This document shows positions 1 through 64,000 of a stretch of 64,000 nucleotides of DNA, piece by piece. The position numbers were made by a program, and so were the translations under genes. The stretch lies in the NCBI GenBank assembly GCA_003643835.1, contig QMKX01000001.1, positions 62,001-126,000 of the forward strand, written 5' to 3'. Numbering within the stretch: position 1 is the first letter of the stretch; each line of letters opens with the position of its first letter. A model generated the notes under the pieces. It was given only the letters and a program-made list of their open reading frames with translations, was not told the origin of the DNA and searched no databases. Source of the DNA: Campylobacterota bacterium. Its GTDB lineage: Bacteria > Campylobacterota > Campylobacteria > Campylobacterales > Arcobacteraceae.

Positions 1-542
1 AAGGAAAATAAAAATATTTTAGCAAATCAGCTTGGCAGATGGATTATAAAATATGACAATGAATATATAATATACAAATTTTCATCAAAAAAAAAGATTA
101 AAAACTTATTTGATGATGCAGACATTTTAATATGCAGTAGTCAAAAAAGGTCAATACAGTCAGTTGAGATATTTGGAAAAACACCATTTGAGATAAATAG
201 TGTTTTCAACGAAGCCCAGCTTCCATATGCAAGTTGGGCTTTACTTAAGCTGCCACCAAAAATTTGGTTGATATTTTTTAGAGTATTGTGGTTTTTTGGG
301 TATTCACAAAATTGTGAATCTTTCAAGGAGACAAAACAAAGAGCAAAAAAAGCTACTAAAAGATTGTTGCAGTTATCAAAACGATATAAAACCATAGTTT
401 TAGTAGGACACGAGTTATAAATAGACTTATTTCAAAAGAGTTGATCTTAAAAAAATGGGAAAAAACAAAAAAACAAAAAACAACAACCGGGATTTTGAGA
501 TATTTGAGGTATGAGCATGATATAGTGTATCTTGGTATATGA
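1..542 (+). pseudogene. histidine phosphatase family protein, 5' truncated by window, frameshifted
   Basis: The reading frame from base 1 gives a phosphoglycerate-mutase-like fold and ends in VLVGHEL, the conserved second-histidine strand of the histidine phosphatase superfamily, then stops at 418-420. Shifting one base near 415 reopens a frame (INRLISKELILKKWEK) to a stop at 540-542. This matches the usual continuation after the VGHGF motif, so one T seems lost from a short T run. The 5' end, with the first catalytic RHG motif, lies outside the window. The substrate is unknown. A sequencing error could give the same picture. Confidence 0.55.
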
Positions 543-646
543 CTACCTGAACTTCCCTATAAATACTATATTATGTGGAAAGCCGACCAAATCTTAAGAG
601 CTTGTTGATTAATCCACATGGTTCAAAATAAAAATATCTTGATTTT

Positions 647-2290
647 TTAATCCCGCCTAACATTTAAACTATAAGAACCTGTTCTTCTTCTTGAATAGTG
701 TCTCACTTTGACATAATACCAACCAGGGTTTAGCGTTTTAACGAATTTAAAATTATAACCTGGACCGCTGTCGTCATTGTCGCTTATTTGACTTCCGTGT
801 TGATTGTATAAGTAGCCATAAGTATCAGTTGAGCCTGTGGTATAGATATTGATATTTTTACGAGAACTTAGATAAAAACGAAAAAAATCAACATCTCCCA
901 CAGAATTAATAGTCCCTACTTTTAAACCACTCGATGAGATATATGTAGCACCTGTAAAGGAGTTGCTGTGGTCATCTTTGCTGCTTTTGGCTATTGGTGT
1001 TGTAGCGCTAACACGTAGTCTATAGCTGCCTGTATATCTGTTGGAATAGTGTCTGGTTTTTATGTAATATGTGCCAGCATTAAGGGTCCTATTGATACGA
1101 AAGTTATAACCAGGCCCACTATCATCATCTTGAGTGATTTGACTACCATTTGAGCTGTATAGATAACCATATGTATCTATTGAGCTATCTGAGTATATTA
1201 TCACATCTTTCTTTGATGATAGCACGAATTTAAAGAAGTCGACATCACCACTTTTTTCAAATTTACCATCTGTAGTTGAATTTGAGTTTATTTGAGAGGC
1301 TGATACTATGGTGTTGCCGTGATCATCAGAACTCATAATCGCTCTTAATGCCGTTAAAAGTTCTGGTGTTAGTGTTCTTGATCTACGATTTCCAAGGTCT
1401 TGAAGACCTGAATAGAAGTTTGAAAATGTATATGCAGAACTAAAATCATAATTAAAATCAGTGATAAGATTGCCAAAACCAAGATCAGGCAAGATAGTCA
1501 AAGACGAACCGCCACCAAGATTGATATATATCTTCAAATCAGGTAGATTGTCAGCATATTGCAACAACGGTACACTTGGTCTATCAAAGCCCCATTTGGT
1601 ATTAACCATGGCAAGAACTTTTTGCTGTTTTGCTTTCTCCTGTTCTCTTGTTATTCCTATAGGTTTTTTATACGCAGCTGGATACCAATATCGCCTCGGC
1701 AATTCAGGCAACAGAGAGTTTGTTGTGTTTGTAATCATCTGTTCATTGGCAAGTTTTGGAACAGCTTTAGGGATAACGCTAGTCGGTAAGGAATTATCTC
1801 CAAAAAGCCAACCCCTTTGAATTCTTTCGCTGGCATGCAATGTTTCATGAATAACTACTCTCTCTAAAGTCATAGGATGCCAAGAAGACGCTAAACTATC
1901 ACTCACGCTTAAGTATTGGATATAACCATTAAATGTTATTCCTAATTGTCCATTGTGGATAAATTGTGAATAAATTACATTTGTTCCATCCTTCATTGTA
2001 TAGCTAATTGCACCATATTCATTTTCACTATATTGAACGTTATTTATCACAAGAGGACTATTGTGCAAATCTTTATATTTTCTTAGGATATCAATCGTTC
2101 TCGGACTTCTAATAGCAAGTTTATTTAGTGCCAACTCTATTTGGTTCATGGCTGCATTTCCACCAACGACATTAAAACCTCTAAATTCAATGAGGCCATT
2201 CATTGTTATTTTGTCAAGCGGTACACTATCAATTAATGTGTATCTTTCTCGTATGGCATCTTTGTATAGAAGGTTCGCTAAAATCACCAC
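647..2290 (-). CDS. secreted metalloprotease-like/PPC repeat protein, C-terminal fragment
   Basis: This 547-codon frame has only a weak GTG start and no visible ribosome site, and overlaps the upstream frame by 62 bp, so it looks like the 3' part of one longer gene. Residues 148-152 read HETLH, the HExxH zinc signature of many metallopeptidases. Two C-terminal repeats of about 100 residues, at roughly 330-430 and 440-545, share DVDFF(K/R)F, DTYGYLY, DDDSGPGYNF and GxYY(I/V)K. They are bacterial pre-peptidase C-terminal (PPC) beta-sandwich domains, common on secreted proteases. The third zinc ligand is not obvious, so activity is unproven. Likely a secreted hydrolase whose reading frame is now broken. 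Confidence 0.6.
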   Translation of the reverse strand: MVILANLLYKDAIRERYTLIDSVPLDKITMNGLIEFRGFNVVGGNAAMNQIELALNKLAIRSPRTIDILRKYKDLHNSPLVINNVQYSENEYGAISYTMKDGTNVIYSQFIHNGQLGITFNGYIQYLSVSDSLASSWHPMTLERVVIHETLHASERIQRGWLFGDNSLPTSVIPKAVPKLANEQMITNTTNSLLPELPRRYWYPAAYKKPIGITREQEKAKQQKVLAMVNTKWGFDRPSVPLLQYADNLPDLKIYINLGGGSSLTILPDLGFGNLITDFNYDFSSAYTFSNFYSGLQDLGNRRSRTLTPELLTALRAIMSSDDHGNTIVSASQINSNSTTDGKFEKSGDVDFFKFVLSSKKDVIIYSDSSIDTYGYLYSSNGSQITQDDDSGPGYNFRINRTLNAGTYYIKTRHYSNRYTGSYRLRVSATTPIAKSSKDDHSNSFTGATYISSSGLKVGTINSVGDVDFFRFYLSSRKNINIYTTGSTDTYGYLYNQHGSQISDNDDSGPGYNFKFVKTLNPGWYYVKVRHYSRRRTGSYSLNVRRD

Positions 2291-3587
2291 CCAATTGCTC
2301 TATGCTATCTGGAAATATAGGCATGGCAGTGAATTTTTCAGGCGATGCTGTCCATTCCATCAAAGCAGCTTTTGTTTTGTCATCTAAACCCTCGGCATAA
2401 TACATAGCGATAGTTAAGGCTCCGTTGCCACCATAAATTGGATTTTTAAGCATCTCATCTATACCTTCACCTGCTTCATTGAGAAATAAAATAAGCTCTG
2501 AAAAGTTTCTTATCTTATGGATAGTGCTCCAATATCCTCTATTGCTTTTATATATAGACTTTATTTTATTTAACCAATCTACTAAATCTTTATCTCTCCT
2601 AAACGTATTGTATGTGCTATTGTATTCATTTGTATAATTTGGTAGTTGGCCATCTTCAGGCAACAATGCTATGGCATAAGAAAGTTCATCATGAAGGGTA
2701 TTTACACCATCTGCGTAGCCAGGTCTATTGCGCCAGATACCATTGGTTATATTTATATTCATTTGTGCGGCCGCTAAAACTTTTTGCCACAATGTTATAT
2801 TTAAAGTGCTATTAGGTAGCATATTGTCGCCAGCAATCCTCATATCGCTAAGTTTGTCTACTGCTGCTATCGCTTCATGACCTTGTATTGATATAGGTAT
2901 GTTTAATTCCCATTTCAAATCTATACCGATATCCAATAATACATTCCAATAATCAACACTTAAGATATCTGTTGAAGATCTTGTCCTTGCACGCACACTG
3001 TCAAGTCTTAAAGCAAAAGTATCCAAACCTCTTCTATCAACATTTGTAACAAAACGGCTATTAATTATATCAAGATAATGCACTAAATTATCAGCATGCA
3101 CTTGTTCTGTATCTCGAGATGTATCCTCTTGAATTATTATGCCATCTTTTTGACTTATGCCATTGTCGTTTTTTGGTATTGTTACATCGCCTATTTTGTA
3201 GCTTAACGGAAATGGATTTTTTGTTTTGATAGTTTTGATAGTATTTTTTGTATCTGAAAAAATAGCAAGATAACCAATTATCTCAACTGCATGACCTCTG
3301 TATTGAGGCGTATAGTTAGCACCACCTGCTCTCCAGTTGGATTCTTGTTCAAATAATCCTGTGGTAAATGACCTTGAGTTCAAATCATTTACTCGTATAA
3401 TTACAGGCTCCGAGTCATTGTTTGTTTGGATTGTTAAAAATAACTTTGGGGTTATGTTTGAGTTGTGACGAAAATAGGTTTTTTGCCAATATGGCATAGA
3501 ATATGCAGACTCTTGTCCTCCTCTGTTAAATGTTCCAACTTCCCATACATCGTTATTTATATGATGAACTCCTTTTGGTAAAACCAT
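2229..3587 (-). CDS. central fragment of the broken lectin/metalloprotease-like gene
   Basis: The 452-codon frame begins inside a domain whose first half lies in the upstream fragment. If one base is added to the A run near 3605, NGANVK joins KEDLSYMVLPKG in a continuous sequence ending DVWEVGTFN, the style of H-type lectin domains. The rest has no motif I recognise. It ends after PDSIEQLGGDFSEPSIQR, just where the next frame opens, so a second single-base lesion probably lies between 2229 and 2305. I see no independent start site or Shine-Dalgarno sequence. Best read as the middle of one gene of about 1,050 codons spanning 647-3922. Confidence 0.5.
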   Translation of the reverse strand: MVLPKGVHHINNDVWEVGTFNRGGQESAYSMPYWQKTYFRHNSNITPKLFLTIQTNNDSEPVIIRVNDLNSRSFTTGLFEQESNWRAGGANYTPQYRGHAVEIIGYLAIFSDTKNTIKTIKTKNPFPLSYKIGDVTIPKNDNGISQKDGIIIQEDTSRDTEQVHADNLVHYLDIINSRFVTNVDRRGLDTFALRLDSVRARTRSSTDILSVDYWNVLLDIGIDLKWELNIPISIQGHEAIAAVDKLSDMRIAGDNMLPNSTLNITLWQKVLAAAQMNINITNGIWRNRPGYADGVNTLHDELSYAIALLPEDGQLPNYTNEYNSTYNTFRRDKDLVDWLNKIKSIYKSNRGYWSTIHKIRNFSELILFLNEAGEGIDEMLKNPIYGGNGALTIAMYYAEGLDDKTKAALMEWTASPEKFTAMPIFPDSIEQLGGDFSEPSIQRCHTRKIHIN

Positions 3588-3592
3588 ATAGC

Positions 3593-3922
3593 TTAAATCC
3601 TCTTTACGTTAGCGCCATTGTCGTATCTTAGATTTTGATATCGAAATTCTTGAAGCTTCACAGAAAACTGAGTATCTACTCCATGACTTGATATATTTTT
3701 CAGCCTTGTTATGACAGGATCTGTTTCTTTGTATGTAGGCGGAGTCAAAAGCACTACAGGATTATGGACACTTTTGTGTGATATAGTTTTCCAATTATGA
3801 TCTATACTAAACTTGCCAAATACACCATCTATATCATCGTTTGCGTTTAAACTAATAGTATAAAACAACAAAACAGCACCAATAAGCATCTTTTTATTTA
3901 ATTTTTCAAAAACTCTTTTCAT
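3593..3922 (-). CDS. N-terminal fragment with signal peptide, H-type-lectin-like
   Basis: An AAAAGGA ribosome site lies 5 nt before the ATG at 3922, which is preferred over an upstream ATG at 3949. The product opens with a basic, hydrophobic signal peptide (KKMLIGAVLLFYTISLNA) and then a beta-rich stretch with DHNWKTI and VILL-type strands resembling the start of an H-type lectin domain. The frame stops at 3593, but the downstream frame continues the same domain after a one-base shift. It is therefore the export signal and first lectin strands of the broken gene, not a complete protein. Confidence 0.5.
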   Translation of the reverse strand: MKRVFEKLNKKMLIGAVLLFYTISLNANDDIDGVFGKFSIDHNWKTISHKSVHNPVVLLTPPTYKETDPVITRLKNISSHGVDTQFSVKLQEFRYQNLRYDNGANVKRI

Positions 3923-4027
3923 GGCAATCCTTTTTTGTAATTTTATCACAAAAAAATAAAAATTATGGTCTGCCAGGCTTTATTTAGAGGTGCAAATAAA
4001 TATCTTTATCTTTTTTTAGAGTTGTCT

Positions 4028-4309
4028 TTAACAGTTTTCACACTCTTTTATATCAAGTTTTTCTAATAATAGTTTGATAAATCTACCGGGCTCTCTTGAG
4101 CCGGTATGCTCACACCCGCCAAACTCAATACTAAATGAACTTGATGTCCTACTAGTATCCTTATGTAAAACATCAGGAAAAAGTTTGAGCTCTTGCTCTG
4201 CTTCACCTATTTTTCCACTTATATAACCTCTTTCATTTTTGTCATCATAGATTATACTTATCCTTATATACTGTTCTTCCATTTTCACTATCGCTGTTTT
4301 TTTGCCCAT
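4028..4309 (-). CDS. small hypothetical protein
   Basis: This 93-residue protein starts MGKKTAIVKMEEQYIRIS and ends KECENC. It has no signal peptide or membrane segment and looks like a small alpha/beta cytoplasmic protein. I do not recognise the family. It is divergent from coaBC with only 61 bp between the starts, so the two probably share a control region. The C-terminal CENC pair could bind metal, but nothing else supports that. Confidence 0.5.
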   Translation of the reverse strand: MGKKTAIVKMEEQYIRISIIYDDKNERGYISGKIGEAEQELKLFPDVLHKDTSRTSSSFSIEFGGCEHTGSREPGRFIKLLLEKLDIKECENC

Positions 4310-4358
4310 GTCGTGCCTTTTTGATTATTATATCATTTTGAGTTTAAACTATATTTGG

Positions 4359-4364
4359 TATAAT
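4359..4364 (+). promoter_or_regulatory. extended -10 box (TGGTATAAT) of coaBC, probably leaderless
   Basis: A perfect TATAAT with a TGG extension ends only 6 nt before the coaBC ATG at 4371. With the usual 6-7 nt from -10 to transcription start, the mRNA would begin at or next to the A of the ATG. No Shine-Dalgarno sequence is seen. Campylobacterota sigma-70 promoters typically have a strong -10 and no fixed -35, which fits. Confidence 0.55.
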
Positions 4365-4370
4365 AGTTTT

Positions 4371-5636
4371 ATGTTGTTAAAAAATAAAAATATCGCTTTG
4401 TTTGTCACAGGAAGTATAGCTATATATAAATCTATCGAACTGATACGATTATACATAAAAGCAGGCGCAAATGTCAAAGTAATCATGTCAGCTTCAGCAA
4501 AAAGATTTATAGGGCCATTGACTTTTGAGACAATATCAAAAAATATTGTGCTTTGTGACGAGAGTGAAAACTGGAGTGAAATTAATGCCAACAACCACAT
4601 AAGTATGGCAAAATGGGCGAACATAGCAATAATCGCACCAGCAACCGCAAACACCATAAATTCTCTTGCCAATGGTATGGCCAATAATATACTGCTTCAA
4701 ACATTGTTGGCATATGACGGTGAGAAGATTATATGTCCGTCAGCAAATACAAAGATGTTAGACAATCATATAACCAAAGCAAATCTAAAGATGCTGCAAG
4801 TTTGTGGATACGATATAATCAACCCAGTAGTAAAAGAGTTAGCCTGCGGCGATGTGGGAGCAGGGGCTATGGCAGATATTGAAGCTATATACCATAAAAC
4901 AGTTCGGGTTATTTTATCAAATGATTATTTCAAACATCGCAAAGTTGTGGTATCTGGTGGCGCTACGATTGAGCGAATTGATGATATGCGATATATATCA
5001 AATTTCAGTAGTGGCAAGATGGCGAACTCTATGGCTACGGCTTTGTATTATATGGGGGCAGATGTTTGTTTGGTGCATGGCAAACTATCACAAAAACTAC
5101 ACATAAACGATATTCACCAAATAGAAGTAGAAAATACTCGCCAGATGAACGAATATGTAGTAGATTGTATCAAAGTAGCGAAAAAAGGAGTGGTTACAAA
5201 ACCAACTCTTGTAAGCGAAGGTAGAAATATCAAAAAAACACCATATTTTTTTTCCATATCTGCTGTCAGTGATTTTTCACCAAAATACCCACAACAAGGC
5301 AAAATTAAAAAACAAAACATAGACAAAATTTGGAATATAGAGCTCGAAAAAAATATTGATATACTAAAAAATCTAAACAAAGATGGCATACATACAATTG
5401 GATTTAAAGCAGAGTTTGATAAAAATAGTGCGGTATCACAAGCGAAAAATATGCTACAAAATAAAAATTTGTCGGCAGTTTGTTTGAATATATTAGACAA
5501 AAACAACCTAAATCAAGAAACAAACACGATAGAGATATTTACAACAAGTGGCAAAACAATTAAGCTGCCTACAAATGACAAGCTAAACCTGTCTCTTGAT
5601 ATTCTGTCTTTTTTACAGGCTTCGATTAGTGAATAA
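4371..5636 (+). CDS. coaBC: bifunctional phosphopantothenoylcysteine decarboxylase/phosphopantothenate-cysteine ligase
   Basis: CoaBC couples cysteine to 4'-phosphopantothenate and decarboxylates the product in coenzyme A synthesis. The N-terminal flavin-dependent CoaC domain has VTGSIAIYKS, the active-site histidine at about 76 in NNHISMAKWA, a degenerate PxMNxxM segment (CPSANTKM) and the catalytic cysteine in ELACGDVGAGAMAD near 159. The CoaB domain from about residue 190 carries SGGATIERIDDMRYISNFSSGK and KIKKQN. The 421-residue length is normal. The ATG at 4371 begins the conserved sequence; in-frame codons upstream to 4302 look like untranslated promoter. The first gene of a five-gene co-directional run. 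Confidence 0.95.
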   Translation: MLLKNKNIALFVTGSIAIYKSIELIRLYIKAGANVKVIMSASAKRFIGPLTFETISKNIVLCDESENWSEINANNHISMAKWANIAIIAPATANTINSLANGMANNILLQTLLAYDGEKIICPSANTKMLDNHITKANLKMLQVCGYDIINPVVKELACGDVGAGAMADIEAIYHKTVRVILSNDYFKHRKVVVSGGATIERIDDMRYISNFSSGKMANSMATALYYMGADVCLVHGKLSQKLHINDIHQIEVENTRQMNEYVVDCIKVAKKGVVTKPTLVSEGRNIKKTPYFFSISAVSDFSPKYPQQGKIKKQNIDKIWNIELEKNIDILKNLNKDGIHTIGFKAEFDKNSAVSQAKNMLQNKNLSAVCLNILDKNNLNQETNTIEIFTTSGKTIKLPTNDKLNLSLDILSFLQASISE

Positions 5637-6303
5637 TACTCCACATATAGCTATAATTATGGATGGAAATGGTAGGTGGGCAAAAAACAAACAAAAACAG
5701 CGAACCTTCGGGCACCAAAAAGGCGCACAAAATGTTAGATTTGTGTTAAAGCATTGTAGAAAAATTGGTATCAAGTATCTGACATTGTATGCATTTTCTA
5801 CTGAAAACTGGACAAGACCTAAATTGGAAGTAGAATTTTTATTAAAACTGCTTGAAAAATATCTCAAGCAAGAGTTAAATTTATATATACAAAACAATAT
5901 CAAATTCGATACTATTGGGGATATCTCAATATTTCCTAAAAAACTACAAAACTTGATAAAAACAACCAAAGAAAAAACATATCACTGCGATGGTATGACG
6001 CAAGTATTAGCTTTAAATTATGGTGCAAAAGATGAGATAATCCGCGCTATAAAAAAACTTAAAGACAAACAAAATATAAATGAAAAAATATTTGCAAAAT
6101 TTTTAGACACAAAAGATTTACCAGATATAGATATGCTCATACGAACAGGTGGAGAACATAGAGTTTCAAACTTTTTATTGTGGCAAATATCATATGCTGA
6201 AATATTTTTTAGTGATACTATGTGGCCAGATTTTACGACAAGCGAACTGGACGATATGATAACAAAGTTCAAAGAAAAACACAGGAGATATGGTGGAGAT
6301 TAG
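5629..6303 (+). CDS. uppS: isoprenyl transferase (undecaprenyl diphosphate synthase)
   Basis: UppS builds undecaprenyl diphosphate, the lipid carrier for peptidoglycan and LPS, by cis-addition of isopentenyl diphosphate. The conserved IMDGNGRWA with its catalytic aspartate sits at residues 10-18. FSTENWTRP, LIRTGGEHRVSNFLLWQ and EIFFSDTMWPDF follow in family order. A GTG start at 5629 overlaps the end of coaBC by 8 bp and gives 224 residues, the usual size. A longer in-frame extension upstream reads through coaBC and is not homologous. Translation is probably coupled to coaBC and to the prepilin peptidase that overlaps its 3' end. Confidence 0.94.
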   Translation: MNNTPHIAIIMDGNGRWAKNKQKQRTFGHQKGAQNVRFVLKHCRKIGIKYLTLYAFSTENWTRPKLEVEFLLKLLEKYLKQELNLYIQNNIKFDTIGDISIFPKKLQNLIKTTKEKTYHCDGMTQVLALNYGAKDEIIRAIKKLKDKQNINEKIFAKFLDTKDLPDIDMLIRTGGEHRVSNFLLWQISYAEIFFSDTMWPDFTTSELDDMITKFKEKHRRYGGD

Positions 6304-7033
6304 CTTTTTTCTAATTGGCTTGATATTTGGTTCGTTTGCAAATATGCTGATACACAGACTGCCAAACAATATATCATGTTTTAATCCAACAAGATCGATA
6401 TGCCCTAACTGTAAAAGCACTATAAGTTGGTATGAAAATATCCCGTTATTGTCATATATATGGCTAAAAGCCACTTGTAGTAAATGCAAAAAAAGCATAT
6501 CTATAAGCTATTTTTTAGTTGAGTTGCTGTGTGGTTTGGTGTTTGTGTTTTTGTATATAAAATTGGGCTTAACTTTTGAGTTTTTGAGTTTTGTTGTTTT
6601 GTTTTGGTTGCTTATAATTTTAAGCGTTATTGATATAAATCACAAAGCAGTGCCTGATTATCTATTGATTGTTGTTTTAATTGTAGCATTTTTTTTGCCA
6701 AATTTTTATTATGTCGAAGCTCTTAGTTTTGCTGGTGGGGGATTTTTGCTTGAGATATTTGTGACATTTTATATACAAAACATCAAATACAAAATCACAA
6801 AAAATAGCGAGCTAAAAAGTGCCAAAGCCATGGGCGAGGGAGATATACCGGTATTTGCTATCATCGGTGGCGTGCTTGGAGTTGGACTTGGAATCGTTGC
6901 TATAACTATAGGCACATTGGTAGCTTTGATACCATCTATTGTAGGAACTTTAAAAAATCAACCACAAATACCTTTTATACCATATTTGAGTTTAGGGTTA
7001 TTTTTGACATATATGTGGAATGGTTTGTTATGA
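6290..7033 (+). CDS. prepilin peptidase (type IV leader peptidase, A24 family)
   Basis: This 247-residue inner-membrane aspartic protease cleaves and N-methylates type IV prepilin or pseudopilin leaders. The N-terminal methyltransferase-like part has a four-cysteine zinc site, CPNCK and CSKCKK. The two catalytic aspartates lie in VIDINHKAVPD and in the GEGD motif (GxGD class). The rest is hydrophobic, with about seven or eight membrane spans. The start overlaps uppS by 14 bp. Likely substrates are the pseudopilins at 27022-27943. It lies in a housekeeping operon rather than with pilus genes. Confidence 0.92.
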   Translation: MVEISFFLIGLIFGSFANMLIHRLPNNISCFNPTRSICPNCKSTISWYENIPLLSYIWLKATCSKCKKSISISYFLVELLCGLVFVFLYIKLGLTFEFLSFVVLFWLLIILSVIDINHKAVPDYLLIVVLIVAFFLPNFYYVEALSFAGGGFLLEIFVTFYIQNIKYKITKNSELKSAKAMGEGDIPVFAIIGGVLGVGLGIVAITIGTLVALIPSIVGTLKNQPQIPFIPYLSLGLFLTYMWNGLL

Positions 7034-8052
7034 TACTCAAAAAATATATCTTAAGCAGTTTTTCAAATAGTTTTTTTCCTATATTTATCGTGCTTTTTAG
7101 TATAGTATCATTGGTAAATCTTATCAAAATCGCCACGCTTACAGCTATATTTGATATAAGTTTTTTTGAACTTGGACTTCTATATAGTTATACAGTGCCA
7201 CGAATTATATATCTTGTATTGCCTGTGTCATTTTTCATAGGAGCTATAGCGGGGTTGTCAAATCTCACATCTATGTATGAGCTGCTTGTGTTATCTACTA
7301 TTGGTCTCAAACCGGCAGCCGTATTGAAAGTATTTGTGCCATATGCGCTTATGCTTTCGTTTATACTTATAGTTTTGTCGCAAATAATCGTGCCCAAGGC
7401 TACCTTTTTGAGCAAGCAGTTTATTAAAAAAAAGCAATTGGAAACAGTGCTTAGCATCAAAGTGTCGCAGTTTGGACAAAAGTTTGGAAACAAAATGGTG
7501 TTTATAGAAAATAAAAAAGATCAAACCTTGATGAATATAAAATTATTTGAAAAAACAGGCGACAAAAGTATAATGCTCATAGCAAAAAAAGCAAACATAG
7601 AAAATATGTCTGGCAGTATCAAACTAAATTTATACGATGGTTTTGGTTATTTTACAGATATTAAAAATAAAACACAAGATAGCTTAAAGTTTGAAAAACT
7701 CTCTATGCTTAACCAGCAAAAAGATATTAAACACAGCAGTTTTAGGAACTTTGATGAATATTGGAATAAAATACAAACTAACAGCGGCGATGCTTGGAAT
7801 TTTGCTTTGGGTATATGTGAAGCGTTTATGCCTATAAGCTTACTGTTCTTTTTGTTGATATTTGGTTATTTTAATCCTCGATTTGAGAGCAATAGGGCAT
7901 CTATGTATGGTTTTGGAGTATTCATATCTTATGTGTTGTCATATTATCATATATCAAAATACTACCCATTTGCGACTATAGCAGTTGTGCCAATATTTTG
8001 GTTTTTGTTGTCATATTTTTTATATATAAAAAAAATAAAGTCAAGATATTGA
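7030..8052 (+). CDS. LptF/LptG-family permease (YjgP/YjgQ)
   Basis: A 340-residue membrane protein with paired hydrophobic segments at each end and a periplasmic beta-rich middle, the layout of the LptF/LptG subunits that extract LPS from the inner membrane. PVSFFIGAIAGLSNLTSMYELLVLSTIGLKPAA matches the family's first membrane pair and coupling helix (E/L..L...G). The ATG at 7030 overlaps the prepilin peptidase stop as ATGA, so that start is preferred over an ATG at 7015. LptG is slightly more likely than LptF, but the partner gene is not in this window. Confidence 0.85.
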   Translation: MILKKYILSSFSNSFFPIFIVLFSIVSLVNLIKIATLTAIFDISFFELGLLYSYTVPRIIYLVLPVSFFIGAIAGLSNLTSMYELLVLSTIGLKPAAVLKVFVPYALMLSFILIVLSQIIVPKATFLSKQFIKKKQLETVLSIKVSQFGQKFGNKMVFIENKKDQTLMNIKLFEKTGDKSIMLIAKKANIENMSGSIKLNLYDGFGYFTDIKNKTQDSLKFEKLSMLNQQKDIKHSSFRNFDEYWNKIQTNSGDAWNFALGICEAFMPISLLFFLLIFGYFNPRFESNRASMYGFGVFISYVLSYYHISKYYPFATIAVVPIFWFLLSYFLYIKKIKSRY

Positions 8053-8765
8053 ATATCAAAATTGTTTTCGCTTATGATGGCAGCAAATTCTTTGGCAGTC
8101 AAAAACAAAAAAACAAAAAAGCAGTAGCAAACGAGTTTATAAGGGTATTGAAAAAATTAAATATCTCGTCTACATTTATATTAAGCGGCAGGACAGACAA
8201 AGGCGTGCATGCTACAAGACAGGTTGCAAATATAAAACTACCAGCTTTTTGGAGTGATTTGAACTCACTTTTCGTGTCTATGTGTAGAATGCTTCCACCA
8301 TATATAGATATAAAAACAATCAAAAAAGTAGATGATACATTTCACTCAAGATATCATGCCACAAAAAGAGTTTATAGATATATTGTCAAAAAAACCAAAC
8401 CAAATGTATTTGAAAATGCATACACACATTTTGAACCCAATTTAGACACAAAAGCTGTATCAAAAGCTATCAAGCAGTTTGAGGGAGTATTTGATTTTGG
8501 GTATTTTTGCAAAAAACCAACAAATAAAACAACCCGTGAGATATATGAAGCAAAGTTCTATAAATACAAAGATTATTATATATTTAAGTTTGTAGGTAGA
8601 AGTTTTTTGAGAGGACAAGTTCGTTCAATGGTTCAATTCTTGTTTGATATCTCAAGTCAAAAGAGAAATATAAATGAGCTAAAAGCAAGTTTAAACAAAA
8701 CAATAAAGCTTCCACTAAAAGTTTGCCCGCCAAATGGTCTGTATCTTATGAAGGTGATATATTAA
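8049..8765 (+). CDS. truA: tRNA pseudouridine(38-40) synthase
   Basis: TruA converts uridines 38-40 in the tRNA anticodon arm to pseudouridine. The protein has FAYDGSKFFGSQ at the N-terminus, the catalytic aspartate in SGRTDKGVHA at about residue 50, HSRYHATKRVYRY and the C-terminal FVGRSFLRGQVRSMV. A TTG start at 8049 overlaps the permease stop (TTGA) and gives 239 residues, just before the first conserved strand. It ends the coaBC-truA run and converges on mtaB across a 50-bp gap. Confidence 0.93.
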   Translation: MNIKIVFAYDGSKFFGSQKQKNKKAVANEFIRVLKKLNISSTFILSGRTDKGVHATRQVANIKLPAFWSDLNSLFVSMCRMLPPYIDIKTIKKVDDTFHSRYHATKRVYRYIVKKTKPNVFENAYTHFEPNLDTKAVSKAIKQFEGVFDFGYFCKKPTNKTTREIYEAKFYKYKDYYIFKFVGRSFLRGQVRSMVQFLFDISSQKRNINELKASLNKTIKLPLKVCPPNGLYLMKVIY

Positions 8766-8815
8766 AATATTTTTTTTGTATCGTTTGTGGTATGCTATAT
8801 ACCAATAAAGCTCGC

Positions 8816-10084
8816 TTAAGAGCCTAAATTGTAGTCTCGTTTCACTTCGTAAGTAGTCGTGTTTATCCAATTTTTAGATATATTTTGTTTGGATTTTATC
8901 ATAAATTTATTGTAATACTGGTCAAAGCCTTCATAAAATTCGCCCCCTTTTTGCTCTATGTGCACTTTTAGTGGTTGTTTTTGTTGTCTAAATTTATAAT
9001 TATTATTGTTTATTATTTCGTTTAGTTCATATAATCTTTGTTTGGCTTTTTTGCCATCTACATTGATTCTAAGTTCGGCACTTTTTGTGTTTTGTCTCGG
9101 ACTATATCTAAAGCAGTGCATATGTGTCAAAGGCAAAATATTGAAATTTGCTTTTGCTTCAAGCCAAATTTTATCTGTTTCACCTGGGTGCCCTACTATA
9201 AAATCAGTTCCAAGAGCAAATCCTTTTTGACTTAGAAATTCAAAAAGTTTTATATCATTTTTCAAATTATTTTTTCTATTCATAATTTTTAGCATAGTTT
9301 TGCTTGTGTGTTGTAAAGCAATATGTAGGTGTTTGGCTATCCATGGTTCATCTAATATCTCTTTAAACTCATCAGTTATTTGCGATGGTTCAATACTGCC
9401 AAACCTAACTCTTTTGACACCTTGTATTTTATGTATCTGTTTTAGTAGTTTTGTGAGACTATTTTTGTCTTTTTGCCCATATGAGCCGATATTTGTGCCA
9501 GTTAAAACAAACTCACTAAAGCCTTTGTCTGTCAAAACTTTTATTTGTTTCAGTATAAAAGATGGCTCATAACTTCGAGATTTTCCACGAACTTGTGGTA
9601 TTATACAATAACTGCAGCTAAAATCACAACCCTCTTGTATCTTGACAAATGCTTTTGTTTTATCTTGAAAATCATCTATAATTGTGTTGTCTATGTGGCT
9701 AAAATCTTTGCTTGTATATATGTTTGTTTTATTTGATAATATATTGTTGATATTTTCTTTGTGGTTTGGCGTAAAAAGCTTGTCTATTTTGTCATTTTCA
9801 AACAAAGTTTTGCCTTGTGTTAAACTAGCGCATCCAGTTAAAACAATTTTAGGACAATTATCAAGTTTGTTTATTTTATTGATATAAGTTCTCACATTGG
9901 TATCTGCCCCATTTGTAACTGTGCATGAGTTTATCACAACTATATCGGCACTTTTTTCGTCATTTACTATATGGAAGTCTTTGATGTTTGTTTTCATAAT
10001 TCCGGTATCTACGATATTTGTTCTGCAGCCAAAAGTTTTAAAAAAAACTTTATGTTGCTGTTTTGTTGAGAATTTTTTTTTCAA
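8816..10084 (-). CDS. mtaB: tRNA (N6-L-threonylcarbamoyladenosine(37)-C2)-methylthiotransferase
   Basis: A radical-SAM methylthiotransferase that adds a methylthio group to t6A37 of tRNAs reading ANN codons. The N-terminal UPF0004 domain carries cysteines in FGCRTN, INSCTVT and TGCASL. The radical-SAM cluster motif CDFSCSYC follows, and a TRAM-like region ends the protein. VTNGADTNVR and CIIPQVRGKSRS place it with MtaB rather than MiaB, which is encoded separately at 59829. It appears to start at TTG 10084, which is less certain than the gene itself. 422 residues is normal. Confidence 0.9.
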   Translation of the reverse strand: MKKKFSTKQQHKVFFKTFGCRTNIVDTGIMKTNIKDFHIVNDEKSADIVVINSCTVTNGADTNVRTYINKINKLDNCPKIVLTGCASLTQGKTLFENDKIDKLFTPNHKENINNILSNKTNIYTSKDFSHIDNTIIDDFQDKTKAFVKIQEGCDFSCSYCIIPQVRGKSRSYEPSFILKQIKVLTDKGFSEFVLTGTNIGSYGQKDKNSLTKLLKQIHKIQGVKRVRFGSIEPSQITDEFKEILDEPWIAKHLHIALQHTSKTMLKIMNRKNNLKNDIKLFEFLSQKGFALGTDFIVGHPGETDKIWLEAKANFNILPLTHMHCFRYSPRQNTKSAELRINVDGKKAKQRLYELNEIINNNNYKFRQQKQPLKVHIEQKGGEFYEGFDQYYNKFMIKSKQNISKNWINTTTYEVKRDYNLGS

Positions 10085-10196
10085 ATCTTATTGTCAAATT
10101 ATCTAAATGTATGACACTTGTTTTGTATAGGCTCGTCAAATTTATTAGGCCTACTATCGCGGCAGCATGGAGTTTTTTTGTTTTGATATGATTTTA

Positions 10197-11090
10197 TCAT
10201 TCGTAAAGTCCTTGGTTTAAGTATCGCTCACCTGTATCACAAAGCACCGTTAGTATGATTTTGTCCGGGTGTTTATTTTTCAGTTTCAAACTTGCTGCTA
10301 CATTTGCTCCTGCTGATATACCTACTATCAAACCCTCTTGCTTGGCTAATGTTTTTGCCATATCAATCGCTTCGTCATCATCTATTTTCATAATCATATT
10401 TGCTATGTTATTGTCATAATTTTTCGGTATAAACCCAGCCCCAATACCTTGTATTTTGTGTGGGTTTGGTTTGTCTCCTGATATAACTGCGCTATTTTTT
10501 GGCTCTACTGCTACTATTTGCACATCTTTTATATTTTCTTTGAGTATTTTTCCTACACCACTTATGGTGCCACCAGTTCCAACTCCTGCTACAAAGATAT
10601 CAATATTGTTGTCCATATCTTTTAGTATCTCAACTGCTGTTGTGTTTATGTGTGAAAGAGGATTGGCGGAATTTTGAAACTGCTGAAGAATTATACTATT
10701 TTTAGTTTGTTTTTGAAGTTCGTATGCTTTTTGCACAGAACCGTTCATACCAAGTTTTGCCTGTGTTAACACCAGATTAGCCCCCAATGCTTTTAAAAGC
10801 GCTCTTCTTTCATGACTCATACTTTCTGGCATACATAGTGTCAAATCAAACCCAAAACTTGCACAAATAGATGCCAAGGCTATACCTGTATTGCCACTTG
10901 TAGGCTCTATTATTGTTGTGCCATCTTTTATCAAACCATCTTTTATAGCTTTGTTTATCATACCTAAACCAATTCTATCTTTCACGCTACTGGTTGGGTT
11001 TAGAAACTCGCACTTAGCATATATGCCATTTTTTAGTTTGATTATTGGTGTGTTGCCTATAAGCTCTGTTATATTGTTTGCTATATTCAT
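10197..11090 (-). CDS. cysK: cysteine synthase (O-acetylserine sulfhydrylase)
   Basis: A PLP enzyme that makes cysteine from O-acetylserine and sulfide. Visible motifs are the PLP lysine in SSVKDRIG (about residue 38), the substrate loop TSGNTGIAL, the phosphate-binding GVGTGGTISG and GISAGANV near the C-terminus. An AAAAGGA site favours the ATG at 11090 over the ATG 6 bp upstream, which overlaps that site. The upstream gap contains a TTTAGGGCACCTCTAA motif matching the ends of the MITE at 15371. Confidence 0.93.
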   Translation of the reverse strand: MNIANNITELIGNTPIIKLKNGIYAKCEFLNPTSSVKDRIGLGMINKAIKDGLIKDGTTIIEPTSGNTGIALASICASFGFDLTLCMPESMSHERRALLKALGANLVLTQAKLGMNGSVQKAYELQKQTKNSIILQQFQNSANPLSHINTTAVEILKDMDNNIDIFVAGVGTGGTISGVGKILKENIKDVQIVAVEPKNSAVISGDKPNPHKIQGIGAGFIPKNYDNNIANMIMKIDDDEAIDMAKTLAKQEGLIVGISAGANVAASLKLKNKHPDKIILTVLCDTGERYLNQGLYE

Positions 11091-11124
11091 ATACATCCTT
11101 TTTTGATATATTATCTAAATATAC

Positions 11125-11140
11125 TTTAGGGCACCTCTAA
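11125..11140. repeat. solo MITE-end motif, left side of NosL cluster
   Basis: TTTAGGGCACCTCTAA matches 15 of 16 bases of the terminal inverted repeat of the element at 15371-15728, in the left-end orientation. A right-end copy lies at 16889-16901. Between the two is exactly the NosL gene cluster. Confidence 0.55.
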
Positions 11141-11170
11141 CAATACTTCAAATAGTGTTATGGTATTTAT

Positions 11171-11185
11171 GTTTTAAAATGTTTT
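11171..11185. repeat. 15-bp direct repeat, left copy
   Basis: GTTTTAAAATGTTTT here is repeated perfectly and in the same orientation at 16871-16885, 5,700 bp away, at the other edge of the NosL cluster. The words are AT-rich, so chance is possible, but both copies lie next to MITE-end motifs. Confidence 0.4.
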
Positions 11186-11678
11186 ATATTCTACCATTTA
11201 TAAGTCGTATTAGTGATGGTTTTATCTCTTTGAACTTTAATACTCTTTTGCCACTATAAGAACTGGCAAATTTTTTTGCCTGCTCTTTATTTTCAAACGG
11301 AACAAGATCATCGCCAGTTGGCGATATAGCACGACTACCATATACATAAAATGCCTTTTTAGCATCTATAGGTTTTAAGTTGCTATAGTTAGTCACTAAA
11401 ATATCTTTAAAATCAGCCTCTTTTTTCACTCCTACTTCAAACCATTTTCCGGGCTGAAAATAGAACTCAAACATAGATTTAGGACTGCTAAAAAACAGTT
11501 TTTTGCCGTTGATTAGCTCTATTTTGCCCACCCATTTAGGAGCTTTATAGACAGGTATTTTTCGCACCAAACAGATAGTTTTTTTATTGAAATCCATCAC
11601 ATATGGTTTATGTGGAATAGGCAAAGCACCTATATCTATAAAAACAAACAAACTAAAAACCAATAAATATTTTTTCAT
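11184..11678 (-). CDS. NosL-family protein
   Basis: A 164-residue exported protein, with signal peptide KKYLLVFSLFVFIDIGA, of the NosL copper-chaperone family. KWVGKIEL, the FFSSPKSMFEFYF strand, AKKAFYVYGS and PTGDDLVPFENKEQAKKFA match the second half of the double protein at 14225. The N-terminal CxxCGM copper site seen in that protein is not evident; only one cysteine (KTICLVRK) is in the matching place. The start overlaps the permease stop by 4 bp, so it is the last gene of the cluster's operon. Copper binding may therefore be weakened. Confidence 0.8.
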   Translation of the reverse strand: MKKYLLVFSLFVFIDIGALPIPHKPYVMDFNKKTICLVRKIPVYKAPKWVGKIELINGKKLFFSSPKSMFEFYFQPGKWFEVGVKKEADFKDILVTNYSNLKPIDAKKAFYVYGSRAISPTGDDLVPFENKEQAKKFASSYSGKRVLKFKEIKPSLIRLINGRI

Positions 11679-12502
11679 ACTAAATCCTTTTTCTTAAATA
11701 CAACAAAACCAAAAACTGCAAACAAAACACCCAACAACATAGGATATACGATAGACAAAAACACAAACAATGCTTGTGATATATTGTCAAGTATGTAAAA
11801 TGCCACAGGACCCATCACGGTTAAAGATGGGTCAAAAAGCGATATAGCTGCTACTCTAAATATCTCCATAGGATTTAGTAGTGCTATTGTTATTATCAAC
11901 TCTTCGTTAAATCTATTTGATAGCATCAAAGATATCAAAGCTATATCAATGAAACTTAACAAAAGTACCCATATGAAAAATGCCATTCCCAATGCCACTT
12001 CGCTTGATTTTACAAACGAAGATATGAAAAACGCAATTCCTAAAAATGCACTACTCATAGAAAACAATAAACCCGAATATAACACAAACACATCCCAAGG
12101 CACAGAAACACCTTTGATGACACCAAAGATTATAGCGATAAACATAGCCATAAATACAGGCAAAAACACAGTTATAAATCTGCCTATTATTTTACCCCAA
12201 TAGTATTGTCTAAGTGATATGGGAAAACTAAGCATATATTCCAAAATATTATTATCTCTGTCGCTTGATATTGACCGAACGGTTGTTATAAGTATAAATA
12301 TAGGAAGTATTACAATTGTTATTTGTATATACATAAGCAGCAACCTGCTCAATCCACTAAATCCCATAACTTGAGATTGAGTGACCCCAGAAATAAAAAA
12401 TATAGCAATAAGCCCACCAAATACCACCGAATATACTATAAACCATTTTGCTCTTATTGATTCTTTGAGATCAAGATATGCAATGAGACCTAAATTTTTC
12501 AT
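11675..12502 (-). CDS. NosY-like ABC-2 type permease
   Basis: A 275-residue inner-membrane protein with about six spans and the ABC-2 permease pattern, including the cytoplasmic segment DNNILEYMLSFPISLRQYYWGKI typical of NosY. In nos systems NosY works with the ATPase NosF and the periplasmic NosD to deliver copper or sulfur to N2O reductase. No nosF, nosD or nosZ is visible here, so the ATPase partner must be elsewhere. It overlaps the NosL lipoprotein and the downstream NosL gene by 4 bp each. Confidence 0.82.
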   Translation of the reverse strand: MKNLGLIAYLDLKESIRAKWFIVYSVVFGGLIAIFFISGVTQSQVMGFSGLSRLLLMYIQITIVILPIFILITTVRSISSDRDNNILEYMLSFPISLRQYYWGKIIGRFITVFLPVFMAMFIAIIFGVIKGVSVPWDVFVLYSGLLFSMSSAFLGIAFFISSFVKSSEVALGMAFFIWVLLLSFIDIALISLMLSNRFNEELIITIALLNPMEIFRVAAISLFDPSLTVMGPVAFYILDNISQALFVFLSIVYPMLLGVLFAVFGFVVFKKKDLV

Positions 12503-12975
12503 GGATTAGCCTTTTTTATTTGTGTATTTTGCATAGTCTCACCTCTTAAAATTCTCAAATATACCTCTTCGTAGTTTATCATCTCTTTTCCTTTTAAATC
12601 ATCTTCATTTTTATAAGCAGCAAATCCAAAATCCATAGGAGTTCTGCTATTTGTATCATAGTGTGCTTTTCTAGCATCTATAAATTCACCACTTTTTCTA
12701 TCGGTGATAAATATGTTTGCTTTATGTTTCCATGATATTTTTTCCTCTTCAAACCATAAAACAGTGCAACCGATATCATCGAACATATAACTTTTGCCGT
12801 TTTGTGGATTCACAGCTTGAACTGTGTGCTTTCTATCGCTTACTACCATCTTGCATAACTCGCACATATCTCTATCCCAGTGGACTTCGTGCAAACCTTT
12901 TTCTATCTTTTTTTCACAGCCTAAAAATAATATAAATACACATAGTATTATAGCCGCTGTTGTTCTTTTCATCAT
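12499..12975 (-). CDS. NosL-like lipoprotein
   Basis: The preferred ATG at 12975 has AGAGGA 5 nt upstream; an in-frame ATG at 13020 would extend the protein by 15 residues. A lipoprotein signal peptide ends in LFLGC, followed by HWDRDMCELCKMVVSDRKH, the MCxxCxM copper-site signature of NosL, then FDDIGC and ARKAHYD. This is the canonical NosL copy of the cluster, anchored to a membrane by lipid. It overlaps the permease gene. Confidence 0.85.
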   Translation of the reverse strand: MMKRTTAAIILCVFILFLGCEKKIEKGLHEVHWDRDMCELCKMVVSDRKHTVQAVNPQNGKSYMFDDIGCTVLWFEEEKISWKHKANIFITDRKSGEFIDARKAHYDTNSRTPMDFGFAAYKNEDDLKGKEMINYEEVYLRILRGETMQNTQIKKANP

Positions 12976-13010
12976 TTTATCCTCTGTATCTTTCATAACT
13001 TTATCATATA

Positions 13011-13718
13011 TCAATGACACTGCAACAATGTTCTATCGCTACTTACAACATAATCATAACCGTTGTATATAGTATAGCACCCATACAATATCACAGATAT
13101 GGCCGAAAGTTTTATCATAGTATCTCTTATTTTTGTTTGTTTGAATAACCCTACAAAAAACCCCAACGAAAAAAGTGCCGGTATTGTGCTTAGTCCAAAT
13201 ACAGCCATGACAAGTGCTCCATATAGCGGGTCAGCCGTGCTAGCAGCTGCGATAGCGAAAAAATACACAAGCCCACAAGGCAACAAGCCATTTAATAAAC
13301 CAAGCATAAAAAAACTAAAAAAAGTTTGGTTTTGAAGCAGTGCTTTAAAACTCTCTTTATACCAAGCCGAATTTAAAAAAGAGTGCTCTATCAAAACGAG
13401 AAATTTAATCTTACCCAACAATGAAAACCCAGTTAAAATCATAACCACACCAACGATAAGCCACAATATGCCATTGGCTGTGTGTGAAAAAGTAGCAACT
13501 CCTCCCAAATACCCAAACAATGCGCCTAAAATTATATAGGTGGTAATTCTACCAAAAGAATATAAAATATGCGCAAAACTTTGGTGAGTATTTGTCCAGC
13601 TTGATTGAATTTTGGTGCTTGAATATGCCACGACTATACCGCCGCACATACCAACGCAGTGACCAAATGAACCCAAGAAAGCTATCGTTGCTATTGAGAT
13701 TATATCAATTGTTTGCAC
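13011..13718 (-). CDS. SafE/UreH-type membrane transporter-like protein
   Basis: A 235-residue protein with about six membrane spans, related to the COG2836 sulfite exporter/urease accessory-H type family and to CcdA/DsbD transmembrane domains. The N-terminal GSFGHCVGMCGGIVVAY and the later NGLLPCGLVYFF are the paired helix motifs of that family and carry three cysteines suitable for metal or thiol handling. It sits between NosL-type genes. Homologues often accompany cytochrome oxidase copper assembly, so copper handling is the likely role, by inference. Confidence 0.82.
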   Translation of the reverse strand: MQTIDIISIATIAFLGSFGHCVGMCGGIVVAYSSTKIQSSWTNTHQSFAHILYSFGRITTYIILGALFGYLGGVATFSHTANGILWLIVGVVMILTGFSLLGKIKFLVLIEHSFLNSAWYKESFKALLQNQTFFSFFMLGLLNGLLPCGLVYFFAIAAASTADPLYGALVMAVFGLSTIPALFSLGFFVGLFKQTKIRDTMIKLSAISVILYGCYTIYNGYDYVVSSDRTLLQCH

Positions 13719-13721
13719 AAG

Positions 13722-14222
13722 TTATTTTGCCTTTTTTAATAATATTTGTCTATATTTGGCATTCGCCATAGTTTCACCACGAAGCATATACAAAGACATA
13801 GTCTCAAAATCAATCAAGTTTTGCTTTTTGTTTTCATAAGCACCAAACCCATAAAGCATAGGGGTGGTATCGGTCCTGCTATACCAAGCAGTTCTGCCGC
13901 TTATCCATCTTTTTGTATCTTTTGACATCACATATATATATGCCGTGTCTTTAAATGCTTTATCGCTAATCCAATGCACCATGCCCCCGTGGTCATGAAA
14001 GAACCATGTTTTTCCATCGTTTGATACTACTTGTGAAGCATATGCCAAACTATCTATGACCATACCACAATCACTATCTTGAAACTTACCAAGAACTATA
14101 GATATAGGTTTTTTGCTATAATTATCTGTCTTGACCACAGTCATATTTTGAGAACTTGATATAGAGATAAATATAAACACTATTATTAATATCGCTACAA
14201 TAGTTATCAAAATTTTAGACAC
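13722..14222 (-). CDS. NosL-like anchored protein
   Basis: A 166-residue protein with an N-terminal membrane anchor (residues 4-24) and a NosL-like fold: KFQDSDCGMVIDSLAYASQ, TWFFHDHGGMVHW, SGRTAWYSRTDTTPMLYGFGAYEN and LYMLRGETMANAKY. It keeps a single DCGM cysteine-methionine in place of CxxCxM. The C-terminal LRGETM motif is shared with the lipoprotein at 12499. Only 2 bp separate it from the double NosL gene. Confidence 0.75.
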   Translation of the reverse strand: MSKILITIVAILIIVFIFISISSSQNMTVVKTDNYSKKPISIVLGKFQDSDCGMVIDSLAYASQVVSNDGKTWFFHDHGGMVHWISDKAFKDTAYIYVMSKDTKRWISGRTAWYSRTDTTPMLYGFGAYENKKQNLIDFETMSLYMLRGETMANAKYRQILLKKAK

Positions 14223-14224
14223 GA

Positions 14225-15295
14225 CTATTTATCCAAAGAGAGTACAAGCTCCTTCGTGATATCTTCAAATCGCACGATTTTAGTGCCGTTGCGATTTTTT
14301 TTGAACTCTTGCGCTTGAGCCATATTTGAAAATGGTATAAGCTCATGTCCCATAGGACCATAAACAGTTGAGCCAACTACATAAAATGCTTTTTTTGCTT
14401 TCATTCCAGAAGTCGTAAAATAATCAGTCACTTTTATATTTGTAAATTTTTGATTTTGACTAAATATAAACTTCATCATATCTTTTACACCATCAAAATA
14501 GTGCATATGTTTGCCGTGAGTTACGGTAGCTACCCACTTAGGGTATTTTGCTACAAACATACCACATACAGGGCATTTTGCATCTTTTGGCACCAGAATA
14601 GCTTTTTTATTTGCCATAGTTATGCCAAGTTTTTCTACATCCCATAGATATACACAGATAGCTTGAAGTTGTTTGTCTTTGATTTTTTTGCCACAAAGTT
14701 TGTTGTCTTTGATATGTGCTTTTAGTGATGATATTTTGTCAAAACTTTTGACATCTATTTTATCTTTTTGACATTTTTTGTTATACATTTTCTTGCCCAT
14801 TTTATAGACTTTTTTGCTACGTTTTTTGCCTATCATTTTCATATCTTTTTTGAAGTCACCTCTGGCTATTTCATAAGCTTCTTTAAAAGTTTTAATCTCA
14901 CCGCCATTTTTGGCTTGAAACTTTTTTGCTTTATCTTTTGAAGCAAAAGCATATTTGCTGTTCATGGTCATGGTGCCTTTTTTCTTGCTACCTACTACAT
15001 AGAAAGCTTTTGTGGCATCTATAAACTTCAAACTATTTGTATCTACGACTTTTGCGTCTGCTGGCAAGCTATCTTTGTTGTTCTCAACTAAACAATGCAT
15101 AGAGCAGTATTGGTGATCTTTGTGCACATGGTTTGTCTTGTAAAACTTACCCAAATGCATACCACAGTTTGGACAATAATTTTTTGCTTTGCCTGTTTGT
15201 GTCATGGTCGCTTTTTTTGGCGACACTGTTTGAAACATTGCTGCTTCACTTAAGCCTAATATAAGCACTATTGATAATATATATCTATTTAACAT
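14225..15295 (-). CDS. tandem double-NosL protein
   Basis: A 356-residue exported protein holding two NosL domains. The first, about residues 38-135, has CPNCGMHLG, YCSMHC and ATKAFYVVGS. The second, about 235-350, has CPVCGMFVAKYPKWVA, MHYFDGVKDMMKF and AKKAFYVVGS. Both keep CxxCGM, the expected Cu(I) site. The lysine-rich linker (about 150-225) contains isolated cysteines and resembles a small cytochrome c that has lost CxxCH. The first gene after the MITE in transcription order. Copper delivery is inferred; no target enzyme is encoded nearby. Confidence 0.8.
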   Translation of the reverse strand: MLNRYILSIVLILGLSEAAMFQTVSPKKATMTQTGKAKNYCPNCGMHLGKFYKTNHVHKDHQYCSMHCLVENNKDSLPADAKVVDTNSLKFIDATKAFYVVGSKKKGTMTMNSKYAFASKDKAKKFQAKNGGEIKTFKEAYEIARGDFKKDMKMIGKKRSKKVYKMGKKMYNKKCQKDKIDVKSFDKISSLKAHIKDNKLCGKKIKDKQLQAICVYLWDVEKLGITMANKKAILVPKDAKCPVCGMFVAKYPKWVATVTHGKHMHYFDGVKDMMKFIFSQNQKFTNIKVTDYFTTSGMKAKKAFYVVGSTVYGPMGHELIPFSNMAQAQEFKKNRNGTKIVRFEDITKELVLSLDK

Positions 15296-15568
15296 TTCTT
15301 TCCTTTGTTTTAGAGTGTAAATTATAAATCTCTAAGTCTTTGAATATATCTAATTATTCTTAAAATTATCTTAAGGGCACCTCTAAAAACCTCTATGCTC
15401 ATAGCTTTAGGTTGCTTTTCCTTGTTCTTGAGTTTCTGCTTGAAGGACTAACGGGTTAATTCAAAAGCAAAAACTCAAGAACAAGGAAAAGCAAGCAAAG
15501 CCCGCAGGGAAGGGAAGTTTTCGCGAAAAAAGTCCATATAAATTCTTGAATTAACCAGTTAGTCCTTC

Positions 15569-15615
15569 AAAAGTAGCCGTGGCGATTTTCGCATAGCGAA
15601 AAACTTTCTGTGAAA
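15569..15615 (+). repeat. 45-bp palindromic element, MITE copy 1
   Basis: This copy reads AAAAGTAGCCGTGGCGATTT and continues through the hairpin TTTTCGC-ATA-GCGAAAA to CTTTCTGTGAAA. It is almost identical to the copy at 26354-26400. Confidence 0.7.
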
Positions 15616-15637
15616 TTTTTATGAACTTTTATTCATC

Positions 15638-15682
15638 AAAAGTAGCCGTGGCGATTTTGCTTTGCAAAAACTTTCTGCGAAA
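15638..15682 (+). repeat. 45-bp palindromic element, MITE copy 2
   Basis: This copy has the same AAAAGTAGCCGTGGCGATTT start, a shorter hairpin (TTTTGC-TTT-GCAAAA) and the end CTTTCTGCGAAA. The variant loop is like the copy in brnT at 20146-20191. Confidence 0.68.
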
Positions 15683-15758
15683 AACTGCTCCTTCTATGAG
15701 CTATAGAGGTTTTTAGAGGTGCCCTTAAATTAATTTTTTAATTTTTGATTAGCTGTTT

Positions 15759-16715
15759 CTATAAAAAAACTCCATTTCTGATGTAAAACTCAACGACAAA
15801 ATAACTACACAACAGCACAAAAATAGTGTTGAAAATAGCAGCAAGTTTATAACCAAAGACAAGCTCTTTTTTTGTCAATAGTTTTATGATATAAGGACTA
15901 ATACTAAAAAATACACCCAAAAACAGACTCATCCACAAAACATATCCTATATAAAAATACTCTTTTTGTAGCATACAAAACGGACATTTGTGAGTTGGAA
16001 GCTCATATATATAAGTGCCAAAAAAATATGTGACACTAAAATAAGACAAAACCAAAAAAAGCAAGCCTCCTAAAAAACTAACCAAACTATTTTTAACTAT
16101 GTTTGACACAAGCAAAACAACATAACAGATATAAAACAGAAGCAAAATATTTTCTATATCAAAAATAGATGATACACTATGTTCATCGACAAACACCGCA
16201 CTACAACAAAGCACTGGTTGTTGTATTGATATATTTGTAAAATACAATATCTCAACTATAAACTCCAGACAAATAAACACAAACAACAACACAAACAAAT
16301 AGTATTTTTTGATAAGATATGGATAATCCAATGCTTGAATATCTAACTTGTTCAATACTATCCATATACCAAAACCAAACAAGGTAAAAAGCTTGAAAAT
16401 CAAAAGAATAGTTCCGTATTCATTTGCATTGACTATGCCAGCTGCACACATGGCACCGGGAACTATTACCGACAAACCATCAAGAGAGTTTATAAAAAAT
16501 AAAAACAAAACTATTTTGACTACTACTACAAAAAATATAATTGTAGCTACAAGATAGTTCTTTTTTTCCAAACTATATTGGGTGGTCGTGCTTTTGCCAA
16601 AATCCCAATATCGTATGATATCTATAGAGATGTATAAACTATAAGTTGCAAACAACAACAATATCGTCTGTATAAAAAAAAGTGCTATTATGTTATTTGA
16701 TAAAAATATTGACAT
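15759..16715 (-). CDS. polytopic membrane protein with cysteine motifs
   Basis: A 318-residue protein with eight or nine predicted membrane spans. Cysteines cluster at membrane edges: GAMCAAG (about residue 90), LCCSAV (about 170) and HKCPFCMLQKEYFYIGY (about 245). The last resembles the CxxC region of DsbB- or VKOR-type quinone-linked thiol oxidases, but overall similarity is not clear enough to name it. It lies upstream of the NosL genes on the same strand, separated by the MITE, and could maintain thiols or metals for that cluster. The function is unknown. Confidence 0.65.
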   Translation of the reverse strand: MSIFLSNNIIALFFIQTILLLFATYSLYISIDIIRYWDFGKSTTTQYSLEKKNYLVATIIFFVVVVKIVLFLFFINSLDGLSVIVPGAMCAAGIVNANEYGTILLIFKLFTLFGFGIWIVLNKLDIQALDYPYLIKKYYLFVLLFVFICLEFIVEILYFTNISIQQPVLCCSAVFVDEHSVSSIFDIENILLLFYICYVVLLVSNIVKNSLVSFLGGLLFLVLSYFSVTYFFGTYIYELPTHKCPFCMLQKEYFYIGYVLWMSLFLGVFFSISPYIIKLLTKKELVFGYKLAAIFNTIFVLLCSYFVVEFYIRNGVFL

Positions 16716-16870
16716 AACTAAAATATCCTCTTGCTTTTAAAATCTTTTGTATCATTGTATCTTATAAAACTTAAAACAAATCTTGCCTATTTAAAGACTG
16801 CAAGATATATGTAAATCATCACAGCAAATATAGTCAGCAGTCGACTTTTAAACTACACAAAAATATTTTT

Positions 16871-16885
16871 GTTTTAAAATGTTTT
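16871..16885. repeat. 15-bp direct repeat, right copy
   Basis: The second perfect copy of GTTTTAAAATGTTTT (see 11171-11185), three bases from the right MITE-end motif. Confidence 0.4.
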
Positions 16886-16888
16886 TTT

Positions 16889-16901
16889 GAGGTGCCCTTA
16901 A
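16889..16901. repeat. solo MITE-end motif, right side of NosL cluster
   Basis: GAGGTGCCCTTAA matches the right terminal repeat of the MITE exactly. It immediately precedes the -10 box of kdsB and is inverted relative to the motif at 11125. Confidence 0.6.
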
Positions 16902-16902
16902 G

Positions 16903-16908
16903 TATAAT
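16903..16908 (+). promoter_or_regulatory. -10 box of kdsB-leuB
   Basis: TATAAT lies 26 nt before the kdsB ATG. An AAAAGGA ribosome site lies between them. The box abuts the MITE-end motif, which therefore forms the upstream promoter region. Confidence 0.5.
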
Positions 16909-16934
16909 TATATACAATACACAAAAGGACAAAT

Positions 16935-17672
16935 ATGATCATAGTACCAGGAAGACTAAACTCAAGCAGATTTGAAAATAAAATTCTCGTAGATATATTT
17001 GGAGTGCCTATGATCATAGCAACTGCAAATCGTGTCAAAGATATAGACCAAGTAATAATAGCCACAGATAGCCAAGAGGTAGTCAAGCTCGCAAACAGGC
17101 ACGGGTTTAAAGCGGTGTTTACAAGTAGCGCTCACAAAAGTGGCACCGATAGGATAAACGAAGCAGTAGATATGCTGGGTCTTAAAGATCATGAAATAGT
17201 TCTAAATGTGCAAGCAGACGAGCCATTTATAGAGCCTGAAGTAGTCAAAAAAGTTTTACAGAATACAAAAAAGTTTGTAGGCAAAAATGGTGTTTTGCTT
17301 TCAAGTTGTTATAAATCTGTCTCAAGTGAGATAGCCGATGACCCAAACCATGTTAAAGTGGTGCTCGATGAAAATAGCCATGCTATATATTTCAGTCGTT
17401 CAAAAATACCACACCACAAGGACCATTATAGTCATACCGATTATAAAGGACATCTTGGTATATATGGTTTCACTGTAGCATCGCTTAAAACTTTTTGTAG
17501 TTTAAAACATAGTAAGCTGGAACACATAGAAAAGTTAGAACAACTTCGTGTTATTGAAGCTGGATACAAAATATCTATGATAGAAGTAAACTCTCAAAGT
17601 TTTGGCATAGATACAAAAGAGGACTTAAATATGGCTATGAAAATGATAAACGATAAAAAAGGCAACAGATGA
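16935..17672 (+). CDS. kdsB: 3-deoxy-manno-octulosonate cytidylyltransferase
   Basis: KdsB activates Kdo as CMP-Kdo for the LPS inner core. The N-terminal nucleotide-binding PGRLNSSRFENKIL, VIIATDS, SGTDRINEA and NVQADEPFI (metal-binding aspartate) are all present, as is YFSRSKIPH in the middle. 245 residues is normal for the family. It overlaps leuB by 4 bp and has its own promoter in the gap before it. Confidence 0.95.
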   Translation: MIIVPGRLNSSRFENKILVDIFGVPMIIATANRVKDIDQVIIATDSQEVVKLANRHGFKAVFTSSAHKSGTDRINEAVDMLGLKDHEIVLNVQADEPFIEPEVVKKVLQNTKKFVGKNGVLLSSCYKSVSSEIADDPNHVKVVLDENSHAIYFSRSKIPHHKDHYSHTDYKGHLGIYGFTVASLKTFCSLKHSKLEHIEKLEQLRVIEAGYKISMIEVNSQSFGIDTKEDLNMAMKMINDKKGNR

Positions 17673-18736
17673 AACAAAAGTTCAACATATCTATCATCAA
17701 AGGCGATGGTATAGGGGTAGAGATAATAAACGAAGCTATCAAGGTGTTGCAAAAGGTGGGCAGCATATACGATGTGGAGTTTGATTTTAGCCAGTATCTC
17801 ATGGGTGGAGTAGCATATGATACTACAGGTGACCCACTACCACAAGAAACTATAGACGGTGTGCTTCAAAGCGATGCTTGTTTGTTTGGAGCTATTGGTG
17901 GGCAAAAGTGGGATGACCTGCCACGAGAGCTACGACCAGAGAGTGGTTTGCTACGGTTTAGAAAAGCTTTAGAAGTGTTTGCGAACTTACGACCAGCTGT
18001 GGTGTATGATGAGCTTATCGATGCCAGTAGTTTGAAGCCACAAGTCATCAAAGGTGTGGATATAATGGTTGTGCGAGAGCTTATAGGTGGCATATATTTT
18101 GGTGAACCCAAAGGCAAAACTGCTACAAAAGGCTGGAATACCATGGTCTATACCAAGACCGAGATAGAGCGAATATCGCATGTGGCATTTAAGTTAGCTC
18201 AAAAAAGAGACAAAAAGTTGTGTTCGGTGGACAAAGCAAATGTGCTTGATGTGTCTCAACTATGGCGAGATACGGTCACAGAGGTATCAAAACAATATAG
18301 CGATGTGGAGTTGTCGCATATGTATGTGGATAACTGTGCTATGCAACTTGTAGCAAACCCACGACAGTTTGATGTGATACTCACTGGCAATATCTTTGGC
18401 GATATATTGAGCGATGAAGCTAGTATGCTATGCGGTTCTATAGGTTTGCTACCATCAGCTTCCACTGGAGAGAAAACGGCAGTATATGAGCCTATACACG
18501 GCTCTGCACCTGATATAGCTGGACTTGGAGTTGCCAACCCAATTGCCACCATTGCAAGTGCATCTATGATGCTGCGATATAGTTTGGGTTTGCCAAAGTT
18601 AGCCGATAGTATAGATGAGGCTATCAAACAAACTTTAAAAGACGGCAACAGAACCAAAGATATAGGAGCCTTTGATGCCAAATATATCTTAACTACTACA
18701 CAGATGGGCGATACGATAGTGTCAAATATACGATGA
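17669..18736 (+). CDS. leuB: 3-isopropylmalate dehydrogenase
   Basis: LeuB oxidatively decarboxylates 3-isopropylmalate in leucine synthesis using NAD+ and a divalent metal. Motifs include GDGIGVEI, GAIGGQKWDDLPRELRPE, RELIGGIYFGEPKG, the metal-binding aspartates in NIFGDILSDEAS and the cofactor loop EPIHGSAPDIAG. The 355-residue length and ATG start are standard. No other leu genes are in the window. It marks the left border of the mosaic accessory region. Confidence 0.96.
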   Translation: MKQKFNISIIKGDGIGVEIINEAIKVLQKVGSIYDVEFDFSQYLMGGVAYDTTGDPLPQETIDGVLQSDACLFGAIGGQKWDDLPRELRPESGLLRFRKALEVFANLRPAVVYDELIDASSLKPQVIKGVDIMVVRELIGGIYFGEPKGKTATKGWNTMVYTKTEIERISHVAFKLAQKRDKKLCSVDKANVLDVSQLWRDTVTEVSKQYSDVELSHMYVDNCAMQLVANPRQFDVILTGNIFGDILSDEASMLCGSIGLLPSASTGEKTAVYEPIHGSAPDIAGLGVANPIATIASASMMLRYSLGLPKLADSIDEAIKQTLKDGNRTKDIGAFDAKYILTTTQMGDTIVSNIR

Positions 18737-18792
18737 CTTTTGACTATGGATATATAGCATGGGAACTAGGACAGACAAAACATGAGCCCACG

Positions 18793-18834
18793 GGGCGAAC
18801 ACGAGTTAGGGAGCGATGGCGGATCTATTCGCCC
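18793..18834. repeat. GC-rich inverted repeat at accessory-region border
   Basis: GGGCGAA at 18793-18799 pairs with TTCGCCC at 18828-18834. The surrounding 80 bp are clearly richer in G+C than neighbouring DNA, and the encoded extension has no homology with Fic proteins. It looks like a repeat fragment joined to the Fic gene rather than coding sequence. Confidence 0.35.
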
Positions 18835-18860
18835 AAGCGATAGCACGAGTGAGACAACTA

Positions 18861-19513
18861 TGATCAAACCAAATAGAAAACTATATATAGCTATGGCAAA
18901 AAAAGACACGGTGGATTATGTATATAATACATCGGCACTTGAGGGCAATGCTATGATCTACTCAGAAGTTCAAACACTATTGGAGGGTATAACCGTAGGC
19001 GGACATAAACTAAGCGATGAAAATATGATTTTGAATCAAAATAGAAGTATGAAGCTACTTTTTGAGTTGTTGGACAAATATAGCTTTGACGATAACAAAA
19101 ACACAATTTGTATGCTACACAAAGAAGTAGCCAAAGAGGAAGCTCTAACTTGGGGTAAGTTTAGGCAGTCAAATGTCCGTATAGGCGGCACAGAGTTTTT
19201 GCCTCCATCGTATGACAAACTCGATGATATATAGACAACAAATAGACAAACTCTACGAAACATAAAGCACCCCGTAGCAAGAGCATTTCACAACTTTTTG
19301 CTAAATTGTAAAACTTAATACTTTTTTGATGGCAACAAACGAACAGCCAGACTGATGATGAACGGCAGACTATTAGATAGTGGTTATCCTATATTGAATA
19401 TAAAAGCTATCGACAAACTGGAGTTTAACCGTATGATGATAGACTATTATGACACAGATGATATACACAGGGCTACTAAGTGGCTGATGGATTATTATAA
19501 AAATGGACGATAA
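18861..19513 (+). pseudogene. Fic-domain AMPylase-like gene, frameshifted
   Basis: The intact N-terminal part runs to 19234 and has the inhibitory-helix motif TSALEGN and KLSDENMILNQNRSMKLLFELL, as in Fic family proteins. After a stop, the rest is found in shifting frames: YRQQIDKLYET, KHPVARAFHNFLL, then the core FFDGNKRTARLMMNG and a tail ending WLMDYYKNGR at 19513. At least two or three small indels are needed to read through, so the gene is inactive here. Fic proteins modify target proteins with AMP and are often toxins. An upstream ATG at 18782 reads through the GC-rich repeat and is unlikely. Confidence 0.65.
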
Positions 19514-19536
19514 ATATCTTAAGTTTTATGACGATT

Positions 19537-19604
19537 TTATCTGCTTGTGTGAGTAGATATAGGTTGTGTTTTGCTTATATGTATTTGCCTAAATACAACT
19601 TATG
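19537..19604. repeat. duplicated ~70-bp segment, copy A
   Basis: The words TATCTGCTTGTGTGAGT, GATATAGGTTGTGT and CCTAAATACAACTTATGAT occur in the same order here and at 21109-21178. Each copy lies at the 3' end of a minus-strand gene. Confidence 0.6.
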
Positions 19605-19824
19605 ATGGGGCTATAGCTTGTGGTGCCCATGTGGCTTGGTACAGATAGTTTTGTATTTTCGACAACTCATCTAAAATTATATTTTTGGAGTAGTCTTCTT
19701 CTATATGTTTTTTGACTCTTTCTAGTTCCAACTCAATATCAACCTGTTCTGATATTGCATTGTAACTTACGATAAATTCTTTGTTTTGTTTTTGGTTATC
19801 AAAGTATTGTTCTACATTGTTCAT
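19600..19824 (-). CDS. small hypothetical protein
   Basis: A 74-residue, acidic, helical protein (DIELELERVKKHIEEDYSKN). A strong GGAGG site 9 nt before the ATG supports real translation. The last residues run into duplicated segment A, so its C-terminus may be altered. No family is recognised. Size and neighbours suggest part of a toxin-antitoxin or defence gene, by context only. Confidence 0.45.
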   Translation of the reverse strand: MNNVEQYFDNQKQNKEFIVSYNAISEQVDIELELERVKKHIEEDYSKNIILDELSKIQNYLYQATWAPQAIAPS

Positions 19825-19899
19825 TTGTGTATTCCTCCATTATGTTTTTGGCCTACTGGTATGCTGTCTTAATATTTTGGGGTGTTATGACTTTGGTGT

Positions 19900-20112
19900 T
19901 TATTTAACTTGTGCTGTTGATAGTTCTATCAGTTCTTTGTCTTTGTGCAGTAGATTATTGACTATTTGTGTCAAGCCTATTTTTTGTTTTTTTGCCAATT
20001 GTATAAAAAAACTCTCAACCTCTGGTTCGAGATAAACTGGCAGATGAAACTGCGCATCTTGTCGATAAAACTTACCTCTAACACCATTTGAAAAATCGTA
20101 TTGCTCTTTCAT
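19900..20112 (-). CDS. brnA: BrnA-like antitoxin
   Basis: A 70-residue protein, MKEQYDFSNGVRGKFYRQDA then FHLPVYLEPEVESFF and LTQIVNNLLHKDKELIE, matching the ribbon-helix-helix BrnA/CopG antitoxins that pair with BrnT. Its own AGAAAGG site lies upstream of the ATG at 20112. BrnA normally neutralises BrnT and represses the operon. Its toxin partner just upstream is damaged, while this gene looks complete. It is also in frame with the brnT remnant, but the join seems secondary. Confidence 0.72.
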   Translation of the reverse strand: MKEQYDFSNGVRGKFYRQDAQFHLPVYLEPEVESFFIQLAKKQKIGLTQIVNNLLHKDKELIELSTAQVK

Positions 20113-20450
20113 ATTTAACCTTTCTGATATATTGTTTGCTCTTGTTTTCACAGAAACTTTTTTGCAAACAAAAACCGCCTCAGCTAGTTTTGTTGCTCGT
20201 CTTGCACTAATGACCCTGATATTGCAGTCGTCTAGCCCCATCGTGACAAATGTATGCACCACTACAAGTGTTCTTGTGTTTGTGTCTAACCCTATAGTGA
20301 CCCATCTATCTTCTTTTGAGCTATGTTTGTCGTCAAAAATAGAGATGGCATCTGCATCTTTAAATACCGATACAGCATCTTCGAAACTTATTTTATTTTT
20401 AGGATATTTGCTTTTGCTTTGTTTGAATCCCATTGAAAATTATAATTCAC
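20113..20450 (-). pseudogene. brnT: BrnT-like ribonuclease toxin, disrupted
   Basis: A GTG start at 20450 gives the canonical beginning NYNFQWDSNKAKANILK. A one-base loss near 20395 then shifts frame into KISFEDAVSVFKDADAISIF, TRTLVVVHTF and VISARRATK, the BrnT fold and its conserved C-terminus. Immediately after that a 45-bp palindromic element is inserted, which removes the normal stop and joins the frame to brnA. The toxin, an mRNA-cleaving enzyme in this family, is therefore probably inactive. The downstream open frame would otherwise look like a BrnT-BrnA fusion. Confidence 0.65.
20146..20191 (-). repeat. 45-bp palindromic element inside brnT
   Basis: Read on the minus strand, this stretch begins AAAACTAGCTGAGGCGG and ends AAAGTTTCTGTGAAA, matching the copy at 26354 at both ends; only the hairpin loop differs, being one base shorter. 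It adds about 15 codons (LAEAVFVCKKVSVK) to the end of BrnT. Confidence 0.65.
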
Positions 20451-20540
20451 CTACAGCCTTAAAATAAATTTTGTATATTATATCCAAAATATATAAACAC
20501 AACTTTTGATACCACAAAAAGTCAAAATATATCAACATAT

Positions 20541-20721
20541 CTACAGGTTATCTGTGGCAAACTTTCTGGCACTATATATGAGTCCTGCTACAAGTTCTGC
20601 TCCTACAACTACATTGATACCGGGTATAGCAGATGTAATACCAACACAACATGCACCGCTTCTATCTTGCTTGTTTCTCAAGTATGCATTCTCGCAAGCA
20701 AAGAGCTTGGGAACGAGATAA
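20541..20721 (-). pseudogene. 3' remnant paralogous to the membrane protein gene at 21210
   Basis: The last 35 codons (IPGINVVVGAELVAGLIYSA then RKFAT and a stop) are nearly identical to the end of the protein at 21210-21722. Upstream of that the frame reads LVPKLFACENAYLRNKQ, a translation typical of REP-like palindromes (CTCGTTCCCAAGCTC...). The body of the gene is missing. The 3' flanks of both copies share GATACCACAAAAAGTCAAAATATAT, cut short here. Confidence 0.55.
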
Positions 20722-20755
20722 AAATCATTTCAATAGTTTTTTAAGTTTTTTATGA

Positions 20756-20761
20756 TATAAT
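20756..20761 (+). promoter_or_regulatory. -10 box, probably leaderless
   Basis: A TATAAT within TGATATAAT ends 5 nt before the ATG at 20767. There is no Shine-Dalgarno sequence, and the spacing implies transcription from the start codon. Confidence 0.5.
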
Positions 20762-20766
20762 ACAAT

Positions 20767-20997
20767 ATGGCAAAAATAGATAAAGAAAAAGAAGAGATAG
20801 GTTTGTTGAAATTTTGGATTGGTGTTAGTGTCGCTTCTATCATGGGTTTGATTAGTTGGTTTGTAAACAACTTTGAAAAATCAGATGAAATTATACTTAT
20901 CTTCAACATAGTCTCTATTGTGATAGTGGCTATTTTGATCGTTTTTCTCAACAAAACTGTTCTTGATAAAATAAAAAAACTAAAGGATATCAAATGA
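20767..20997 (+). CDS. small two-span membrane protein
   Basis: A 76-residue protein: a charged N-terminus (MAKIDKEKEEIG), two hydrophobic spans (residues 16-35 and 42-60) and a lysine-rich tail. I know small paired membrane proteins of this type scattered in Campylobacterota accessory regions, but no function. It overlaps the next tiny gene as ATGA and seems to be on a leaderless message. Confidence 0.55.
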   Translation: MAKIDKEKEEIGLLKFWIGVSVASIMGLISWFVNNFEKSDEIILIFNIVSIVIVAILIVFLNKTVLDKIKKLKDIK

Positions 20998-21089
20998 CAA
21001 TATTATATATAACCGTGCTTTGTGTATTTGTAGGCACTATAACCTATAGTGTATATGAGACGATACATAGTGTAACTTCTGCCAAATAA
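20994..21089 (+). CDS. 31-residue single-span membrane peptide
   Basis: The ATG overlaps the stop of the preceding gene (ATGA). The product, MTILYITVLCVFVGTITYSV then YETIHSVTSAK, is one hydrophobic helix with a short polar tail. The overlap with another small membrane protein argues for a co-translated pair. No family is recognised. Confidence 0.45.
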   Translation: MTILYITVLCVFVGTITYSVYETIHSVTSAK

Positions 21090-21108
21090 CAACAAAAAAG
21101 TTTGACAT

Positions 21109-21178
21109 TGTATCTGCTTGTGTGAGTTGATATAGGTTGTGTCGTGTCTATAAATATTAACCTAAATACAACTTATGA
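21109..21178. repeat. duplicated ~70-bp segment, copy B
   Basis: The counterpart of 19537-19604. It is followed directly by the 3' end of the 21210 gene, whose flank is repeated at 20505. Confidence 0.6.
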
Positions 21179-21209
21179 TACCACAAAAAGTCAAAATATA
21201 TTCATATAT

Positions 21210-21722
21210 CTACAGACTATTTGTGGCAAACTTTCTGGCACTATATATGAGTCCTGCTACGAGTCCAGCTCCTACTATGACATTGATACCGGGTATAGCT
21301 AGAAGCATCGTCAATACACCTATCTTGATACTCTTTTCACCTACTGCTATACCTACGAGCAGTTTGAACTTGCTATAAGATATCTCTCCTGCCTTGTATC
21401 GTCTGTATATCTCTTGGACTATGATAGCCACAGAGGCTATAGCAATCACTGGAAAATATGTAGATAGAGAGTTGGCTTGGTCGCTTTTTATTAGCTCATC
21501 TACAAAATCCTCCACTCTCATAGTAACATCGGCATTTTCTATACCTGAGCTATCTAGTCCCATCTTGGTAGCTAACTCATCTGTGACTAGTATCTCACCG
21601 TCTGGGTGGTTTTCTATCCAGTCATCTACATAGGACTTGTCGTCTGTGGCTTTGAGCTGTGAGTCCCAATACTCCCCTGTAGCATAGGGCAAGAGTTTAA
21701 AATCACTGCAAACTAGAGACAA
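21210..21722 (-). CDS. hypothetical membrane-associated protein
   Basis: 170 residues with an acidic soluble N-terminal half (DDWIENHPDGEILVTDELA) and two or three C-terminal hydrophobic helices (TYFPVIAIASVAIIV and a glycine-rich stretch at 138-160). The TTG start at 21722 is uncertain: the frame stays open upstream to 21763 through LVPVVLRQSKIFG, which includes a hairpin and a CTCGTTCCC word. The C-terminus is duplicated in the remnant at 20541. The family is unknown; paralogous decay suggests a mobile or addiction role. Confidence 0.45.
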   Translation of the reverse strand: MSLVCSDFKLLPYATGEYWDSQLKATDDKSYVDDWIENHPDGEILVTDELATKMGLDSSGIENADVTMRVEDFVDELIKSDQANSLSTYFPVIAIASVAIIVQEIYRRYKAGEISYSKFKLLVGIAVGEKSIKIGVLTMLLAIPGINVIVGAGLVAGLIYSARKFATNSL

Positions 21723-21744
21723 TCCAAATATCTTAGATTGTCTC
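21716..21744. repeat. inverted repeat, 9-bp stem
   Basis: GAGACAATC (21716-21724) pairs with GATTGTCTC (21736-21744) across an 11-base loop. It lies at the 5' edge of the hypothetical gene and next to CTCGTTCCC, a word also found beside the remnant at 20541. Confidence 0.5.
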
Positions 21745-21782
21745 AGGACGACGGGAACGAGTTAAAATAAATTATTTATTGA

Positions 21783-21788
21783 TATAAT
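21783..21788 (+). promoter_or_regulatory. -10 box of the type III R-M operon
   Basis: TGATATAAT lies 28 nt before the mod ATG, with AAAAAGG between them as a ribosome site. Confidence 0.5.
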
Positions 21789-21815
21789 GTTTCAAAATAT
21801 TCAAAAAGGTAAAAA

Positions 21816-23561
21816 ATGCCATACATAGACTGGATGGGGAAAGATGATGTTAAAGACCATCATAAAAATATCGAATATAAAACTATAGAGTGTAAAGAAA
21901 GCATAGGCGATATAGATAGCCAAAATATGATTATCAAAGGGGATAATCTTTTGGCTTTGAAGTCATTGTTGCCTTATTATGCTAGTAGTGTAAAGATGAT
22001 ATACATAGACCCACCATATAATACTGGTAATACTTCATGGGTATATAACGACAATATGGATAGTCCTCTTATCAAAAAATGGCTAAACGATACAGTAAAT
22101 GCAGATGATTTGAGCAGAAGTGACAAATGGCTTTGTATGATGTGGCCTCGACTTAAACTTTTGAGAGAATTACTAAAAGATGATGGAGTTATTTTTATAA
22201 GTATTGATGATGCAGAGGTTACTCATCTTAGAATGATTTGTGATGAAATATTTGGTAGAAATAATTTTATTACTTCAGTTTGTTGGCAAGGATTAGATAC
22301 GATAAAAAATGATGCAAAATATTTTTCAAATAATCATGAATATGTCTTAGTTTATGCAAAAAATAAAGTAAATGCAAAAATAAAAGGACAAAAAAGAACA
22401 AACGAGCATAATAAAGTTTATAAAAATCATGATAATGATCCAAAAGGAAACTATTTGCTTACTCCACTGAATGCTAAAAGTGGAACAGAAAATGGCATCT
22501 ATACATACACATTTAAAAACAATACAACATGGACATCTCCAAAAGGCACTTATCCAAGGTTTTCAAAATCAAAACTAAAAGAATTAGAATATAATAATAT
22601 GATTTATTTTGGTAAAAAAGAAAATACAATACCACAAAAAAAGACCTACCTGTGCGATATGGATGAATATATTAAACTAACAACTTTTTGGAGTTACAAA
22701 TTTGCTGGAAGTACCAGACAGTCAAATGGACAATTATCTGATATTTTGTCAAAGGGTATTTTTCAAAATCCAAAACCAAAAAAACTACTTGAAATCATAA
22801 TAAATTCTATAACATCAAAAAATGATATTATCTTAGATTCATTTGCAGGAAGTGGAACGACAGCACATGCAGTATTGGAACAAAATAAAGAAGATGGTGG
22901 AAGCCGTAAGTTTATTTTAATTGAGACTTTAGACTATGCGAAAGATATCACGGCTGAGAGAGTAAAAAGAGTTATAAAAGGTTATGATTTTATAGGAAAA
23001 GATAAAACAACTTTATATGAAAAAAAGCTTACGACCTCACAAGTTTTAAAGCCTGAAACTATGGATAAAATTTCTTATGAAGTAAATAAAACAGTTGAAT
23101 ATGAAAAGCAAAACTATACAAAGATAGAAAAGACTTTTAAAGAAAACACTATAAAAGTAACAGGTATCAAAGATATTAAAACTTTTAAAGATGGTATAGG
23201 TGGAGGGTTTAAATATTGTGAGCTCAGTCATAATATTTTTGATGAGTTCGGAGAACTAAACTCAAAGTTAACATTTGACCAAATTGCAAAACATATCTAT
23301 TTTGTAGAGTTTAAAAAACCTGTGAACAAAAAAACCATAAATGCACCATTTGTAGGAACATATAAAAATCAGCATATATATTTTTATGAAAAGAAGTTTT
23401 TAAATAAAGATTTAAAAGACCTCTTAATCAAACATAGAAAAACTAAAAAAGAGTATAAACAACTTATAATTTATACAGCCAAATCAACAGTATCAAACGA
23501 TACATTAAAAGAAAAAAATATAATCATAAGATATATCCCTTATGATATAAAGGATAATTAG
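21816..23561 (+). CDS. mod: type III restriction-modification system methyltransferase (Mod)
   Basis: A 581-residue beta-class adenine N6 methyltransferase that gives both sequence recognition and protection in type III systems. Catalytic motif IV reads DPPYNTGN at about residues 65-72, and the SAM motif DSFAGSGTTAHAVLEQN lies near residue 342, the order expected of the beta class. The region between them carries the target recognition domain. I see no long homopolymer or tandem repeat of the kind that makes other mod genes phase-variable. It is followed with a 1-bp overlap by res. Confidence 0.92.
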   Translation: MPYIDWMGKDDVKDHHKNIEYKTIECKESIGDIDSQNMIIKGDNLLALKSLLPYYASSVKMIYIDPPYNTGNTSWVYNDNMDSPLIKKWLNDTVNADDLSRSDKWLCMMWPRLKLLRELLKDDGVIFISIDDAEVTHLRMICDEIFGRNNFITSVCWQGLDTIKNDAKYFSNNHEYVLVYAKNKVNAKIKGQKRTNEHNKVYKNHDNDPKGNYLLTPLNAKSGTENGIYTYTFKNNTTWTSPKGTYPRFSKSKLKELEYNNMIYFGKKENTIPQKKTYLCDMDEYIKLTTFWSYKFAGSTRQSNGQLSDILSKGIFQNPKPKKLLEIIINSITSKNDIILDSFAGSGTTAHAVLEQNKEDGGSRKFILIETLDYAKDITAERVKRVIKGYDFIGKDKTTLYEKKLTTSQVLKPETMDKISYEVNKTVEYEKQNYTKIEKTFKENTIKVTGIKDIKTFKDGIGGGFKYCELSHNIFDEFGELNSKLTFDQIAKHIYFVEFKKPVNKKTINAPFVGTYKNQHIYFYEKKFLNKDLKDLLIKHRKTKKEYKQLIIYTAKSTVSNDTLKEKNIIIRYIPYDIKDN

Positions 23562-26170
23562 TGTTAAAAAAATACCAAAAAGAATCATTGGAAGTTTTAG
23601 ATAGCTTTTGTCAAAAAACACTTTCAACAACTCCAGTACAAGCATTTAAAGATGTTACATCAAATCAATATTTAGAAGTAGATGATTATACTAATCCTTA
23701 TGTATGTTTGAGAGTGCCTACTGGTGGTGGTAAAACTTTGATAGCTACAAAAAGTTTACGAATACTTGTCAACGAATATCTTAATATTGATTATCATCTT
23801 ATATTTTGGTTAGCTCCAAGTGACAAAATAGTAACTCAAACACTAGAAGCACTAAAAGATAAAAGACATTTTTATAGACAACAGTTAGATAAAGATTTTG
23901 ATAATATAAATATAATGAGTGTCCAAGAAAGCTATAAACAAAAGTTTGACCCTAATAATGAATTGGTTATCATCATAGGTACTATTCAAAGTTTTAGAAC
24001 TAACAATAAAGATGGTAGAAAATTTTATGATGAAAATGGAAACTATCAAGAGTTACTGAAATCTTATGATGTTAAATACTCTTTAGAAAATGTTATGAAA
24101 CTTTATAAACCTATCATCATACTTGATGAAGCACATAAATCTAGTACGGGACTTAGTTTAGAAAATATTCTTGCATTAAAACCATCTTTTATATTAGAGT
24201 TTACTGCTACACCAGTAACTAAGACAAGCAAAGCAAAAAGTATCTATGCTAGTAATATATTATTTAGTGTAACTGCTACTGAGCTAAAAAAAGAAAGTAT
24301 GATAAAACTTCCAATATTACTTAAAACTATTGATGATAAAAAAGCTATATTAAAAGATGGTATAGAAAAAAGAATGTATTTAGAAGAATTAGCTTTAAGG
24401 GAAGAGATTCATACTTCAAGATATATAAGACCTATCAATCTTATACGAGCCGATGAAAATAGAGGAGATGAAGCTTTAACCTATGATAAAATCAAAAATA
24501 TTTTAATAGAAGAGTTTAAGATAAAAGAAGATGAGATAGCTATACAAACAGACAATAAAAAAGAGATAGATGGTATAAACTTATTAAGTCCAGATTGTAA
24601 GATAAGATATATCATAACTGTAGAAGCTTTAAAAGAGGGTTGGGATTGTCCGTTTGCTTATGTACTTAGTGTGGTATCAAATATGAAATCATCAACTGCC
24701 ATAGAGCAACTTATTGGTAGAGTTTTAAGAATGCCATATATTGAAGAAAAAGATAAAAAAGAGTTGGGATATGCTTATGTATTTGTAGCATCAGATAGTT
24801 TTGAAAAAGTAGCAAATGATATAGGACAAACACTTATCAAAAGTGGTTTTGAACAGAGTGAAGCTAAACAAAGTATAAATAAATCAAATCATACAAATGA
24901 ATATGTAGATGGTATTGGTAGTTTATGGGGCGATATGCTTTATGAAGATAGACAAATACACCTTGACACTATAAATATAGATGATTTTACTACATCTAAA
25001 CTTGACCCTTACATAAGTGTAAATATTGAAACAAATAATATATCGATGATAAATATTCCAACAAAAGCAAAAAGACCTAAGTTTATAAAAGATTTAAAAG
25101 CAGTAACACCTGAAAATACACATAAAAAGATAGATGTGATTTTTGAAAAGATAAATCAACAAAATGATTCATTGGTCAAAGTTACAGATATAGAATTACC
25201 AAAACTTTTAATAGAACATGATGGGGATATTTCTATATTTGAAGACGGCACTATTTTAGATTATATTGATATATCAGATAAAGAACTTATAGAGAATGCC
25301 TCTTTAAATATAGATGAATTTAGTATAAATACAAATGAACATTTAGTAATAATTGATATTGAAAATGAAAAGATAAGAAATAAAGAGATAGATACGAATA
25401 ATCCATCATTATTTGATGAAGAAGAAAATGAAGAGATGACTAAGATAATCAATGAACACAATATTGAGACAAACAATCCTAACTTTATGGCTAAGCTATC
25501 AAATTCAATCTATAATATTATTGTAGGTGAATATAAAGAGATACATCAATTATTAGATTCAAAACAGATTAAAGAGTTTATATCTATTATAATTATCAAG
25601 TTAGAAAAAAGAGAAGATATTGATTTACATTTACTTGAGAGTAAAAAATATCAATTAAAACGAGCAATCTTAATAAAAATAAAAGATATGGTTCTTAACT
25701 CTAAAAAACAAAGTTTTAAAATGTTATTTGATAAAAACAGTTTTACAGTAAATAATGAAGAAACTTTTATATTTACATCAAATAACTATATGCCAAATCC
25801 TGATAATAGAAGTAAAAATTTTAAAAAACATAAATACGAAAATGTTCATAAATTTGATAGTATGGAAGAGTATGAAGTAGCACTTTATATTGATAAGATG
25901 CCAAATGTAAATACATGGATAAGAAATATAGACAGTGATCCTATAAATTCATTTTGGCTTCTGACTGAAACTGGTAAGTTTTATCCTGATTTTATAATCA
26001 ACTTTGACAATGGTAAAACTGTAGTTGCTGAGTATAAGGGTAAAGTGTATATTCCACAATACGAATTGACCAAAAAACCAATTGGCGATGTTTGGGGAAT
26101 GTTAAATGAAAATTGTGAGTTTATATCTTTGTATGACAATAACTTTAAAACCATATTAAATGATATTTAA
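23561..26170 (+). CDS. res: type III restriction endonuclease subunit (Res)
   Basis: An 869-residue SF2 helicase-nuclease that, in complex with Mod, cuts DNA with unmethylated sites. Walker A is VPTGGGKTL (about 52), motif II DEAHKSS (about 187), motif III EFTATP, and motif VI EQLIGRVLRMP. A C-terminal PD-(D/E)xK nuclease is visible as YPDFII followed by VAEYKG (about 807-828). GTG start at 23561. No frameshift is seen, so the system looks intact, unlike its neighbours. Confidence 0.92.
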   Translation: MLKKYQKESLEVLDSFCQKTLSTTPVQAFKDVTSNQYLEVDDYTNPYVCLRVPTGGGKTLIATKSLRILVNEYLNIDYHLIFWLAPSDKIVTQTLEALKDKRHFYRQQLDKDFDNINIMSVQESYKQKFDPNNELVIIIGTIQSFRTNNKDGRKFYDENGNYQELLKSYDVKYSLENVMKLYKPIIILDEAHKSSTGLSLENILALKPSFILEFTATPVTKTSKAKSIYASNILFSVTATELKKESMIKLPILLKTIDDKKAILKDGIEKRMYLEELALREEIHTSRYIRPINLIRADENRGDEALTYDKIKNILIEEFKIKEDEIAIQTDNKKEIDGINLLSPDCKIRYIITVEALKEGWDCPFAYVLSVVSNMKSSTAIEQLIGRVLRMPYIEEKDKKELGYAYVFVASDSFEKVANDIGQTLIKSGFEQSEAKQSINKSNHTNEYVDGIGSLWGDMLYEDRQIHLDTINIDDFTTSKLDPYISVNIETNNISMINIPTKAKRPKFIKDLKAVTPENTHKKIDVIFEKINQQNDSLVKVTDIELPKLLIEHDGDISIFEDGTILDYIDISDKELIENASLNIDEFSINTNEHLVIIDIENEKIRNKEIDTNNPSLFDEEENEEMTKIINEHNIETNNPNFMAKLSNSIYNIIVGEYKEIHQLLDSKQIKEFISIIIIKLEKREDIDLHLLESKKYQLKRAILIKIKDMVLNSKKQSFKMLFDKNSFTVNNEETFIFTSNNYMPNPDNRSKNFKKHKYENVHKFDSMEEYEVALYIDKMPNVNTWIRNIDSDPINSFWLLTETGKFYPDFIINFDNGKTVVAEYKGKVYIPQYELTKKPIGDVWGMLNENCEFISLYDNNFKTILNDI

Positions 26171-26273
26171 ACCTTTGTTGTATTTATAGTTTATTATATC
26201 TAAAAAAGCAAGAACAAACCCCGGGAACAAAAGGTTTAATAATAATTTATAAAAATAAAAAGGAGTTGTTTCA

Positions 26274-27030
26274 TTGAATAATATCAACTTATATCTAAAG
26301 CGGCGAAACATGTCCAAAATAGTGTTTTATGACAAACTCGTGTTGTTAGAACCAAAACTAGCCGTGGCGGTTTTCGCATAGCGAAAAAGTTTCTGTGAAA
26401 GCTGGCAAATACAGGCGAAGTGCCGACTATCAACTCTATATATGCTTATCTAAACGGTCGCATAGGTATAGATGTGGAGCTACTGCCATATATAGCTAGA
26501 GTGTTGGACATACCAGAGCAGCTACTTTTTGCCGATACACCCTCTGCTAGACTGGCATATATACGGCACTTGGCGCAAACTATGACAGATGAGGAGAGAC
26601 AGCTCATGAGCAAGATAGCAGAACCGCCACCGGAGGTATTTGGTATCGTCGACATGGGTGATGCGTATCACAATGCTATGCGGATCGCCAAGATTTTTGA
26701 CAAAAAGCCGGACAATACACATGGTGACACGGACAGCAAAATACAAAGGATACACGGTTTGCTACCACATGCTCCAGACAAATACTTGACACACATAGAG
26801 ACCCAACTTCTAGACTACAAACAACTCACCGCTCGGTTTGTGTAGCAATTGACCCAATACAAAATCGCCTACAAACCCAACTACCACTTCTAAAGATTGT
26901 CGACAATATGCAATTGATAGTCGACAATGTCTATGAATCAAATCAAAATCAAAATCAAAAAATCAGGGACAGCATACATATTTACTGGAAATACAAAACT
27001 AAAACATACAAAACGATGATACTATGGTAG
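26274..27030 (+). pseudogene. HTH regulator-like gene, disrupted by palindromic insertion and frameshift
   Basis: A TTG start at 26274 follows AAGGAG by 8 nt. The first 29 codons (NINLYLKRRNMSKIVFYDKL) and the frame from 26402 (ANTGEVPTINSIYAYLNG, ELLPYIARVLDIPEQLLF) together form an XRE-type DNA-binding domain. Between them sits a 45-bp palindromic element that breaks the frame. A second lesion at about 26843 shifts the C-terminal part to a stop at 27028. Such regulators commonly lie beside restriction systems, so this one may once have controlled the type III operon. Confidence 0.6.
26354..26400 (+). repeat. 45-bp palindromic element inside regulator gene
   Basis: It starts AAAACTAGCCGTGGCGG, has the hairpin TTTTCGC-ATA-GCGAAAA, and ends AAAGTTTCTGTGAAA. 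The bases CTAGC at the left are echoed by CTGGC right after it (26402-26406), consistent with a short target duplication. The net insert is 44 bp. Confidence 0.7.
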
Positions 27031-27345
27031 CTTTAACTGTCTATGAAGGTTTATATAGTTGTATTGGTTTTTGTGCCCTACAAATATATCAAAAGTTTTA
27101 TTGTCCTCTTTGTGTATAGCTATTTCATAATCAGTCAATACTTTTATATTTGGAGCTTTTTTATTTATTTTTATAAAATCAACCACACTATCTAAGTGAA
27201 GTTTCGCTTGTAGGTGAAAATACTTGTGATTGTCAAGCTGTGAATTTACGAGTTTTGTTTCTACGAACATCAAACTTATAGTAGCAAATATGAGCACAAA
27301 CACAAGCACAGCATACAAAGCAAACGAGCCTTTCAAAATACCCAA
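27022..27345 (-). CDS. pseudopilin-like/PilX-type minor protein
   Basis: A 107-residue protein with a single N-terminal hydrophobic helix (ALYAVLVFVLIFATISLMF) and a soluble tail. It has a short basic leader (MGILKGSF) but no clear glutamate at position +5. Its start overlaps the next pseudopilin gene, so it probably belongs to the same type IV pilus-like or competence apparatus. The 3' end converges on the disrupted regulator gene with a 9-bp overlap. Confidence 0.6.
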   Translation of the reverse strand: MGILKGSFALYAVLVFVLIFATISLMFVETKLVNSQLDNHKYFHLQAKLHLDSVVDFIKINKKAPNIKVLTDYEIAIHKEDNKTFDIFVGHKNQYNYINLHRQLKLP

Positions 27346-27701
27346 CTTTTACATATGTTCGTTTTGGTGTTTATACATATGTTTATAAAATATTTTTTTG
27401 ATACTTTTTTTAGCTTGAACTCTGTGATATTATATAGCAATGATTTGCCACTATATGTCAGGGTCGATTTGGTTTTCGATGAGGTTATGTTGTTTAGTTT
27501 GGTGCTTATATCTACACCACTTTGAACTTGTTTTTGCAAAAAAAGTTTAGTGCTCTCGAGGTCAATTTTATTTAAAGCTTGATGATAATTTTTCTCATTT
27601 AGTTGATATATTTTGAGAGCAAAGTTTGAACTACCAGCGAACAATACAGACAACAACACTATACTTACTATGAGCTCTATCAGGGCTATTGAGTTTTTCA
27701 T
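27333..27701 (-). CDS. type IV pseudopilin-like protein
   Basis: 122 residues. The leader MKNSIALIELIVSIVLLSVL is a prepilin N-terminus with a glutamate in the hydrophobic helix (IALIELIV). The substrate of a prepilin peptidase such as the one at 6290. The globular part ends in a cysteine pair, CINTKTNIC, possibly a disulfide. It is coupled by a 4-bp overlap to the upstream pseudopilin and by 13 bp to the downstream one. Confidence 0.7.
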   Translation of the reverse strand: MKNSIALIELIVSIVLLSVLFAGSSNFALKIYQLNEKNYHQALNKIDLESTKLFLQKQVQSGVDISTKLNNITSSKTKSTLTYSGKSLLYNITEFKLKKVSKKYFINICINTKTNICKSWVF

Positions 27702-27943
27702 GGTATTTTTATTTTTTCTAATTTTATGTTATTTTTGTCGTATATAAACTTCTGTTTGTAGTTTGTATTGTAGCTATTTTCTATATCTTGTAGCATATTG
27801 TATCGCTCAAAATTAACTTGAAATATATTTATTTTCAAAAACAATCCACTCATCACAAACAGTATCACCATAGCTACTATTGTTTCTACTATAGTGAAGC
27901 TATTTTTTTCTACTATTTTTTTCCTCAATTCCACTTGTGTCAA
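27698..27943 (-). CDS. small type IV pseudopilin
   Basis: 81 residues with SFTIVETIVAMVILFVMSGL, the F(T/S)xxE prepilin cleavage-helix motif. The start is uncertain: TTG 27943 or GTG 27934 lie within the end of hisIE, and no ATG is available before the motif. Overlap with hisIE suggests that histidine and pseudopilin genes are co-transcribed. The three pseudopilins are probably minor components of a DNA-uptake or secretion pseudopilus. Confidence 0.68.
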   Translation of the reverse strand: MTQVELRKKIVEKNSFTIVETIVAMVILFVMSGLFLKINIFQVNFERYNMLQDIENSYNTNYKQKFIYDKNNIKLEKIKIP

Positions 27944-28583
27944 ACCTTTTTTGAAGTTCTTGTTTTATCATATCAGGCGATATATCTTGGCTACATATTG
28001 CTACAAGTATATGATAAACCAAATCAGCACACTCATATATGGCACCATCTTTGTCGTCATCTTTTATAGCAAAGCATAGCTCGCTTGATTCTTCTACGAT
28101 TTTTTTGAGCATGTAGTTTTGCTCGCCTTGAAGTAGTTTAGCAGTATAAGATGTATTTGGGTCGTCAAATTTTTTGCTTTTTATTGTATCAAAAAGTGTA
28201 TCTACTACGCCATATATTTTAGAAGTGTCTATTTGTTTATTTTCCAATTTTATATTTTCAAGTAAATCATAAAAAAAGCAACTATATGCCCCTGTATGAC
28301 AAGCCGCACCGTTTTGTTTGACCTTTATAAGTATCGTATCCATATCACAATCAGCCATCATAGATACTATAGTTTGAGTATGGCCACTACTCTCACCCTT
28401 TTGCCACAACCTATTTTTGCTACGGCTAAAAAAGTGAGTTTTTGATGTTTTGATAGATAGCTTAAGCGCTTCTGCGTTCATATATGCCACCATCAACACT
28501 TCGTTTGTGTTGTGGTCTTGCACTACTGCTGGCACCAAGCCGTTTTGTTTTGAGAAATCTATTTTATCAAGTATATTTGCCAT
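27900..28583 (-). CDS. hisIE: bifunctional phosphoribosyl-AMP cyclohydrolase/phosphoribosyl-ATP pyrophosphatase
   Basis: HisIE catalyses steps two and three of histidine synthesis. The N-terminal HisI domain holds VVQDHNTNEVLMVAYMN, WQKGESSGHTQ and the metal-binding DCDMDTIL with CHTGAYSCF. The HisE domain from about residue 118 carries the helical EESSELCFAIK and ECADLVYH (E..ExxD pyrophosphatase residues). 227 residues is normal. No other his gene is in the window. Confidence 0.95.
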   Translation of the reverse strand: MANILDKIDFSKQNGLVPAVVQDHNTNEVLMVAYMNAEALKLSIKTSKTHFFSRSKNRLWQKGESSGHTQTIVSMMADCDMDTILIKVKQNGAACHTGAYSCFFYDLLENIKLENKQIDTSKIYGVVDTLFDTIKSKKFDDPNTSYTAKLLQGEQNYMLKKIVEESSELCFAIKDDDKDGAIYECADLVYHILVAICSQDISPDMIKQELQKRFDTSGIEEKNSRKK

Positions 28584-28601
28584 ATCTAATAGTAGTTTGG
28601 T

Positions 28602-29267
28602 TTATTTATAAACCTCACCACTTTTGACTCTTTTGCTAAATTCAGTTTCACCACCATCATTTAAAACTTTTGCTTGTCCTACCCAGTCGTCCCTTTTTGC
28701 ACGACCTTTAAATATCTTGAGATATTTGTCTATCCATCTTAGATTGTTTTCATTCCAAGATGCGATTTGACTTAAGTGAAATACGCCGTGTTTGTTCAAA
28801 AGTTTTTCTATCTCTTCGCCTATGCCTGATATCTCTTTCAAATCACAAGGTTTTTCATCTTTTGGTTTATCCAAAAACAGAGGTTTGTGTTCGTCTGTAA
28901 CTGTGTTGTGGATATCTAATTCGTTTTTTATATCTACTGTCAGGCTAGCAAATGACTCTGGATTTTCCATAGCCATAGAAGCTAATATCTTTCTGTCTAA
29001 CTCTATTTCTAGAAGTTTAAGCCCAAACATAAACTGAGAGTATTTTAGCCCGTTTAATTTACAAGCTGCATTTATACGGATGATCCATAGTTTTCTAAAG
29101 TCACGTTTTTTTTGTCGTCTATCTCTATAGGCATATACAAGTGCGTGCTCTACTTGTTCTTTGGCTTTTCTAAAATGTTTTCTTCTACCGCTGTAGAATC
29201 CTTTGGCTTGTTTTAGTATCTTTTTGTGTCTTTTTCTTCTGACAGTTCCTGTTTTTACTCTTGGCAT
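28602..29267 (-). CDS. rplT: 50S ribosomal protein L20 fused to a C-terminal helix-hairpin-helix domain
   Basis: Residues 1-118 are a standard L20 ([37 protein letters not shown]), an early assembly protein of the large subunit. The next 100 residues are extra. After an acidic linker come [46 protein letters not shown] and [10 protein letters not shown]. That is a HhH-type domain best known as a C-terminal extension of alphaproteobacterial L21 and NuoE-like proteins. L20 is normally about 117 residues. The reading frame is continuous through both parts. The role of the tail is unknown; rRNA binding is a guess. Confidence 0.9.
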
Positions 29268-29352
29268 ATTTTTCCTTTCTTGACTCTCAACGATATGTGT
29301 CGTTGGGTGTTAGTATTCTAATCTTGACTACTTTTGTAGTGGGATTTATCTT

Positions 29353-29550
29353 TTATAATAAACAAAGCATCCTTTTGACTGCTTGCTTGTTCGTGTCGTC
29401 TATGGTTTTTGGGTTTCTTAGGTTCCGTTTTCTTTTTTTAGACATTTTTGTAAGTATGTGGCTTCTAAAAGCACTGCCTCTTTTTATTTGGCCATTTTTC
29501 TTGACTTTAAATCTCTTTTTCGCTCCGCTTACGGTTTTCATCTTTGGCAT
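29353..29550 (-). CDS. rpmI: 50S ribosomal protein L35
   Basis: A 65-residue basic protein, [20 protein letters not shown] with [20 protein letters not shown], a clear L35. It lies upstream of rplT as usual. infC, which normally precedes it, is absent; waaC is upstream instead, with a 32-bp gap. An AAAAAGGAG site precedes the ATG. Confidence 0.95.
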
Positions 29551-29582
29551 AGTTCTCCTTTTTAAAAATTTTGATATTGTAT

Positions 29583-30584
29583 CTAATTTGTCTTAAACTC
29601 ACCCAATATCTCATAAGTTTTTGATATTATCGTATTTGGGTCAATCTCCTTTATGCTAAAATCATCTTTGTTTAAACTATTTGCATGGACTTTTGAACTT
29701 GAGCTTATAGTTTGGTTTATAGCAGTTGTGTAGCTGTTTCTTTGGTGCGGAGTGTTGCCATATATAGTAAGCGATGGTCTATTTAAACCCCAAGCCATAT
29801 GTGTAGGACCTGTGTCGCCTCCTATGACTAAAGCACTGTTTGCTATTGTTTGTATGAGTTGGCGTATGGTTAGTTTTTTTAATTTTGTGACATTTTTGCA
29901 ATATCTTGACAAATAGTTTGCAACACTTTTTTCATAATCATTTGCCCACACAACTTTGATATCATATTCTAATCCATCACATACTTTTCTAAACATCTCT
30001 TTTGTATATATTTTGTTTGGTTTTGAAGCACCCACCACAAGCAATACATATGTTTGGTTATTTTGCCTTTTCAAACTCCATAAACATTGTTTGTTGTTTA
30101 TATCTTGGGTTGTTGTGTTTAAATTTAAAGCTTCGTTAAACAAGTGTGTATTTCTCAGTATCACATTTGTATCATAACTTATTTTGACTTTTTTGTTGTA
30201 AAACAGTGCCGACATACCCTCTCTTGTCGAGTTTTTATCAAATCCAAATATACAACAATCATGCGATGCTTTACTTATGATTTTTGATACTATAGCAGAC
30301 TTTAATAACCCTTGGGCATCTATGATTATATCAAACTTGTATTTATGAAAACTTTTCAAAAGTGAAATTTGTCTAAATATGTTTAATTTATTTGTTTTGA
30401 TAGATTTTAAATTGACAGGCAAGATGTTGTCTACGTATTGATTGTCTTTTAAAATATCTTGAAAATTTTGTTCTACTATCCAGCTTATTTTTGCATTTTT
30501 ATATTTTGCTTTTATGTATTGAAGCACGACCATAGCATGCACGATATCACCCATAGCAGAGAGTTTAACAATACAGATATTCAT
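29583..30584 (-). CDS. waaC: LPS heptosyltransferase I
   Basis: A GT9-family enzyme that adds the first heptose to Kdo in the LPS inner core. [20 protein letters not shown] at the N-terminus and [24 protein letters not shown] are the GT9/WaaC signatures; [11 protein letters not shown] binds the nucleotide-sugar. 333 residues is typical. It overlaps batD by 20 bp, so LPS core and Bat genes are in one transcript. WaaF is possible but less likely, because the sequence lacks WaaF features. Confidence 0.88.
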
Positions 30585-32019
30585 CGTCTTTGTCTTGTAG
30601 TTTTTTTATTATTTTGTTTTTGTCTATTTTGTTTTTTTGTTTTTTGTATATATTTTGTTCCAATTTTTCTATAGTGTCGTCGAATAGTTTGGCATTTTTT
30701 AGTTTGATAAGCACCATATACAATTGTTTGTCAGTTTTTGTGTTTTTGACCATTTCTTCTACAGAGATGTCTATGTCTCTTTTTGTTATTTTTTGTTTGA
30801 ACTTGATAAATACCAACATAAGCATAACCCCAATTATAACACCAATAAAACCAAAATAATACTTATCAAAGCTTGGTTGCCTCTTCACTTTTTGTGTTTT
30901 TGCACTTTGCAACAACTTTGGCTTTTGTGTTGTGTCACCTACTATCTTTATATCAAAACTTTTTGTGTTTATTGTTTTGATTTCTTTTGTTTGTTTGTCA
31001 AAATACTTAAATTTGATTTTAGGTATTTTGTAATTGTTGTCACTAATCAAAGAAAACTTTTGTGTCCATGTGCCTGTGTTTGTTTCTCTTTCGATAGTAG
31101 GATTTTCACTAAATACTGACACTTGCTTTATATCTAAATTTATATTGTCTATATCCTCAAGATTGCCTTTGCCTTTGATTTGCACTGTTAAGTTTATAGG
31201 TTTGTTTGAGGTTATTTCTGTTTTATCTACAAATGATGTGATATTCAAATCTCCTATTATTGTCACATTTTGTGGTAGTGCAGCGACTGTTATATCTACA
31301 GTATTTGAGTATATTTTTTGCCATTTAAGTTGAGTTAAACCAAAAAAGTCTGCTTTTAGACTATTTAAACCTATAGATACCTTTTGGCTTGGTATCGTCC
31401 ATTTGCCCGGTTTTAGAGGTGATACTGCATAACTCTCTTTATATACAATATAGTCACCTATATTTACAGGTTTTGCAGAAGCCAATCTTTTGATGACAAA
31501 ATTGTTTTGTATAAACTCTTGTATTTGTATTCGCCTGACATCTTTTTCTTCTTTGTATTTAAATACGATATCTACAACCATATCTTCACCTACAAACAGA
31601 TCTGTTTTTGAAGTTTTAAGCAAAACAAAAAAATCATCCCTTTTTGTAGATGGCTTTGGTTTGGATACATATATATGCAATATTTTTGTTTGTAGCACTT
31701 TGCCATCTATTTTTATGTCAAATGGCCCAATATCTCCACTTTTTGTTGCTACAAACTGGTATGTTTGTGTTTTGGTTGTAGTTATAGAAGTATTGATGAT
31801 AGATGTAGAGGTGCTACTAGATGTGCCAACTACTTGCGATGATGTTATGGTTTTGATAGACGGAAACTCTATGTCGTTGCCTTTTGCTTTGATTTGTACC
31901 GATACTACTTCGCCTTTTGTAGCATTTGGTTTGTCTATAGATATAAAAACTTCACCATATATAAAAATTGGCAAAATTAACAACAAACAAATACTACCAA
32001 GGTTTTTGAGCTGGTTCAC
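30565..32019 (-). CDS. batD: BatD-like oxygen tolerance protein
   Basis: A 484-residue membrane-anchored periplasmic protein: a signal peptide (ICLLLILPIFIYG), repeated beta-sandwich domains beginning VFISIDKPNATKGEVVSVQI, a membrane span near residue 390 (YYFGFIGVIIGVMLMLVFI) and a lysine-rich cytoplasmic tail. This is the BatD arrangement. Bat proteins form an envelope complex linked to stress tolerance; their molecular role is unsettled. It overlaps the Bat TPR gene by 26 bp. Confidence 0.82.
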   Translation of the reverse strand: MNQLKNLGSICLLLILPIFIYGEVFISIDKPNATKGEVVSVQIKAKGNDIEFPSIKTITSSQVVGTSSSTSTSIINTSITTTKTQTYQFVATKSGDIGPFDIKIDGKVLQTKILHIYVSKPKPSTKRDDFFVLLKTSKTDLFVGEDMVVDIVFKYKEEKDVRRIQIQEFIQNNFVIKRLASAKPVNIGDYIVYKESYAVSPLKPGKWTIPSQKVSIGLNSLKADFFGLTQLKWQKIYSNTVDITVAALPQNVTIIGDLNITSFVDKTEITSNKPINLTVQIKGKGNLEDIDNINLDIKQVSVFSENPTIERETNTGTWTQKFSLISDNNYKIPKIKFKYFDKQTKEIKTINTKSFDIKIVGDTTQKPKLLQSAKTQKVKRQPSFDKYYFGFIGVIIGVMLMLVFIKFKQKITKRDIDISVEEMVKNTKTDKQLYMVLIKLKNAKLFDDTIEKLEQNIYKKQKNKIDKNKIIKKLQDKDDEYLYC

Positions 32020-32716
32020 TATTTTCTCCTTGTATTGGTATCATCAATGTATTTAGTTTGTTGTTGTCTAATTTTTTTTGCCATCTTTTTTGCAACAATC
32101 TATTTTTCTTTGGTTTTGGTTTGGTATTTTGTTTTGTTTTGGTTTTATTATTTTTTTGAGTAGTTTTTTTATCGTTTGATGAACTTTGCTCTTGTTTGCT
32201 TTGGTTTTGGCTTTGTTTTTTTTCTTCACTTTTTTTCCCACTTTTTTTCCCGCTCTTTTCTTCACTTTTTTTATTTTGTTCTTTTTGTTTATTTTCTTGA
32301 CTTTTATTTTCTTTGTTTTGCTTTTGCTTTTGCTTTTGCTTTTTTTCAAGCAACTCCAAATTGTATTTTGTGTCTTTGTCTTTTTTTATGTCCAATGCCT
32401 TTTTGTAGTGTTCTATGGCCTCTTGGATTTGGTCATTTTTTGCATAACTATTACCAAGATTGTGCAAAGTTTTGTTTGTTTTTGTTCCAATTTTATCGTA
32501 GTAGCTTATCGCTTTTTTGTAGTTTTCGTGTTTATAAGCTATGTTGCCAAGATTATAATACACTTCATCATCTTTGTTTTTTATTTTATCTAAAGAGTTT
32601 TGCAATTTTTTGATATCGTTTGTTTTTATGTAGCTGTTTGCTTCGTATTTATAGATATCGTCTATTATGCCAGCATACAAAACCACACCCAAACTCAACA
32701 TAAATAAAACTTTCAT
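31994..32716 (-). CDS. BatC/E-like TPR protein with lysine/glutamine-rich tail
   Basis: 240 residues. A signal peptide is followed by three TPR units (DEVYYNLGNIAYKHENYKKA, TNKTLHNLGNSYAKNDQIQE, then AIEHYKKALDI) and a very low-complexity K/Q/E/N tail from about residue 125 to 215. BatC in other bacteria has the same TPR-plus-charged-tail layout. The tail makes the reverse strand hydrophobic, producing false frames there. It overlaps the vWA gene by 4 bp. Confidence 0.75.
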   Translation of the reverse strand: MKVLFMLSLGVVLYAGIIDDIYKYEANSYIKTNDIKKLQNSLDKIKNKDDEVYYNLGNIAYKHENYKKAISYYDKIGTKTNKTLHNLGNSYAKNDQIQEAIEHYKKALDIKKDKDTKYNLELLEKKQKQKQKQNKENKSQENKQKEQNKKSEEKSGKKSGKKSEEKKQSQNQSKQEQSSSNDKKTTQKNNKTKTKQNTKPKPKKNRLLQKRWQKKLDNNKLNTLMIPIQGENSEPAQKPW

Positions 32717-33654
32717 CTAACCCTGCCTACAAATGGCAACAAAAAAAACACCAAAGATAAGCCCAAAGGCACTTGATACAAGTACATATCTTGTTTGATA
32801 GTTTTTATTTTTATTTTATTTGCTTGTAGCTTTTGTCGCATATTGTCAAAAAGTTTTTTTATATCATTTTTCTCAAAACTATATCGCAAATATGCTCCGC
32901 CACTATTGATTGACAAATTTTTTATTTTGTCATTTGCTGAAGATACAACCAAGTTGCCATTTTGATCTTTTTGTTGTTGATTGTTTTTCAAAGGTATAGT
33001 TCCGCCTTGTCGTGTAGCTATCATATATGTATATATTTTTATGTTGTTTTGTTTGGCATATTTCAACGACTTGTCAAAATTTGTTTCATCTGTTCCGTCT
33101 GTAAATACCAATACAGCTGTTTGTGAGTTTTTAAGTATCTTTAGAGCCTTTAACAACTCGTATATAGATGACCCGCTTGTAGATACATACTCTTGGTTTA
33201 TATTTTTTGACAAAAGTCTCAAACTTTCATAATCGCCAGTAGAAGCAGATATCAAAAAAGCTTGCGATGAAAACCCAAACAATGACACTCTTTCATCTTT
33301 TAAGTTATCTAAAAGCTCACTAAATTTTAGTTTGCTAAACTTTAGCCTATTTGGAAAAATATCTTCCACTTTCATAGATGCAGATATATCAAACGCTACT
33401 ACAAATTTCTCACTTTGTTGTGGAACTTTTATCGGTTTTTTTGATATAACTGGACTACTTATAGCTATGATCAAAAATACCATAGACAAAATCAACCATA
33501 AAAAATTAAGTTTGTTTTTATCTTTGCCTACTATTATATTGTCAAACATTTTAGAACTGAAAAGTTTTTTGAGTGTGTCTTTTGAGCGATACATAAAAAC
33601 AAAAACAAAAACAAAAAACAGTAGCCAATAAGCTTGAGGATATAAAATAGTCAT
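32713..33654 (-). CDS. BatA/BatB-like von Willebrand factor A protein
   Basis: 313 residues: two N-terminal membrane spans, a vWA domain with a MIDAS metal site (DISASM at about residue 92, then TSGSSI and FTDGTDE), and a C-terminal membrane span (VPLGLSLVFFLLPFVG). Many Bat loci carry two vWA proteins, BatA and BatB; only one is present, so I do not assign a letter. No MoxR ATPase is nearby. It overlaps folP by 4 bp. Confidence 0.82.
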   Translation of the reverse strand: MTILYPQAYWLLFFVFVFVFMYRSKDTLKKLFSSKMFDNIIVGKDKNKLNFLWLILSMVFLIIAISSPVISKKPIKVPQQSEKFVVAFDISASMKVEDIFPNRLKFSKLKFSELLDNLKDERVSLFGFSSQAFLISASTGDYESLRLLSKNINQEYVSTSGSSIYELLKALKILKNSQTAVLVFTDGTDETNFDKSLKYAKQNNIKIYTYMIATRQGGTIPLKNNQQQKDQNGNLVVSSANDKIKNLSINSGGAYLRYSFEKNDIKKLFDNMRQKLQANKIKIKTIKQDMYLYQVPLGLSLVFFLLPFVGRVR

Positions 33655-34793
33655 ATAGTTATATTGTCTATAGCCTCAAGTATATCAAAGGCTTGTCTAT
33701 GTTGCGCTACATCGTGACATCTTATTATCGATACCCCGTTTTGCACTGCATATATATGCGAAGATAAGCTTCCTGCCAATCTATCATCTACACTACTTGG
33801 CGATATTTTATCTATCATTGATTTGCGACTAACTCCCACAAGCAATTCGTATGAAAATTTTTGAAAATGCGTTATATGCTTAAGCAATCGCAAGTTTTGT
33901 TCCAATGTTTTGCCAAACCCTATACCTACATCAAGTATCATATTTTTTATGCCAAAATCTTTTGCTTTTTTTATTCTTTGTTCAAAAAAATTATCTATAT
34001 CCAGCACAACATCTTCATAAACAGGCTTGTCTTGCATAGTTTGTGGAGTTCCTTGCATATGCATAATCACTGGTGTCGCTTCAAACCTCGCTACAAGATT
34101 AGCTACACTATCATCTTGCAAACCTGTGATATCGTTTACGATACTAAATCCATGCTCCAACGCTTCTTGTATCACTGTTGGCTCGTAGCTATCTATGCTT
34201 AGTTTAATTTTATCATAAAGCTTCTGTTTATATATATGTTTTATGACATCTTTTATTCTTGACATCTCTTCAGCGGCAGACACTTTTTTGCTATCAGGAC
34301 GGCTTGATACTGCTCCTATATCAATTATGTCTGCTTTTTGTTCTATCATTCGCTCTATTTTATATATTGCATCTTGAGGTTTTGTTTGACTTTTTTTATA
34401 AAAACTATCATCGTTTATATTTAAAACAGCCATTATTTTTGTTTTCTTTTGAATTTTTGTTTTGTGTGATTTAAGCTCGTTTGACAACTCTTTAAGTTCA
34501 AACGGTTGTATTTTTAATTTTATTGATAGTATCTCAAGTTGCCTATCATTTGCGAACAATACAACATCATAAAATTTTTTATCACAAACTATGGCTCCTT
34601 TAGGAGTTGCCAAGTCAGCTCCTACACTTATAGTTTCTTGTTTAAGTATATTCGTGGCGCCACAGCTTAAATCTTTTATATACAACATATTTATATCTGT
34701 TTTTTTAGACATAATTCTAACCCCTGCTTTATCGCAACCAATATGCTCAAATATCAAATCTGTTTTATTTTTTTTTATTTTATATAGACGCAC
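33651..34793 (-). CDS. folP: dihydropteroate synthase
   Basis: FolP joins p-aminobenzoate to the pterin diphosphate in folate synthesis. The TIM-barrel core starts at about residue 120 with IMAVLNINDDSFY (the degenerate NxTPDSF loop) and continues with DIGAVSSRPDS, SIDSYEP, VNDITG, VIMHMQGTPQTMQ and the final VSRKSMID. The preceding 110 residues are the extra N-terminal part typical of Campylobacterota FolP. The sulfonamide target. It overlaps holB by 14 bp. Confidence 0.93.
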   Translation of the reverse strand: MRLYKIKKNKTDLIFEHIGCDKAGVRIMSKKTDINMLYIKDLSCGATNILKQETISVGADLATPKGAIVCDKKFYDVVLFANDRQLEILSIKLKIQPFELKELSNELKSHKTKIQKKTKIMAVLNINDDSFYKKSQTKPQDAIYKIERMIEQKADIIDIGAVSSRPDSKKVSAAEEMSRIKDVIKHIYKQKLYDKIKLSIDSYEPTVIQEALEHGFSIVNDITGLQDDSVANLVARFEATPVIMHMQGTPQTMQDKPVYEDVVLDIDNFFEQRIKKAKDFGIKNMILDVGIGFGKTLEQNLRLLKHITHFQKFSYELLVGVSRKSMIDKISPSSVDDRLAGSLSSHIYAVQNGVSIIRCHDVAQHRQAFDILEAIDNITI

Positions 34794-35418
34794 TTTTTTT
34801 TTCCATAAATAAAGACAAACAAAATAAAGTTAATATATTTATAGGTCTTGAGTTTAGTTCAAGAAGTTTTAAACTTTTTTCAAAGATATCCAGCAAACTA
34901 TTGGTTTGATACATCAAATCTGATTTTATCTCAAACAAGCTATTTGTTATGACCTCTTTTGCCTGCTCTTTTGTGGCTCTTCTATTTTTTTCAAGAAAAC
35001 TGTATATTTGCTGTATGTCCATTCTGTGGATATTTTGTTTTATATTTGTTTTATTTTGTTTTGTTTTGTCATATACTACTGGCAACCTAGATAATACAGT
35101 GGGTAAAAGAGCAGTTTTTAGGTTTGTGATGATTATAAATACTATATTTTTTGGAGGCTCTTCGAGTATTTTTAATATAGAGTTTTGTGCTTGTATCTCG
35201 TATTTTTGTGCCGATAAGACTATGTATTTGAAATCTTTTGTGCTGATATTTGCTTCTTTTATGACTTCATTTGCTTGTTCTATTTTGAAATTTGTTTTAT
35301 TTATATCTGGGTTTTTAATCATTTTAATACTATTTATAGGCAATCTTTGTTTTAAATTTTGCTCGTAATTATCCATATTTTTTGTGACAACTATATGTGA
35401 ATAGTTTAAAACAGACAA
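34780..35418 (-). CDS. holB: DNA polymerase III subunit delta'
   Basis: A 212-residue clamp-loader subunit. The short length and the absence of a zinc finger and Walker A fit the reduced delta' of this phylum. The remaining AAA+ part contains FKYIVLSAQKYEIQAQNSIL followed by KILEEPPKNIVFI, the sensor-region motif of HolB/DnaX relatives. Its position between hobA and folP is the standard gene order in the group. Confidence 0.85.
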   Translation of the reverse strand: MSVLNYSHIVVTKNMDNYEQNLKQRLPINSIKMIKNPDINKTNFKIEQANEVIKEANISTKDFKYIVLSAQKYEIQAQNSILKILEEPPKNIVFIIITNLKTALLPTVLSRLPVVYDKTKQNKTNIKQNIHRMDIQQIYSFLEKNRRATKEQAKEVITNSLFEIKSDLMYQTNSLLDIFEKSLKLLELNSRPINILTLFCLSLFMEKKSASI

Positions 35419-35421
35419 AAT

Positions 35422-35967
35422 TTAATCCAGAGTAATATCGGCAAATAAAGTAGCATCTATAGTTTTATCAAGCAGCAAATACAACTGCACCAATTTTATA
35501 TCTATGTATTTGTCATCTTTTCTAAAAGACATGGCACCTTGTTGTATATCGCCTATGAGCCATGAAAAAGATTCGTTATAAAACCTCTGTAAAGCAAAAT
35601 TTTTATGCGATGTTTTGCCTATATACCAAAATATAAAACCATTAGGGAATGATATATCTAACATATCCTTGACTAAGTTTATATCTTCTTGGGATTTAAA
35701 ATCTTTTTTGTTACTACAAATATTACCAAAACTATAAAACGGCAAAAGTGGTCTTGATTTGTTGTTGATTTTGTCTAATATATATCTTTCAAACCATTGG
35801 TGTTCATCGTCTGTGATTATAAGCACAGAATAGTTTTTTTCAAAAACTTTTTTTAATGTTTTTGATACCAATGGAGTCCAATCAAACTTTTTTTCTTCTA
35901 ACCAAGACAGATCCGATGATATCTCTTCCCTTATGGTGTCTATAGTCCAATTTAATAACTCTTGCAT
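35422..35967 (-). CDS. hobA: DnaA-binding replication initiation protein HobA
   Basis: HobA forms a tetramer that binds DnaA domain I and scaffolds the initiator at oriC; it is restricted to Campylobacterota and is functionally like DiaA. The 181-residue protein starts MQELLNWTIDTIREEISSDL, then SWLEEK, and has LIITDDEHQWFERYIL and GDIQQGAMSFRKDDKYIDIK, as in the Helicobacter protein. It begins at the base before the lysC stop and precedes holB by 3 bp. This gene is the strongest taxonomic marker in the window. Confidence 0.93.
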   Translation of the reverse strand: MQELLNWTIDTIREEISSDLSWLEEKKFDWTPLVSKTLKKVFEKNYSVLIITDDEHQWFERYILDKINNKSRPLLPFYSFGNICSNKKDFKSQEDINLVKDMLDISFPNGFIFWYIGKTSHKNFALQRFYNESFSWLIGDIQQGAMSFRKDDKYIDIKLVQLYLLLDKTIDATLFADITLD

Positions 35968-37173
35968 CTATTGGTCCAACTTATATATGTCGTGCAAAGC
36001 CTGAACTGCTCTTTTGCTTTTGTCTTTGTCTATTATCATAGATATTTTTATCTCGCTTGTGCTTATTATGCGGATATTTATGTTGTTGTTCGCCAATGCC
36101 ATAAAGGCATCAGCAGCGACTCCAGTGTGAGATTTCATACCCAAGCCTACTACCGAAACCTTTGATATTTTTTCATTGTAGTCGATATATTTACACTCGT
36201 GCTCAAACTTTTTCATACATTTTTTTGTTTCATTTATCGATACTGTTGGCACTGTGAAGTCTAAGTCTGTTGTGCCATCGGTTCCAACTGTTTGCACTAT
36301 CATATCTACATTTATACCAGCAAAAGCAAGTTTAGAAAATATCTGCCCAGCTATTCCTGGCCTATCTATAACTTTGTATATGCCTACTCTTACTTGATCG
36401 TCATCTGTGGCTATGCCACTTACTATTGGTTGTTCCACTATATTTTCCTCTTTTGTGATTGTTGTGCCTGTCGTATTTGGTTCGAAACTACTTCTCGATA
36501 TTAACTTCACGTCTAATTTTTTTGCTAACTCTACTGAACGACTTTGCAACACCTTTGCTCCTAAGCTTGAAAGTTCAAGCATCTCGTCATATGATATTTG
36601 CTCTAGTTTTTTTGCATTTGGCACAACTCTTGGGTCCGCTGTATATATACCTTGGACATCGGTATATATTTCACATACATCTGCTTGAATACTTCCTGCG
36701 ATAGCCACCGCTGTCAAATCACTTCCTCCTCTACCCAATGTCGTAACTCTATTGTTAGCAAACCCTTGAAAGCCAGCTACTATGGCTGTGTATCCATCTT
36801 TTATGTATTGCTGCAAGTTGCTGCTATTTATTTTGTCTATCTTTGCTTTATTGTGATTATCATCGGTAGTTATACCAGCTTGCCTACCACTTAACGATAT
36901 AGCTTTTATACCCATATCATTTAGACAAATAGACAACAAAGAAGAGCTAACCCTCTCGCCAGAGCTTAAAAGTGTATCCATTTCTAAAGCAATAGGGTCT
37001 TTCGATATGCTATTGGCCAATGATATTAACTTATTTGTTTCGCCGCCCATAGCAGATACTACAGCTACAACATTGTCTCCATTTTGTTTGTAGTTTTTTA
37101 TTATATTAGCTACATTTTTTATATTGTCAGCGCCACCCATACTAGTTCCGCCAAACTTCAGCACTCTTGTCAT
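35968..37173 (-). CDS. lysC: aspartate kinase
   Basis: LysC phosphorylates aspartate at the start of lysine, threonine and methionine synthesis. The N-terminal kinase motif KFGGTSMGG, GRGGSDLTAVAIA and YTDVQGIYTADPR are present. Two C-terminal ACT domains (VGIYKVIDRPGIAGQIFSKL and SVVGLGMKSHTGVA) bind regulatory lysine in homologues, so feedback control is likely. The 401-residue length is normal. It overlaps rppH by 4 bp. Confidence 0.95.
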   Translation of the reverse strand: MTRVLKFGGTSMGGADNIKNVANIIKNYKQNGDNVVAVVSAMGGETNKLISLANSISKDPIALEMDTLLSSGERVSSSLLSICLNDMGIKAISLSGRQAGITTDDNHNKAKIDKINSSNLQQYIKDGYTAIVAGFQGFANNRVTTLGRGGSDLTAVAIAGSIQADVCEIYTDVQGIYTADPRVVPNAKKLEQISYDEMLELSSLGAKVLQSRSVELAKKLDVKLISRSSFEPNTTGTTITKEENIVEQPIVSGIATDDDQVRVGIYKVIDRPGIAGQIFSKLAFAGINVDMIVQTVGTDGTTDLDFTVPTVSINETKKCMKKFEHECKYIDYNEKISKVSVVGLGMKSHTGVAADAFMALANNNINIRIISTSEIKISMIIDKDKSKRAVQALHDIYKLDQ

Positions 37174-37670
37174 GAAAGGTATCCTTCATTCCTAAAATAG
37201 TTTAAAACTTGTTTGTAGTTTGTTCTTTTAAAAGTTGCAACATAATCAAATATTTTATCATATTGCACGAACTTATAAGCTCTAAATTCAGGGATAGGAG
37301 TGTTTATATCTATCTTAGCGCCATTGTTTAACTTGACGAGATAATACTGCTGTTCTTGCCCAGTATAAGGACCCATTTTGCCTTGTATTTTAAGAGGAAA
37401 GTCATATCTTAGTTTTTTGGGATATTTTGATAGTATTGTTATATCGCTTGTGCCTATCTCTTCGTCCAACTCTCTATAAAGTGCTTTGTCAACGGTCTCG
37501 TTTTGTTCTATACCGCCTTGTGGAAATTGCCATGCTTTTTTTGTTTTTGTTTTTGCAGACACTCGCTTAGCTATAAGCACTTCACAGATATCAGGATATC
37601 TTGACGATACTACTATAGCTGCTACATTTGGTCTATATAGTTTTTTTTTATTTTTGCCGTTCAAAATCAT
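37170..37670 (-). CDS. rppH: RNA pyrophosphohydrolase (Nudix)
   Basis: RppH removes pyrophosphate from the 5' end of transcripts and so triggers mRNA decay. The Nudix box reads GGIEQNETVDKALYRELDEE followed by IG. Upstream W-QFPQGG and downstream YDFP and GQEQQYYLV match the RppH/NudH group. 166 residues is normal. A TATAAT box 5 nt before its ATG suggests a leaderless message for this whole lysC-hobA operon. Confidence 0.92.
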   Translation of the reverse strand: MILNGKNKKKLYRPNVAAIVVSSRYPDICEVLIAKRVSAKTKTKKAWQFPQGGIEQNETVDKALYRELDEEIGTSDITILSKYPKKLRYDFPLKIQGKMGPYTGQEQQYYLVKLNNGAKIDINTPIPEFRAYKFVQYDKIFDYVATFKRTNYKQVLNYFRNEGYLS

Positions 37671-37675
37671 ATCTT

Positions 37676-37681
37676 ATTATA
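37676..37681 (-). promoter_or_regulatory. -10 box of rppH operon, probably leaderless
   Basis: On the minus strand TTGATATAAT is followed by AAGAT and the rppH ATG at 37670. There is no ribosome site between them. Confidence 0.5.
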
Positions 37682-37713
37682 TCAAAAGATTATAAATTTT
37701 AATAATATCTTGA

Positions 37714-37719
37714 TATAAT
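37714..37719 (+). promoter_or_regulatory. -10 box of pgi
   Basis: TTGATATAAT lies 31 nt before the pgi start, with AAAAAGGAG in the leader. It is the divergent partner of the rppH promoter. Confidence 0.5.
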
Positions 37720-37749
37720 TTGTCAAACACCACACAAAAAGGAGATATT

Positions 37750-38955
37750 TTGATATACAGCAAGAATTTTTATCAAATCAAATCAAACGACTATACATAT
37801 AGGTGTTTAGAAGATGAAAAAAACTCCATAGGATACTACAATCAGCCATATAAAGATACTAAAGAGATAAAAAAATATTGCCGTCAAACATCACAAAAAG
37901 ATATTGTGCTTATAGGCATAGGAGGTAGTAGTTTGGGGGCCAAAGCTATATATGAGTTTTTATCAAGTTCAAAAAAGTTTGAAAAAAAACTATATTTTTT
38001 AGAAACTACAGATCCTCTTGCAATCAACCAAACCATCTCACAAATAGACTTAAAACATAGCCATTTTGTCATCATAAGCAAATCTGGTAGCACTATAGAG
38101 ACTATAGCAAACTTTAAATATCTTTTGTCTATTTGCCATATAGACAAAACAAACAGCACCATAATCACAGGACAAAATACACCTCTGTGTAAATATGCCA
38201 CAACAAACAGTATAAAAACTTTTTTCATAGATGAAAATGTTGGCGGTAGATTTAGCGTATTTAGTCCTGCTGGGTTGGTGCCTTTGTGTATGGTCGGAGT
38301 TGATATAGATGAGCTACAAAAAGGTGCTATAAATATGATAGATGGGTTTTTTGATAAAAAATACGACCACATCATGCAAAAAGCTCGTTTTTTGGTGGAA
38401 AATAAAAACCGCTTCAATATAAATGTGCTTTTTTCTTATTCAAGTGGATTAGAGAGTTTTAACAAATGGTATGTTCAACTTTGGGGTGAGTCTTTGGGTA
38501 AGCTAAACATAAATAACACAAGACAAGCACTCACTCCTATTGGTTTGATAGGACCAATAGACCAACATAGTTTTTTGCAATTGATTATAGATGGCAAACG
38601 AGATAAAACTGTGACATTTATCAAGATAGAAAATCCAAACAATCAAACAACTATACCTGATATAAGTTTAAAGTATCTCGAAAGCACAAACAATATAAAC
38701 ACCCTAAGTTTTGCAAAACTTATATCGTTGCAAGCAGACGCTACAATAAAAGCGATACAAGATAAAAAAAATGTTCCATGTGATGTTATAACCATAACAA
38801 AAATAGATGAATACAACATAGCAAAACTTATGACTACATTTATGTTGTTGGTTTCATCTGTTGGTAAGTTTGTTCAAATAGACGCCTACAATCAGCCAGG
38901 TGTAGAAGATGGCAAAACAATTTTGAAACAAATGCTACAAAATTTTAGAACCTAA
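37750..38955 (+). CDS. pgi: glucose-6-phosphate isomerase
   Basis: Pgi interconverts glucose-6-phosphate and fructose-6-phosphate. Motifs include LIGIGGSSLGAKAIYEF, VIISKSGSTIETIANF, DENVGGRFSVFSPAG, the catalytic glutamate region LWGESLGK and PIDQHSFLQLIIDG. The TTG at 37750 lies 5 nt after AAAAAGGAG and is the likely start; an in-frame TTG at 37720 overlaps the promoter. The resulting 401 residues is the short form usual in Campylobacterota. Convergent with nothing; the next genes are co-directional. Confidence 0.93.
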   Translation: MIYSKNFYQIKSNDYTYRCLEDEKNSIGYYNQPYKDTKEIKKYCRQTSQKDIVLIGIGGSSLGAKAIYEFLSSSKKFEKKLYFLETTDPLAINQTISQIDLKHSHFVIISKSGSTIETIANFKYLLSICHIDKTNSTIITGQNTPLCKYATTNSIKTFFIDENVGGRFSVFSPAGLVPLCMVGVDIDELQKGAINMIDGFFDKKYDHIMQKARFLVENKNRFNINVLFSYSSGLESFNKWYVQLWGESLGKLNINNTRQALTPIGLIGPIDQHSFLQLIIDGKRDKTVTFIKIENPNNQTTIPDISLKYLESTNNINTLSFAKLISLQADATIKAIQDKKNVPCDVITITKIDEYNIAKLMTTFMLLVSSVGKFVQIDAYNQPGVEDGKTILKQMLQNFRT

Positions 38956-39055
38956 AGGTGCTAATAGAGGCACTTTGTTAAAATTATATTTGCTTTTGTG
39001 TATATTTTCAAGGTTGGCTTAAGACTTTTTAGATAAAACATTTAAAAGGATAAAA

Positions 39056-39307
39056 ATGTCATTGAAAATAAACGACAATTGTATAGCATGCGATGCCTGT
39101 AGAGAGGAGTGTCCAAATGGCGCGATATCAGAAAACGACCCAATATATATAATAGACTCGGAGTTTTGCACAGAGTGTGTAGGCTCATTTAACGAACCAC
39201 AATGTATTGAGTTTTGTCCGGTTGAGTGTATTGAAATAGATGAAAATAACTTCGAAACCGCTTTAGAGTTAAGTTTAAAATATAAACAAATACAAGAACT
39301 GCGATAA
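39056..39307 (+). CDS. YfhL-type 2[4Fe-4S] ferredoxin
   Basis: An 83-residue low-potential electron carrier. Two cluster motifs are visible: CIACDACREECP and CTECVGSFNEPQCIEFCP; the insert between the second and third cysteines of the latter is typical of the YfhL/Fdx group. An AAAAGGA site precedes the ATG. It is followed by ppx/gppA. Partners are not evident from context. Confidence 0.93.
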   Translation: MSLKINDNCIACDACREECPNGAISENDPIYIIDSEFCTECVGSFNEPQCIEFCPVECIEIDENNFETALELSLKYKQIQELR

Positions 39308-39322
39308 AATGGCGTATTAAAA

Positions 39323-40801
39323 TTGGCTAAAATAACCTCTATTATTGATATAGGCTCAAACTCTATTAGGATGGCAGTGTTTGAAAAATCAAGCAGATTT
39401 GGTTTTTTTTTGATAAACGAAACAAAACATAAAATACAAATAGGCAAGGGTGGTTATGAAAAAGGTGGCCAACTCCAATCAACACCTATGGATAAAGCTT
39501 TCGAAGCTATAAAATCATTTAAACAAATATCACAAAATTTAAAATCAAGAAAAATACTAATAGTCGCTACATCTGCATTAAGAGATGCTCCAAATAAGCA
39601 ACAGTTTGTAAATAGAATTAAAAAAGAACTTAAATTAAATATCAAGATAATAGATGGCTCCAAAGAGGCATATTATGGACAAGTTGCAGTTTCAAACTTG
39701 TTGTTTGTTAAAAATTTTTTCACTATTGATACAGGTGGGGGTAGCACAGAGATAGCATTTGTGAAAAACAACAAAAACATAGGAACTTTTAGTTTAGACA
39801 TAGGCACAGTGCGATTAAAAGAGTTGTATTTTGACAAGCAAGATATAACAGGAGCAAAAAATTATATTTTAAACAAGATAACAAAAATCAAAAATATATC
39901 AAAACAATTTAAAAATGCTATAGTTCTTGGTGGCTCCAATAGAGCCATAAGCACTGCTATCATCAAGCAAAATAACTATCCTCTTGATATAGTCCATGGG
40001 TTTAGTTATATTGTAAAAGAAAATCAAAATACATTAAATGCTATCTTACAAGCAAAAGACAATACCGCTTTAAAAAAACTTGGTATCAAAGAGGACAGAT
40101 ACGATACTATAAAAGTAGGCTGTTTTATACTTCAAACTATCTTGGAGTATCTATCGGTCAAAAAAGTCACAACTTCGCAAGTAGGAGTGCGAGAAGGTGT
40201 GTATTTGTGCGATATATTAAGGACACAAAACCATAGATTTCCCTCAAACTTTAATATAAGTCAAAGATCTCTTATGGACAGATTTGGCAACAAAAATAAC
40301 AATACACACTATACAGCAAGGTTATCAAATGATATTTTTGATATACTCAAAGATAGTTTTAAGCTAAAGCAAAAACACAAGAATATACTTAAAATAGCAT
40401 CAATCTTGCACAAAATAGGTTTGATGTTAAATTTTCACAACAATCAAAAACTATCTAGCAATTTTATACTATATGGACTTGACTATGGGTTTTGTCATAA
40501 AGACAGAGTGCTTATAGCTACGATTATCAATCTCACAAGAAAAAATAGACCGAAAAAAAAAGATATCAAAAAATATAAACAGCTTTTGCCAAAAATCAAA
40601 ACGATAAAATATCTTTTGTTTATTTTGAAGTTGTCTATCATGCTTTCAAGTAGATTAGATAAACAAAAACACGAATTTAAGTTTGACAAAAAGAACAATA
40701 TGTTGTTGATATTGAGTGATAATTTTTCATCTGCCATCAAAGATGAGATAACAAAACTACCACCATATATAGACATAGTTTATAAGAGTTTTTATGATTA
40801 A
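39323..40801 (+). CDS. ppx: Ppx/GppA exopolyphosphatase family protein
   Basis: A 492-residue ASKHA-fold enzyme that hydrolyses polyphosphate and/or the pentaphosphate alarmone pppGpp. IDIGSNSIRMAVFE, ATSALRDAPN, SKEAYYGQVA, FTIDTGGGSTEI and GGSNRAIS are family motifs. A C-terminal helical HD-like part (SILHKIGLML) follows. The TTG start at 39323 is the first codon before the conserved strand. Sequence alone does not separate Ppx from GppA activity. It overlaps the acyltransferase by 8 bp. Confidence 0.88.
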   Translation: MAKITSIIDIGSNSIRMAVFEKSSRFGFFLINETKHKIQIGKGGYEKGGQLQSTPMDKAFEAIKSFKQISQNLKSRKILIVATSALRDAPNKQQFVNRIKKELKLNIKIIDGSKEAYYGQVAVSNLLFVKNFFTIDTGGGSTEIAFVKNNKNIGTFSLDIGTVRLKELYFDKQDITGAKNYILNKITKIKNISKQFKNAIVLGGSNRAISTAIIKQNNYPLDIVHGFSYIVKENQNTLNAILQAKDNTALKKLGIKEDRYDTIKVGCFILQTILEYLSVKKVTTSQVGVREGVYLCDILRTQNHRFPSNFNISQRSLMDRFGNKNNNTHYTARLSNDIFDILKDSFKLKQKHKNILKIASILHKIGLMLNFHNNQKLSSNFILYGLDYGFCHKDRVLIATIINLTRKNRPKKKDIKKYKQLLPKIKTIKYLLFILKLSIMLSSRLDKQKHEFKFDKKNNMLLILSDNFSSAIKDEITKLPPYIDIVYKSFYD

Positions 40802-41687
40802 CTATTTGTTATATGTTGTGTATTTAGTATTTGCAATAGTCGTCAAAATTACCCCAAAAACAATCATAAAATATATTCTTATATTGTTATCTAAGTTTAT
40901 ATATATTGTTGATATAAAACATAGAAAAATAGCTTTAATCAATCTTGATTTAGCCTATATGGACACCATAACAAATTTAAAAAAAAGATACATAGTCAAA
41001 AAATCTTATGAAAATTTAGTATTTAACCTATATGAATTTGTCAAAATCCAAAACAAAACACTCAAGGATATGGAGAAAGATATCATATTGAAAGATGAGT
41101 TGTATATTTTAAATGCTATCAAAGAAAACAAACAAATCATACTTGTAACCGCTCACTATGGTGCTTGGGAGTTGGCTATACCTTATATATCTTTGAAATT
41201 TAGACCTATAGCTATCATAAGCAAACCTATAAAAAATAAATATATAAATGAATTGTTTAAGAAAGCAAGAAAAGCACACAACTTGGAGATGTTTGAAAAA
41301 CATGGAGCAGCTAAAAAGATGCTAAAAGCACTAAAAGACAATAAAATAGTAGCCATGGCAATAGACCAAAATATAGCACAAAAAGATGGAGTAGCAGTAA
41401 AATTTTTTAACAACACTGTCACACAAACAGATTCACCTATAAGATTAGCCTCTAAAGTTAATGCGGTTGTGATTCCTTTTATGCTTGTAAGACATAACTT
41501 TGATACACACGAAGCAGTTTTTTATAAACCTTTAGATATCGATCAAAACCTAAACCAAAAAAAAATTATTGATTATTCTCAAAACATTTCTAATATATTT
41601 GAAGAGCAAATAAGGCGAGACCCTACGAATTGGTTTTGGCAACACAAAAGATTTAAGGCATTTTATAAAGATATCTATGAAAGATAA
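40794..41687 (+). CDS. lipid A biosynthesis lauroyl acyltransferase-like (LpxL/HtrB)
   Basis: A 297-residue inner-membrane acyltransferase of the LpxL/M family, adding a secondary acyl chain to Kdo-lipid A. HYGAWE is the H(x4)E catalytic motif near residue 120, followed by the substrate loop (AISKPIKN) and the terminal NWFWQHKRFK. The N-terminus is a membrane anchor. It overlaps both neighbours slightly (8 and 11 bp). LpxL is the likely member, but acyl-chain choice cannot be read from sequence. Confidence 0.88.
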   Translation: MINYLLYVVYLVFAIVVKITPKTIIKYILILLSKFIYIVDIKHRKIALINLDLAYMDTITNLKKRYIVKKSYENLVFNLYEFVKIQNKTLKDMEKDIILKDELYILNAIKENKQIILVTAHYGAWELAIPYISLKFRPIAIISKPIKNKYINELFKKARKAHNLEMFEKHGAAKKMLKALKDNKIVAMAIDQNIAQKDGVAVKFFNNTVTQTDSPIRLASKVNAVVIPFMLVRHNFDTHEAVFYKPLDIDQNLNQKKIIDYSQNISNIFEEQIRRDPTNWFWQHKRFKAFYKDIYER

Positions 41688-42390
41688 TATATTTGAAAAA
41701 TCACACGACAAGCAGTTTGAGTTTGATAGTCAAGTAGCTTTGGTGTTTGATGATATGCTCAAAAGATCTGTGCCGTATTATAAACAAACTATCAATACTA
41801 TTACAAATATAGCTTCAAACTATATACAAAAAGATGACATAGTTTATGATATAGGCTGCTCTACTGGCACAACATTGATAGAGCTAAAAAAACTGCTATG
41901 TGTGAATGCTACTTTAGTAGGGGTAGATAACTCAAAAGATATGATAAAAGTAGCGAGAAGCAAAACAAAAGCTTACAATATGGATATAAAATACCTCACA
42001 AAAGATATATTTGATATGAATTTTAGCGGAGCCAAAATTATATTTGCTAACTATATTTTACAGTTTATAAGACCACTCAAACGAGAACAACTCATCAAAA
42101 AAATTTATGACGAACTAAAACCAGGTGGTGTGCTGATATTTAGTGAGAAGATTATATATGAAGATAAAAAACTTGACAAAATAACAATAGACGAATATAT
42201 CAAATACAAAAAATCTCAAGGTTATAGCGATTTTGAGATATCAACCAAAAGAGAAAAACTCGAAAATGTGCTCGTGCCATATAGCGAACAAGAGAACAAA
42301 AATATGATAACAAACGCCAAATTTGGCGAATGTCAAACGATATTGAAGTGGCTAAACTTCGCTACATTTGTAGCATTTAAAAAAGCTTGA
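41677..42390 (+). CDS. cmoA: carboxy-S-adenosyl-L-methionine synthase
   Basis: CmoA makes carboxy-SAM from prephenate for the wobble-uridine cmo5U modification. The 237-residue class I methyltransferase fold has DIGCSTGTTLIELK (SAM motif), LVGVDNSKDM and AKIIFANYILQFI. The N-terminal FEKSHDKQFEFDSQVALVFDDML RSVPYY-type sequence is CmoA-specific, with the arginine that binds the carboxylate. It ends a + strand run and converges on the EI24 gene. CmoB is not in the window. Confidence 0.9.
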   Translation: MKDNIFEKSHDKQFEFDSQVALVFDDMLKRSVPYYKQTINTITNIASNYIQKDDIVYDIGCSTGTTLIELKKLLCVNATLVGVDNSKDMIKVARSKTKAYNMDIKYLTKDIFDMNFSGAKIIFANYILQFIRPLKREQLIKKIYDELKPGGVLIFSEKIIYEDKKLDKITIDEYIKYKKSQGYSDFEISTKREKLENVLVPYSEQENKNMITNAKFGECQTILKWLNFATFVAFKKA

Positions 42391-42409
42391 TAGATACAGG
42401 TGGTTGTAG

Positions 42410-43138
42410 CTATTTTAAAAGTTGTGGCTCTTTGTCGTTGTCGTTTTTTATAAGTTCAAAGTAGTTTATAGCTATATAAAGTATATAAAATACAGGTAAT
42501 ATAAGCACCGCAAATGGTATCATAGACAACAAATACAACAACAAAGAATACATTCTAAAGTTTGTGTTGTAACGATATTTCAAAACAACTTGCTGTTCTT
42601 TTGAAACCATATTTGATGCCACATCAAAGTGTAACATCTTGTGAAAAAAATAAAAGAATGGCAAGTTAATCGCAACAACATTAACAACAGGTATCAAATA
42701 CAAAGGGGCTAAAATAAAAAACCAAAATATCATCAAAAATGTTGTTTTAAGTATAAATAAAAGTGTGTTTAAAATAGTTCCGTATCCATTTGTGTTTATA
42801 TCTACATATCGTTTGTGTTTAAGATGTTTTATAATATACGGTGTAAAAAGTCCAGCTATAAGCACAGCTACAAATAATCCGAGCCAAAACAGAGCAAATA
42901 TACCTAAAATATAGGTTAAAAATGTTAAAATCCATGCTATAGCAGATATTTGTAAAATATGATCAACTATATCAACACCGGTGCCACTACTCAAACTTAC
43001 ATCGCTCATAAAATAAAAAAACACAATATAAAATAGCACAACAGTTACAACAAATGGCAAAAATGCCAACTTTAGCATAGGTGGAGTAAATAACTCTTTT
43101 AAGGCTATGGCAAATATCTCGCCTTGTGTTTTTTTCAT
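42410..43138 (-). CDS. EI24 (CysZ-like) membrane protein
   Basis: A 242-residue protein with four to six hydrophobic helices in the EI24 arrangement (FLPFVVTVVLFYIVFFYF, LGIFALFWLGLFVAVLIAGL, FLMIFWFFILAPLYLIPVV). CysZ relatives import sulfate in some bacteria; with no cys genes adjacent, that role is only possible. The ATG at 43138 overlaps the hemB stop (ATGA) and is preferred to a TTG at 43156. Confidence 0.8.
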   Translation of the reverse strand: MKKTQGEIFAIALKELFTPPMLKLAFLPFVVTVVLFYIVFFYFMSDVSLSSGTGVDIVDHILQISAIAWILTFLTYILGIFALFWLGLFVAVLIAGLFTPYIIKHLKHKRYVDINTNGYGTILNTLLFILKTTFLMIFWFFILAPLYLIPVVNVVAINLPFFYFFHKMLHFDVASNMVSKEQQVVLKYRYNTNFRMYSLLLYLLSMIPFAVLILPVFYILYIAINYFELIKNDNDKEPQLLK

Positions 43139-44106
43139 ATATTTAATACCTTGCAAATCTCTTTTGCATGGTAAGTTATGATGATACTAGCTCCCGCTCT
43201 TTTCATAGATAGTAGCGTTTCAAACATCACCTTATCATAATCAACTAAACCATTCGCACCTGCTATTTTTAGCATAGCATATTCACCGCTGACATTGTAT
43301 GCAGCTATTGGTAGGTTTGTGTTGTTTTTTATATCTCTTATGATATCAAGAAAACTAAGTGCTGGTTTTATCATAAGTATATCTGCCCCTTGTGCTTCAT
43401 CTTCAAGCGACTCTTGCACTGCTTCAAGTCTATTTGCTATATCCATCTGATATGTTTTTCTGTCTCCTTTGCTTGGAGAACTTTGTGCTACATCTCTAAA
43501 TGGCCCATAAAAAGCACTTGCAAACTTCGTGCTATAACTCATGATAGGTATATGGCTATAACCATTTTTATCTAAACCATCTCTCAAAGTAGCAACTATA
43601 CCATCCATCATACCGCTTGGCGCTATCATATTTGCTCCTGCTCTTATATGAACTAATGCTTGTGTGATTGAATTTTGCAAAGTTTTATCGTTGTCTACTT
43701 GGCCTGTGTTTTTATCTAATACACCACAATGTCCGTGTGATGTGTATTCACAAAAACACAAATCTGTTATGATATAAAGTTCTGGGTGTTTTTGTTTTAT
43801 AGCTTTTATGGTTCTTGATATGAGCGAATTTTCACTCATACACTCACTTCCTATATCATCTTTATTTGCTGGTATGCCAAACAACAAAATAGCTTTGATA
43901 CCAATATCTACAATCTCTTTACACTCTTTGACTATAGTATCTATATCCATTTGATATACATCCGGCATAGACGACACCTCTATTTTGTCAAATTTTCCCT
44001 CTTTTACAAACAACGGATATACAAAATCATCTTTTGATAATTTTGTTTCACACACGAGGTCTCTTATGGTTTTGTTGGCTCTTAGTTTTCTAAATCTTTT
44101 AAACAC
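43135..44106 (-). CDS. hemB: porphobilinogen synthase
   Basis: HemB condenses two 5-aminolevulinate molecules to porphobilinogen for haem synthesis. Catalytic lysines are seen in SYSTKFASAFYGPFRDA-like YSTKFAS and in MIKPALSFLD. The zinc site area reads DLCFCEYTSHGHCG, a three-cysteine type, and GANMIAPSGMMDG is conserved. 323 residues is normal. An AAGGAG site lies before the ATG. It is divergent from the thioredoxin-like gene. Confidence 0.95.
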   Translation of the reverse strand: MFKRFRKLRANKTIRDLVCETKLSKDDFVYPLFVKEGKFDKIEVSSMPDVYQMDIDTIVKECKEIVDIGIKAILLFGIPANKDDIGSECMSENSLISRTIKAIKQKHPELYIITDLCFCEYTSHGHCGVLDKNTGQVDNDKTLQNSITQALVHIRAGANMIAPSGMMDGIVATLRDGLDKNGYSHIPIMSYSTKFASAFYGPFRDVAQSSPSKGDRKTYQMDIANRLEAVQESLEDEAQGADILMIKPALSFLDIIRDIKNNTNLPIAAYNVSGEYAMLKIAGANGLVDYDKVMFETLLSMKRAGASIIITYHAKEICKVLNI

Positions 44107-44261
44107 GATGCTCCTTTATGAAAATGTCGTTATTTTTTGTGCTTGAGTATGGTATCTAACTTTGCTTAAAAACATTCATAAAACTACAAAAGCAACACAA
44201 GTTACACATAAGATTAAAAAATTATGTTATATTTGATAAAATAGTTTTATATCTATTTAGA

Positions 44262-44267
44262 TATAAT
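44262..44267 (+). promoter_or_regulatory. -10 box of the thioredoxin/crp operon
   Basis: AGATATAAT precedes the ATG at 44295 by 27 nt, with ATAGGAG as the ribosome site. Confidence 0.5.
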
Positions 44268-44294
44268 AAGACAATTAAAAAATAGGAGCAAAAT

Positions 44295-44813
44295 ATGTTG
44301 AAGTTTTTTTTATCGGTTTTGTTTGTTGTGTCAAATATCTATGGAGTAAATAGTTTGATAGGCCAACAAGCAAAAAAGTTTGATGTAGATAGCTGGGTGC
44401 AAACATATAAAAATGATTTAGATATAGATGATTTTAAAGGCAAGGTGTTGTATCTATATGGCTTTCAAAGCTGGTGTCCTGGATGTCATAGTCACGGGTT
44501 TCCCACACTTGACAAACTATCAAAAATTTATAAAGATGATAAAAATGTGGCTTTTGTAGCTATACAAACTACATTTGAGGGTTTTAGCTCAAACGACGAA
44601 AATGCCGCTAAAAAGATAGTAAAAAAATACAACCTAACTATGCCTGTAGGTCAAAGTGGGGTAGATGGTGTGCGTTCTCGTTTTATGCGAAATTACCGAA
44701 CTGGTGGCACTCCTTGGACGATAATCATCGACAAACAAGGTATCATAAGATTTAGCAACTTTCATCTTTCTGTAGATGAAGCGGTTGCTTTGATAAACAA
44801 ACTGAAAAAATAA
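44295..44813 (+). CDS. periplasmic thioredoxin-fold (TlpA/peroxiredoxin-like) protein
   Basis: 172 residues with a signal peptide (KFFLSVLFVVSNIYG) and a thioredoxin fold: LYLYGFQSWCPGCHSHGFP contains the CPGC active site, and GGTPWTIIIDKQGIIRF holds the cis-proline. It probably reduces or exchanges thiols of exported proteins. It is the first gene of a likely operon with the Crp/Fnr regulator 4 bp downstream. Confidence 0.85.
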   Translation: MLKFFLSVLFVVSNIYGVNSLIGQQAKKFDVDSWVQTYKNDLDIDDFKGKVLYLYGFQSWCPGCHSHGFPTLDKLSKIYKDDKNVAFVAIQTTFEGFSSNDENAAKKIVKKYNLTMPVGQSGVDGVRSRFMRNYRTGGTPWTIIIDKQGIIRFSNFHLSVDEAVALINKLKK

Positions 44814-44817
44814 CCCC

Positions 44818-45432
44818 ATGGATATAAAAGAGTTTAGTTTCGTTCAGCTTTTAGAAAAAAGCGAGCTTGATTTTCTCTCTTTAAATAGCAGCAAAGTATC
44901 TCTTGGGAAAGGTGCGGTGCTATTTTATCAAGATGATATCTGTAGCGACATTTTGCTACTTTCAAGTGGCGAGGTCAGTTTATGTGTTTATAGCGATGAC
45001 AAAATTGAGCCTATCGAATTATATAGTATAGAAGCAGGCGAACAATGTATCATAAATACAGCAAGTGCTATATCACAAACAAAGGTCATAGCTACTGCTA
45101 TTGCGCTGAGTGATATAACTGGATATCTTGTATCTTATAGTATAATAAAAAAGCTTATGAAAAAAAATGAAAAATACCAAGATTTTATATTTGGTTTATT
45201 TTCTATAAAGTTCAATTCGCTCACTACACTTATAGAAGATATCAAGTATAAAAAATTAGATGCTAGAATACTGGCATATTTATTGGCAAAAAATACAAAC
45301 ACAATCACCACTACACACGAACAAATAGCTCAACACCTAAATACATCGAGAGTAGTCATAAGCCGTGTATTAAAAGAGCTTGAAAACAAAAACAAATTGA
45401 AGTTATACAGAGGGAAAATCAAACTTCTGTAA
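44818..45432 (+). CDS. Crp/Fnr family transcriptional regulator
   Basis: A 204-residue protein with an N-terminal cyclic-nucleotide-type beta barrel (ILLLSSGEVSLCVYS) and a C-terminal winged helix (TTTHEQIAQHLNTSRVVISR then VLKEL). The N-terminal cysteine set needed for an FNR iron-sulfur cluster is absent; only scattered cysteines are seen, so the signal is unknown. Its place before DUF2892, DUF302 and rhodanese genes suggests control of a redox or sulfur response. Confidence 0.87.
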   Translation: MDIKEFSFVQLLEKSELDFLSLNSSKVSLGKGAVLFYQDDICSDILLLSSGEVSLCVYSDDKIEPIELYSIEAGEQCIINTASAISQTKVIATAIALSDITGYLVSYSIIKKLMKKNEKYQDFIFGLFSIKFNSLTTLIEDIKYKKLDARILAYLLAKNTNTITTTHEQIAQHLNTSRVVISRVLKELENKNKLKLYRGKIKLL

Positions 45433-45454
45433 CTTATGTGGCATAAGTTTTATA
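45432..45454 (+). terminator. intrinsic terminator after crp-like gene
   Basis: A perfect 8-bp stem AACTTATG-TGG-CATAAGTT starts at the stop codon and is followed by a T-rich run (TTATATATTT). The next gene has its own TATAAT at 45461-45471. Confidence 0.6.
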
Positions 45455-45460
45455 TATTTT

Positions 45461-45471
45461 ATAATATAATT
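45461..45471 (+). promoter_or_regulatory. -10 region of DUF2892-DUF302-rhodanese operon
   Basis: Two overlapping TATAAT boxes (TATAATATAAT) lie 24-34 nt before the ATG at 45495. A ribosome site, AAAAAGGAG, follows. Confidence 0.45.
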
Positions 45472-45494
45472 ACACTCAACAAAAAGGAGAAAAA

Positions 45495-45695
45495 ATGAAA
45501 AAGAATATTGGGAAAATAGACAAAACTATCAGGATAGTTTTGGGATTAGCGATAATAGCATACGGATTAATGACAGAAAGTTTATTGGGTCTTATCGGTC
45601 TTGTGCCACTTGGCACTGCTTTGATAAGCTGGTGTCCGTTGTATCCAGTTTGCGGTATATCAACTGCTTGCAAAAATTGTGATACAGAAAAATAG
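45495..45695 (+). CDS. DUF2892 (YgaP-like) membrane protein
   Basis: A 66-residue two-span protein, NIGKIDKTIRIVLGLAIIAY with LIGLVPLGTALISWCPLYPV then CG, the DUF2892 pattern. Three cysteines lie in the last part (SWCPLYPVCG and TACKNC). In other bacteria this domain is often fused to a rhodanese, and here a rhodanese gene lies two genes downstream. Confidence 0.85.
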   Translation: MKKNIGKIDKTIRIVLGLAIIAYGLMTESLLGLIGLVPLGTALISWCPLYPVCGISTACKNCDTEK

Positions 45696-45716
45696 ACAGG
45701 ACATAGGAGAATAGTT

Positions 45717-46145
45717 ATGAAAAAAATAGTTTTTATTTTATTGTTTGTTTGTTTGTCTTTAAATGCAGTTGAACTTAAAAGCAGTTTAAATTTTCAACAA
45801 ACTGTAGATAGTATTCAAAAAGCAATCAAAACAAATGGATACAAAATATATGCAACCATAAACCACAAAGCAAATGCGAAAACAAAAGGAGCTTATAGCA
45901 ACAACTCAGTTGTGATTGTGTTTGACAACCCTCAAGATACAGCGAGAATTATGATGCACGACAGTAAAGTGGCATTTGACTTACCGCAAAAAGTTATGAT
46001 ATATGAAGATTTAGATGACGATGTTTTGGTCAAATACAAAAAATATAGCGACCTACAAAATAGCTACGATGTCAAAAACTGTATGATACTCGATAGTATC
46101 ACAAATAAAATTGACACTATGATAAAAAAGGCAGTTAAAAAATGA
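45717..46145 (+). CDS. DUF302 exported protein
   Basis: 142 residues with a signal peptide (KKIVFILLFVCLSLNA) and a DUF302 alpha/beta domain: SVQQTVDSIQKAIKTNGYKI-like start, FDNPQDTARIM and VMIYEDLDDDVLVKY. The function of the family is unknown, though members recur with sulfur and redox genes. It overlaps the rhodanese gene by 4 bp. Confidence 0.85.
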   Translation: MKKIVFILLFVCLSLNAVELKSSLNFQQTVDSIQKAIKTNGYKIYATINHKANAKTKGAYSNNSVVIVFDNPQDTARIMMHDSKVAFDLPQKVMIYEDLDDDVLVKYKKYSDLQNSYDVKNCMILDSITNKIDTMIKKAVKK

Positions 46146-46540
46146 AAAAGATAGTTTTTATTGTCCTGTTTGTGGTGTCTCTTGTGGCTGATTTGAAAAC
46201 CTTGACTACAAAGCAGGTTGAAACCATAGTCAAAGATGGCAAAATAGCCGTCATAGATATAAGACGAGATGATGAGTTTAAAAAGTATGGAGTGATAAAA
46301 GGTAGCCATAAGCTTACATTTTTTGACAATCGTGGTGCTTATGATGTAGAAAAATGGATGGCAAAATTCACAAAAATTGTCAAAACCAAAGATACACCAT
46401 TTGTGCTGGTGTGTGCTCATGCAAACAGGACCAAAGTAGTAGGCAAGTTTTTGAGCGACAATGGCTACAAAAATACCCAAGAGCTTGATGGTGGTATAAA
46501 TTATGGTTGGCTTGACAAAGGAAAAAAGACTATAAAGTAG
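46142..46540 (+). CDS. exported rhodanese-like sulfurtransferase
   Basis: 132 residues with a signal peptide and one rhodanese domain: VIDIRRDDEFKKYGVIKGSH, then the active-site cysteine in LVCAHANRTKVVG and a closing ELDGGINYGW. The active loop CAHANR keeps the catalytic cysteine and arginine. The substrate could be sulfide, thiosulfate or persulfide in the periplasm. It probably works with the preceding DUF302 and DUF2892 proteins. Confidence 0.87.
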   Translation: MKKIVFIVLFVVSLVADLKTLTTKQVETIVKDGKIAVIDIRRDDEFKKYGVIKGSHKLTFFDNRGAYDVEKWMAKFTKIVKTKDTPFVLVCAHANRTKVVGKFLSDNGYKNTQELDGGINYGWLDKGKKTIK

Positions 46541-46582
46541 CATAGAATACTTTAAAAAATTGTTATATTAATTTATTTTAGA

Positions 46583-46588
46583 TATAAT
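46583..46588 (+). promoter_or_regulatory. -10 box of outer-membrane protein gene
   Basis: AGATATAAT lies 19 nt before the ATG at 46608, with GAAAGGA between them. Confidence 0.45.
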
Positions 46589-46607
46589 GCACAACAGAAA
46601 GGAATAT

Positions 46608-47267
46608 ATGAAAAATATAAACAGATTGATAGGGGGAGGGGTTCTCGCAACCTTCGTAGTAGTTAGTAGTGCAGTAGCTAAAGATGGTGTATATGTAGGA
46701 GTAGGTATAGGAAGTGCTGGTATGGGTGAAAGCGAGACGAAATATACCGATAGAGTTTGGGCTGGTCAAGATACAACAATAGAGTATAAGGCAGGCTTGT
46801 CAACTTCATTTTTAGTTGGATATAAAATTTCTTCTTTTCGTGCTGATGTAGAGATATTTTCTCACTCAAATGATTTTGGAAAAGCTTCACAAGCGCAAAC
46901 TGGCAGAGAATGGGCTAATACCACAGGTGAATCTTCAGCTTCTACTTTATTGATAAGCGGTTATTATGATTTTAAAGTAAAAAATCCAAAATTTACACCA
47001 TACATAGGTGCCGGGGTTGGTTCTACAACTTTTAAATATACTGAAAAAATAAGTAATAATACACTTACTAAAGATGATGAAAAAGTGAGTTCATTCGCTA
47101 TAACTGGTGGGCTTGACTATGCTATAAATGATAAACTATCAATAGGTGGTGCTTATAGGTTAATAAACTATGGTGATATAAAAATAAAAGATATAGACAA
47201 CGACGAAGTAACTATAAGCACCGATATGAGTAGTGCTTTTATATTCTCGGCTAAATACAGATTTTAA
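46608..47267 (+). CDS. outer-membrane beta-barrel protein
   Basis: 219 residues. The signal peptide (LIGGGVLATFVVVSSAVA) is followed by repeated amphipathic strands (VYVGVGIGSAG, TPYIGAGVGSTTF, LSIGGAYRLINYG) and a C-terminal phenylalanine in FSAKYRF, the barrel-assembly signature. It resembles OmpW/OmpA-type 8-strand porin-like proteins without a peptidoglycan-binding domain. The ATG at 46608 is preferred because GAAAGGA precedes it; the ATG at 46587 lies in the promoter. Confidence 0.82.
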   Translation: MKNINRLIGGGVLATFVVVSSAVAKDGVYVGVGIGSAGMGESETKYTDRVWAGQDTTIEYKAGLSTSFLVGYKISSFRADVEIFSHSNDFGKASQAQTGREWANTTGESSASTLLISGYYDFKVKNPKFTPYIGAGVGSTTFKYTEKISNNTLTKDDEKVSSFAITGGLDYAINDKLSIGGAYRLINYGDIKIKDIDNDEVTISTDMSSAFIFSAKYRF

Positions 47268-47276
47268 ACAATCTTA

Positions 47277-47312
47277 CCACACAAAGTAATAAAATATAGC
47301 TACTTTGTGTGG
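47277..47312 (+). terminator. hairpin after outer-membrane protein gene
   Basis: CCACACAAAGTA and TACTTTGTGTGG form a perfect 12-bp stem with a 12-base loop, 10 nt after the stop codon. The T run is weak (TCAATTTC), so it could be a stabilising or bidirectional hairpin rather than a classic terminator. Confidence 0.6.
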
Positions 47313-47425
47313 TCAATTTCACACAACTTTCACAATCGTTATCAAATATATTGATATAAAATACCGACCAAAAGCTACTAACTCAACTTTAATTTTATTT
47401 CGCTAATATAACAAAAAGGATAAAA

Positions 47426-48745
47426 ATGTTCAAACAAGTTGCTCCACTTAGCACCATAATAGCTTTGCGATTTTTTGGCCTATTTATAGTGCTTCCTACT
47501 ATATCTATATATGCTATATCATTGCCCGGAAGCAGCACAACTATAGTTGGATTAGTCATAGGTGGTTATGCTATCACACAGATGGTATTTCAAATACCTT
47601 TTGGAGCGATTAGCGACAAAATAGGTAGAAAAACCACTATAACTATTGGTTTGCTTGTGTTTGCTGCTGGTTCAGTAGTGAGCGCTATGGCAAATGATAT
47701 AAATATGCTAATAGCAGGTAGGTTTTTGCAAGGAGCTGGAGCTATTGGGGCAGTTGTTACAGCTATGATAAGCGACTTGGTTGTAGAACACAAAAGAACA
47801 AAAGCTATGGCAATAATGGGCGGTATGATAGCTGGTAGTTTTGCATTGGCCATGATATTAGGCCCTCTAATAGGAGCGTCGTATGGTATTGGCACTCTTT
47901 TTTATATCACTGCTTTTTTATCTATATTGTCAATAGTTTTGTTATATACTATTGTGCCAAACCCTCCAAAAACAGTGCACGACTATCACAACAAAGCGAA
48001 ACTTATACCGCTTTTATTTGACAAAAATCTATTTAAGATGAACATAACCAATATGCTTCAAAAGAGCTTTATGACTTTTGTGTTTATGATATCACCAATT
48101 GTGTTGATACAAAACTATGGTTGGAACAAAATGGATATGGTGTATCTGTATTTGCCAGCTATGATAGCAGGTGTGCTTGCTATGGGACCAGCAGCCATGA
48201 TAGCAGAAAAAAGAGGCAAATACAAAGAGGTGCTTATAATTGGTGTGGCATTTTTTGCTGTATCGTTTGGTTTTTTTGGTTTTTTTAGCGGAGCTGAGTT
48301 TTTCATAACTGGCGTGGTGCTATTTTTTGTAGGGTTTAATATGCACGAGCCCATCATGCAAAGTGTAGCAGTGAAATTTTCAAAAACATACCAAAAGGGT
48401 CTCACACTTGGTGTGTTTAATTCGTTTGGATATTTTGGCACATTTACTGGCGGTGTTGCTGGCGGATACCTATATGATAGTATTGGTTTACAAAGTTTAT
48501 CTTTTGTTGTTGTGATATTATCAGTGTTGTGGCTTGTTATGCTGATAAGCTTGACAAACCCCAAAAAACTACGAACAATATACATAAAAAATAGCTTGAT
48601 AGACAAAACAAACTTAGATAGGTTGAACTATAGCACCATGCCTATACAAGAGTGGTATGAAAATGAAACAGAAAATATAATCGTAGTGAAATTCTATGAA
48701 GACAAAACAGACGAACAATATATCAAAAAAGCGATAATGCTATGA
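47426..48745 (+). CDS. MFS transporter
   Basis: A 439-residue 12-span major facilitator. The loop 2-3 signature is FGAISDKIGRKTTI, with a repeat-like GGAIG/GSFALAM in helices 4-5. A soluble tail of about 45 residues follows the last span (NLDRLNYSTMPIQEWYENE). The substrate is unknown; the tail is unusual but occurs in the YajR subgroup, which uses a C-terminal ferredoxin-like domain. It overlaps pabA/trpG by 4 bp. Confidence 0.87.
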   Translation: MFKQVAPLSTIIALRFFGLFIVLPTISIYAISLPGSSTTIVGLVIGGYAITQMVFQIPFGAISDKIGRKTTITIGLLVFAAGSVVSAMANDINMLIAGRFLQGAGAIGAVVTAMISDLVVEHKRTKAMAIMGGMIAGSFALAMILGPLIGASYGIGTLFYITAFLSILSIVLLYTIVPNPPKTVHDYHNKAKLIPLLFDKNLFKMNITNMLQKSFMTFVFMISPIVLIQNYGWNKMDMVYLYLPAMIAGVLAMGPAAMIAEKRGKYKEVLIIGVAFFAVSFGFFGFFSGAEFFITGVVLFFVGFNMHEPIMQSVAVKFSKTYQKGLTLGVFNSFGYFGTFTGGVAGGYLYDSIGLQSLSFVVVILSVLWLVMLISLTNPKKLRTIYIKNSLIDKTNLDRLNYSTMPIQEWYENETENIIVVKFYEDKTDEQYIKKAIML

Positions 48746-49311
48746 TACTAATGATAGACAACTATGATAGTTTTACATACAACATAGTGCAGTATTGTCA
48801 AGAGTTAGGACATGAGATAAACATCATAAAAAACGATGAATTAACTTTGTATGAGATTATAGCTTTAGATCCTGTTAAAATAATACTCTCACCAGGTCCA
48901 GGGCGACCTGAAGATGCAGGAGTTACACTCGAGGTTATAAACCACTTCAAAGACACCGTGCCTATATTTGGTATATGTTTGGGACTTCAAAGTATAGCAC
49001 AAGTATTTGGAGCAAATATCATAAATGCCACAAATTTGATGCATGGCAAAACATCTACTATAAGCACCACAACAGACTGTTTGCTTTTTGCTGGCTTGCC
49101 AGACAAGTTTATACAGACAAGATACCACTCGCTTGTTGTAGATAAAAATAGTTTAAATGAGAACATAATAGTGACATCAACTTCACTTGACGATGACGAA
49201 ATTATGAGTATCAAGATAAAAGACAAACCCATAGTTGCAGTGCAGTTTCACCCAGAATCAATACTAAGCGAACACGGTCACAAAATGATAGGAAATTTCT
49301 TATCTATCTAA
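48742..49311 (+). CDS. pabA: anthranilate/aminodeoxychorismate synthase glutaminase subunit
   Basis: A 189-residue class I glutamine amidotransferase. MLMIDNYDSFTYNIVQY-like MIDNYDSFTYNIVQYCQ, ILSPGPGRPEDAGV, the catalytic cysteine in FGICLGLQSIA and the histidine-glutamate pair in VQFHPESILSEHG are complete. It supplies ammonia to a synthase. Sequence cannot separate PabA from TrpG; no trp genes are beside it, so PabA or an amphibolic role is preferred. Confidence 0.85.
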   Translation: MILMIDNYDSFTYNIVQYCQELGHEINIIKNDELTLYEIIALDPVKIILSPGPGRPEDAGVTLEVINHFKDTVPIFGICLGLQSIAQVFGANIINATNLMHGKTSTISTTTDCLLFAGLPDKFIQTRYHSLVVDKNSLNENIIVTSTSLDDDEIMSIKIKDKPIVAVQFHPESILSEHGHKMIGNFLSI

Positions 49312-49346
49312 AACAAAAACAAAACATAAACTATAGTTTTATATTT

Positions 49347-50522
49347 TTGATTGTTTTATCGCTGTTTGTCGTGGTGCTTGCTGTGAGTAGTTTGTCTTTG
49401 GATATCAGCTACAAAGAGAGCTTGAGCTATTTTCAAGATACAAATTTATTGAACTACCTAACTCATATGTCCACTTCCCTGTTTTCAAATACAAATTTAG
49501 CTTTGAGATCGCCTATGATTTTGCTTTATTTTGTATCAAATATTCTATTTTTTAAACTAACAAAATACTACATAAAAGACGACAAAGACAGGTTTATAGC
49601 GAGTGTTATTTTTATGATATTGCCCGGTATCATAGGAAGCTCACTTATGGTAAACAACTCTATTATAGTCGTTTTTGTGTTGATTTTGTATATTTTGTAT
49701 TATAATCACTACAAAAAACACTCCTTTTTGCTGTTGGCCTTATTTTTATTTATAGACAACTCTTTTCTTATTTTATATCTATCTTTGTTTTTATACTCTT
49801 TTAAGACAAAAGATAAAACACTTATGATAGCTTGCGTTGTATTGTTTGTGCTATCTTTTTGGCTTTATGGATTTGACGCAAGTGGCAGACCGCGAGGATA
49901 TTTCAACGATACTTTCTCTGTGTATTTGTCTATATTTTCGCCTTTTTTGTTTCTGTTTTTTGTTTATAGTTTATACAATGTTGCTATCAAAAAAAAGACA
50001 GACATATTGTGGTATGTGTCGGCTACTGCTTTGGGTGTGTCATTTTTGCTTTCATTTAGACAGAAAATTTTATTGGAAGATTTTGCTCCATATGCTACTA
50101 TAGCCATACCTATAGCTGTCAAAGTTTTTTTAAGCGCTTATAGAGTTAGACTGCCTATGTTTAGAACAAGATACAAACAAGTAGCAAACTTTGTGTTGAT
50201 TAGTTTGGTATTAAATAGTTTTATTTTACTTTTCAACAAACCTATATATCTATTTTTAGAAAATCCAAAAGACCACTTTGTGTTTAAGTATCATTTTATC
50301 TCACCGCTTGTAGATACACTAAAACAAAAACAAATCACTTGTATAGACGCAAACTATCACAAGTTGCAACAGCAGCTCAAATTTTATGGCATAAGCAAAT
50401 GCGATGATTATAAGATAGTAAATAAAGAATCAGAAAATACACAAAACATAGATATCAAACTATATGACAAAACAATATATAGTTATATTTTAAAAAAACA
50501 AAATAAAACAAAAAAACTTTAA
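49347..50522 (+). CDS. GT39-like polytopic membrane glycosyltransferase candidate
   Basis: A 391-residue protein with about nine hydrophobic segments and a soluble C-terminal 90 residues. Its layout resembles the ArnT/PMT-type C-class glycosyltransferases, with acidic residues in the first loop (SLDISYKESLSYF), but no clear DxD motif is visible. The start is uncertain: TTG 49347 lacks a good ribosome site and the frame is open upstream into pabA. It follows pabA by 35 bp and precedes tRNA-Ser. Confidence 0.6.
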   Translation: MIVLSLFVVVLAVSSLSLDISYKESLSYFQDTNLLNYLTHMSTSLFSNTNLALRSPMILLYFVSNILFFKLTKYYIKDDKDRFIASVIFMILPGIIGSSLMVNNSIIVVFVLILYILYYNHYKKHSFLLLALFLFIDNSFLILYLSLFLYSFKTKDKTLMIACVVLFVLSFWLYGFDASGRPRGYFNDTFSVYLSIFSPFLFLFFVYSLYNVAIKKKTDILWYVSATALGVSFLLSFRQKILLEDFAPYATIAIPIAVKVFLSAYRVRLPMFRTRYKQVANFVLISLVLNSFILLFNKPIYLFLENPKDHFVFKYHFISPLVDTLKQKQITCIDANYHKLQQQLKFYGISKCDDYKIVNKESENTQNIDIKLYDKTIYSYILKKQNKTKKL

Positions 50523-50541
50523 AATAGATGACTTAAAAAAG

Positions 50542-50631
50542 TGGCGGACAAGGAGGGATTCGAACCCTCGGTACCCGTAAAGATACACACCCTTAGCAGG
50601 GGTGCGGTTTCAGCCACTCACCCACTTGTCC
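50542..50631 (-). tRNA. tRNA-Ser(GCU)
   Basis: The minus strand folds as a class II tRNA: acceptor stem GGACAAG with CTTGTCC, discriminator G and encoded CCA, an anticodon loop CTGCTAA giving GCU (serine AGC/AGU codons), a long variable arm and a T-loop GGTTCGAATCC. The 90-nt length fits serine tRNAs. It is divergent from the flanking membrane protein gene. Confidence 0.95.
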
Positions 50632-50703
50632 TTATCAAGCATAATATCCAAATAAAATAAATCTAACCAAGACAAATTTATATTAGCTAAAATTATTTTG
50701 ATT

Positions 50704-51768
50704 TTATATAAATATCTCTTTAGTATCGTCATATATTAAGCTATCACAATATATAAAAAACTTTTGCTTTGGAATGGTATCAAGCACTATGATAGCTATG
50801 TTGTTGTATGGAGTGTTTGTGATTTTTTGTCTTAAATTTTGCTCTTGATGATATGTAGGTGGGCTATATATCAGCTCTTTTGTATTTTTGTAGTTCGTGT
50901 TTAATTCGTGGTTTAGTTTATCTATATTTAGCACCACGGCTACACTATTTTTAGTATATACTAATCCATCTTTTTCAAACTCTATCTTTGTATCAGTACT
51001 TTTTTCAACGATATGAGAGTATATCAAAAAATATGAAGGCACTGTTATTTGCGATACTTTAACATAAGCGCTAAAGAGTCTATAGTTTAGAAAGTTTATT
51101 TTGATTATATTTATATTTATATTTTTTTTGTTTTTTGTGGCATAAAGAGACAACTTCTCTTCTATGCTATTTGGCAAAACTTGTCGTCCTATATTTGATA
51201 TCAGCTCGCTTGCAAACTTATCTTGAGAGTGTCTTTGAGCACTCAAAGCATACAAACACCCACAATAATTTTGCCTGTATAGTTTGGCTTTTTTGGTTTC
51301 TAAAGATTGGTTTGCTATACCGTTGGATACTCTATAATCCTCAAATACAAACTCTATGTTGTGTTTTTGCTGTAGTTTATCGCCTATAGTTTTGAGCTTT
51401 TCTTGGGATTTTTTAGCACTCATAAGCAAAGTTGTAGTGAAGCTTTTTTCTCCGTATTGTTTTGCTATTTTTATAGTGTTTGATAGTCTATTTTCAAAAC
51501 ATAAATCACATCTTTTGCCCTTTTCTGGTTCGTTTTTATAATCTTTGGTAGCTTCGAGCCAACTATTTATATCATATTCACCCACGATAAGCTCTATGCT
51601 TAACATATCGCAACTATACCTCACATCTTGGAGTCTCAACATATATTCACTATATGGGTGTATGTTTGGATTATAAAAAAATCCAATCAATTTTTCATTT
51701 TGGTAGCTTTTTTTGAGTTGTTGCAAAAAATAGTGGCTATCAACAGAACAACAAATATGCACTATCAT
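50704..51768 (-). CDS. queH: epoxyqueuosine reductase QueH
   Basis: QueH performs the last reduction in queuosine tRNA modification, replacing QueG in many bacteria. The N-terminal HICCSVDSHYF holds the adjacent cysteines, and RCDLCFENRL and YCGCLYA supply further cluster ligands. FYNPNIHPYSEYMLR is conserved. The 354-residue length includes an extra C-terminal part of about 150 residues of unclear role. A 72-bp gap separates it from tRNA-Ser. Confidence 0.88.
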   Translation of the reverse strand: MIVHICCSVDSHYFLQQLKKSYQNEKLIGFFYNPNIHPYSEYMLRLQDVRYSCDMLSIELIVGEYDINSWLEATKDYKNEPEKGKRCDLCFENRLSNTIKIAKQYGEKSFTTTLLMSAKKSQEKLKTIGDKLQQKHNIEFVFEDYRVSNGIANQSLETKKAKLYRQNYCGCLYALSAQRHSQDKFASELISNIGRQVLPNSIEEKLSLYATKNKKNININIIKINFLNYRLFSAYVKVSQITVPSYFLIYSHIVEKSTDTKIEFEKDGLVYTKNSVAVVLNIDKLNHELNTNYKNTKELIYSPPTYHQEQNLRQKITNTPYNNIAIIVLDTIPKQKFFIYCDSLIYDDTKEIFI

Positions 51769-51893
51769 GCTATTATTTTCTTTTGTTGTTGTTTATCTGA
51801 TTTTTTCATATTTACTCCGTGTATCGTGCTATTGTATCAAAATTGACTTAATTCTTTTGTGAAATATATTTTTTTGTTTTAAGACAAATGTGC

Positions 51894-51899
51894 TATAAT
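51894..51899 (+). promoter_or_regulatory. -10 box of the type II R-M operon
   Basis: TGCTATAATAA precedes the AAAGGAG ribosome site at 51911. The latter points to a start at 51923. Confidence 0.5.
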
Positions 51900-51922
51900 A
51901 AAGTTTGAAAAAAGGAGTATAA

Positions 51923-52714
51923 ATAAAAGAAACTATTATAAACAAACTACATACTGCAAATTCAATTGAGTTTATGAAAAAATATATGGACACAAATAGT
52001 ATTGATTTGACTGTTACTTCACCACCATATGATGATCTTAGAAACTACAATGGATATAAGTTTGAATTTAAAAAAATGGCTTACGAACTATATAGAATAA
52101 CAAAAAAAGGGGGAGTAGTAGTATGGATAGTAGGAGATAAAATAAACAAAGGCAACAAAACTTTAACAAGCTTCAAACATGCTTTATATTTTCAAGAGAT
52201 TGGATTTAATGTCCACGATACGATGATATATGCAAAGAAAAACACACCGTTTATGCGTTCAAATGCTTATACAAATGGTCATGAATATATGTTTGTATTA
52301 TGCAAAGGAAGCCCAAAAACATTCAACCCACTAAAAGAGCCTACTGTTAGAAGCGGTATTGAAATGCTGGTTCACAACAAAGGAGCTGATGCGAACAACA
52401 GCAAAGTATTAAAAGAGCTGAAGAAAGAAAAAACAAAAAGCAATATCTGGTATTATGCAGTTGGACTGGGAGGAAGCACAAAAGATAAAATAGCTTTCAA
52501 GCACCCAGCTATATATCCAGAGAAATTAGCACAAGACCATATATTGTCTTGGAGCGACAATGGTGATATAGTTTTTGATCCTATGTGTGGGTCTGGCACA
52601 ACTTGTAAAATGGCAGCATTGAACAACAGAAAATACATCGGTATTGATATTAGCAAAGAGTATATAAATATAGCACAAAAAAGGTTAGTCGATACATTGG
52701 GGGTATTCGCTTGA
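51923..52714 (+). CDS. type II DNA methyltransferase, apparent ATA start
   Basis: A beta-class N4-cytosine/N6-adenine methyltransferase of about 264 residues. Catalytic motif IV is TSPPYDDLRNY, and the SAM motif FDPMCGSGTTCKMAALNNRK comes later, the beta order. AAAGGAG at 51911-51917 and the homologous-looking KETIINKLHTANSIEFMKKY point to translation from ATA at 51923; the first ATG in frame (51974) lies far from any ribosome site. It is coupled as TTGA to the HNH nuclease gene. SPPY suggests cytosine-N4 methylation, which is not certain. Confidence 0.8.
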   Translation: MKETIINKLHTANSIEFMKKYMDTNSIDLTVTSPPYDDLRNYNGYKFEFKKMAYELYRITKKGGVVVWIVGDKINKGNKTLTSFKHALYFQEIGFNVHDTMIYAKKNTPFMRSNAYTNGHEYMFVLCKGSPKTFNPLKEPTVRSGIEMLVHNKGADANNSKVLKELKKEKTKSNIWYYAVGLGGSTKDKIAFKHPAIYPEKLAQDHILSWSDNGDIVFDPMCGSGTTCKMAALNNRKYIGIDISKEYINIAQKRLVDTLGVFA

Positions 52715-53280
52715 TAAAAATTGATAATATTGTTATAAACACAACAAAGTTAAGCGATATAGTAACCAACTCTATAGGGATTATCAAAGCTATAAATGGC
52801 AAAAATGCTATGGTTTTATTTGTCGGTTCAAACAAAATTATCAGAGTGAATTTCAATAAGCTTAAAGTTATAGATACTAAATTTACTGGCAAAGGTTATG
52901 ATAAAAAAATATGTAATATTTGTCATATCTTGAAACCTGAAAGAGAGTTTGACATAAATCAAACAGATGCAAAAGGAAATAAAACAACTCGTCCCAATTG
53001 TAAAGAGTGTAGAAAAGATATAGATGGCATCAAGCTGACAACAGATGAAAAAAAGAAAATGGATAAAATAAGACCAGAAAAAGGTAGTATATTTGAATGC
53101 CCTGTTTGTCTCAAAACCACCATAGTAGGAATAACCGCAAATTTAGTAAGAGACCATGACCACGACACAGGCAAAGCAAGAGAATGGATATGCGACAGTT
53201 GCAATACTGGGTTGGGAAGATTTAAAGATAATATAAAATTTTTACAAAGAGTGATAGATTATCTAAAAAAATACAAATAA
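52711..53280 (+). CDS. type II restriction endonuclease, HNH/endonuclease VII-like
   Basis: 189 residues. The TTG start overlaps the methylase stop. A beta-rich N-terminus is followed by two zinc-binding pairs (CNICHILKPE and CKECRK) and CPVC, then the nuclease core VRDHDHDTGKAREWICDSCN and GLGRFKDN, a beta-beta-alpha metal fold as in T4 endonuclease VII and HNH restriction enzymes. Paired with the methylase it forms a compact restriction-modification module. The recognition sequence is unknown. Confidence 0.85.
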   Translation: MIKIDNIVINTTKLSDIVTNSIGIIKAINGKNAMVLFVGSNKIIRVNFNKLKVIDTKFTGKGYDKKICNICHILKPEREFDINQTDAKGNKTTRPNCKECRKDIDGIKLTTDEKKKMDKIRPEKGSIFECPVCLKTTIVGITANLVRDHDHDTGKAREWICDSCNTGLGRFKDNIKFLQRVIDYLKKYK

Positions 53281-53294
53281 CATATAGGACAAAA

Positions 53295-54065
53295 ATGACA
53301 AATTACATCAAAAACAAAACAGCTTTAATAACAGGGGCAAGTAGTGGTATAGGTCGGCAAATAGCTTTGGATTTAGCAACTAATAGTGTCAATTTGATAC
53401 TCGTATCGCGAGATATAAAAAAGCTTGAAGCTCTAAAAAAAAGCATGGCAAAAACTTCAAACATAGATATCAAAATATACTCTCTCGATGTTCAAAATCA
53501 AAAAGAGGTCAAAGATACTATAGATACTATTTTGAAAACTTCAACCATAGATATACTTATAAATAGTGCTGGTTTAGCACTTGGTTTTGAAAGTATAGAC
53601 AAAGGTGATGCAAACAATTGGGAGCATATGATAGACACAAATATCAAAGGTTTGCTGTATGTAAGCCGTGCCATTATTCCACAAATGAGAGATTTAAAAA
53701 CCGCTCATATCGTCAATATAGGTTCAGTTGCTGGCAAGATATCGTATCCAAACGGCAATGTATATTGTGCTACAAAATCAGCAGTTCATTCTATTGGCGA
53801 ATCAATGAACGCAGATTTATACGGCACTAATATAAAAGTGAGTACTATAGCCCCAGGTGCCGTGAAAACCAATTTTTCAAATGTGAGATTTGATGGCGAC
53901 AAACAAAAAGCAAACACTATTTATGATGGTTACACACCATTAGATGCCCACGATATATCAAATACGATTGTCAATGTGCTGAATACTCCGCCACATGTAA
54001 ATATACAATACTTAGACATAATGCCAACAGCACAAAGAAATCCATATCTACTCCACAAAACATAA
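53295..54065 (+). CDS. short-chain dehydrogenase/reductase
   Basis: A 256-residue NAD(P)-dependent oxidoreductase of the classical SDR family, closest in style to YdfG (3-hydroxy acid dehydrogenases). TGASSGIGRQ binds the cofactor, NSAGLALG follows, and the catalytic triad is in IGSVAGKISYPNGNVYCATKSAVH (serine, tyrosine, lysine). SRD after beta-2 suggests NADP. The substrate is unknown. Confidence 0.88.
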   Translation: MTNYIKNKTALITGASSGIGRQIALDLATNSVNLILVSRDIKKLEALKKSMAKTSNIDIKIYSLDVQNQKEVKDTIDTILKTSTIDILINSAGLALGFESIDKGDANNWEHMIDTNIKGLLYVSRAIIPQMRDLKTAHIVNIGSVAGKISYPNGNVYCATKSAVHSIGESMNADLYGTNIKVSTIAPGAVKTNFSNVRFDGDKQKANTIYDGYTPLDAHDISNTIVNVLNTPPHVNIQYLDIMPTAQRNPYLLHKT

Positions 54066-54095
54066 AACAGCACTATTTTAAATCACTGTTTTATG
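54061..54095. terminator. bidirectional hairpin between SDR and sdhE-like genes
   Basis: CATAAAACAG and CTGTTTTATG form a perfect 10-bp stem across a 15-base loop, between convergent genes. It can serve both strands. Confidence 0.55.
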
Positions 54096-54098
54096 ATA

Positions 54099-54971
54099 TT
54101 ATACTATACCAACTTTGGTGACATTGTGGTGAAGACCTAACTCTTTGTCATCAATACCCAAAGCAATTCCTACTATTTGTGGCAAATGAAGCACAGGTAT
54201 ATTGATATCTCGTCCCATTTGGCGACTTATGTTGTGTTGTTGCACATCCATTCGCAAGTGGCAAAGCGGACAAGGAGTGACCATAATATCGGCATCGTTG
54301 TCTATAGCATCACTCATAGCATTTCCACTTAAGAGGTTTGCGGTTTTTGGGTTTTGAAGTTCTACATGAAAGCCACAACATTTATTTTTACTTTCATATT
54401 CAACAGCTTTACCGCCAAGTGAAAGCACCAAATTGTCAAGCGATGTAGGCTTGTATGGGTTTTCGTGGTTTTCTTTATACAAACCGCTTGGTCTTAAATT
54501 GTGACAACCATAAAACGAAGCTACATTTATATCTTTTAGTGGTCGCACTACTTTTGATTTGATATTTTCATAGCCATAGTCATCTTGTAAAGCATATAAA
54601 AAATGTTTGACTTTTGATGTGCCTTTGTATTTCAAGCCAACCTCTTTTAATTTTTCATTTACTTTTGTTTTTAGTTCTTCATCGTTGTCAAGTCTCTCTT
54701 TAGTCATGGCGGTATTTAGTTGGCAAGTATTACAAATAGTTACCATATCAAGTCCTAAATTTTCTGCATAACAAATATTTCTGGCATTTAAAACAAGTGA
54801 CAACATATCGTCAAAATCTTGTAAATGACTAGCTCCACAACAGCTCGCTTCATCAAGAAGCACAAGTTCAATATTTAATTTTTTAGCTATGCTCATAGTT
54901 GATTTTAGTAGTTCTGGAGTCGATTCTCTTGCGGTGCATCCTGTATATAAAGCATATTTAAGTTTTTTCAT
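54099..54971 (-). CDS. type-E succinate/fumarate:quinone oxidoreductase CCG-domain subunit
   Basis: A 290-residue membrane-associated subunit (SdhE/MfrE type) that replaces the haem anchor in type-E enzymes. It contains two cysteine-rich CCG motifs, EASCCGASH and NKCCGFH, each with companion cysteines (GCTARE, TICNTC, CPLCHLRMD), which bind unusual iron-sulfur clusters. The N-terminus LKYALYTGCTARES is typical. It is the last gene of the sdhA-sdhB-sdhE operon. Works with quinone (probably menaquinone or methylmenaquinone). Confidence 0.88.
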   Translation of the reverse strand: MKKLKYALYTGCTARESTPELLKSTMSIAKKLNIELVLLDEASCCGASHLQDFDDMLSLVLNARNICYAENLGLDMVTICNTCQLNTAMTKERLDNDEELKTKVNEKLKEVGLKYKGTSKVKHFLYALQDDYGYENIKSKVVRPLKDINVASFYGCHNLRPSGLYKENHENPYKPTSLDNLVLSLGGKAVEYESKNKCCGFHVELQNPKTANLLSGNAMSDAIDNDADIMVTPCPLCHLRMDVQQHNISRQMGRDINIPVLHLPQIVGIALGIDDKELGLHHNVTKVGIV

Positions 54972-54979
54972 AATTGTTC

Positions 54980-55942
54980 CTAAAATTCCGTTGTCGAACT
55001 AATATCAACCAACTTTTTTATCTCATCAAGATTTTTTGATTTTGGCATATTCCAAGGCATAACTATCTTACCTTTTTTAAACATAGCAACCGCTTCAGGT
55101 ATGTGTTTGGCTACTGCTGGTATACCTTCGCTGTATTTTACCAGCTCACCCTCATCAAGAAGTCCGTGTTTTTTTATAGACCATTTGAAACCAACAGCAT
55201 GTCGCACTGCAACATTGTTTTTTGCTTTACCGTATTCAAATACTTGGTTGTGTAGTTTGGTTATTTTGTTTATAGGGTTTATCTCTTTTGGACAAGATTC
55301 AGCACATTCGTTACATTTGACACAATCCCAAATACCAGTTCCCATGTCATTTACAGTATCAAGCCGTTGTTCTTTGGCTTTATCTCTTATGTCTGCGTTA
55401 AATCGCCATGCCTTTACAAGCGAAGCAGGTCCCAAAAAATCTTCATTTACTTCAACAGCAGGACAACTATAAAAACACACTCCACACTGAATACAATAGT
55501 CAGCTTCGTCTATTTTCTCATTTTGTTTGGTCGAAACTATATTTTCTTTTTTTGGAAACTCATCTATGTCAGCTACCAAATATGGTTGAACATCGTTGTA
55601 TTTGTCCCAGAAATTTTTCTTGTCTATTATCATATCTTTATATGCTCTTTTGATATCTTGTGGTTCTATCGTTAATTGCGTTCCATATATCTTGACCAAA
55701 TCTCTCACTCTATCTTTGCAAGCAAGAGTTCCTTTGCCATTGACTTTGACCGCACACGAACCGCAAATACCATGCCTACAACTTCGCCTGTATGAAAAAC
55801 TACCGTCATGTTCCCATTTGATACGATTCATCACATCAAGCACCAATTCACCGTCATTTACTTCCATTTGTATTGTATCATAATGTGGTAGATAATCGGT
55901 TTTTTTGTCAAATCTAAATATCTTAAATGTTATTTTATTCAT
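54980..55942 (-). CDS. sdhB: succinate dehydrogenase/fumarate reductase iron-sulfur subunit
   Basis: A 320-residue subunit carrying three clusters: [2Fe-2S] in RRSCRHGICGSCAV, then CIQCGVCFYSCP and CNECAESCP with their distant cysteines. It passes electrons between the flavoprotein and the CCG-domain subunit. The long C-terminal tail (about 80 residues beyond the last cluster) is typical of type-E enzymes. It sits 8 bp after sdhA and 8 bp before the CCG gene. Confidence 0.92.
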   Translation of the reverse strand: MNKITFKIFRFDKKTDYLPHYDTIQMEVNDGELVLDVMNRIKWEHDGSFSYRRSCRHGICGSCAVKVNGKGTLACKDRVRDLVKIYGTQLTIEPQDIKRAYKDMIIDKKNFWDKYNDVQPYLVADIDEFPKKENIVSTKQNEKIDEADYCIQCGVCFYSCPAVEVNEDFLGPASLVKAWRFNADIRDKAKEQRLDTVNDMGTGIWDCVKCNECAESCPKEINPINKITKLHNQVFEYGKAKNNVAVRHAVGFKWSIKKHGLLDEGELVKYSEGIPAVAKHIPEAVAMFKKGKIVMPWNMPKSKNLDEIKKLVDISSTTEF

Positions 55943-55950
55943 ATTTACTC

Positions 55951-57663
55951 CTAATATGTTCTTGGGGCTAACTTATGTTTGCCTAATACTACATTCATAT
56001 ATTCTATGCGAATATCACCATTTTTATTTAAATAACCTAAAGTATGTTTCAAAAATTTTTCATCGTCTCTTTGTGGATACTCATCGCGAAAGTGTGCCCC
56101 ACGGCTCTCTTTTCTGTATATAGCACCTACGACTATAAATGCACTATAATCAATCATATGTCCAAACTCCACTGCTTCTTGTAAGTCTGTATTGTATGTA
56201 GTTGAGTTATCATCTATGGCTATATCCTTAAATTTAGTTCTTATATTTTTTATAATCTCTTGTTGTTTTAGTAGTGATTTTTCTGTCCTAAATACACCTG
56301 CGTTGTCTGTCATAGATTGTTGCAGTTCATCTCTTAAGTCTGGCACCTTATATTTGCCACTACTTGTTCTTATGTTGTCAAACTCATCGATAGCTACTTT
56401 CGCATCGTCAAAAGAGACATCAACAGTTTTTATATCTTTTATATCTTTTACAATCTGCAATCCCACATGTTTGCCAAAAAATAGTGCCTCAAGTACAGAG
56501 TTAGCACCCAATCTATTTGCTCCATGAATACTCACACAAGCACATTCACCAGCTGCATAAAATCCTTCTATGAAGTCATTACTATTTTTTCTAACATGCC
56601 CATCTATATCAACTGGTATTCCACCCATTGAGTAGTGTGCCGTTGCTGCTATACTTATAGGTTCATCTATCATATCTTGCCCCAAGAATGTGATAGCTAA
56701 GTCTCTTAACTCGGGAAGTTTTTTATTTATGATATCAGCTCCTAAGTGTGTGAGGTCTATCTTGACATGGTCTTTGTTCGCACCACAGCCACGCCCATCC
56801 AGTATCTCTTGAGTTATGGCACGGCTTACCACATCACGACTTGCTAATTCCAATTTATTTGGCGCATATTTTTTCATAAATTTTTCGCCTTTATTGTTCA
56901 ACAATATGCCACCTTCGCCTCTGGCAGCCTCGCTTATCAGCACACCACTACCAGCTATTCCTGTAGGATGAAACTGCACAAACTCCATATCTTCAAGTGG
57001 CAAACTATGCCTTGCTACGATTGACAAAGCATCACCTGTGTTTGCGTGAGCATTTGAATTGACTTTAAATGCTCGTCCATATCCACCAGTAGCGAACATC
57101 ACTGCTTTCGCTTGAAATATATATGGTTTGGTATCTACAAGGTCAAATGCCACTACGCCATTGATTTTATCATCGGATACTATGATATCAGCTACATAAT
57201 ACTCATCAAAGAATTGAACTCCCCCTCTGTGAGCTTGCTCATAAACTGTTTGAAGCAAGGTCAAACCGGTTCTATCTTTAGCATAACAGGCTCTGGGACT
57301 ACTTTGACCACCAAATGGTCGCTGGTCTATCTCGCCTTTTTCATTTCTGCTAAACACGGCACCCATTCGCTCTACCCACCTTATGGTTTGTGGAGCATTT
57401 TCACACATAAGTTTTATCGCATCTTGATCGCCTAAATAATCGCTACCTTTTACTGTGTCAAACTCATGCAACTCAATACTATCATCGCTACTTAAAGCTG
57501 CATTGATACCGCCTTGTGCGGCACCGCTATGGCTTCGCAAAGGGTGAAGCTTGGTTAAAACACACACATCAAGACCTGCGTCACTTGCCTCTTTTGCTGC
57601 CGAACATCCAGCCAAACCTGCACCAACTATAACTACATCGTATTTGTATATTGGGGTATTCAT
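55951..57663 (-). CDS. sdhA: succinate dehydrogenase/fumarate reductase flavoprotein subunit
   Basis: A 570-residue FAD subunit. [14 protein letters not shown] binds [19 protein letters not shown] holds the histidine for covalent FAD, and [13 protein letters not shown] and the arginine-rich RGCGANKDH region lie in the dicarboxylate site. There is no twin-arginine leader, unlike periplasmic MfrA of Campylobacter, so the active site is probably cytoplasmic. Direction (succinate oxidation or fumarate reduction) cannot be told from sequence. Confidence 0.92.
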
Positions 57664-57722
57664 ACTATTCCTTTATAAATTTTATTAAGAATAAACTACT
57701 ATATCTAAAAAAAATAAATTTT

Positions 57723-59213
57723 TTATTCGACATAAAACTTCACTTCTATGTTATTTTGTTGTTTTTTGAAAATTATTGGGTATTGGATATTTAATTTCTT
57801 TTCATTTAGCTTATCTATCAAGCTATAAAATTCAACAACATTCTTTATATAAGTTTTTAAAAAAAGCTTCTTCTTTTTCTTTTGTGTTTTTATTTTAATC
57901 TTTGTGCCAAGAGGAAATATATCTGATACAATACTTTTCATTTTGGAAGTTGTTTTTTGTTTATTTTTTATTCTGTCTACATAGTAGTTTTCGGCTTTTT
58001 TTTCTTTGCATATTATACTTGTCTTGAAATTATTTTTGTATTTCTTTATTTTAGTTGAATATACTTTTTTATAATACATTTTAAGCTTGTCTTTTAAAAC
58101 AAAAGAAAATGATTCTTTATATAAAAGTGTAGCATAAAGTTTAGCATTATTTTTGGACAAATAAAACTTATCAAGATATATATCCTTTGATATCATATCA
58201 AAATGCCGTTTTGTGCGATTTTTGATTATATTGTTGTATTGTTCTTGGCTAACTTTTGTATCAAAAATAGTTTGTGAAATATCTTCAAATGTATTTATAT
58301 TAGAGATGTAGTTTCTGATTTTATCTGTATTGATATCAGGAATATAGTTTTTAATTTTATCTGTGTTGATTGTTTTAAAGCTACCGAGTGTTATATTTTT
58401 CAAGCTATCTATTTGTATTTTTTTGAAATAGCCGTTTTGATAAGCATAATACAAACCGCCCATTAACACGACTATTAGTATTGTGGTTTTAAGAACTTTA
58501 TAGTTTGGTTTTGTATCATAATTTATGTTTGTCATACTTTTGCTCACGATATTGTATATAGTTTGATGAATATCTATAGGCAAAATTTTTGTATCAATTT
58601 TTAAGTTATTTTGCACCGATATACTATTGGTGATATTGTCAACATTTGAATTTTTGTATATTTGTATATATTCTACAAAAGAGCTATTGTTTTGTGTATA
58701 AAAATTTTCTATCATAGCTTCAAGTTTTTTTGTTATTTTTTCATCTATAGGTGGTTCAGCTATATCATCACTAACTAAAGATAAACTATCATAAAATATT
58801 ATTTTGTTGTATTTGTTTATAGCTATACAATACAATAACCCATCGTAAATCAAGCAAAACAAACCATCTTTGTTTTGTTTTGTTTTAGCTACAAACAAAA
58901 GTATATGATACGGCGAATACAAAATAGGTTTTCTTAGTTTTGAGTAGTTTTTTCGTATTTGCCTGTGTTCATTTTTTTGCACAGACAAGCTATTTGTATC
59001 GTCTATCCAAATTTTATCAAATCCTATTTCATCTTGTTTGTTTATCGTAACATTTTCAAATTTATCTAAAATTATATTATGTGTAGATACAGGACAATCG
59101 TCAATCGTTTGACACGATAAACTCTCTTTTTTTATATTCATAGTTTCATTTTGTTCAAACTTCACTATGTTAAAACTGTTGGCTTCTTTTATTGTTATCG
59201 CTATACTATTCAT
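57723..59213 (-). CDS. unknown single-span membrane protein, possible pilus/competence-assembly factor
   Basis: A 496-residue protein with a soluble N-terminal half, one clear membrane span at about 243-262 (TTILIVVLMGGLYYAYQNGY) and a very lysine-rich C-terminal half with coiled-coil-like stretches. The N-terminal part has LLFVAKTKQNKDGLFCLIYD, a beta pattern like the actin-like or PilM/PilN-fold proteins of type IV pilus systems, but this is weak. In Campylobacter a similar-sized unknown gene lies in the same place next to the DUF374 gene. Its start overlaps that gene by 8 bp. Confidence 0.55.
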   Translation of the reverse strand: MNSIAITIKEANSFNIVKFEQNETMNIKKESLSCQTIDDCPVSTHNIILDKFENVTINKQDEIGFDKIWIDDTNSLSVQKNEHRQIRKNYSKLRKPILYSPYHILLFVAKTKQNKDGLFCLIYDGLLYCIAINKYNKIIFYDSLSLVSDDIAEPPIDEKITKKLEAMIENFYTQNNSSFVEYIQIYKNSNVDNITNSISVQNNLKIDTKILPIDIHQTIYNIVSKSMTNINYDTKPNYKVLKTTILIVVLMGGLYYAYQNGYFKKIQIDSLKNITLGSFKTINTDKIKNYIPDINTDKIRNYISNINTFEDISQTIFDTKVSQEQYNNIIKNRTKRHFDMISKDIYLDKFYLSKNNAKLYATLLYKESFSFVLKDKLKMYYKKVYSTKIKKYKNNFKTSIICKEKKAENYYVDRIKNKQKTTSKMKSIVSDIFPLGTKIKIKTQKKKKKLFLKTYIKNVVEFYSLIDKLNEKKLNIQYPIIFKKQQNNIEVKFYVE

Positions 59214-59832
59214 TTAGATTTTCCATCATATTCTTTTTTATTTTTTTTTTCGCAGCTAATAAGCTTAAGTTATTGATATCAAATGGCTCACTCATCTTAT
59301 ATACAATCGTGCCAAAAGGTTTAGGCACTAAAAAACTATCCCACGAGTTAAGTTGCCAGTATTTGTTTGGGCTTATGCTACAGCAAACTATTTTTGCTTT
59401 TGTTTTTTGTGCGATCGCTACTATGCCATCGCTTATCTCATGCACTGGGCCTTTTGGGCCATCTGGCGTTATGGCTACATCTATGCCTTCTTTTATGGAT
59501 TTTATGGATTTTATCAAAGCTTTTGTTCCGCCTCTTGTTGATGAACCTTGAATATCACCCACCCCTAAATACTTGACTATTTTTCGTATTGCGACGCCAT
59601 CTGCGTGTTCGCTTACTATTACTTTAATACAACCTTTCGGTTTATATTTGCGATAGTTCAAAGCTTGAAAAAGTAGTTGCCCATGCCACATTGATAAAAC
59701 AAAAGCTTCAGTTGGCGCTTTAGTTTTATATTTATAAACTTTTTTATTTGTGAAATTTATCAACCGAACTAACAAGCTTATAATATATGGCAATATGTAT
59801 TGTTGCACAAATCTTTTTATAGTTTTTTTCAA
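59206..59832 (-). CDS. lysophospholipid acyltransferase family protein (DUF374)
   Basis: A 208-residue membrane-associated protein. LSMWHGQLL is the acyltransferase H motif region, TRGGTKALI and ITPDGPKGP follow as conserved blocks II and III of the DUF374 family. An N-terminal membrane anchor is present (ILPYIISLLVRLI). These enzymes acylate glycerolipids or LPS-like lipids; the specific substrate is unknown. It overlaps miaB by 4 bp, the typical Campylobacterota neighbour. Confidence 0.87.
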   Translation of the reverse strand: MKKTIKRFVQQYILPYIISLLVRLINFTNKKVYKYKTKAPTEAFVLSMWHGQLLFQALNYRKYKPKGCIKVIVSEHADGVAIRKIVKYLGVGDIQGSSTRGGTKALIKSIKSIKEGIDVAITPDGPKGPVHEISDGIVAIAQKTKAKIVCCSISPNKYWQLNSWDSFLVPKPFGTIVYKMSEPFDINNLSLLAAKKKIKKNMMENLNE

Positions 59833-61124
59833 GATACCAAACCTTCGAGATAAGTTCTATGAAAATTTGTAATTTTAACTTCTTTAATTTTCCCTAAAAT
59901 ATCTTTAGTGTTTTTACTATGTATTTGGTAGCCATTGTCGCTAAACCCTACAAAATCTCCGTTTTTGTTTTTTTGTTCAAATAAAACTTCATAACTCTTA
60001 TCTATAGTAGATGCCATTTTTTTATCAATTTGTTCTTTGTGTAGTTGTATCACTTGCTCTAATCTATTTGAAGCTATATCATCTGTGACAATAGTTTTCA
60101 AAAAACTAGCTTGGGTGTTTGGTCTGCTTGAATACTTAAAATTAAATATTTGGTCAAACTGAACTTTTTTTATGACATCAATTGTATCTTCAAAATCTTT
60201 TTGTGTCTCTGTAGGAAACGCCACAATAATATCAGTGCTTATTCGCACATTTGGCAGTTTTTCTTTTATTCTTTCGCACCTATTTATAAACCACTGCTTA
60301 GTATAACCTCTTCTCATATCTTGTAGCACTTTTGTAGATCCACTTTGAAGTGGTATGTGTATATTTTTGCATATTTTTTTGTTTTTGCTAAACTCATCTA
60401 TAAACTCATCGTCCATATGAAGTGGATGTGGCGAGGCAAAGCGTATTCTTTTTAGTTTGTCTATTTTTGATATGTCTCTTAAAAGTTGAACAAAACTACT
60501 TTTGATATTTTTATTTGAAAATGTTTTACCATAGTTGTTGACATTTTGTCCCAACAACAACACCTCTACGACACCACTATCTGCAGCTTTTGATATCTCG
60601 TTTATTATTAACTCTTTAGGAATACTTATCTCTGTTCCTCTTGTGTTTGGCACGATACAAAATGTACAACTTTTATCACAACCAATTGATATGTTGATTT
60701 TTCTTTTATAAGTTTGGTTTTCAAAACCTTTAAATAAATATGTAGTTTCATCATAGTTTATATCCACATCTACAAACCCTTTTTGTTTGATAGCTTTTGT
60801 GATTTTAGATACATTTCTGGCACCCAACACGAAATCAACATAAGGCGCTCTTTTGATAATCTCTTCGCTTAAGTGGCTAGCAGTGCAACCACACACACCG
60901 ATTCTAGCAGTATGTTTTTTTTGTTTATTTATAGTTCCTAATCGCGAAAATAGTTTAGATACTGGCTTTTCTCGCACTGAACAGGTATTTAATATGATAA
61001 GATCAGCTTCATTTATCGCTGACGTTGTTTTGTAGTTCTCTTTAGTTGAAAGTTCGGCTGTCATATTTTCACTATCTTTTTCATTCATAGCACAACCCAT
61101 GGTCTCAATATAAAGTTTGTTCAA
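59829..61124 (-). CDS. miaB: tRNA-2-methylthio-N6-dimethylallyladenosine synthase
   Basis: MiaB adds the 2-methylthio group to i6A37 in tRNAs. The UPF0004 domain has ETMGCAMNEKDSE, LNTCSVREK and GVCGCTAS, followed by the radical-SAM motif GCDKSCTFCIVPNTRG, LLGQNVNNYG and a TRAM domain at the end. 431 residues is normal. Together with mtaB the cell has both methylthiotransferase branches. It is followed on this strand by the DUF374 gene. Confidence 0.95.
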   Translation of the reverse strand: MNKLYIETMGCAMNEKDSENMTAELSTKENYKTTSAINEADLIILNTCSVREKPVSKLFSRLGTINKQKKHTARIGVCGCTASHLSEEIIKRAPYVDFVLGARNVSKITKAIKQKGFVDVDINYDETTYLFKGFENQTYKRKINISIGCDKSCTFCIVPNTRGTEISIPKELIINEISKAADSGVVEVLLLGQNVNNYGKTFSNKNIKSSFVQLLRDISKIDKLKRIRFASPHPLHMDDEFIDEFSKNKKICKNIHIPLQSGSTKVLQDMRRGYTKQWFINRCERIKEKLPNVRISTDIIVAFPTETQKDFEDTIDVIKKVQFDQIFNFKYSSRPNTQASFLKTIVTDDIASNRLEQVIQLHKEQIDKKMASTIDKSYEVLFEQKNKNGDFVGFSDNGYQIHSKNTKDILGKIKEVKITNFHRTYLEGLVS

Positions 61125-61136
61125 TCGTAATCATTT

Positions 61137-61379
61137 TTATAAAAAGTGTATCTCATACATATAATTATCTTCATCTAACCCGTATTTAATCTCTCGTAGA
61201 TGCACCGTATAGTCTTCTTTTTCAAATGTTTCTACTAAATTCATCATTTGTTTGTGTGTATTGTCTTTGTCAAAATACAGTATTTTATCTGTTTTGTTAT
61301 TCAATTGTTCTTTAAGAGACGAAACAGATATTTTTTTTGGTTTGCTACTTGCTTTTTCTCTTGCTAATAAAATATCCAT
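61137..61379 (-). CDS. HP0268-family small protein
   Basis: An 80-residue protein, MDILLAREKASSKPKKISVS with EDNYMYEIHFL at the end, matching the Helicobacter pylori HP0268 family, reported as a small nuclease-like protein. In H. pylori it also lies directly upstream of miaB, as here (12-bp gap). It is a good Campylobacterota marker. Its cellular role is not established by the sequence. Confidence 0.8.
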   Translation of the reverse strand: MDILLAREKASSKPKKISVSSLKEQLNNKTDKILYFDKDNTHKQMMNLVETFEKEDYTVHLREIKYGLDEDNYMYEIHFL

Positions 61380-61418
61380 AATACACCTTAATTTTTTTAT
61401 TATTATATCTTATTATTC

Positions 61419-61437
61419 TTAATAGCACCTCTAAAAC
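61419..61437. repeat. weak solo MITE-end motif
   Basis: TTAATAGCACCTCTAAAAC resembles the MITE terminal repeat with one 2-base difference. The last bases overlap the 3' end of the amidase gene. Confidence 0.4.
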
Positions 61438-62720
61438 TTGGTAATTTTATCAAAATACGCATCTATGCCATTTGCTATGCCTATAGCCAATCTTTGTTGG
61501 TATGCTTGATTTATAAGTCTTTTTGACTCAATAGGGTTTGACACGAAACCCAACTCTACTAAAATAGCCGGCATTTGAGCACCCACGAGTATCCAAAATG
61601 GACCCTTTCGCACTCCATGGTCTTTGATATTGTTGTATTGTTTTTTCAAATTGAATAACATATTATTTTGCACATCGAGTGCCAATTTATTTGATTCGTT
61701 GATTTTTGCTCTGTTTCGCGCCATCAAAAATATATCTATAGAGCTTTTGTCCATAGCTCTTATGTCGGCTCTATTTTCAGTTGCTGCTACAGCTTTAGCT
61801 CTTTCGCTTCTGGCAGGTGAGAGGTAGTATGTCTCTATACCTGATACATGCTCATTTCCTCTTTCTATGGAGTTTGCATGGATAGATATAAATATATCTG
61901 CTCTCATTTTATTTGCCAATTTTGTTCTATATTTTAGCTGCCTAAATATATCTGTTGCTCTTGTATTGAAAACTTTGTATCCTCTGTTTCGCAGTATTTT
62001 TGTAGCTTTTTTAGTGACGCTTAAAACTATATCTTTTTCTCTTATACCTCCGTATCCAACTGCACCACTATCATAGCCTCCGTGACCTGCGTCAAGCATT
62101 ATTGTTTTTGTTTTTTTAAGTATCGGTTGTTTTTTATTTCGTGTTTGGACTGTGATTATTATTTGCTTATTTTTTATCTTGTATGTAGTGTTTACAGCTT
62201 TTTTGTCTCTCAACGATATTCTTATTGTGTTTTTATTTAGTCCATATACAACAATCTTGTCTAAAATTTTTTTATCCATTTTTAAAAAAAGATTATTTAT
62301 ATCTTTTAGGTTTCCTTTTATACTATAGTTTTCTATTTTGTATAAACCTTTTTTTGAGTTCGTTTTTTTTATGGTTGTATCAATTATAGTATTTTTATAA
62401 TTTATAGAGATGTTGTTTGAGTATACTTTTATATCTTGTATTTGATCTATAATGTTGTATTTTTTTATATTTTGCGATGATTTATCAAATTTTACCATCT
62501 CTTTTTTATACTTTTTTGTTGGCACATTTGCTTTGTCACCAAATATTATAAGTTTTTTTAGGTTGGTTTTTTCATCTGCTTTGTTGCCTTGTAGTATTGC
62601 TGTGAAGTATTTTTGTTTGTATTTGATAAACTGATTATAATTATAATCAGTTGGTTGGCTATAAGATAAAGTAGCGAGTATAAAACAAAATATAAATAAA
62701 CGAATAAATATCTGTATCAA
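61431..62720 (-). CDS. amiC: N-acetylmuramoyl-L-alanine amidase (Amidase_3)
   Basis: A 429-residue exported zinc amidase that cleaves septal peptidoglycan. A signal peptide (FIRLFIFCFILATLSYS) is followed by an AMIN-like region with repeated strands and the catalytic domain from about residue 205: IMLDAGHGGYDSGAVG, FISIHANSIE, VELGFVSNPIES (zinc ligands H, E, H and the catalytic glutamate). The last gene before a nitronate monooxygenase-like gene, with a 3-bp gap. Confidence 0.9.
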   Translation of the reverse strand: MIQIFIRLFIFCFILATLSYSQPTDYNYNQFIKYKQKYFTAILQGNKADEKTNLKKLIIFGDKANVPTKKYKKEMVKFDKSSQNIKKYNIIDQIQDIKVYSNNISINYKNTIIDTTIKKTNSKKGLYKIENYSIKGNLKDINNLFLKMDKKILDKIVVYGLNKNTIRISLRDKKAVNTTYKIKNKQIIITVQTRNKKQPILKKTKTIMLDAGHGGYDSGAVGYGGIREKDIVLSVTKKATKILRNRGYKVFNTRATDIFRQLKYRTKLANKMRADIFISIHANSIERGNEHVSGIETYYLSPARSERAKAVAATENRADIRAMDKSSIDIFLMARNRAKINESNKLALDVQNNMLFNLKKQYNNIKDHGVRKGPFWILVGAQMPAILVELGFVSNPIESKRLINQAYQQRLAIGIANGIDAYFDKITKF

Positions 62721-62723
62721 ATG

Positions 62724-63797
62724 TTATTCACCGTTTACTAATCGGTCTATTATCTCTTTCACTGAATATAATTTATCTACTTTATAACCATTTGAACCTG
62801 TGAAAAATAGTCCAGTATCTATGTCGCCTTTATATGCATCTGCCAACCTATCTGCTATACAAAATCCTACTGCTTTTGCCTCCACGCCTCTGTTGCAAGG
62901 TGCCACGCAGTTTGAGATACATGCTACTTTTGGGGCAGTTTTTTCTTCTATTGCTTTTTGCAAAGCTGTTACTACACCACGTGCAGGCAAACCTACTGGA
63001 GATTTTTGAAGTTTTATATCTTGCTCTTTTGCGTTTATTATAATTTTCTTGAAATTGTCACTCGCATCACACTCAAATGTGCCTAAAAATCTTGTGCCCA
63101 TTTGCACGCCAGCACAACCCATGCCTACATATTTGTCTATATCATTTTTGTCCCATATTCCACCTGCTGCTATTATTGGTATGTCACCCCATTTTTTTGC
63201 TTCTTGTATTACTGGCGGCACAATATTTTCAAGCTGAAACTCATCTTGAAAACACTGCTCATAATTAAACCCCTGATGTCCACCACTAAGTGGGCCTTCT
63301 ACTATCACAGCATCTGGAAGCTTGTTGTATCTTTGCCATTTTTTGCAAATAAGCTTCAGTGCTCTTGCGCTTGATACTATAGGCACTATGGCTACATCAT
63401 CAAATCCTTTTACGAACTCTGGCATATTTGTAGGAAGTCCCGCTCCAGTTATGATGATATCTGCACCAGCTTCACAGGCGTCCTTGACTATTCTGCCGTA
63501 GTCATTGCTCGCATACAATACATTGCAACCAAGTGGTTTATCGCCACATATTTTTCTCGCATTTTTTATGATAGCCGTTAGAGCATCTTTTGAATAAAAA
63601 TTAACTTCACTCCACGGTTTGTTTTTTTTGTTTTTATTTGAATACTCTTTGTTTTTATAATACCCAGTTCCAACCCCAGAAACGACACCCAAGGCACCGT
63701 TCAAGCTAACATTTCCAGACAGCTTATCCCATGAAATTCCAAGTCCCATACCGCCTTGAATTATATTTTTTTCAATGTTATGCTTACCTATTTTCAT
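62724..63797 (-). CDS. nitronate monooxygenase/2-nitropropane dioxygenase family protein
   Basis: A 357-residue FMN TIM-barrel. QGGMGLGISWDKLSGNVS binds FMN, EGPLSGGHQGF includes the conserved catalytic-region histidine, and AAGGIWDKNDI and GTRFLGTFECDAS follow. Family members oxidise alkyl nitronates such as propionate-3-nitronate; others are trans-2-enoyl-ACP reductases (FabK). Context does not separate these. A CXX cysteine set near the end (ACISNCVAPCNRGVEAK) is atypical of FabK. Confidence 0.85.
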   Translation of the reverse strand: MKIGKHNIEKNIIQGGMGLGISWDKLSGNVSLNGALGVVSGVGTGYYKNKEYSNKNKKNKPWSEVNFYSKDALTAIIKNARKICGDKPLGCNVLYASNDYGRIVKDACEAGADIIITGAGLPTNMPEFVKGFDDVAIVPIVSSARALKLICKKWQRYNKLPDAVIVEGPLSGGHQGFNYEQCFQDEFQLENIVPPVIQEAKKWGDIPIIAAGGIWDKNDIDKYVGMGCAGVQMGTRFLGTFECDASDNFKKIIINAKEQDIKLQKSPVGLPARGVVTALQKAIEEKTAPKVACISNCVAPCNRGVEAKAVGFCIADRLADAYKGDIDTGLFFTGSNGYKVDKLYSVKEIIDRLVNGE

Positions 63798-64000
63798 CTA
63801 TTTGCCCTTTTATTTCAACTTGCGCAAAATTTTTTTTACCTTTTTGCAATACAAATATACCCTTTTTTAGACGAAGTTTTTCATCTGTAATTTTTGTTGT
63901 TTTCTCGTCTTGTATCATCTTGACAGCACCAGCATTTATATCTCGTCTTGCTTGTGATGTAGATGCGACCATATTTGTTTGAACCAATATATCCAATATT
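63784..64000 (-). CDS. tyrS: tyrosyl-tRNA synthetase, C-terminal end (truncated by window)
   Basis: The C-terminal S4-like RNA-binding domain of TyrS: ILDILVQTNMVASTSQARRD then INAGAVKM, with GIFVLQKGKKNFAQVEI at the end. The rest of the gene lies past the window edge, so the start is not seen. It overlaps the nitronate monooxygenase gene by 14 bp, as part of the same strand run. tyrS followed by this family is common in Campylobacterota. Confidence 0.85.
   Translation of the reverse strand, partial: ILDILVQTNMVASTSQARRDINAGAVKMIQDEKTTKITDEKLRLKKGIFVLQKGKKNFAQVEIKGQIDENR

Follow-up and report, generated by a model that had tools for sequence, protein, structure and literature searches.

A NosL-rich gene run in an Arcobacteraceae genome is very probably the second half of a split clade II nos operon

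In Wolinella succinogenes, the clade II nos cluster comprises nosZBDGC1C2HFYL. A single Cu(I) is bound by NosL, and the CuZ site of NosZ requires nosDFYL (PMC7558416; PMC6530538). The nos cluster of Sulfurospirillum cavolei carries a five-gene insert between nosL and nosY (hypothetical, ABC permease, ABC ATPase, hypothetical, hypothetical), which was drawn but left unexplained (PMC4794192).

Here, we followed up a window of 64,000 nt (C1:62001–126000) from an Arcobacteraceae genome, and additionally read the upstream stretch C1:42001–62000 for missing genes; positions without the C1 prefix refer to the window. A sequence-only reading of the window had interpreted the genes at 11184–16715 as a cluster of NosL paralogues lacking nosZ, nosD and nosF, which might serve another enzyme and constitute an undescribed system. 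Our analysis indicates that this run is very probably the second half of a split clade II (Sec-dependent, Wolinella-type) nos operon, an otherwise known system, and that its main client is almost certainly NosZ.

Inspection of the run recovered the gene content of the sequence-only reading, i.e. five NosL-like domains in four proteins, a NosY and a cysteine-rich membrane protein, all as open reading frames and all on the minus strand. In the direction of transcription, it begins with the gene for a 318-aa polytopic membrane protein with the motifs GAMC, VLCC and HKCPFC (CysMem; 15759–16715), followed by those for a secreted double-NosL protein (14225–15295; Pfam NosL twice, CPNCGM and CPVCGM), a NosL-like protein with a DCGM motif (13722–14222; GTG start as listed), a DsbD_2-family membrane protein (13011–13718), the NosL lipoprotein proper (12499–13020; CELCKM, PF05573 with 26.3 bits), the NosDFY permease NosY (11675–12502) and a further NosL-family protein downstream of nosY (11184–11678; PF05573 with 77 bits). 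Two of the previous assignments needed refinement. The protein at 13011–13718, described as SafE/UreH-like, is indeed a membrane protein of CcdA/SafE-like type and now falls into DsbD_2 (PF13386, 171 bits, 3e-50), and the NosL copy at 11184–11678, thought to be devoid of cysteines, lacks the CxxCGM motif but retains a single cysteine, C36. Pfam NosL matches above the cut-off comprised 11184–11678, 12499–13020 and both ends of 14225–15295, and these four are all Pfam NosL matches in the genome. The run is followed by cysK and mtaB (named by eye from the sequence and from PF00291 and radical-SAM matches). Elsewhere in the window, we noted by eye a short, possibly truncated Fic-like frame (18782–19234), genes for a methyltransferase and a helicase that together look like type III restriction-modification (21816–26170), and a ribosomal protein L20-like frame whose C-terminal extension resembles a helix-hairpin-helix domain (28602–29267).

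The genes reported as absent are present, intact, in the same genome and on the same contig, upstream of the window (nosZ, nosD and nosF at C1:51367–59552). Using a congener NosZ as the query, we obtained a match at C1:51397–54057 and thereby located a full-length nosZ at C1:51367–54060; its 897-aa product passes TIGR04246 (876 bits against a cut-off of 625) and falls below the TIGR04244 cut-off, as expected of a Sec-type NosZ. On the plus strand, C1:51367–61485 encodes nosZ, B, D, G, C1, C2, H and F, then a 65-aa protein and both parts of an FtsX-type ABC transporter (permease and ATPase), with nosB, nosG, nosC1, nosC2 and nosH being 69–86% identical to the congener set, and with neither nosY nor nosL in this block. 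The block ends 515 bp before the window, thus spanning 0.5–10.6 kb outside of it, and the clade II assembly genes are divided between the two locations (nosD and nosF outside, nosY and nosL inside the window). The apparent lack of an N2O reductase is therefore mostly a window-edge effect: a gene set complete for N2O reduction was hidden by an edge that fell ~0.5 kb short, and what had looked like a nos locus without nosZ can be corrected. As an intact nosZ-B-D-G-C1-C2-H-F set without nosY or nosL of its own lies on the same contig, the proposal that the NosL cluster serves an enzyme other than N2O reductase no longer holds; this is the kind of finding that the sequence-only reading itself had named as refuting it.

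Further support comes from a congener in which both halves form one operon. In L025, an Arcobacteraceae MAG (the same genome as G151 of the same genus, as judged by 100% NosZ identity), 18 genes lie contiguously on one strand in the order nosZBDGC1C2HF-doubleNosL-small-ABCp-ABCa-CysMem-NosL-like-DsbD_2-NosL-NosY-NosL-family, where ABCp and ABCa denote the ABC permease and ATPase. All 18 have counterparts in the present genome at 52–88% identity, including NosZ (88%), NosY (81%) and the last NosL-family protein (73%). Here, however, the nos genes do not form one contiguous cluster but two blocks on opposite strands. In two other congeners (G150 and G152) they are found in at least four places, again with every gene retained: nosZ to nosH followed by cysK and mtaB; nosF-doubleNosL-small-ABCp-ABCa; CysMem-NosL-NosY-NosL-family; and NosL-like-DsbD_2 between ccoG and ccoNOQP. 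A nos operon can thus be seen breaking up within a single genus while keeping all of its genes.

We propose that an ancestral order nosZBDGC1C2HF-[accessory genes]-nosL-nosY would have been broken just before CysMem, on the far side of the ABC ATPase gene, leaving the half from CysMem to the last NosL-family gene on the opposite strand with its near end ~12 kb downstream. This split probably arose by inversion or block transposition. The arrangement fits a single inversion of ~17 kb (C1 61.5–78.8 kb), which we infer as the mechanism; both routes are nonetheless compatible with the data because the congener contigs do not reach across: each of the three congeners has lptF-truA on one contig and kdsB on another. 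A search for inverted repeats long enough to drive an inversion at the two breakpoints returned only chance-level matches, and FNR-type sites (TTGA-N6-TCAA) upstream of both halves were in no excess over chance.

The NosL run is itself interrupted by a MITE-like repeat with terminal inverted repeats (TAAGGGCACCTCTAAAAACCTCTAT...), read directly from the sequence at about 15370–15728 (no strand assigned), between CysMem and the double-NosL gene. One other copy is nearly full-length (92%) and many more are partial, adding up to 79 matching pieces genome-wide. Half-sites of 12 bases from the repeat end occur four times in the window (0.21 expected) and flank the block in inverted orientation, one (TTAGGGCACCTC) at 11126–11137 on the plus strand, between cysK and the last NosL-family gene, and another at the opposite block edge upstream of CysMem (16889–16900, minus strand). 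Half-sites at the flanks and a full copy inside are suggestive, though only that, of a trace of rearrangement. The linkage of the two halves depends on an assembly of 40 contigs, several of which end in this repeat, as would be expected if the split had been introduced at the repeat during assembly and the real chromosome had one operon. We consider such an artefact unlikely: no full copy of the repeat lies where the operon is split (downstream of the ABC ATPase gene and upstream of CysMem), the block being flanked only by 12-base half-sites, and two congeners are likewise split.

Comparison with homologues and solved structures was consistent with the nos assignment. NosY matched its solved counterpart (7o0y, 1e-16). 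For the NosL proper, the orthologue in L025, encoded between DsbD_2 and NosY, aligns from residue 16 onward, and the true start is probably an internal ATG near 12975. Within the double-NosL protein, a helical linker with two conserved cysteines joins the two NosL domains, and its AF2 model matched solved NosL (7og7) and NosDFYL (7znq) by Foldseek (2e-7 to 4e-7). The DCGM protein gave no Pfam NosL match; its congener orthologue shares 36% identity with the NosL of this genome over 115 residues (tblastn, 2e-18), and its homologues adjoin CysMem or ccoN.

CysMem found no family match in Pfam, NCBIfam or the PDB, including in a search of the PDB with a CysMem profile. Alignment of 57 homologues revealed five cysteines, H242 and M89 to be invariant. 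The cysteine-bearing loops contain few or no lysines and arginines and alternate with lysine-rich loops, which places the cysteines, as far as charge distribution can tell, in the periplasm. An AF2 model of CysMem (five sequences) was too weak for a fold assignment (mean pLDDT of 57) and was dropped.

Maturation of this genome's NosZ is the simplest account of the run. NosY would pair with the NosD and NosF of the nosZ half, and NosL would deliver the Cu(I) from which the NosZ copper site is assembled, by analogy to what is established for NosL and NosDFY elsewhere. The earlier suggestion of a copper relay remains a sensible one for the NosL-family proteins. Judging from their domains, cysteine conservation and gene neighbors, the double NosL, the DCGM protein, DsbD_2, CysMem and the FtsX-type ABC transporter may likewise contribute to copper supply and would acquire periplasmic Cu(I), keep it reduced or pass it on.

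To what extent these accessory genes are dedicated to NosZ was assessed across 120 genomes of the order. The accessory genes adjoin nos in other genera and families, too. CysMem was found in 54 genomes, NosZ in 44 and MccA in nine (five weak matches with E-values of 1e-4 to 1e-3 counted as not MccA). CysMem coincided with NosZ in 30 genomes and with MccA in six, and was missing from 14 NosZ and three MccA genomes. A Fisher test of CysMem against the presence of NosZ or MccA gave 8e-6, a value that takes no account of relatedness and is indicative only. Against a role restricted to nos, 24 of the 54 CysMem-bearing genomes have no NosZ, 18 of them having neither NosZ nor MccA, and the DCGM NosL-like and DsbD_2 genes sit within the cbb3 operon of G150 (L161, 6639–10814) and G152 (L160, 1366–5542).

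These observations, together with the presence of one cbb3 oxidase in the present genome, are what favors the run being a stand-alone copper relay for a non-NosZ enzyme such as that oxidase, independent of nos. This is highly improbable, as nosY and nosL belong to the nos core and are missing from the nosZ half, a congener has the whole set in one stretch with nosZ, and the DCGM/DsbD_2 pair is away from ccoN in this genome. What survives of the idea of a relay to a haem-copper oxidase is that, with the module beside MccA or in genomes without NosZ and the pair in the cbb3 operon of two congeners, some genes may serve other cuproenzymes; the position of the pair in G150 and G152 hints that the cbb3 oxidase of this genome may share part of the copper supply. 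A division of labor is accordingly conceivable, in which NosL and NosY are dedicated to NosZ. General periplasmic Cu(I) would then come from the DCGM protein, DsbD_2 and the ABC/CysMem module and go to NosZ and cbb3 here and to MccA in other species. Such dual use is compatible with the run being half of a nos operon and adds clients to it. It would explain the same module lying beside NosZ, beside MccA or alone, and the association of CysMem with either enzyme, yet the genomes of the order are not independent and several NosZ and MccA genomes do without CysMem; we regard it as a real possibility that falls somewhat short of probable. Slightly more tentative is the notion that the double NosL, FtsX-type ABC transporter and CysMem (with NosL-like and DsbD_2) represent an undescribed copper-loading cassette of Campylobacterota that moved between N2O reductase, MccA and cbb3. 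The core of the run being known clade II nos, what is of broader interest is solely this uncharacterized accessory module (double NosL, ABC transporter, CysMem and NosL-like, with or without DsbD_2), which is common but unstudied and adjoins copper enzymes of three kinds.

Two of these settings correspond to described gene clusters other than nos. Among the sulfite reductase (mcc) clusters, L026, L030 and L032 contain mccABCD-ccsA1 followed by double NosL-small-ABC-ABC-CysMem-NosL-like, and MccA of L026 has seven CXXCH motifs and one CX15CH and matches PDB 4rkm with E=0. In a separate observation, an mcc-type cluster with mccC, mccD and ccsA1 next to the copper module (L064, genome G020) lacks any MccA match throughout its genome. 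The present genome differs from the mcc arrangement in that MccA, an octahaem cytochrome c, is absent, and MccA was accordingly rejected as a client here. Relative to the cbb3 maturation genes (ccoG, ccoI, ccoS), the DCGM/DsbD_2 pair lies between ccoG and ccoN in G150 and G152 but in the nos half-operon in this genome. The insert of S. cavolei matches small-ABCp-ABCa-CysMem-NosL-like and is probably the same module, a likeness of order and annotation rather than alignment, and the S. cavolei cluster is contiguous whereas the one described here is split. With W. succinogenes, this genome shares all ten nos gene types and a Sec-type NosZ with a C-terminal cytochrome c domain; it departs from that cluster in being broken in two and in carrying extra NosL-like proteins, DsbD_2, the FtsX-type ABC pair and CysMem.
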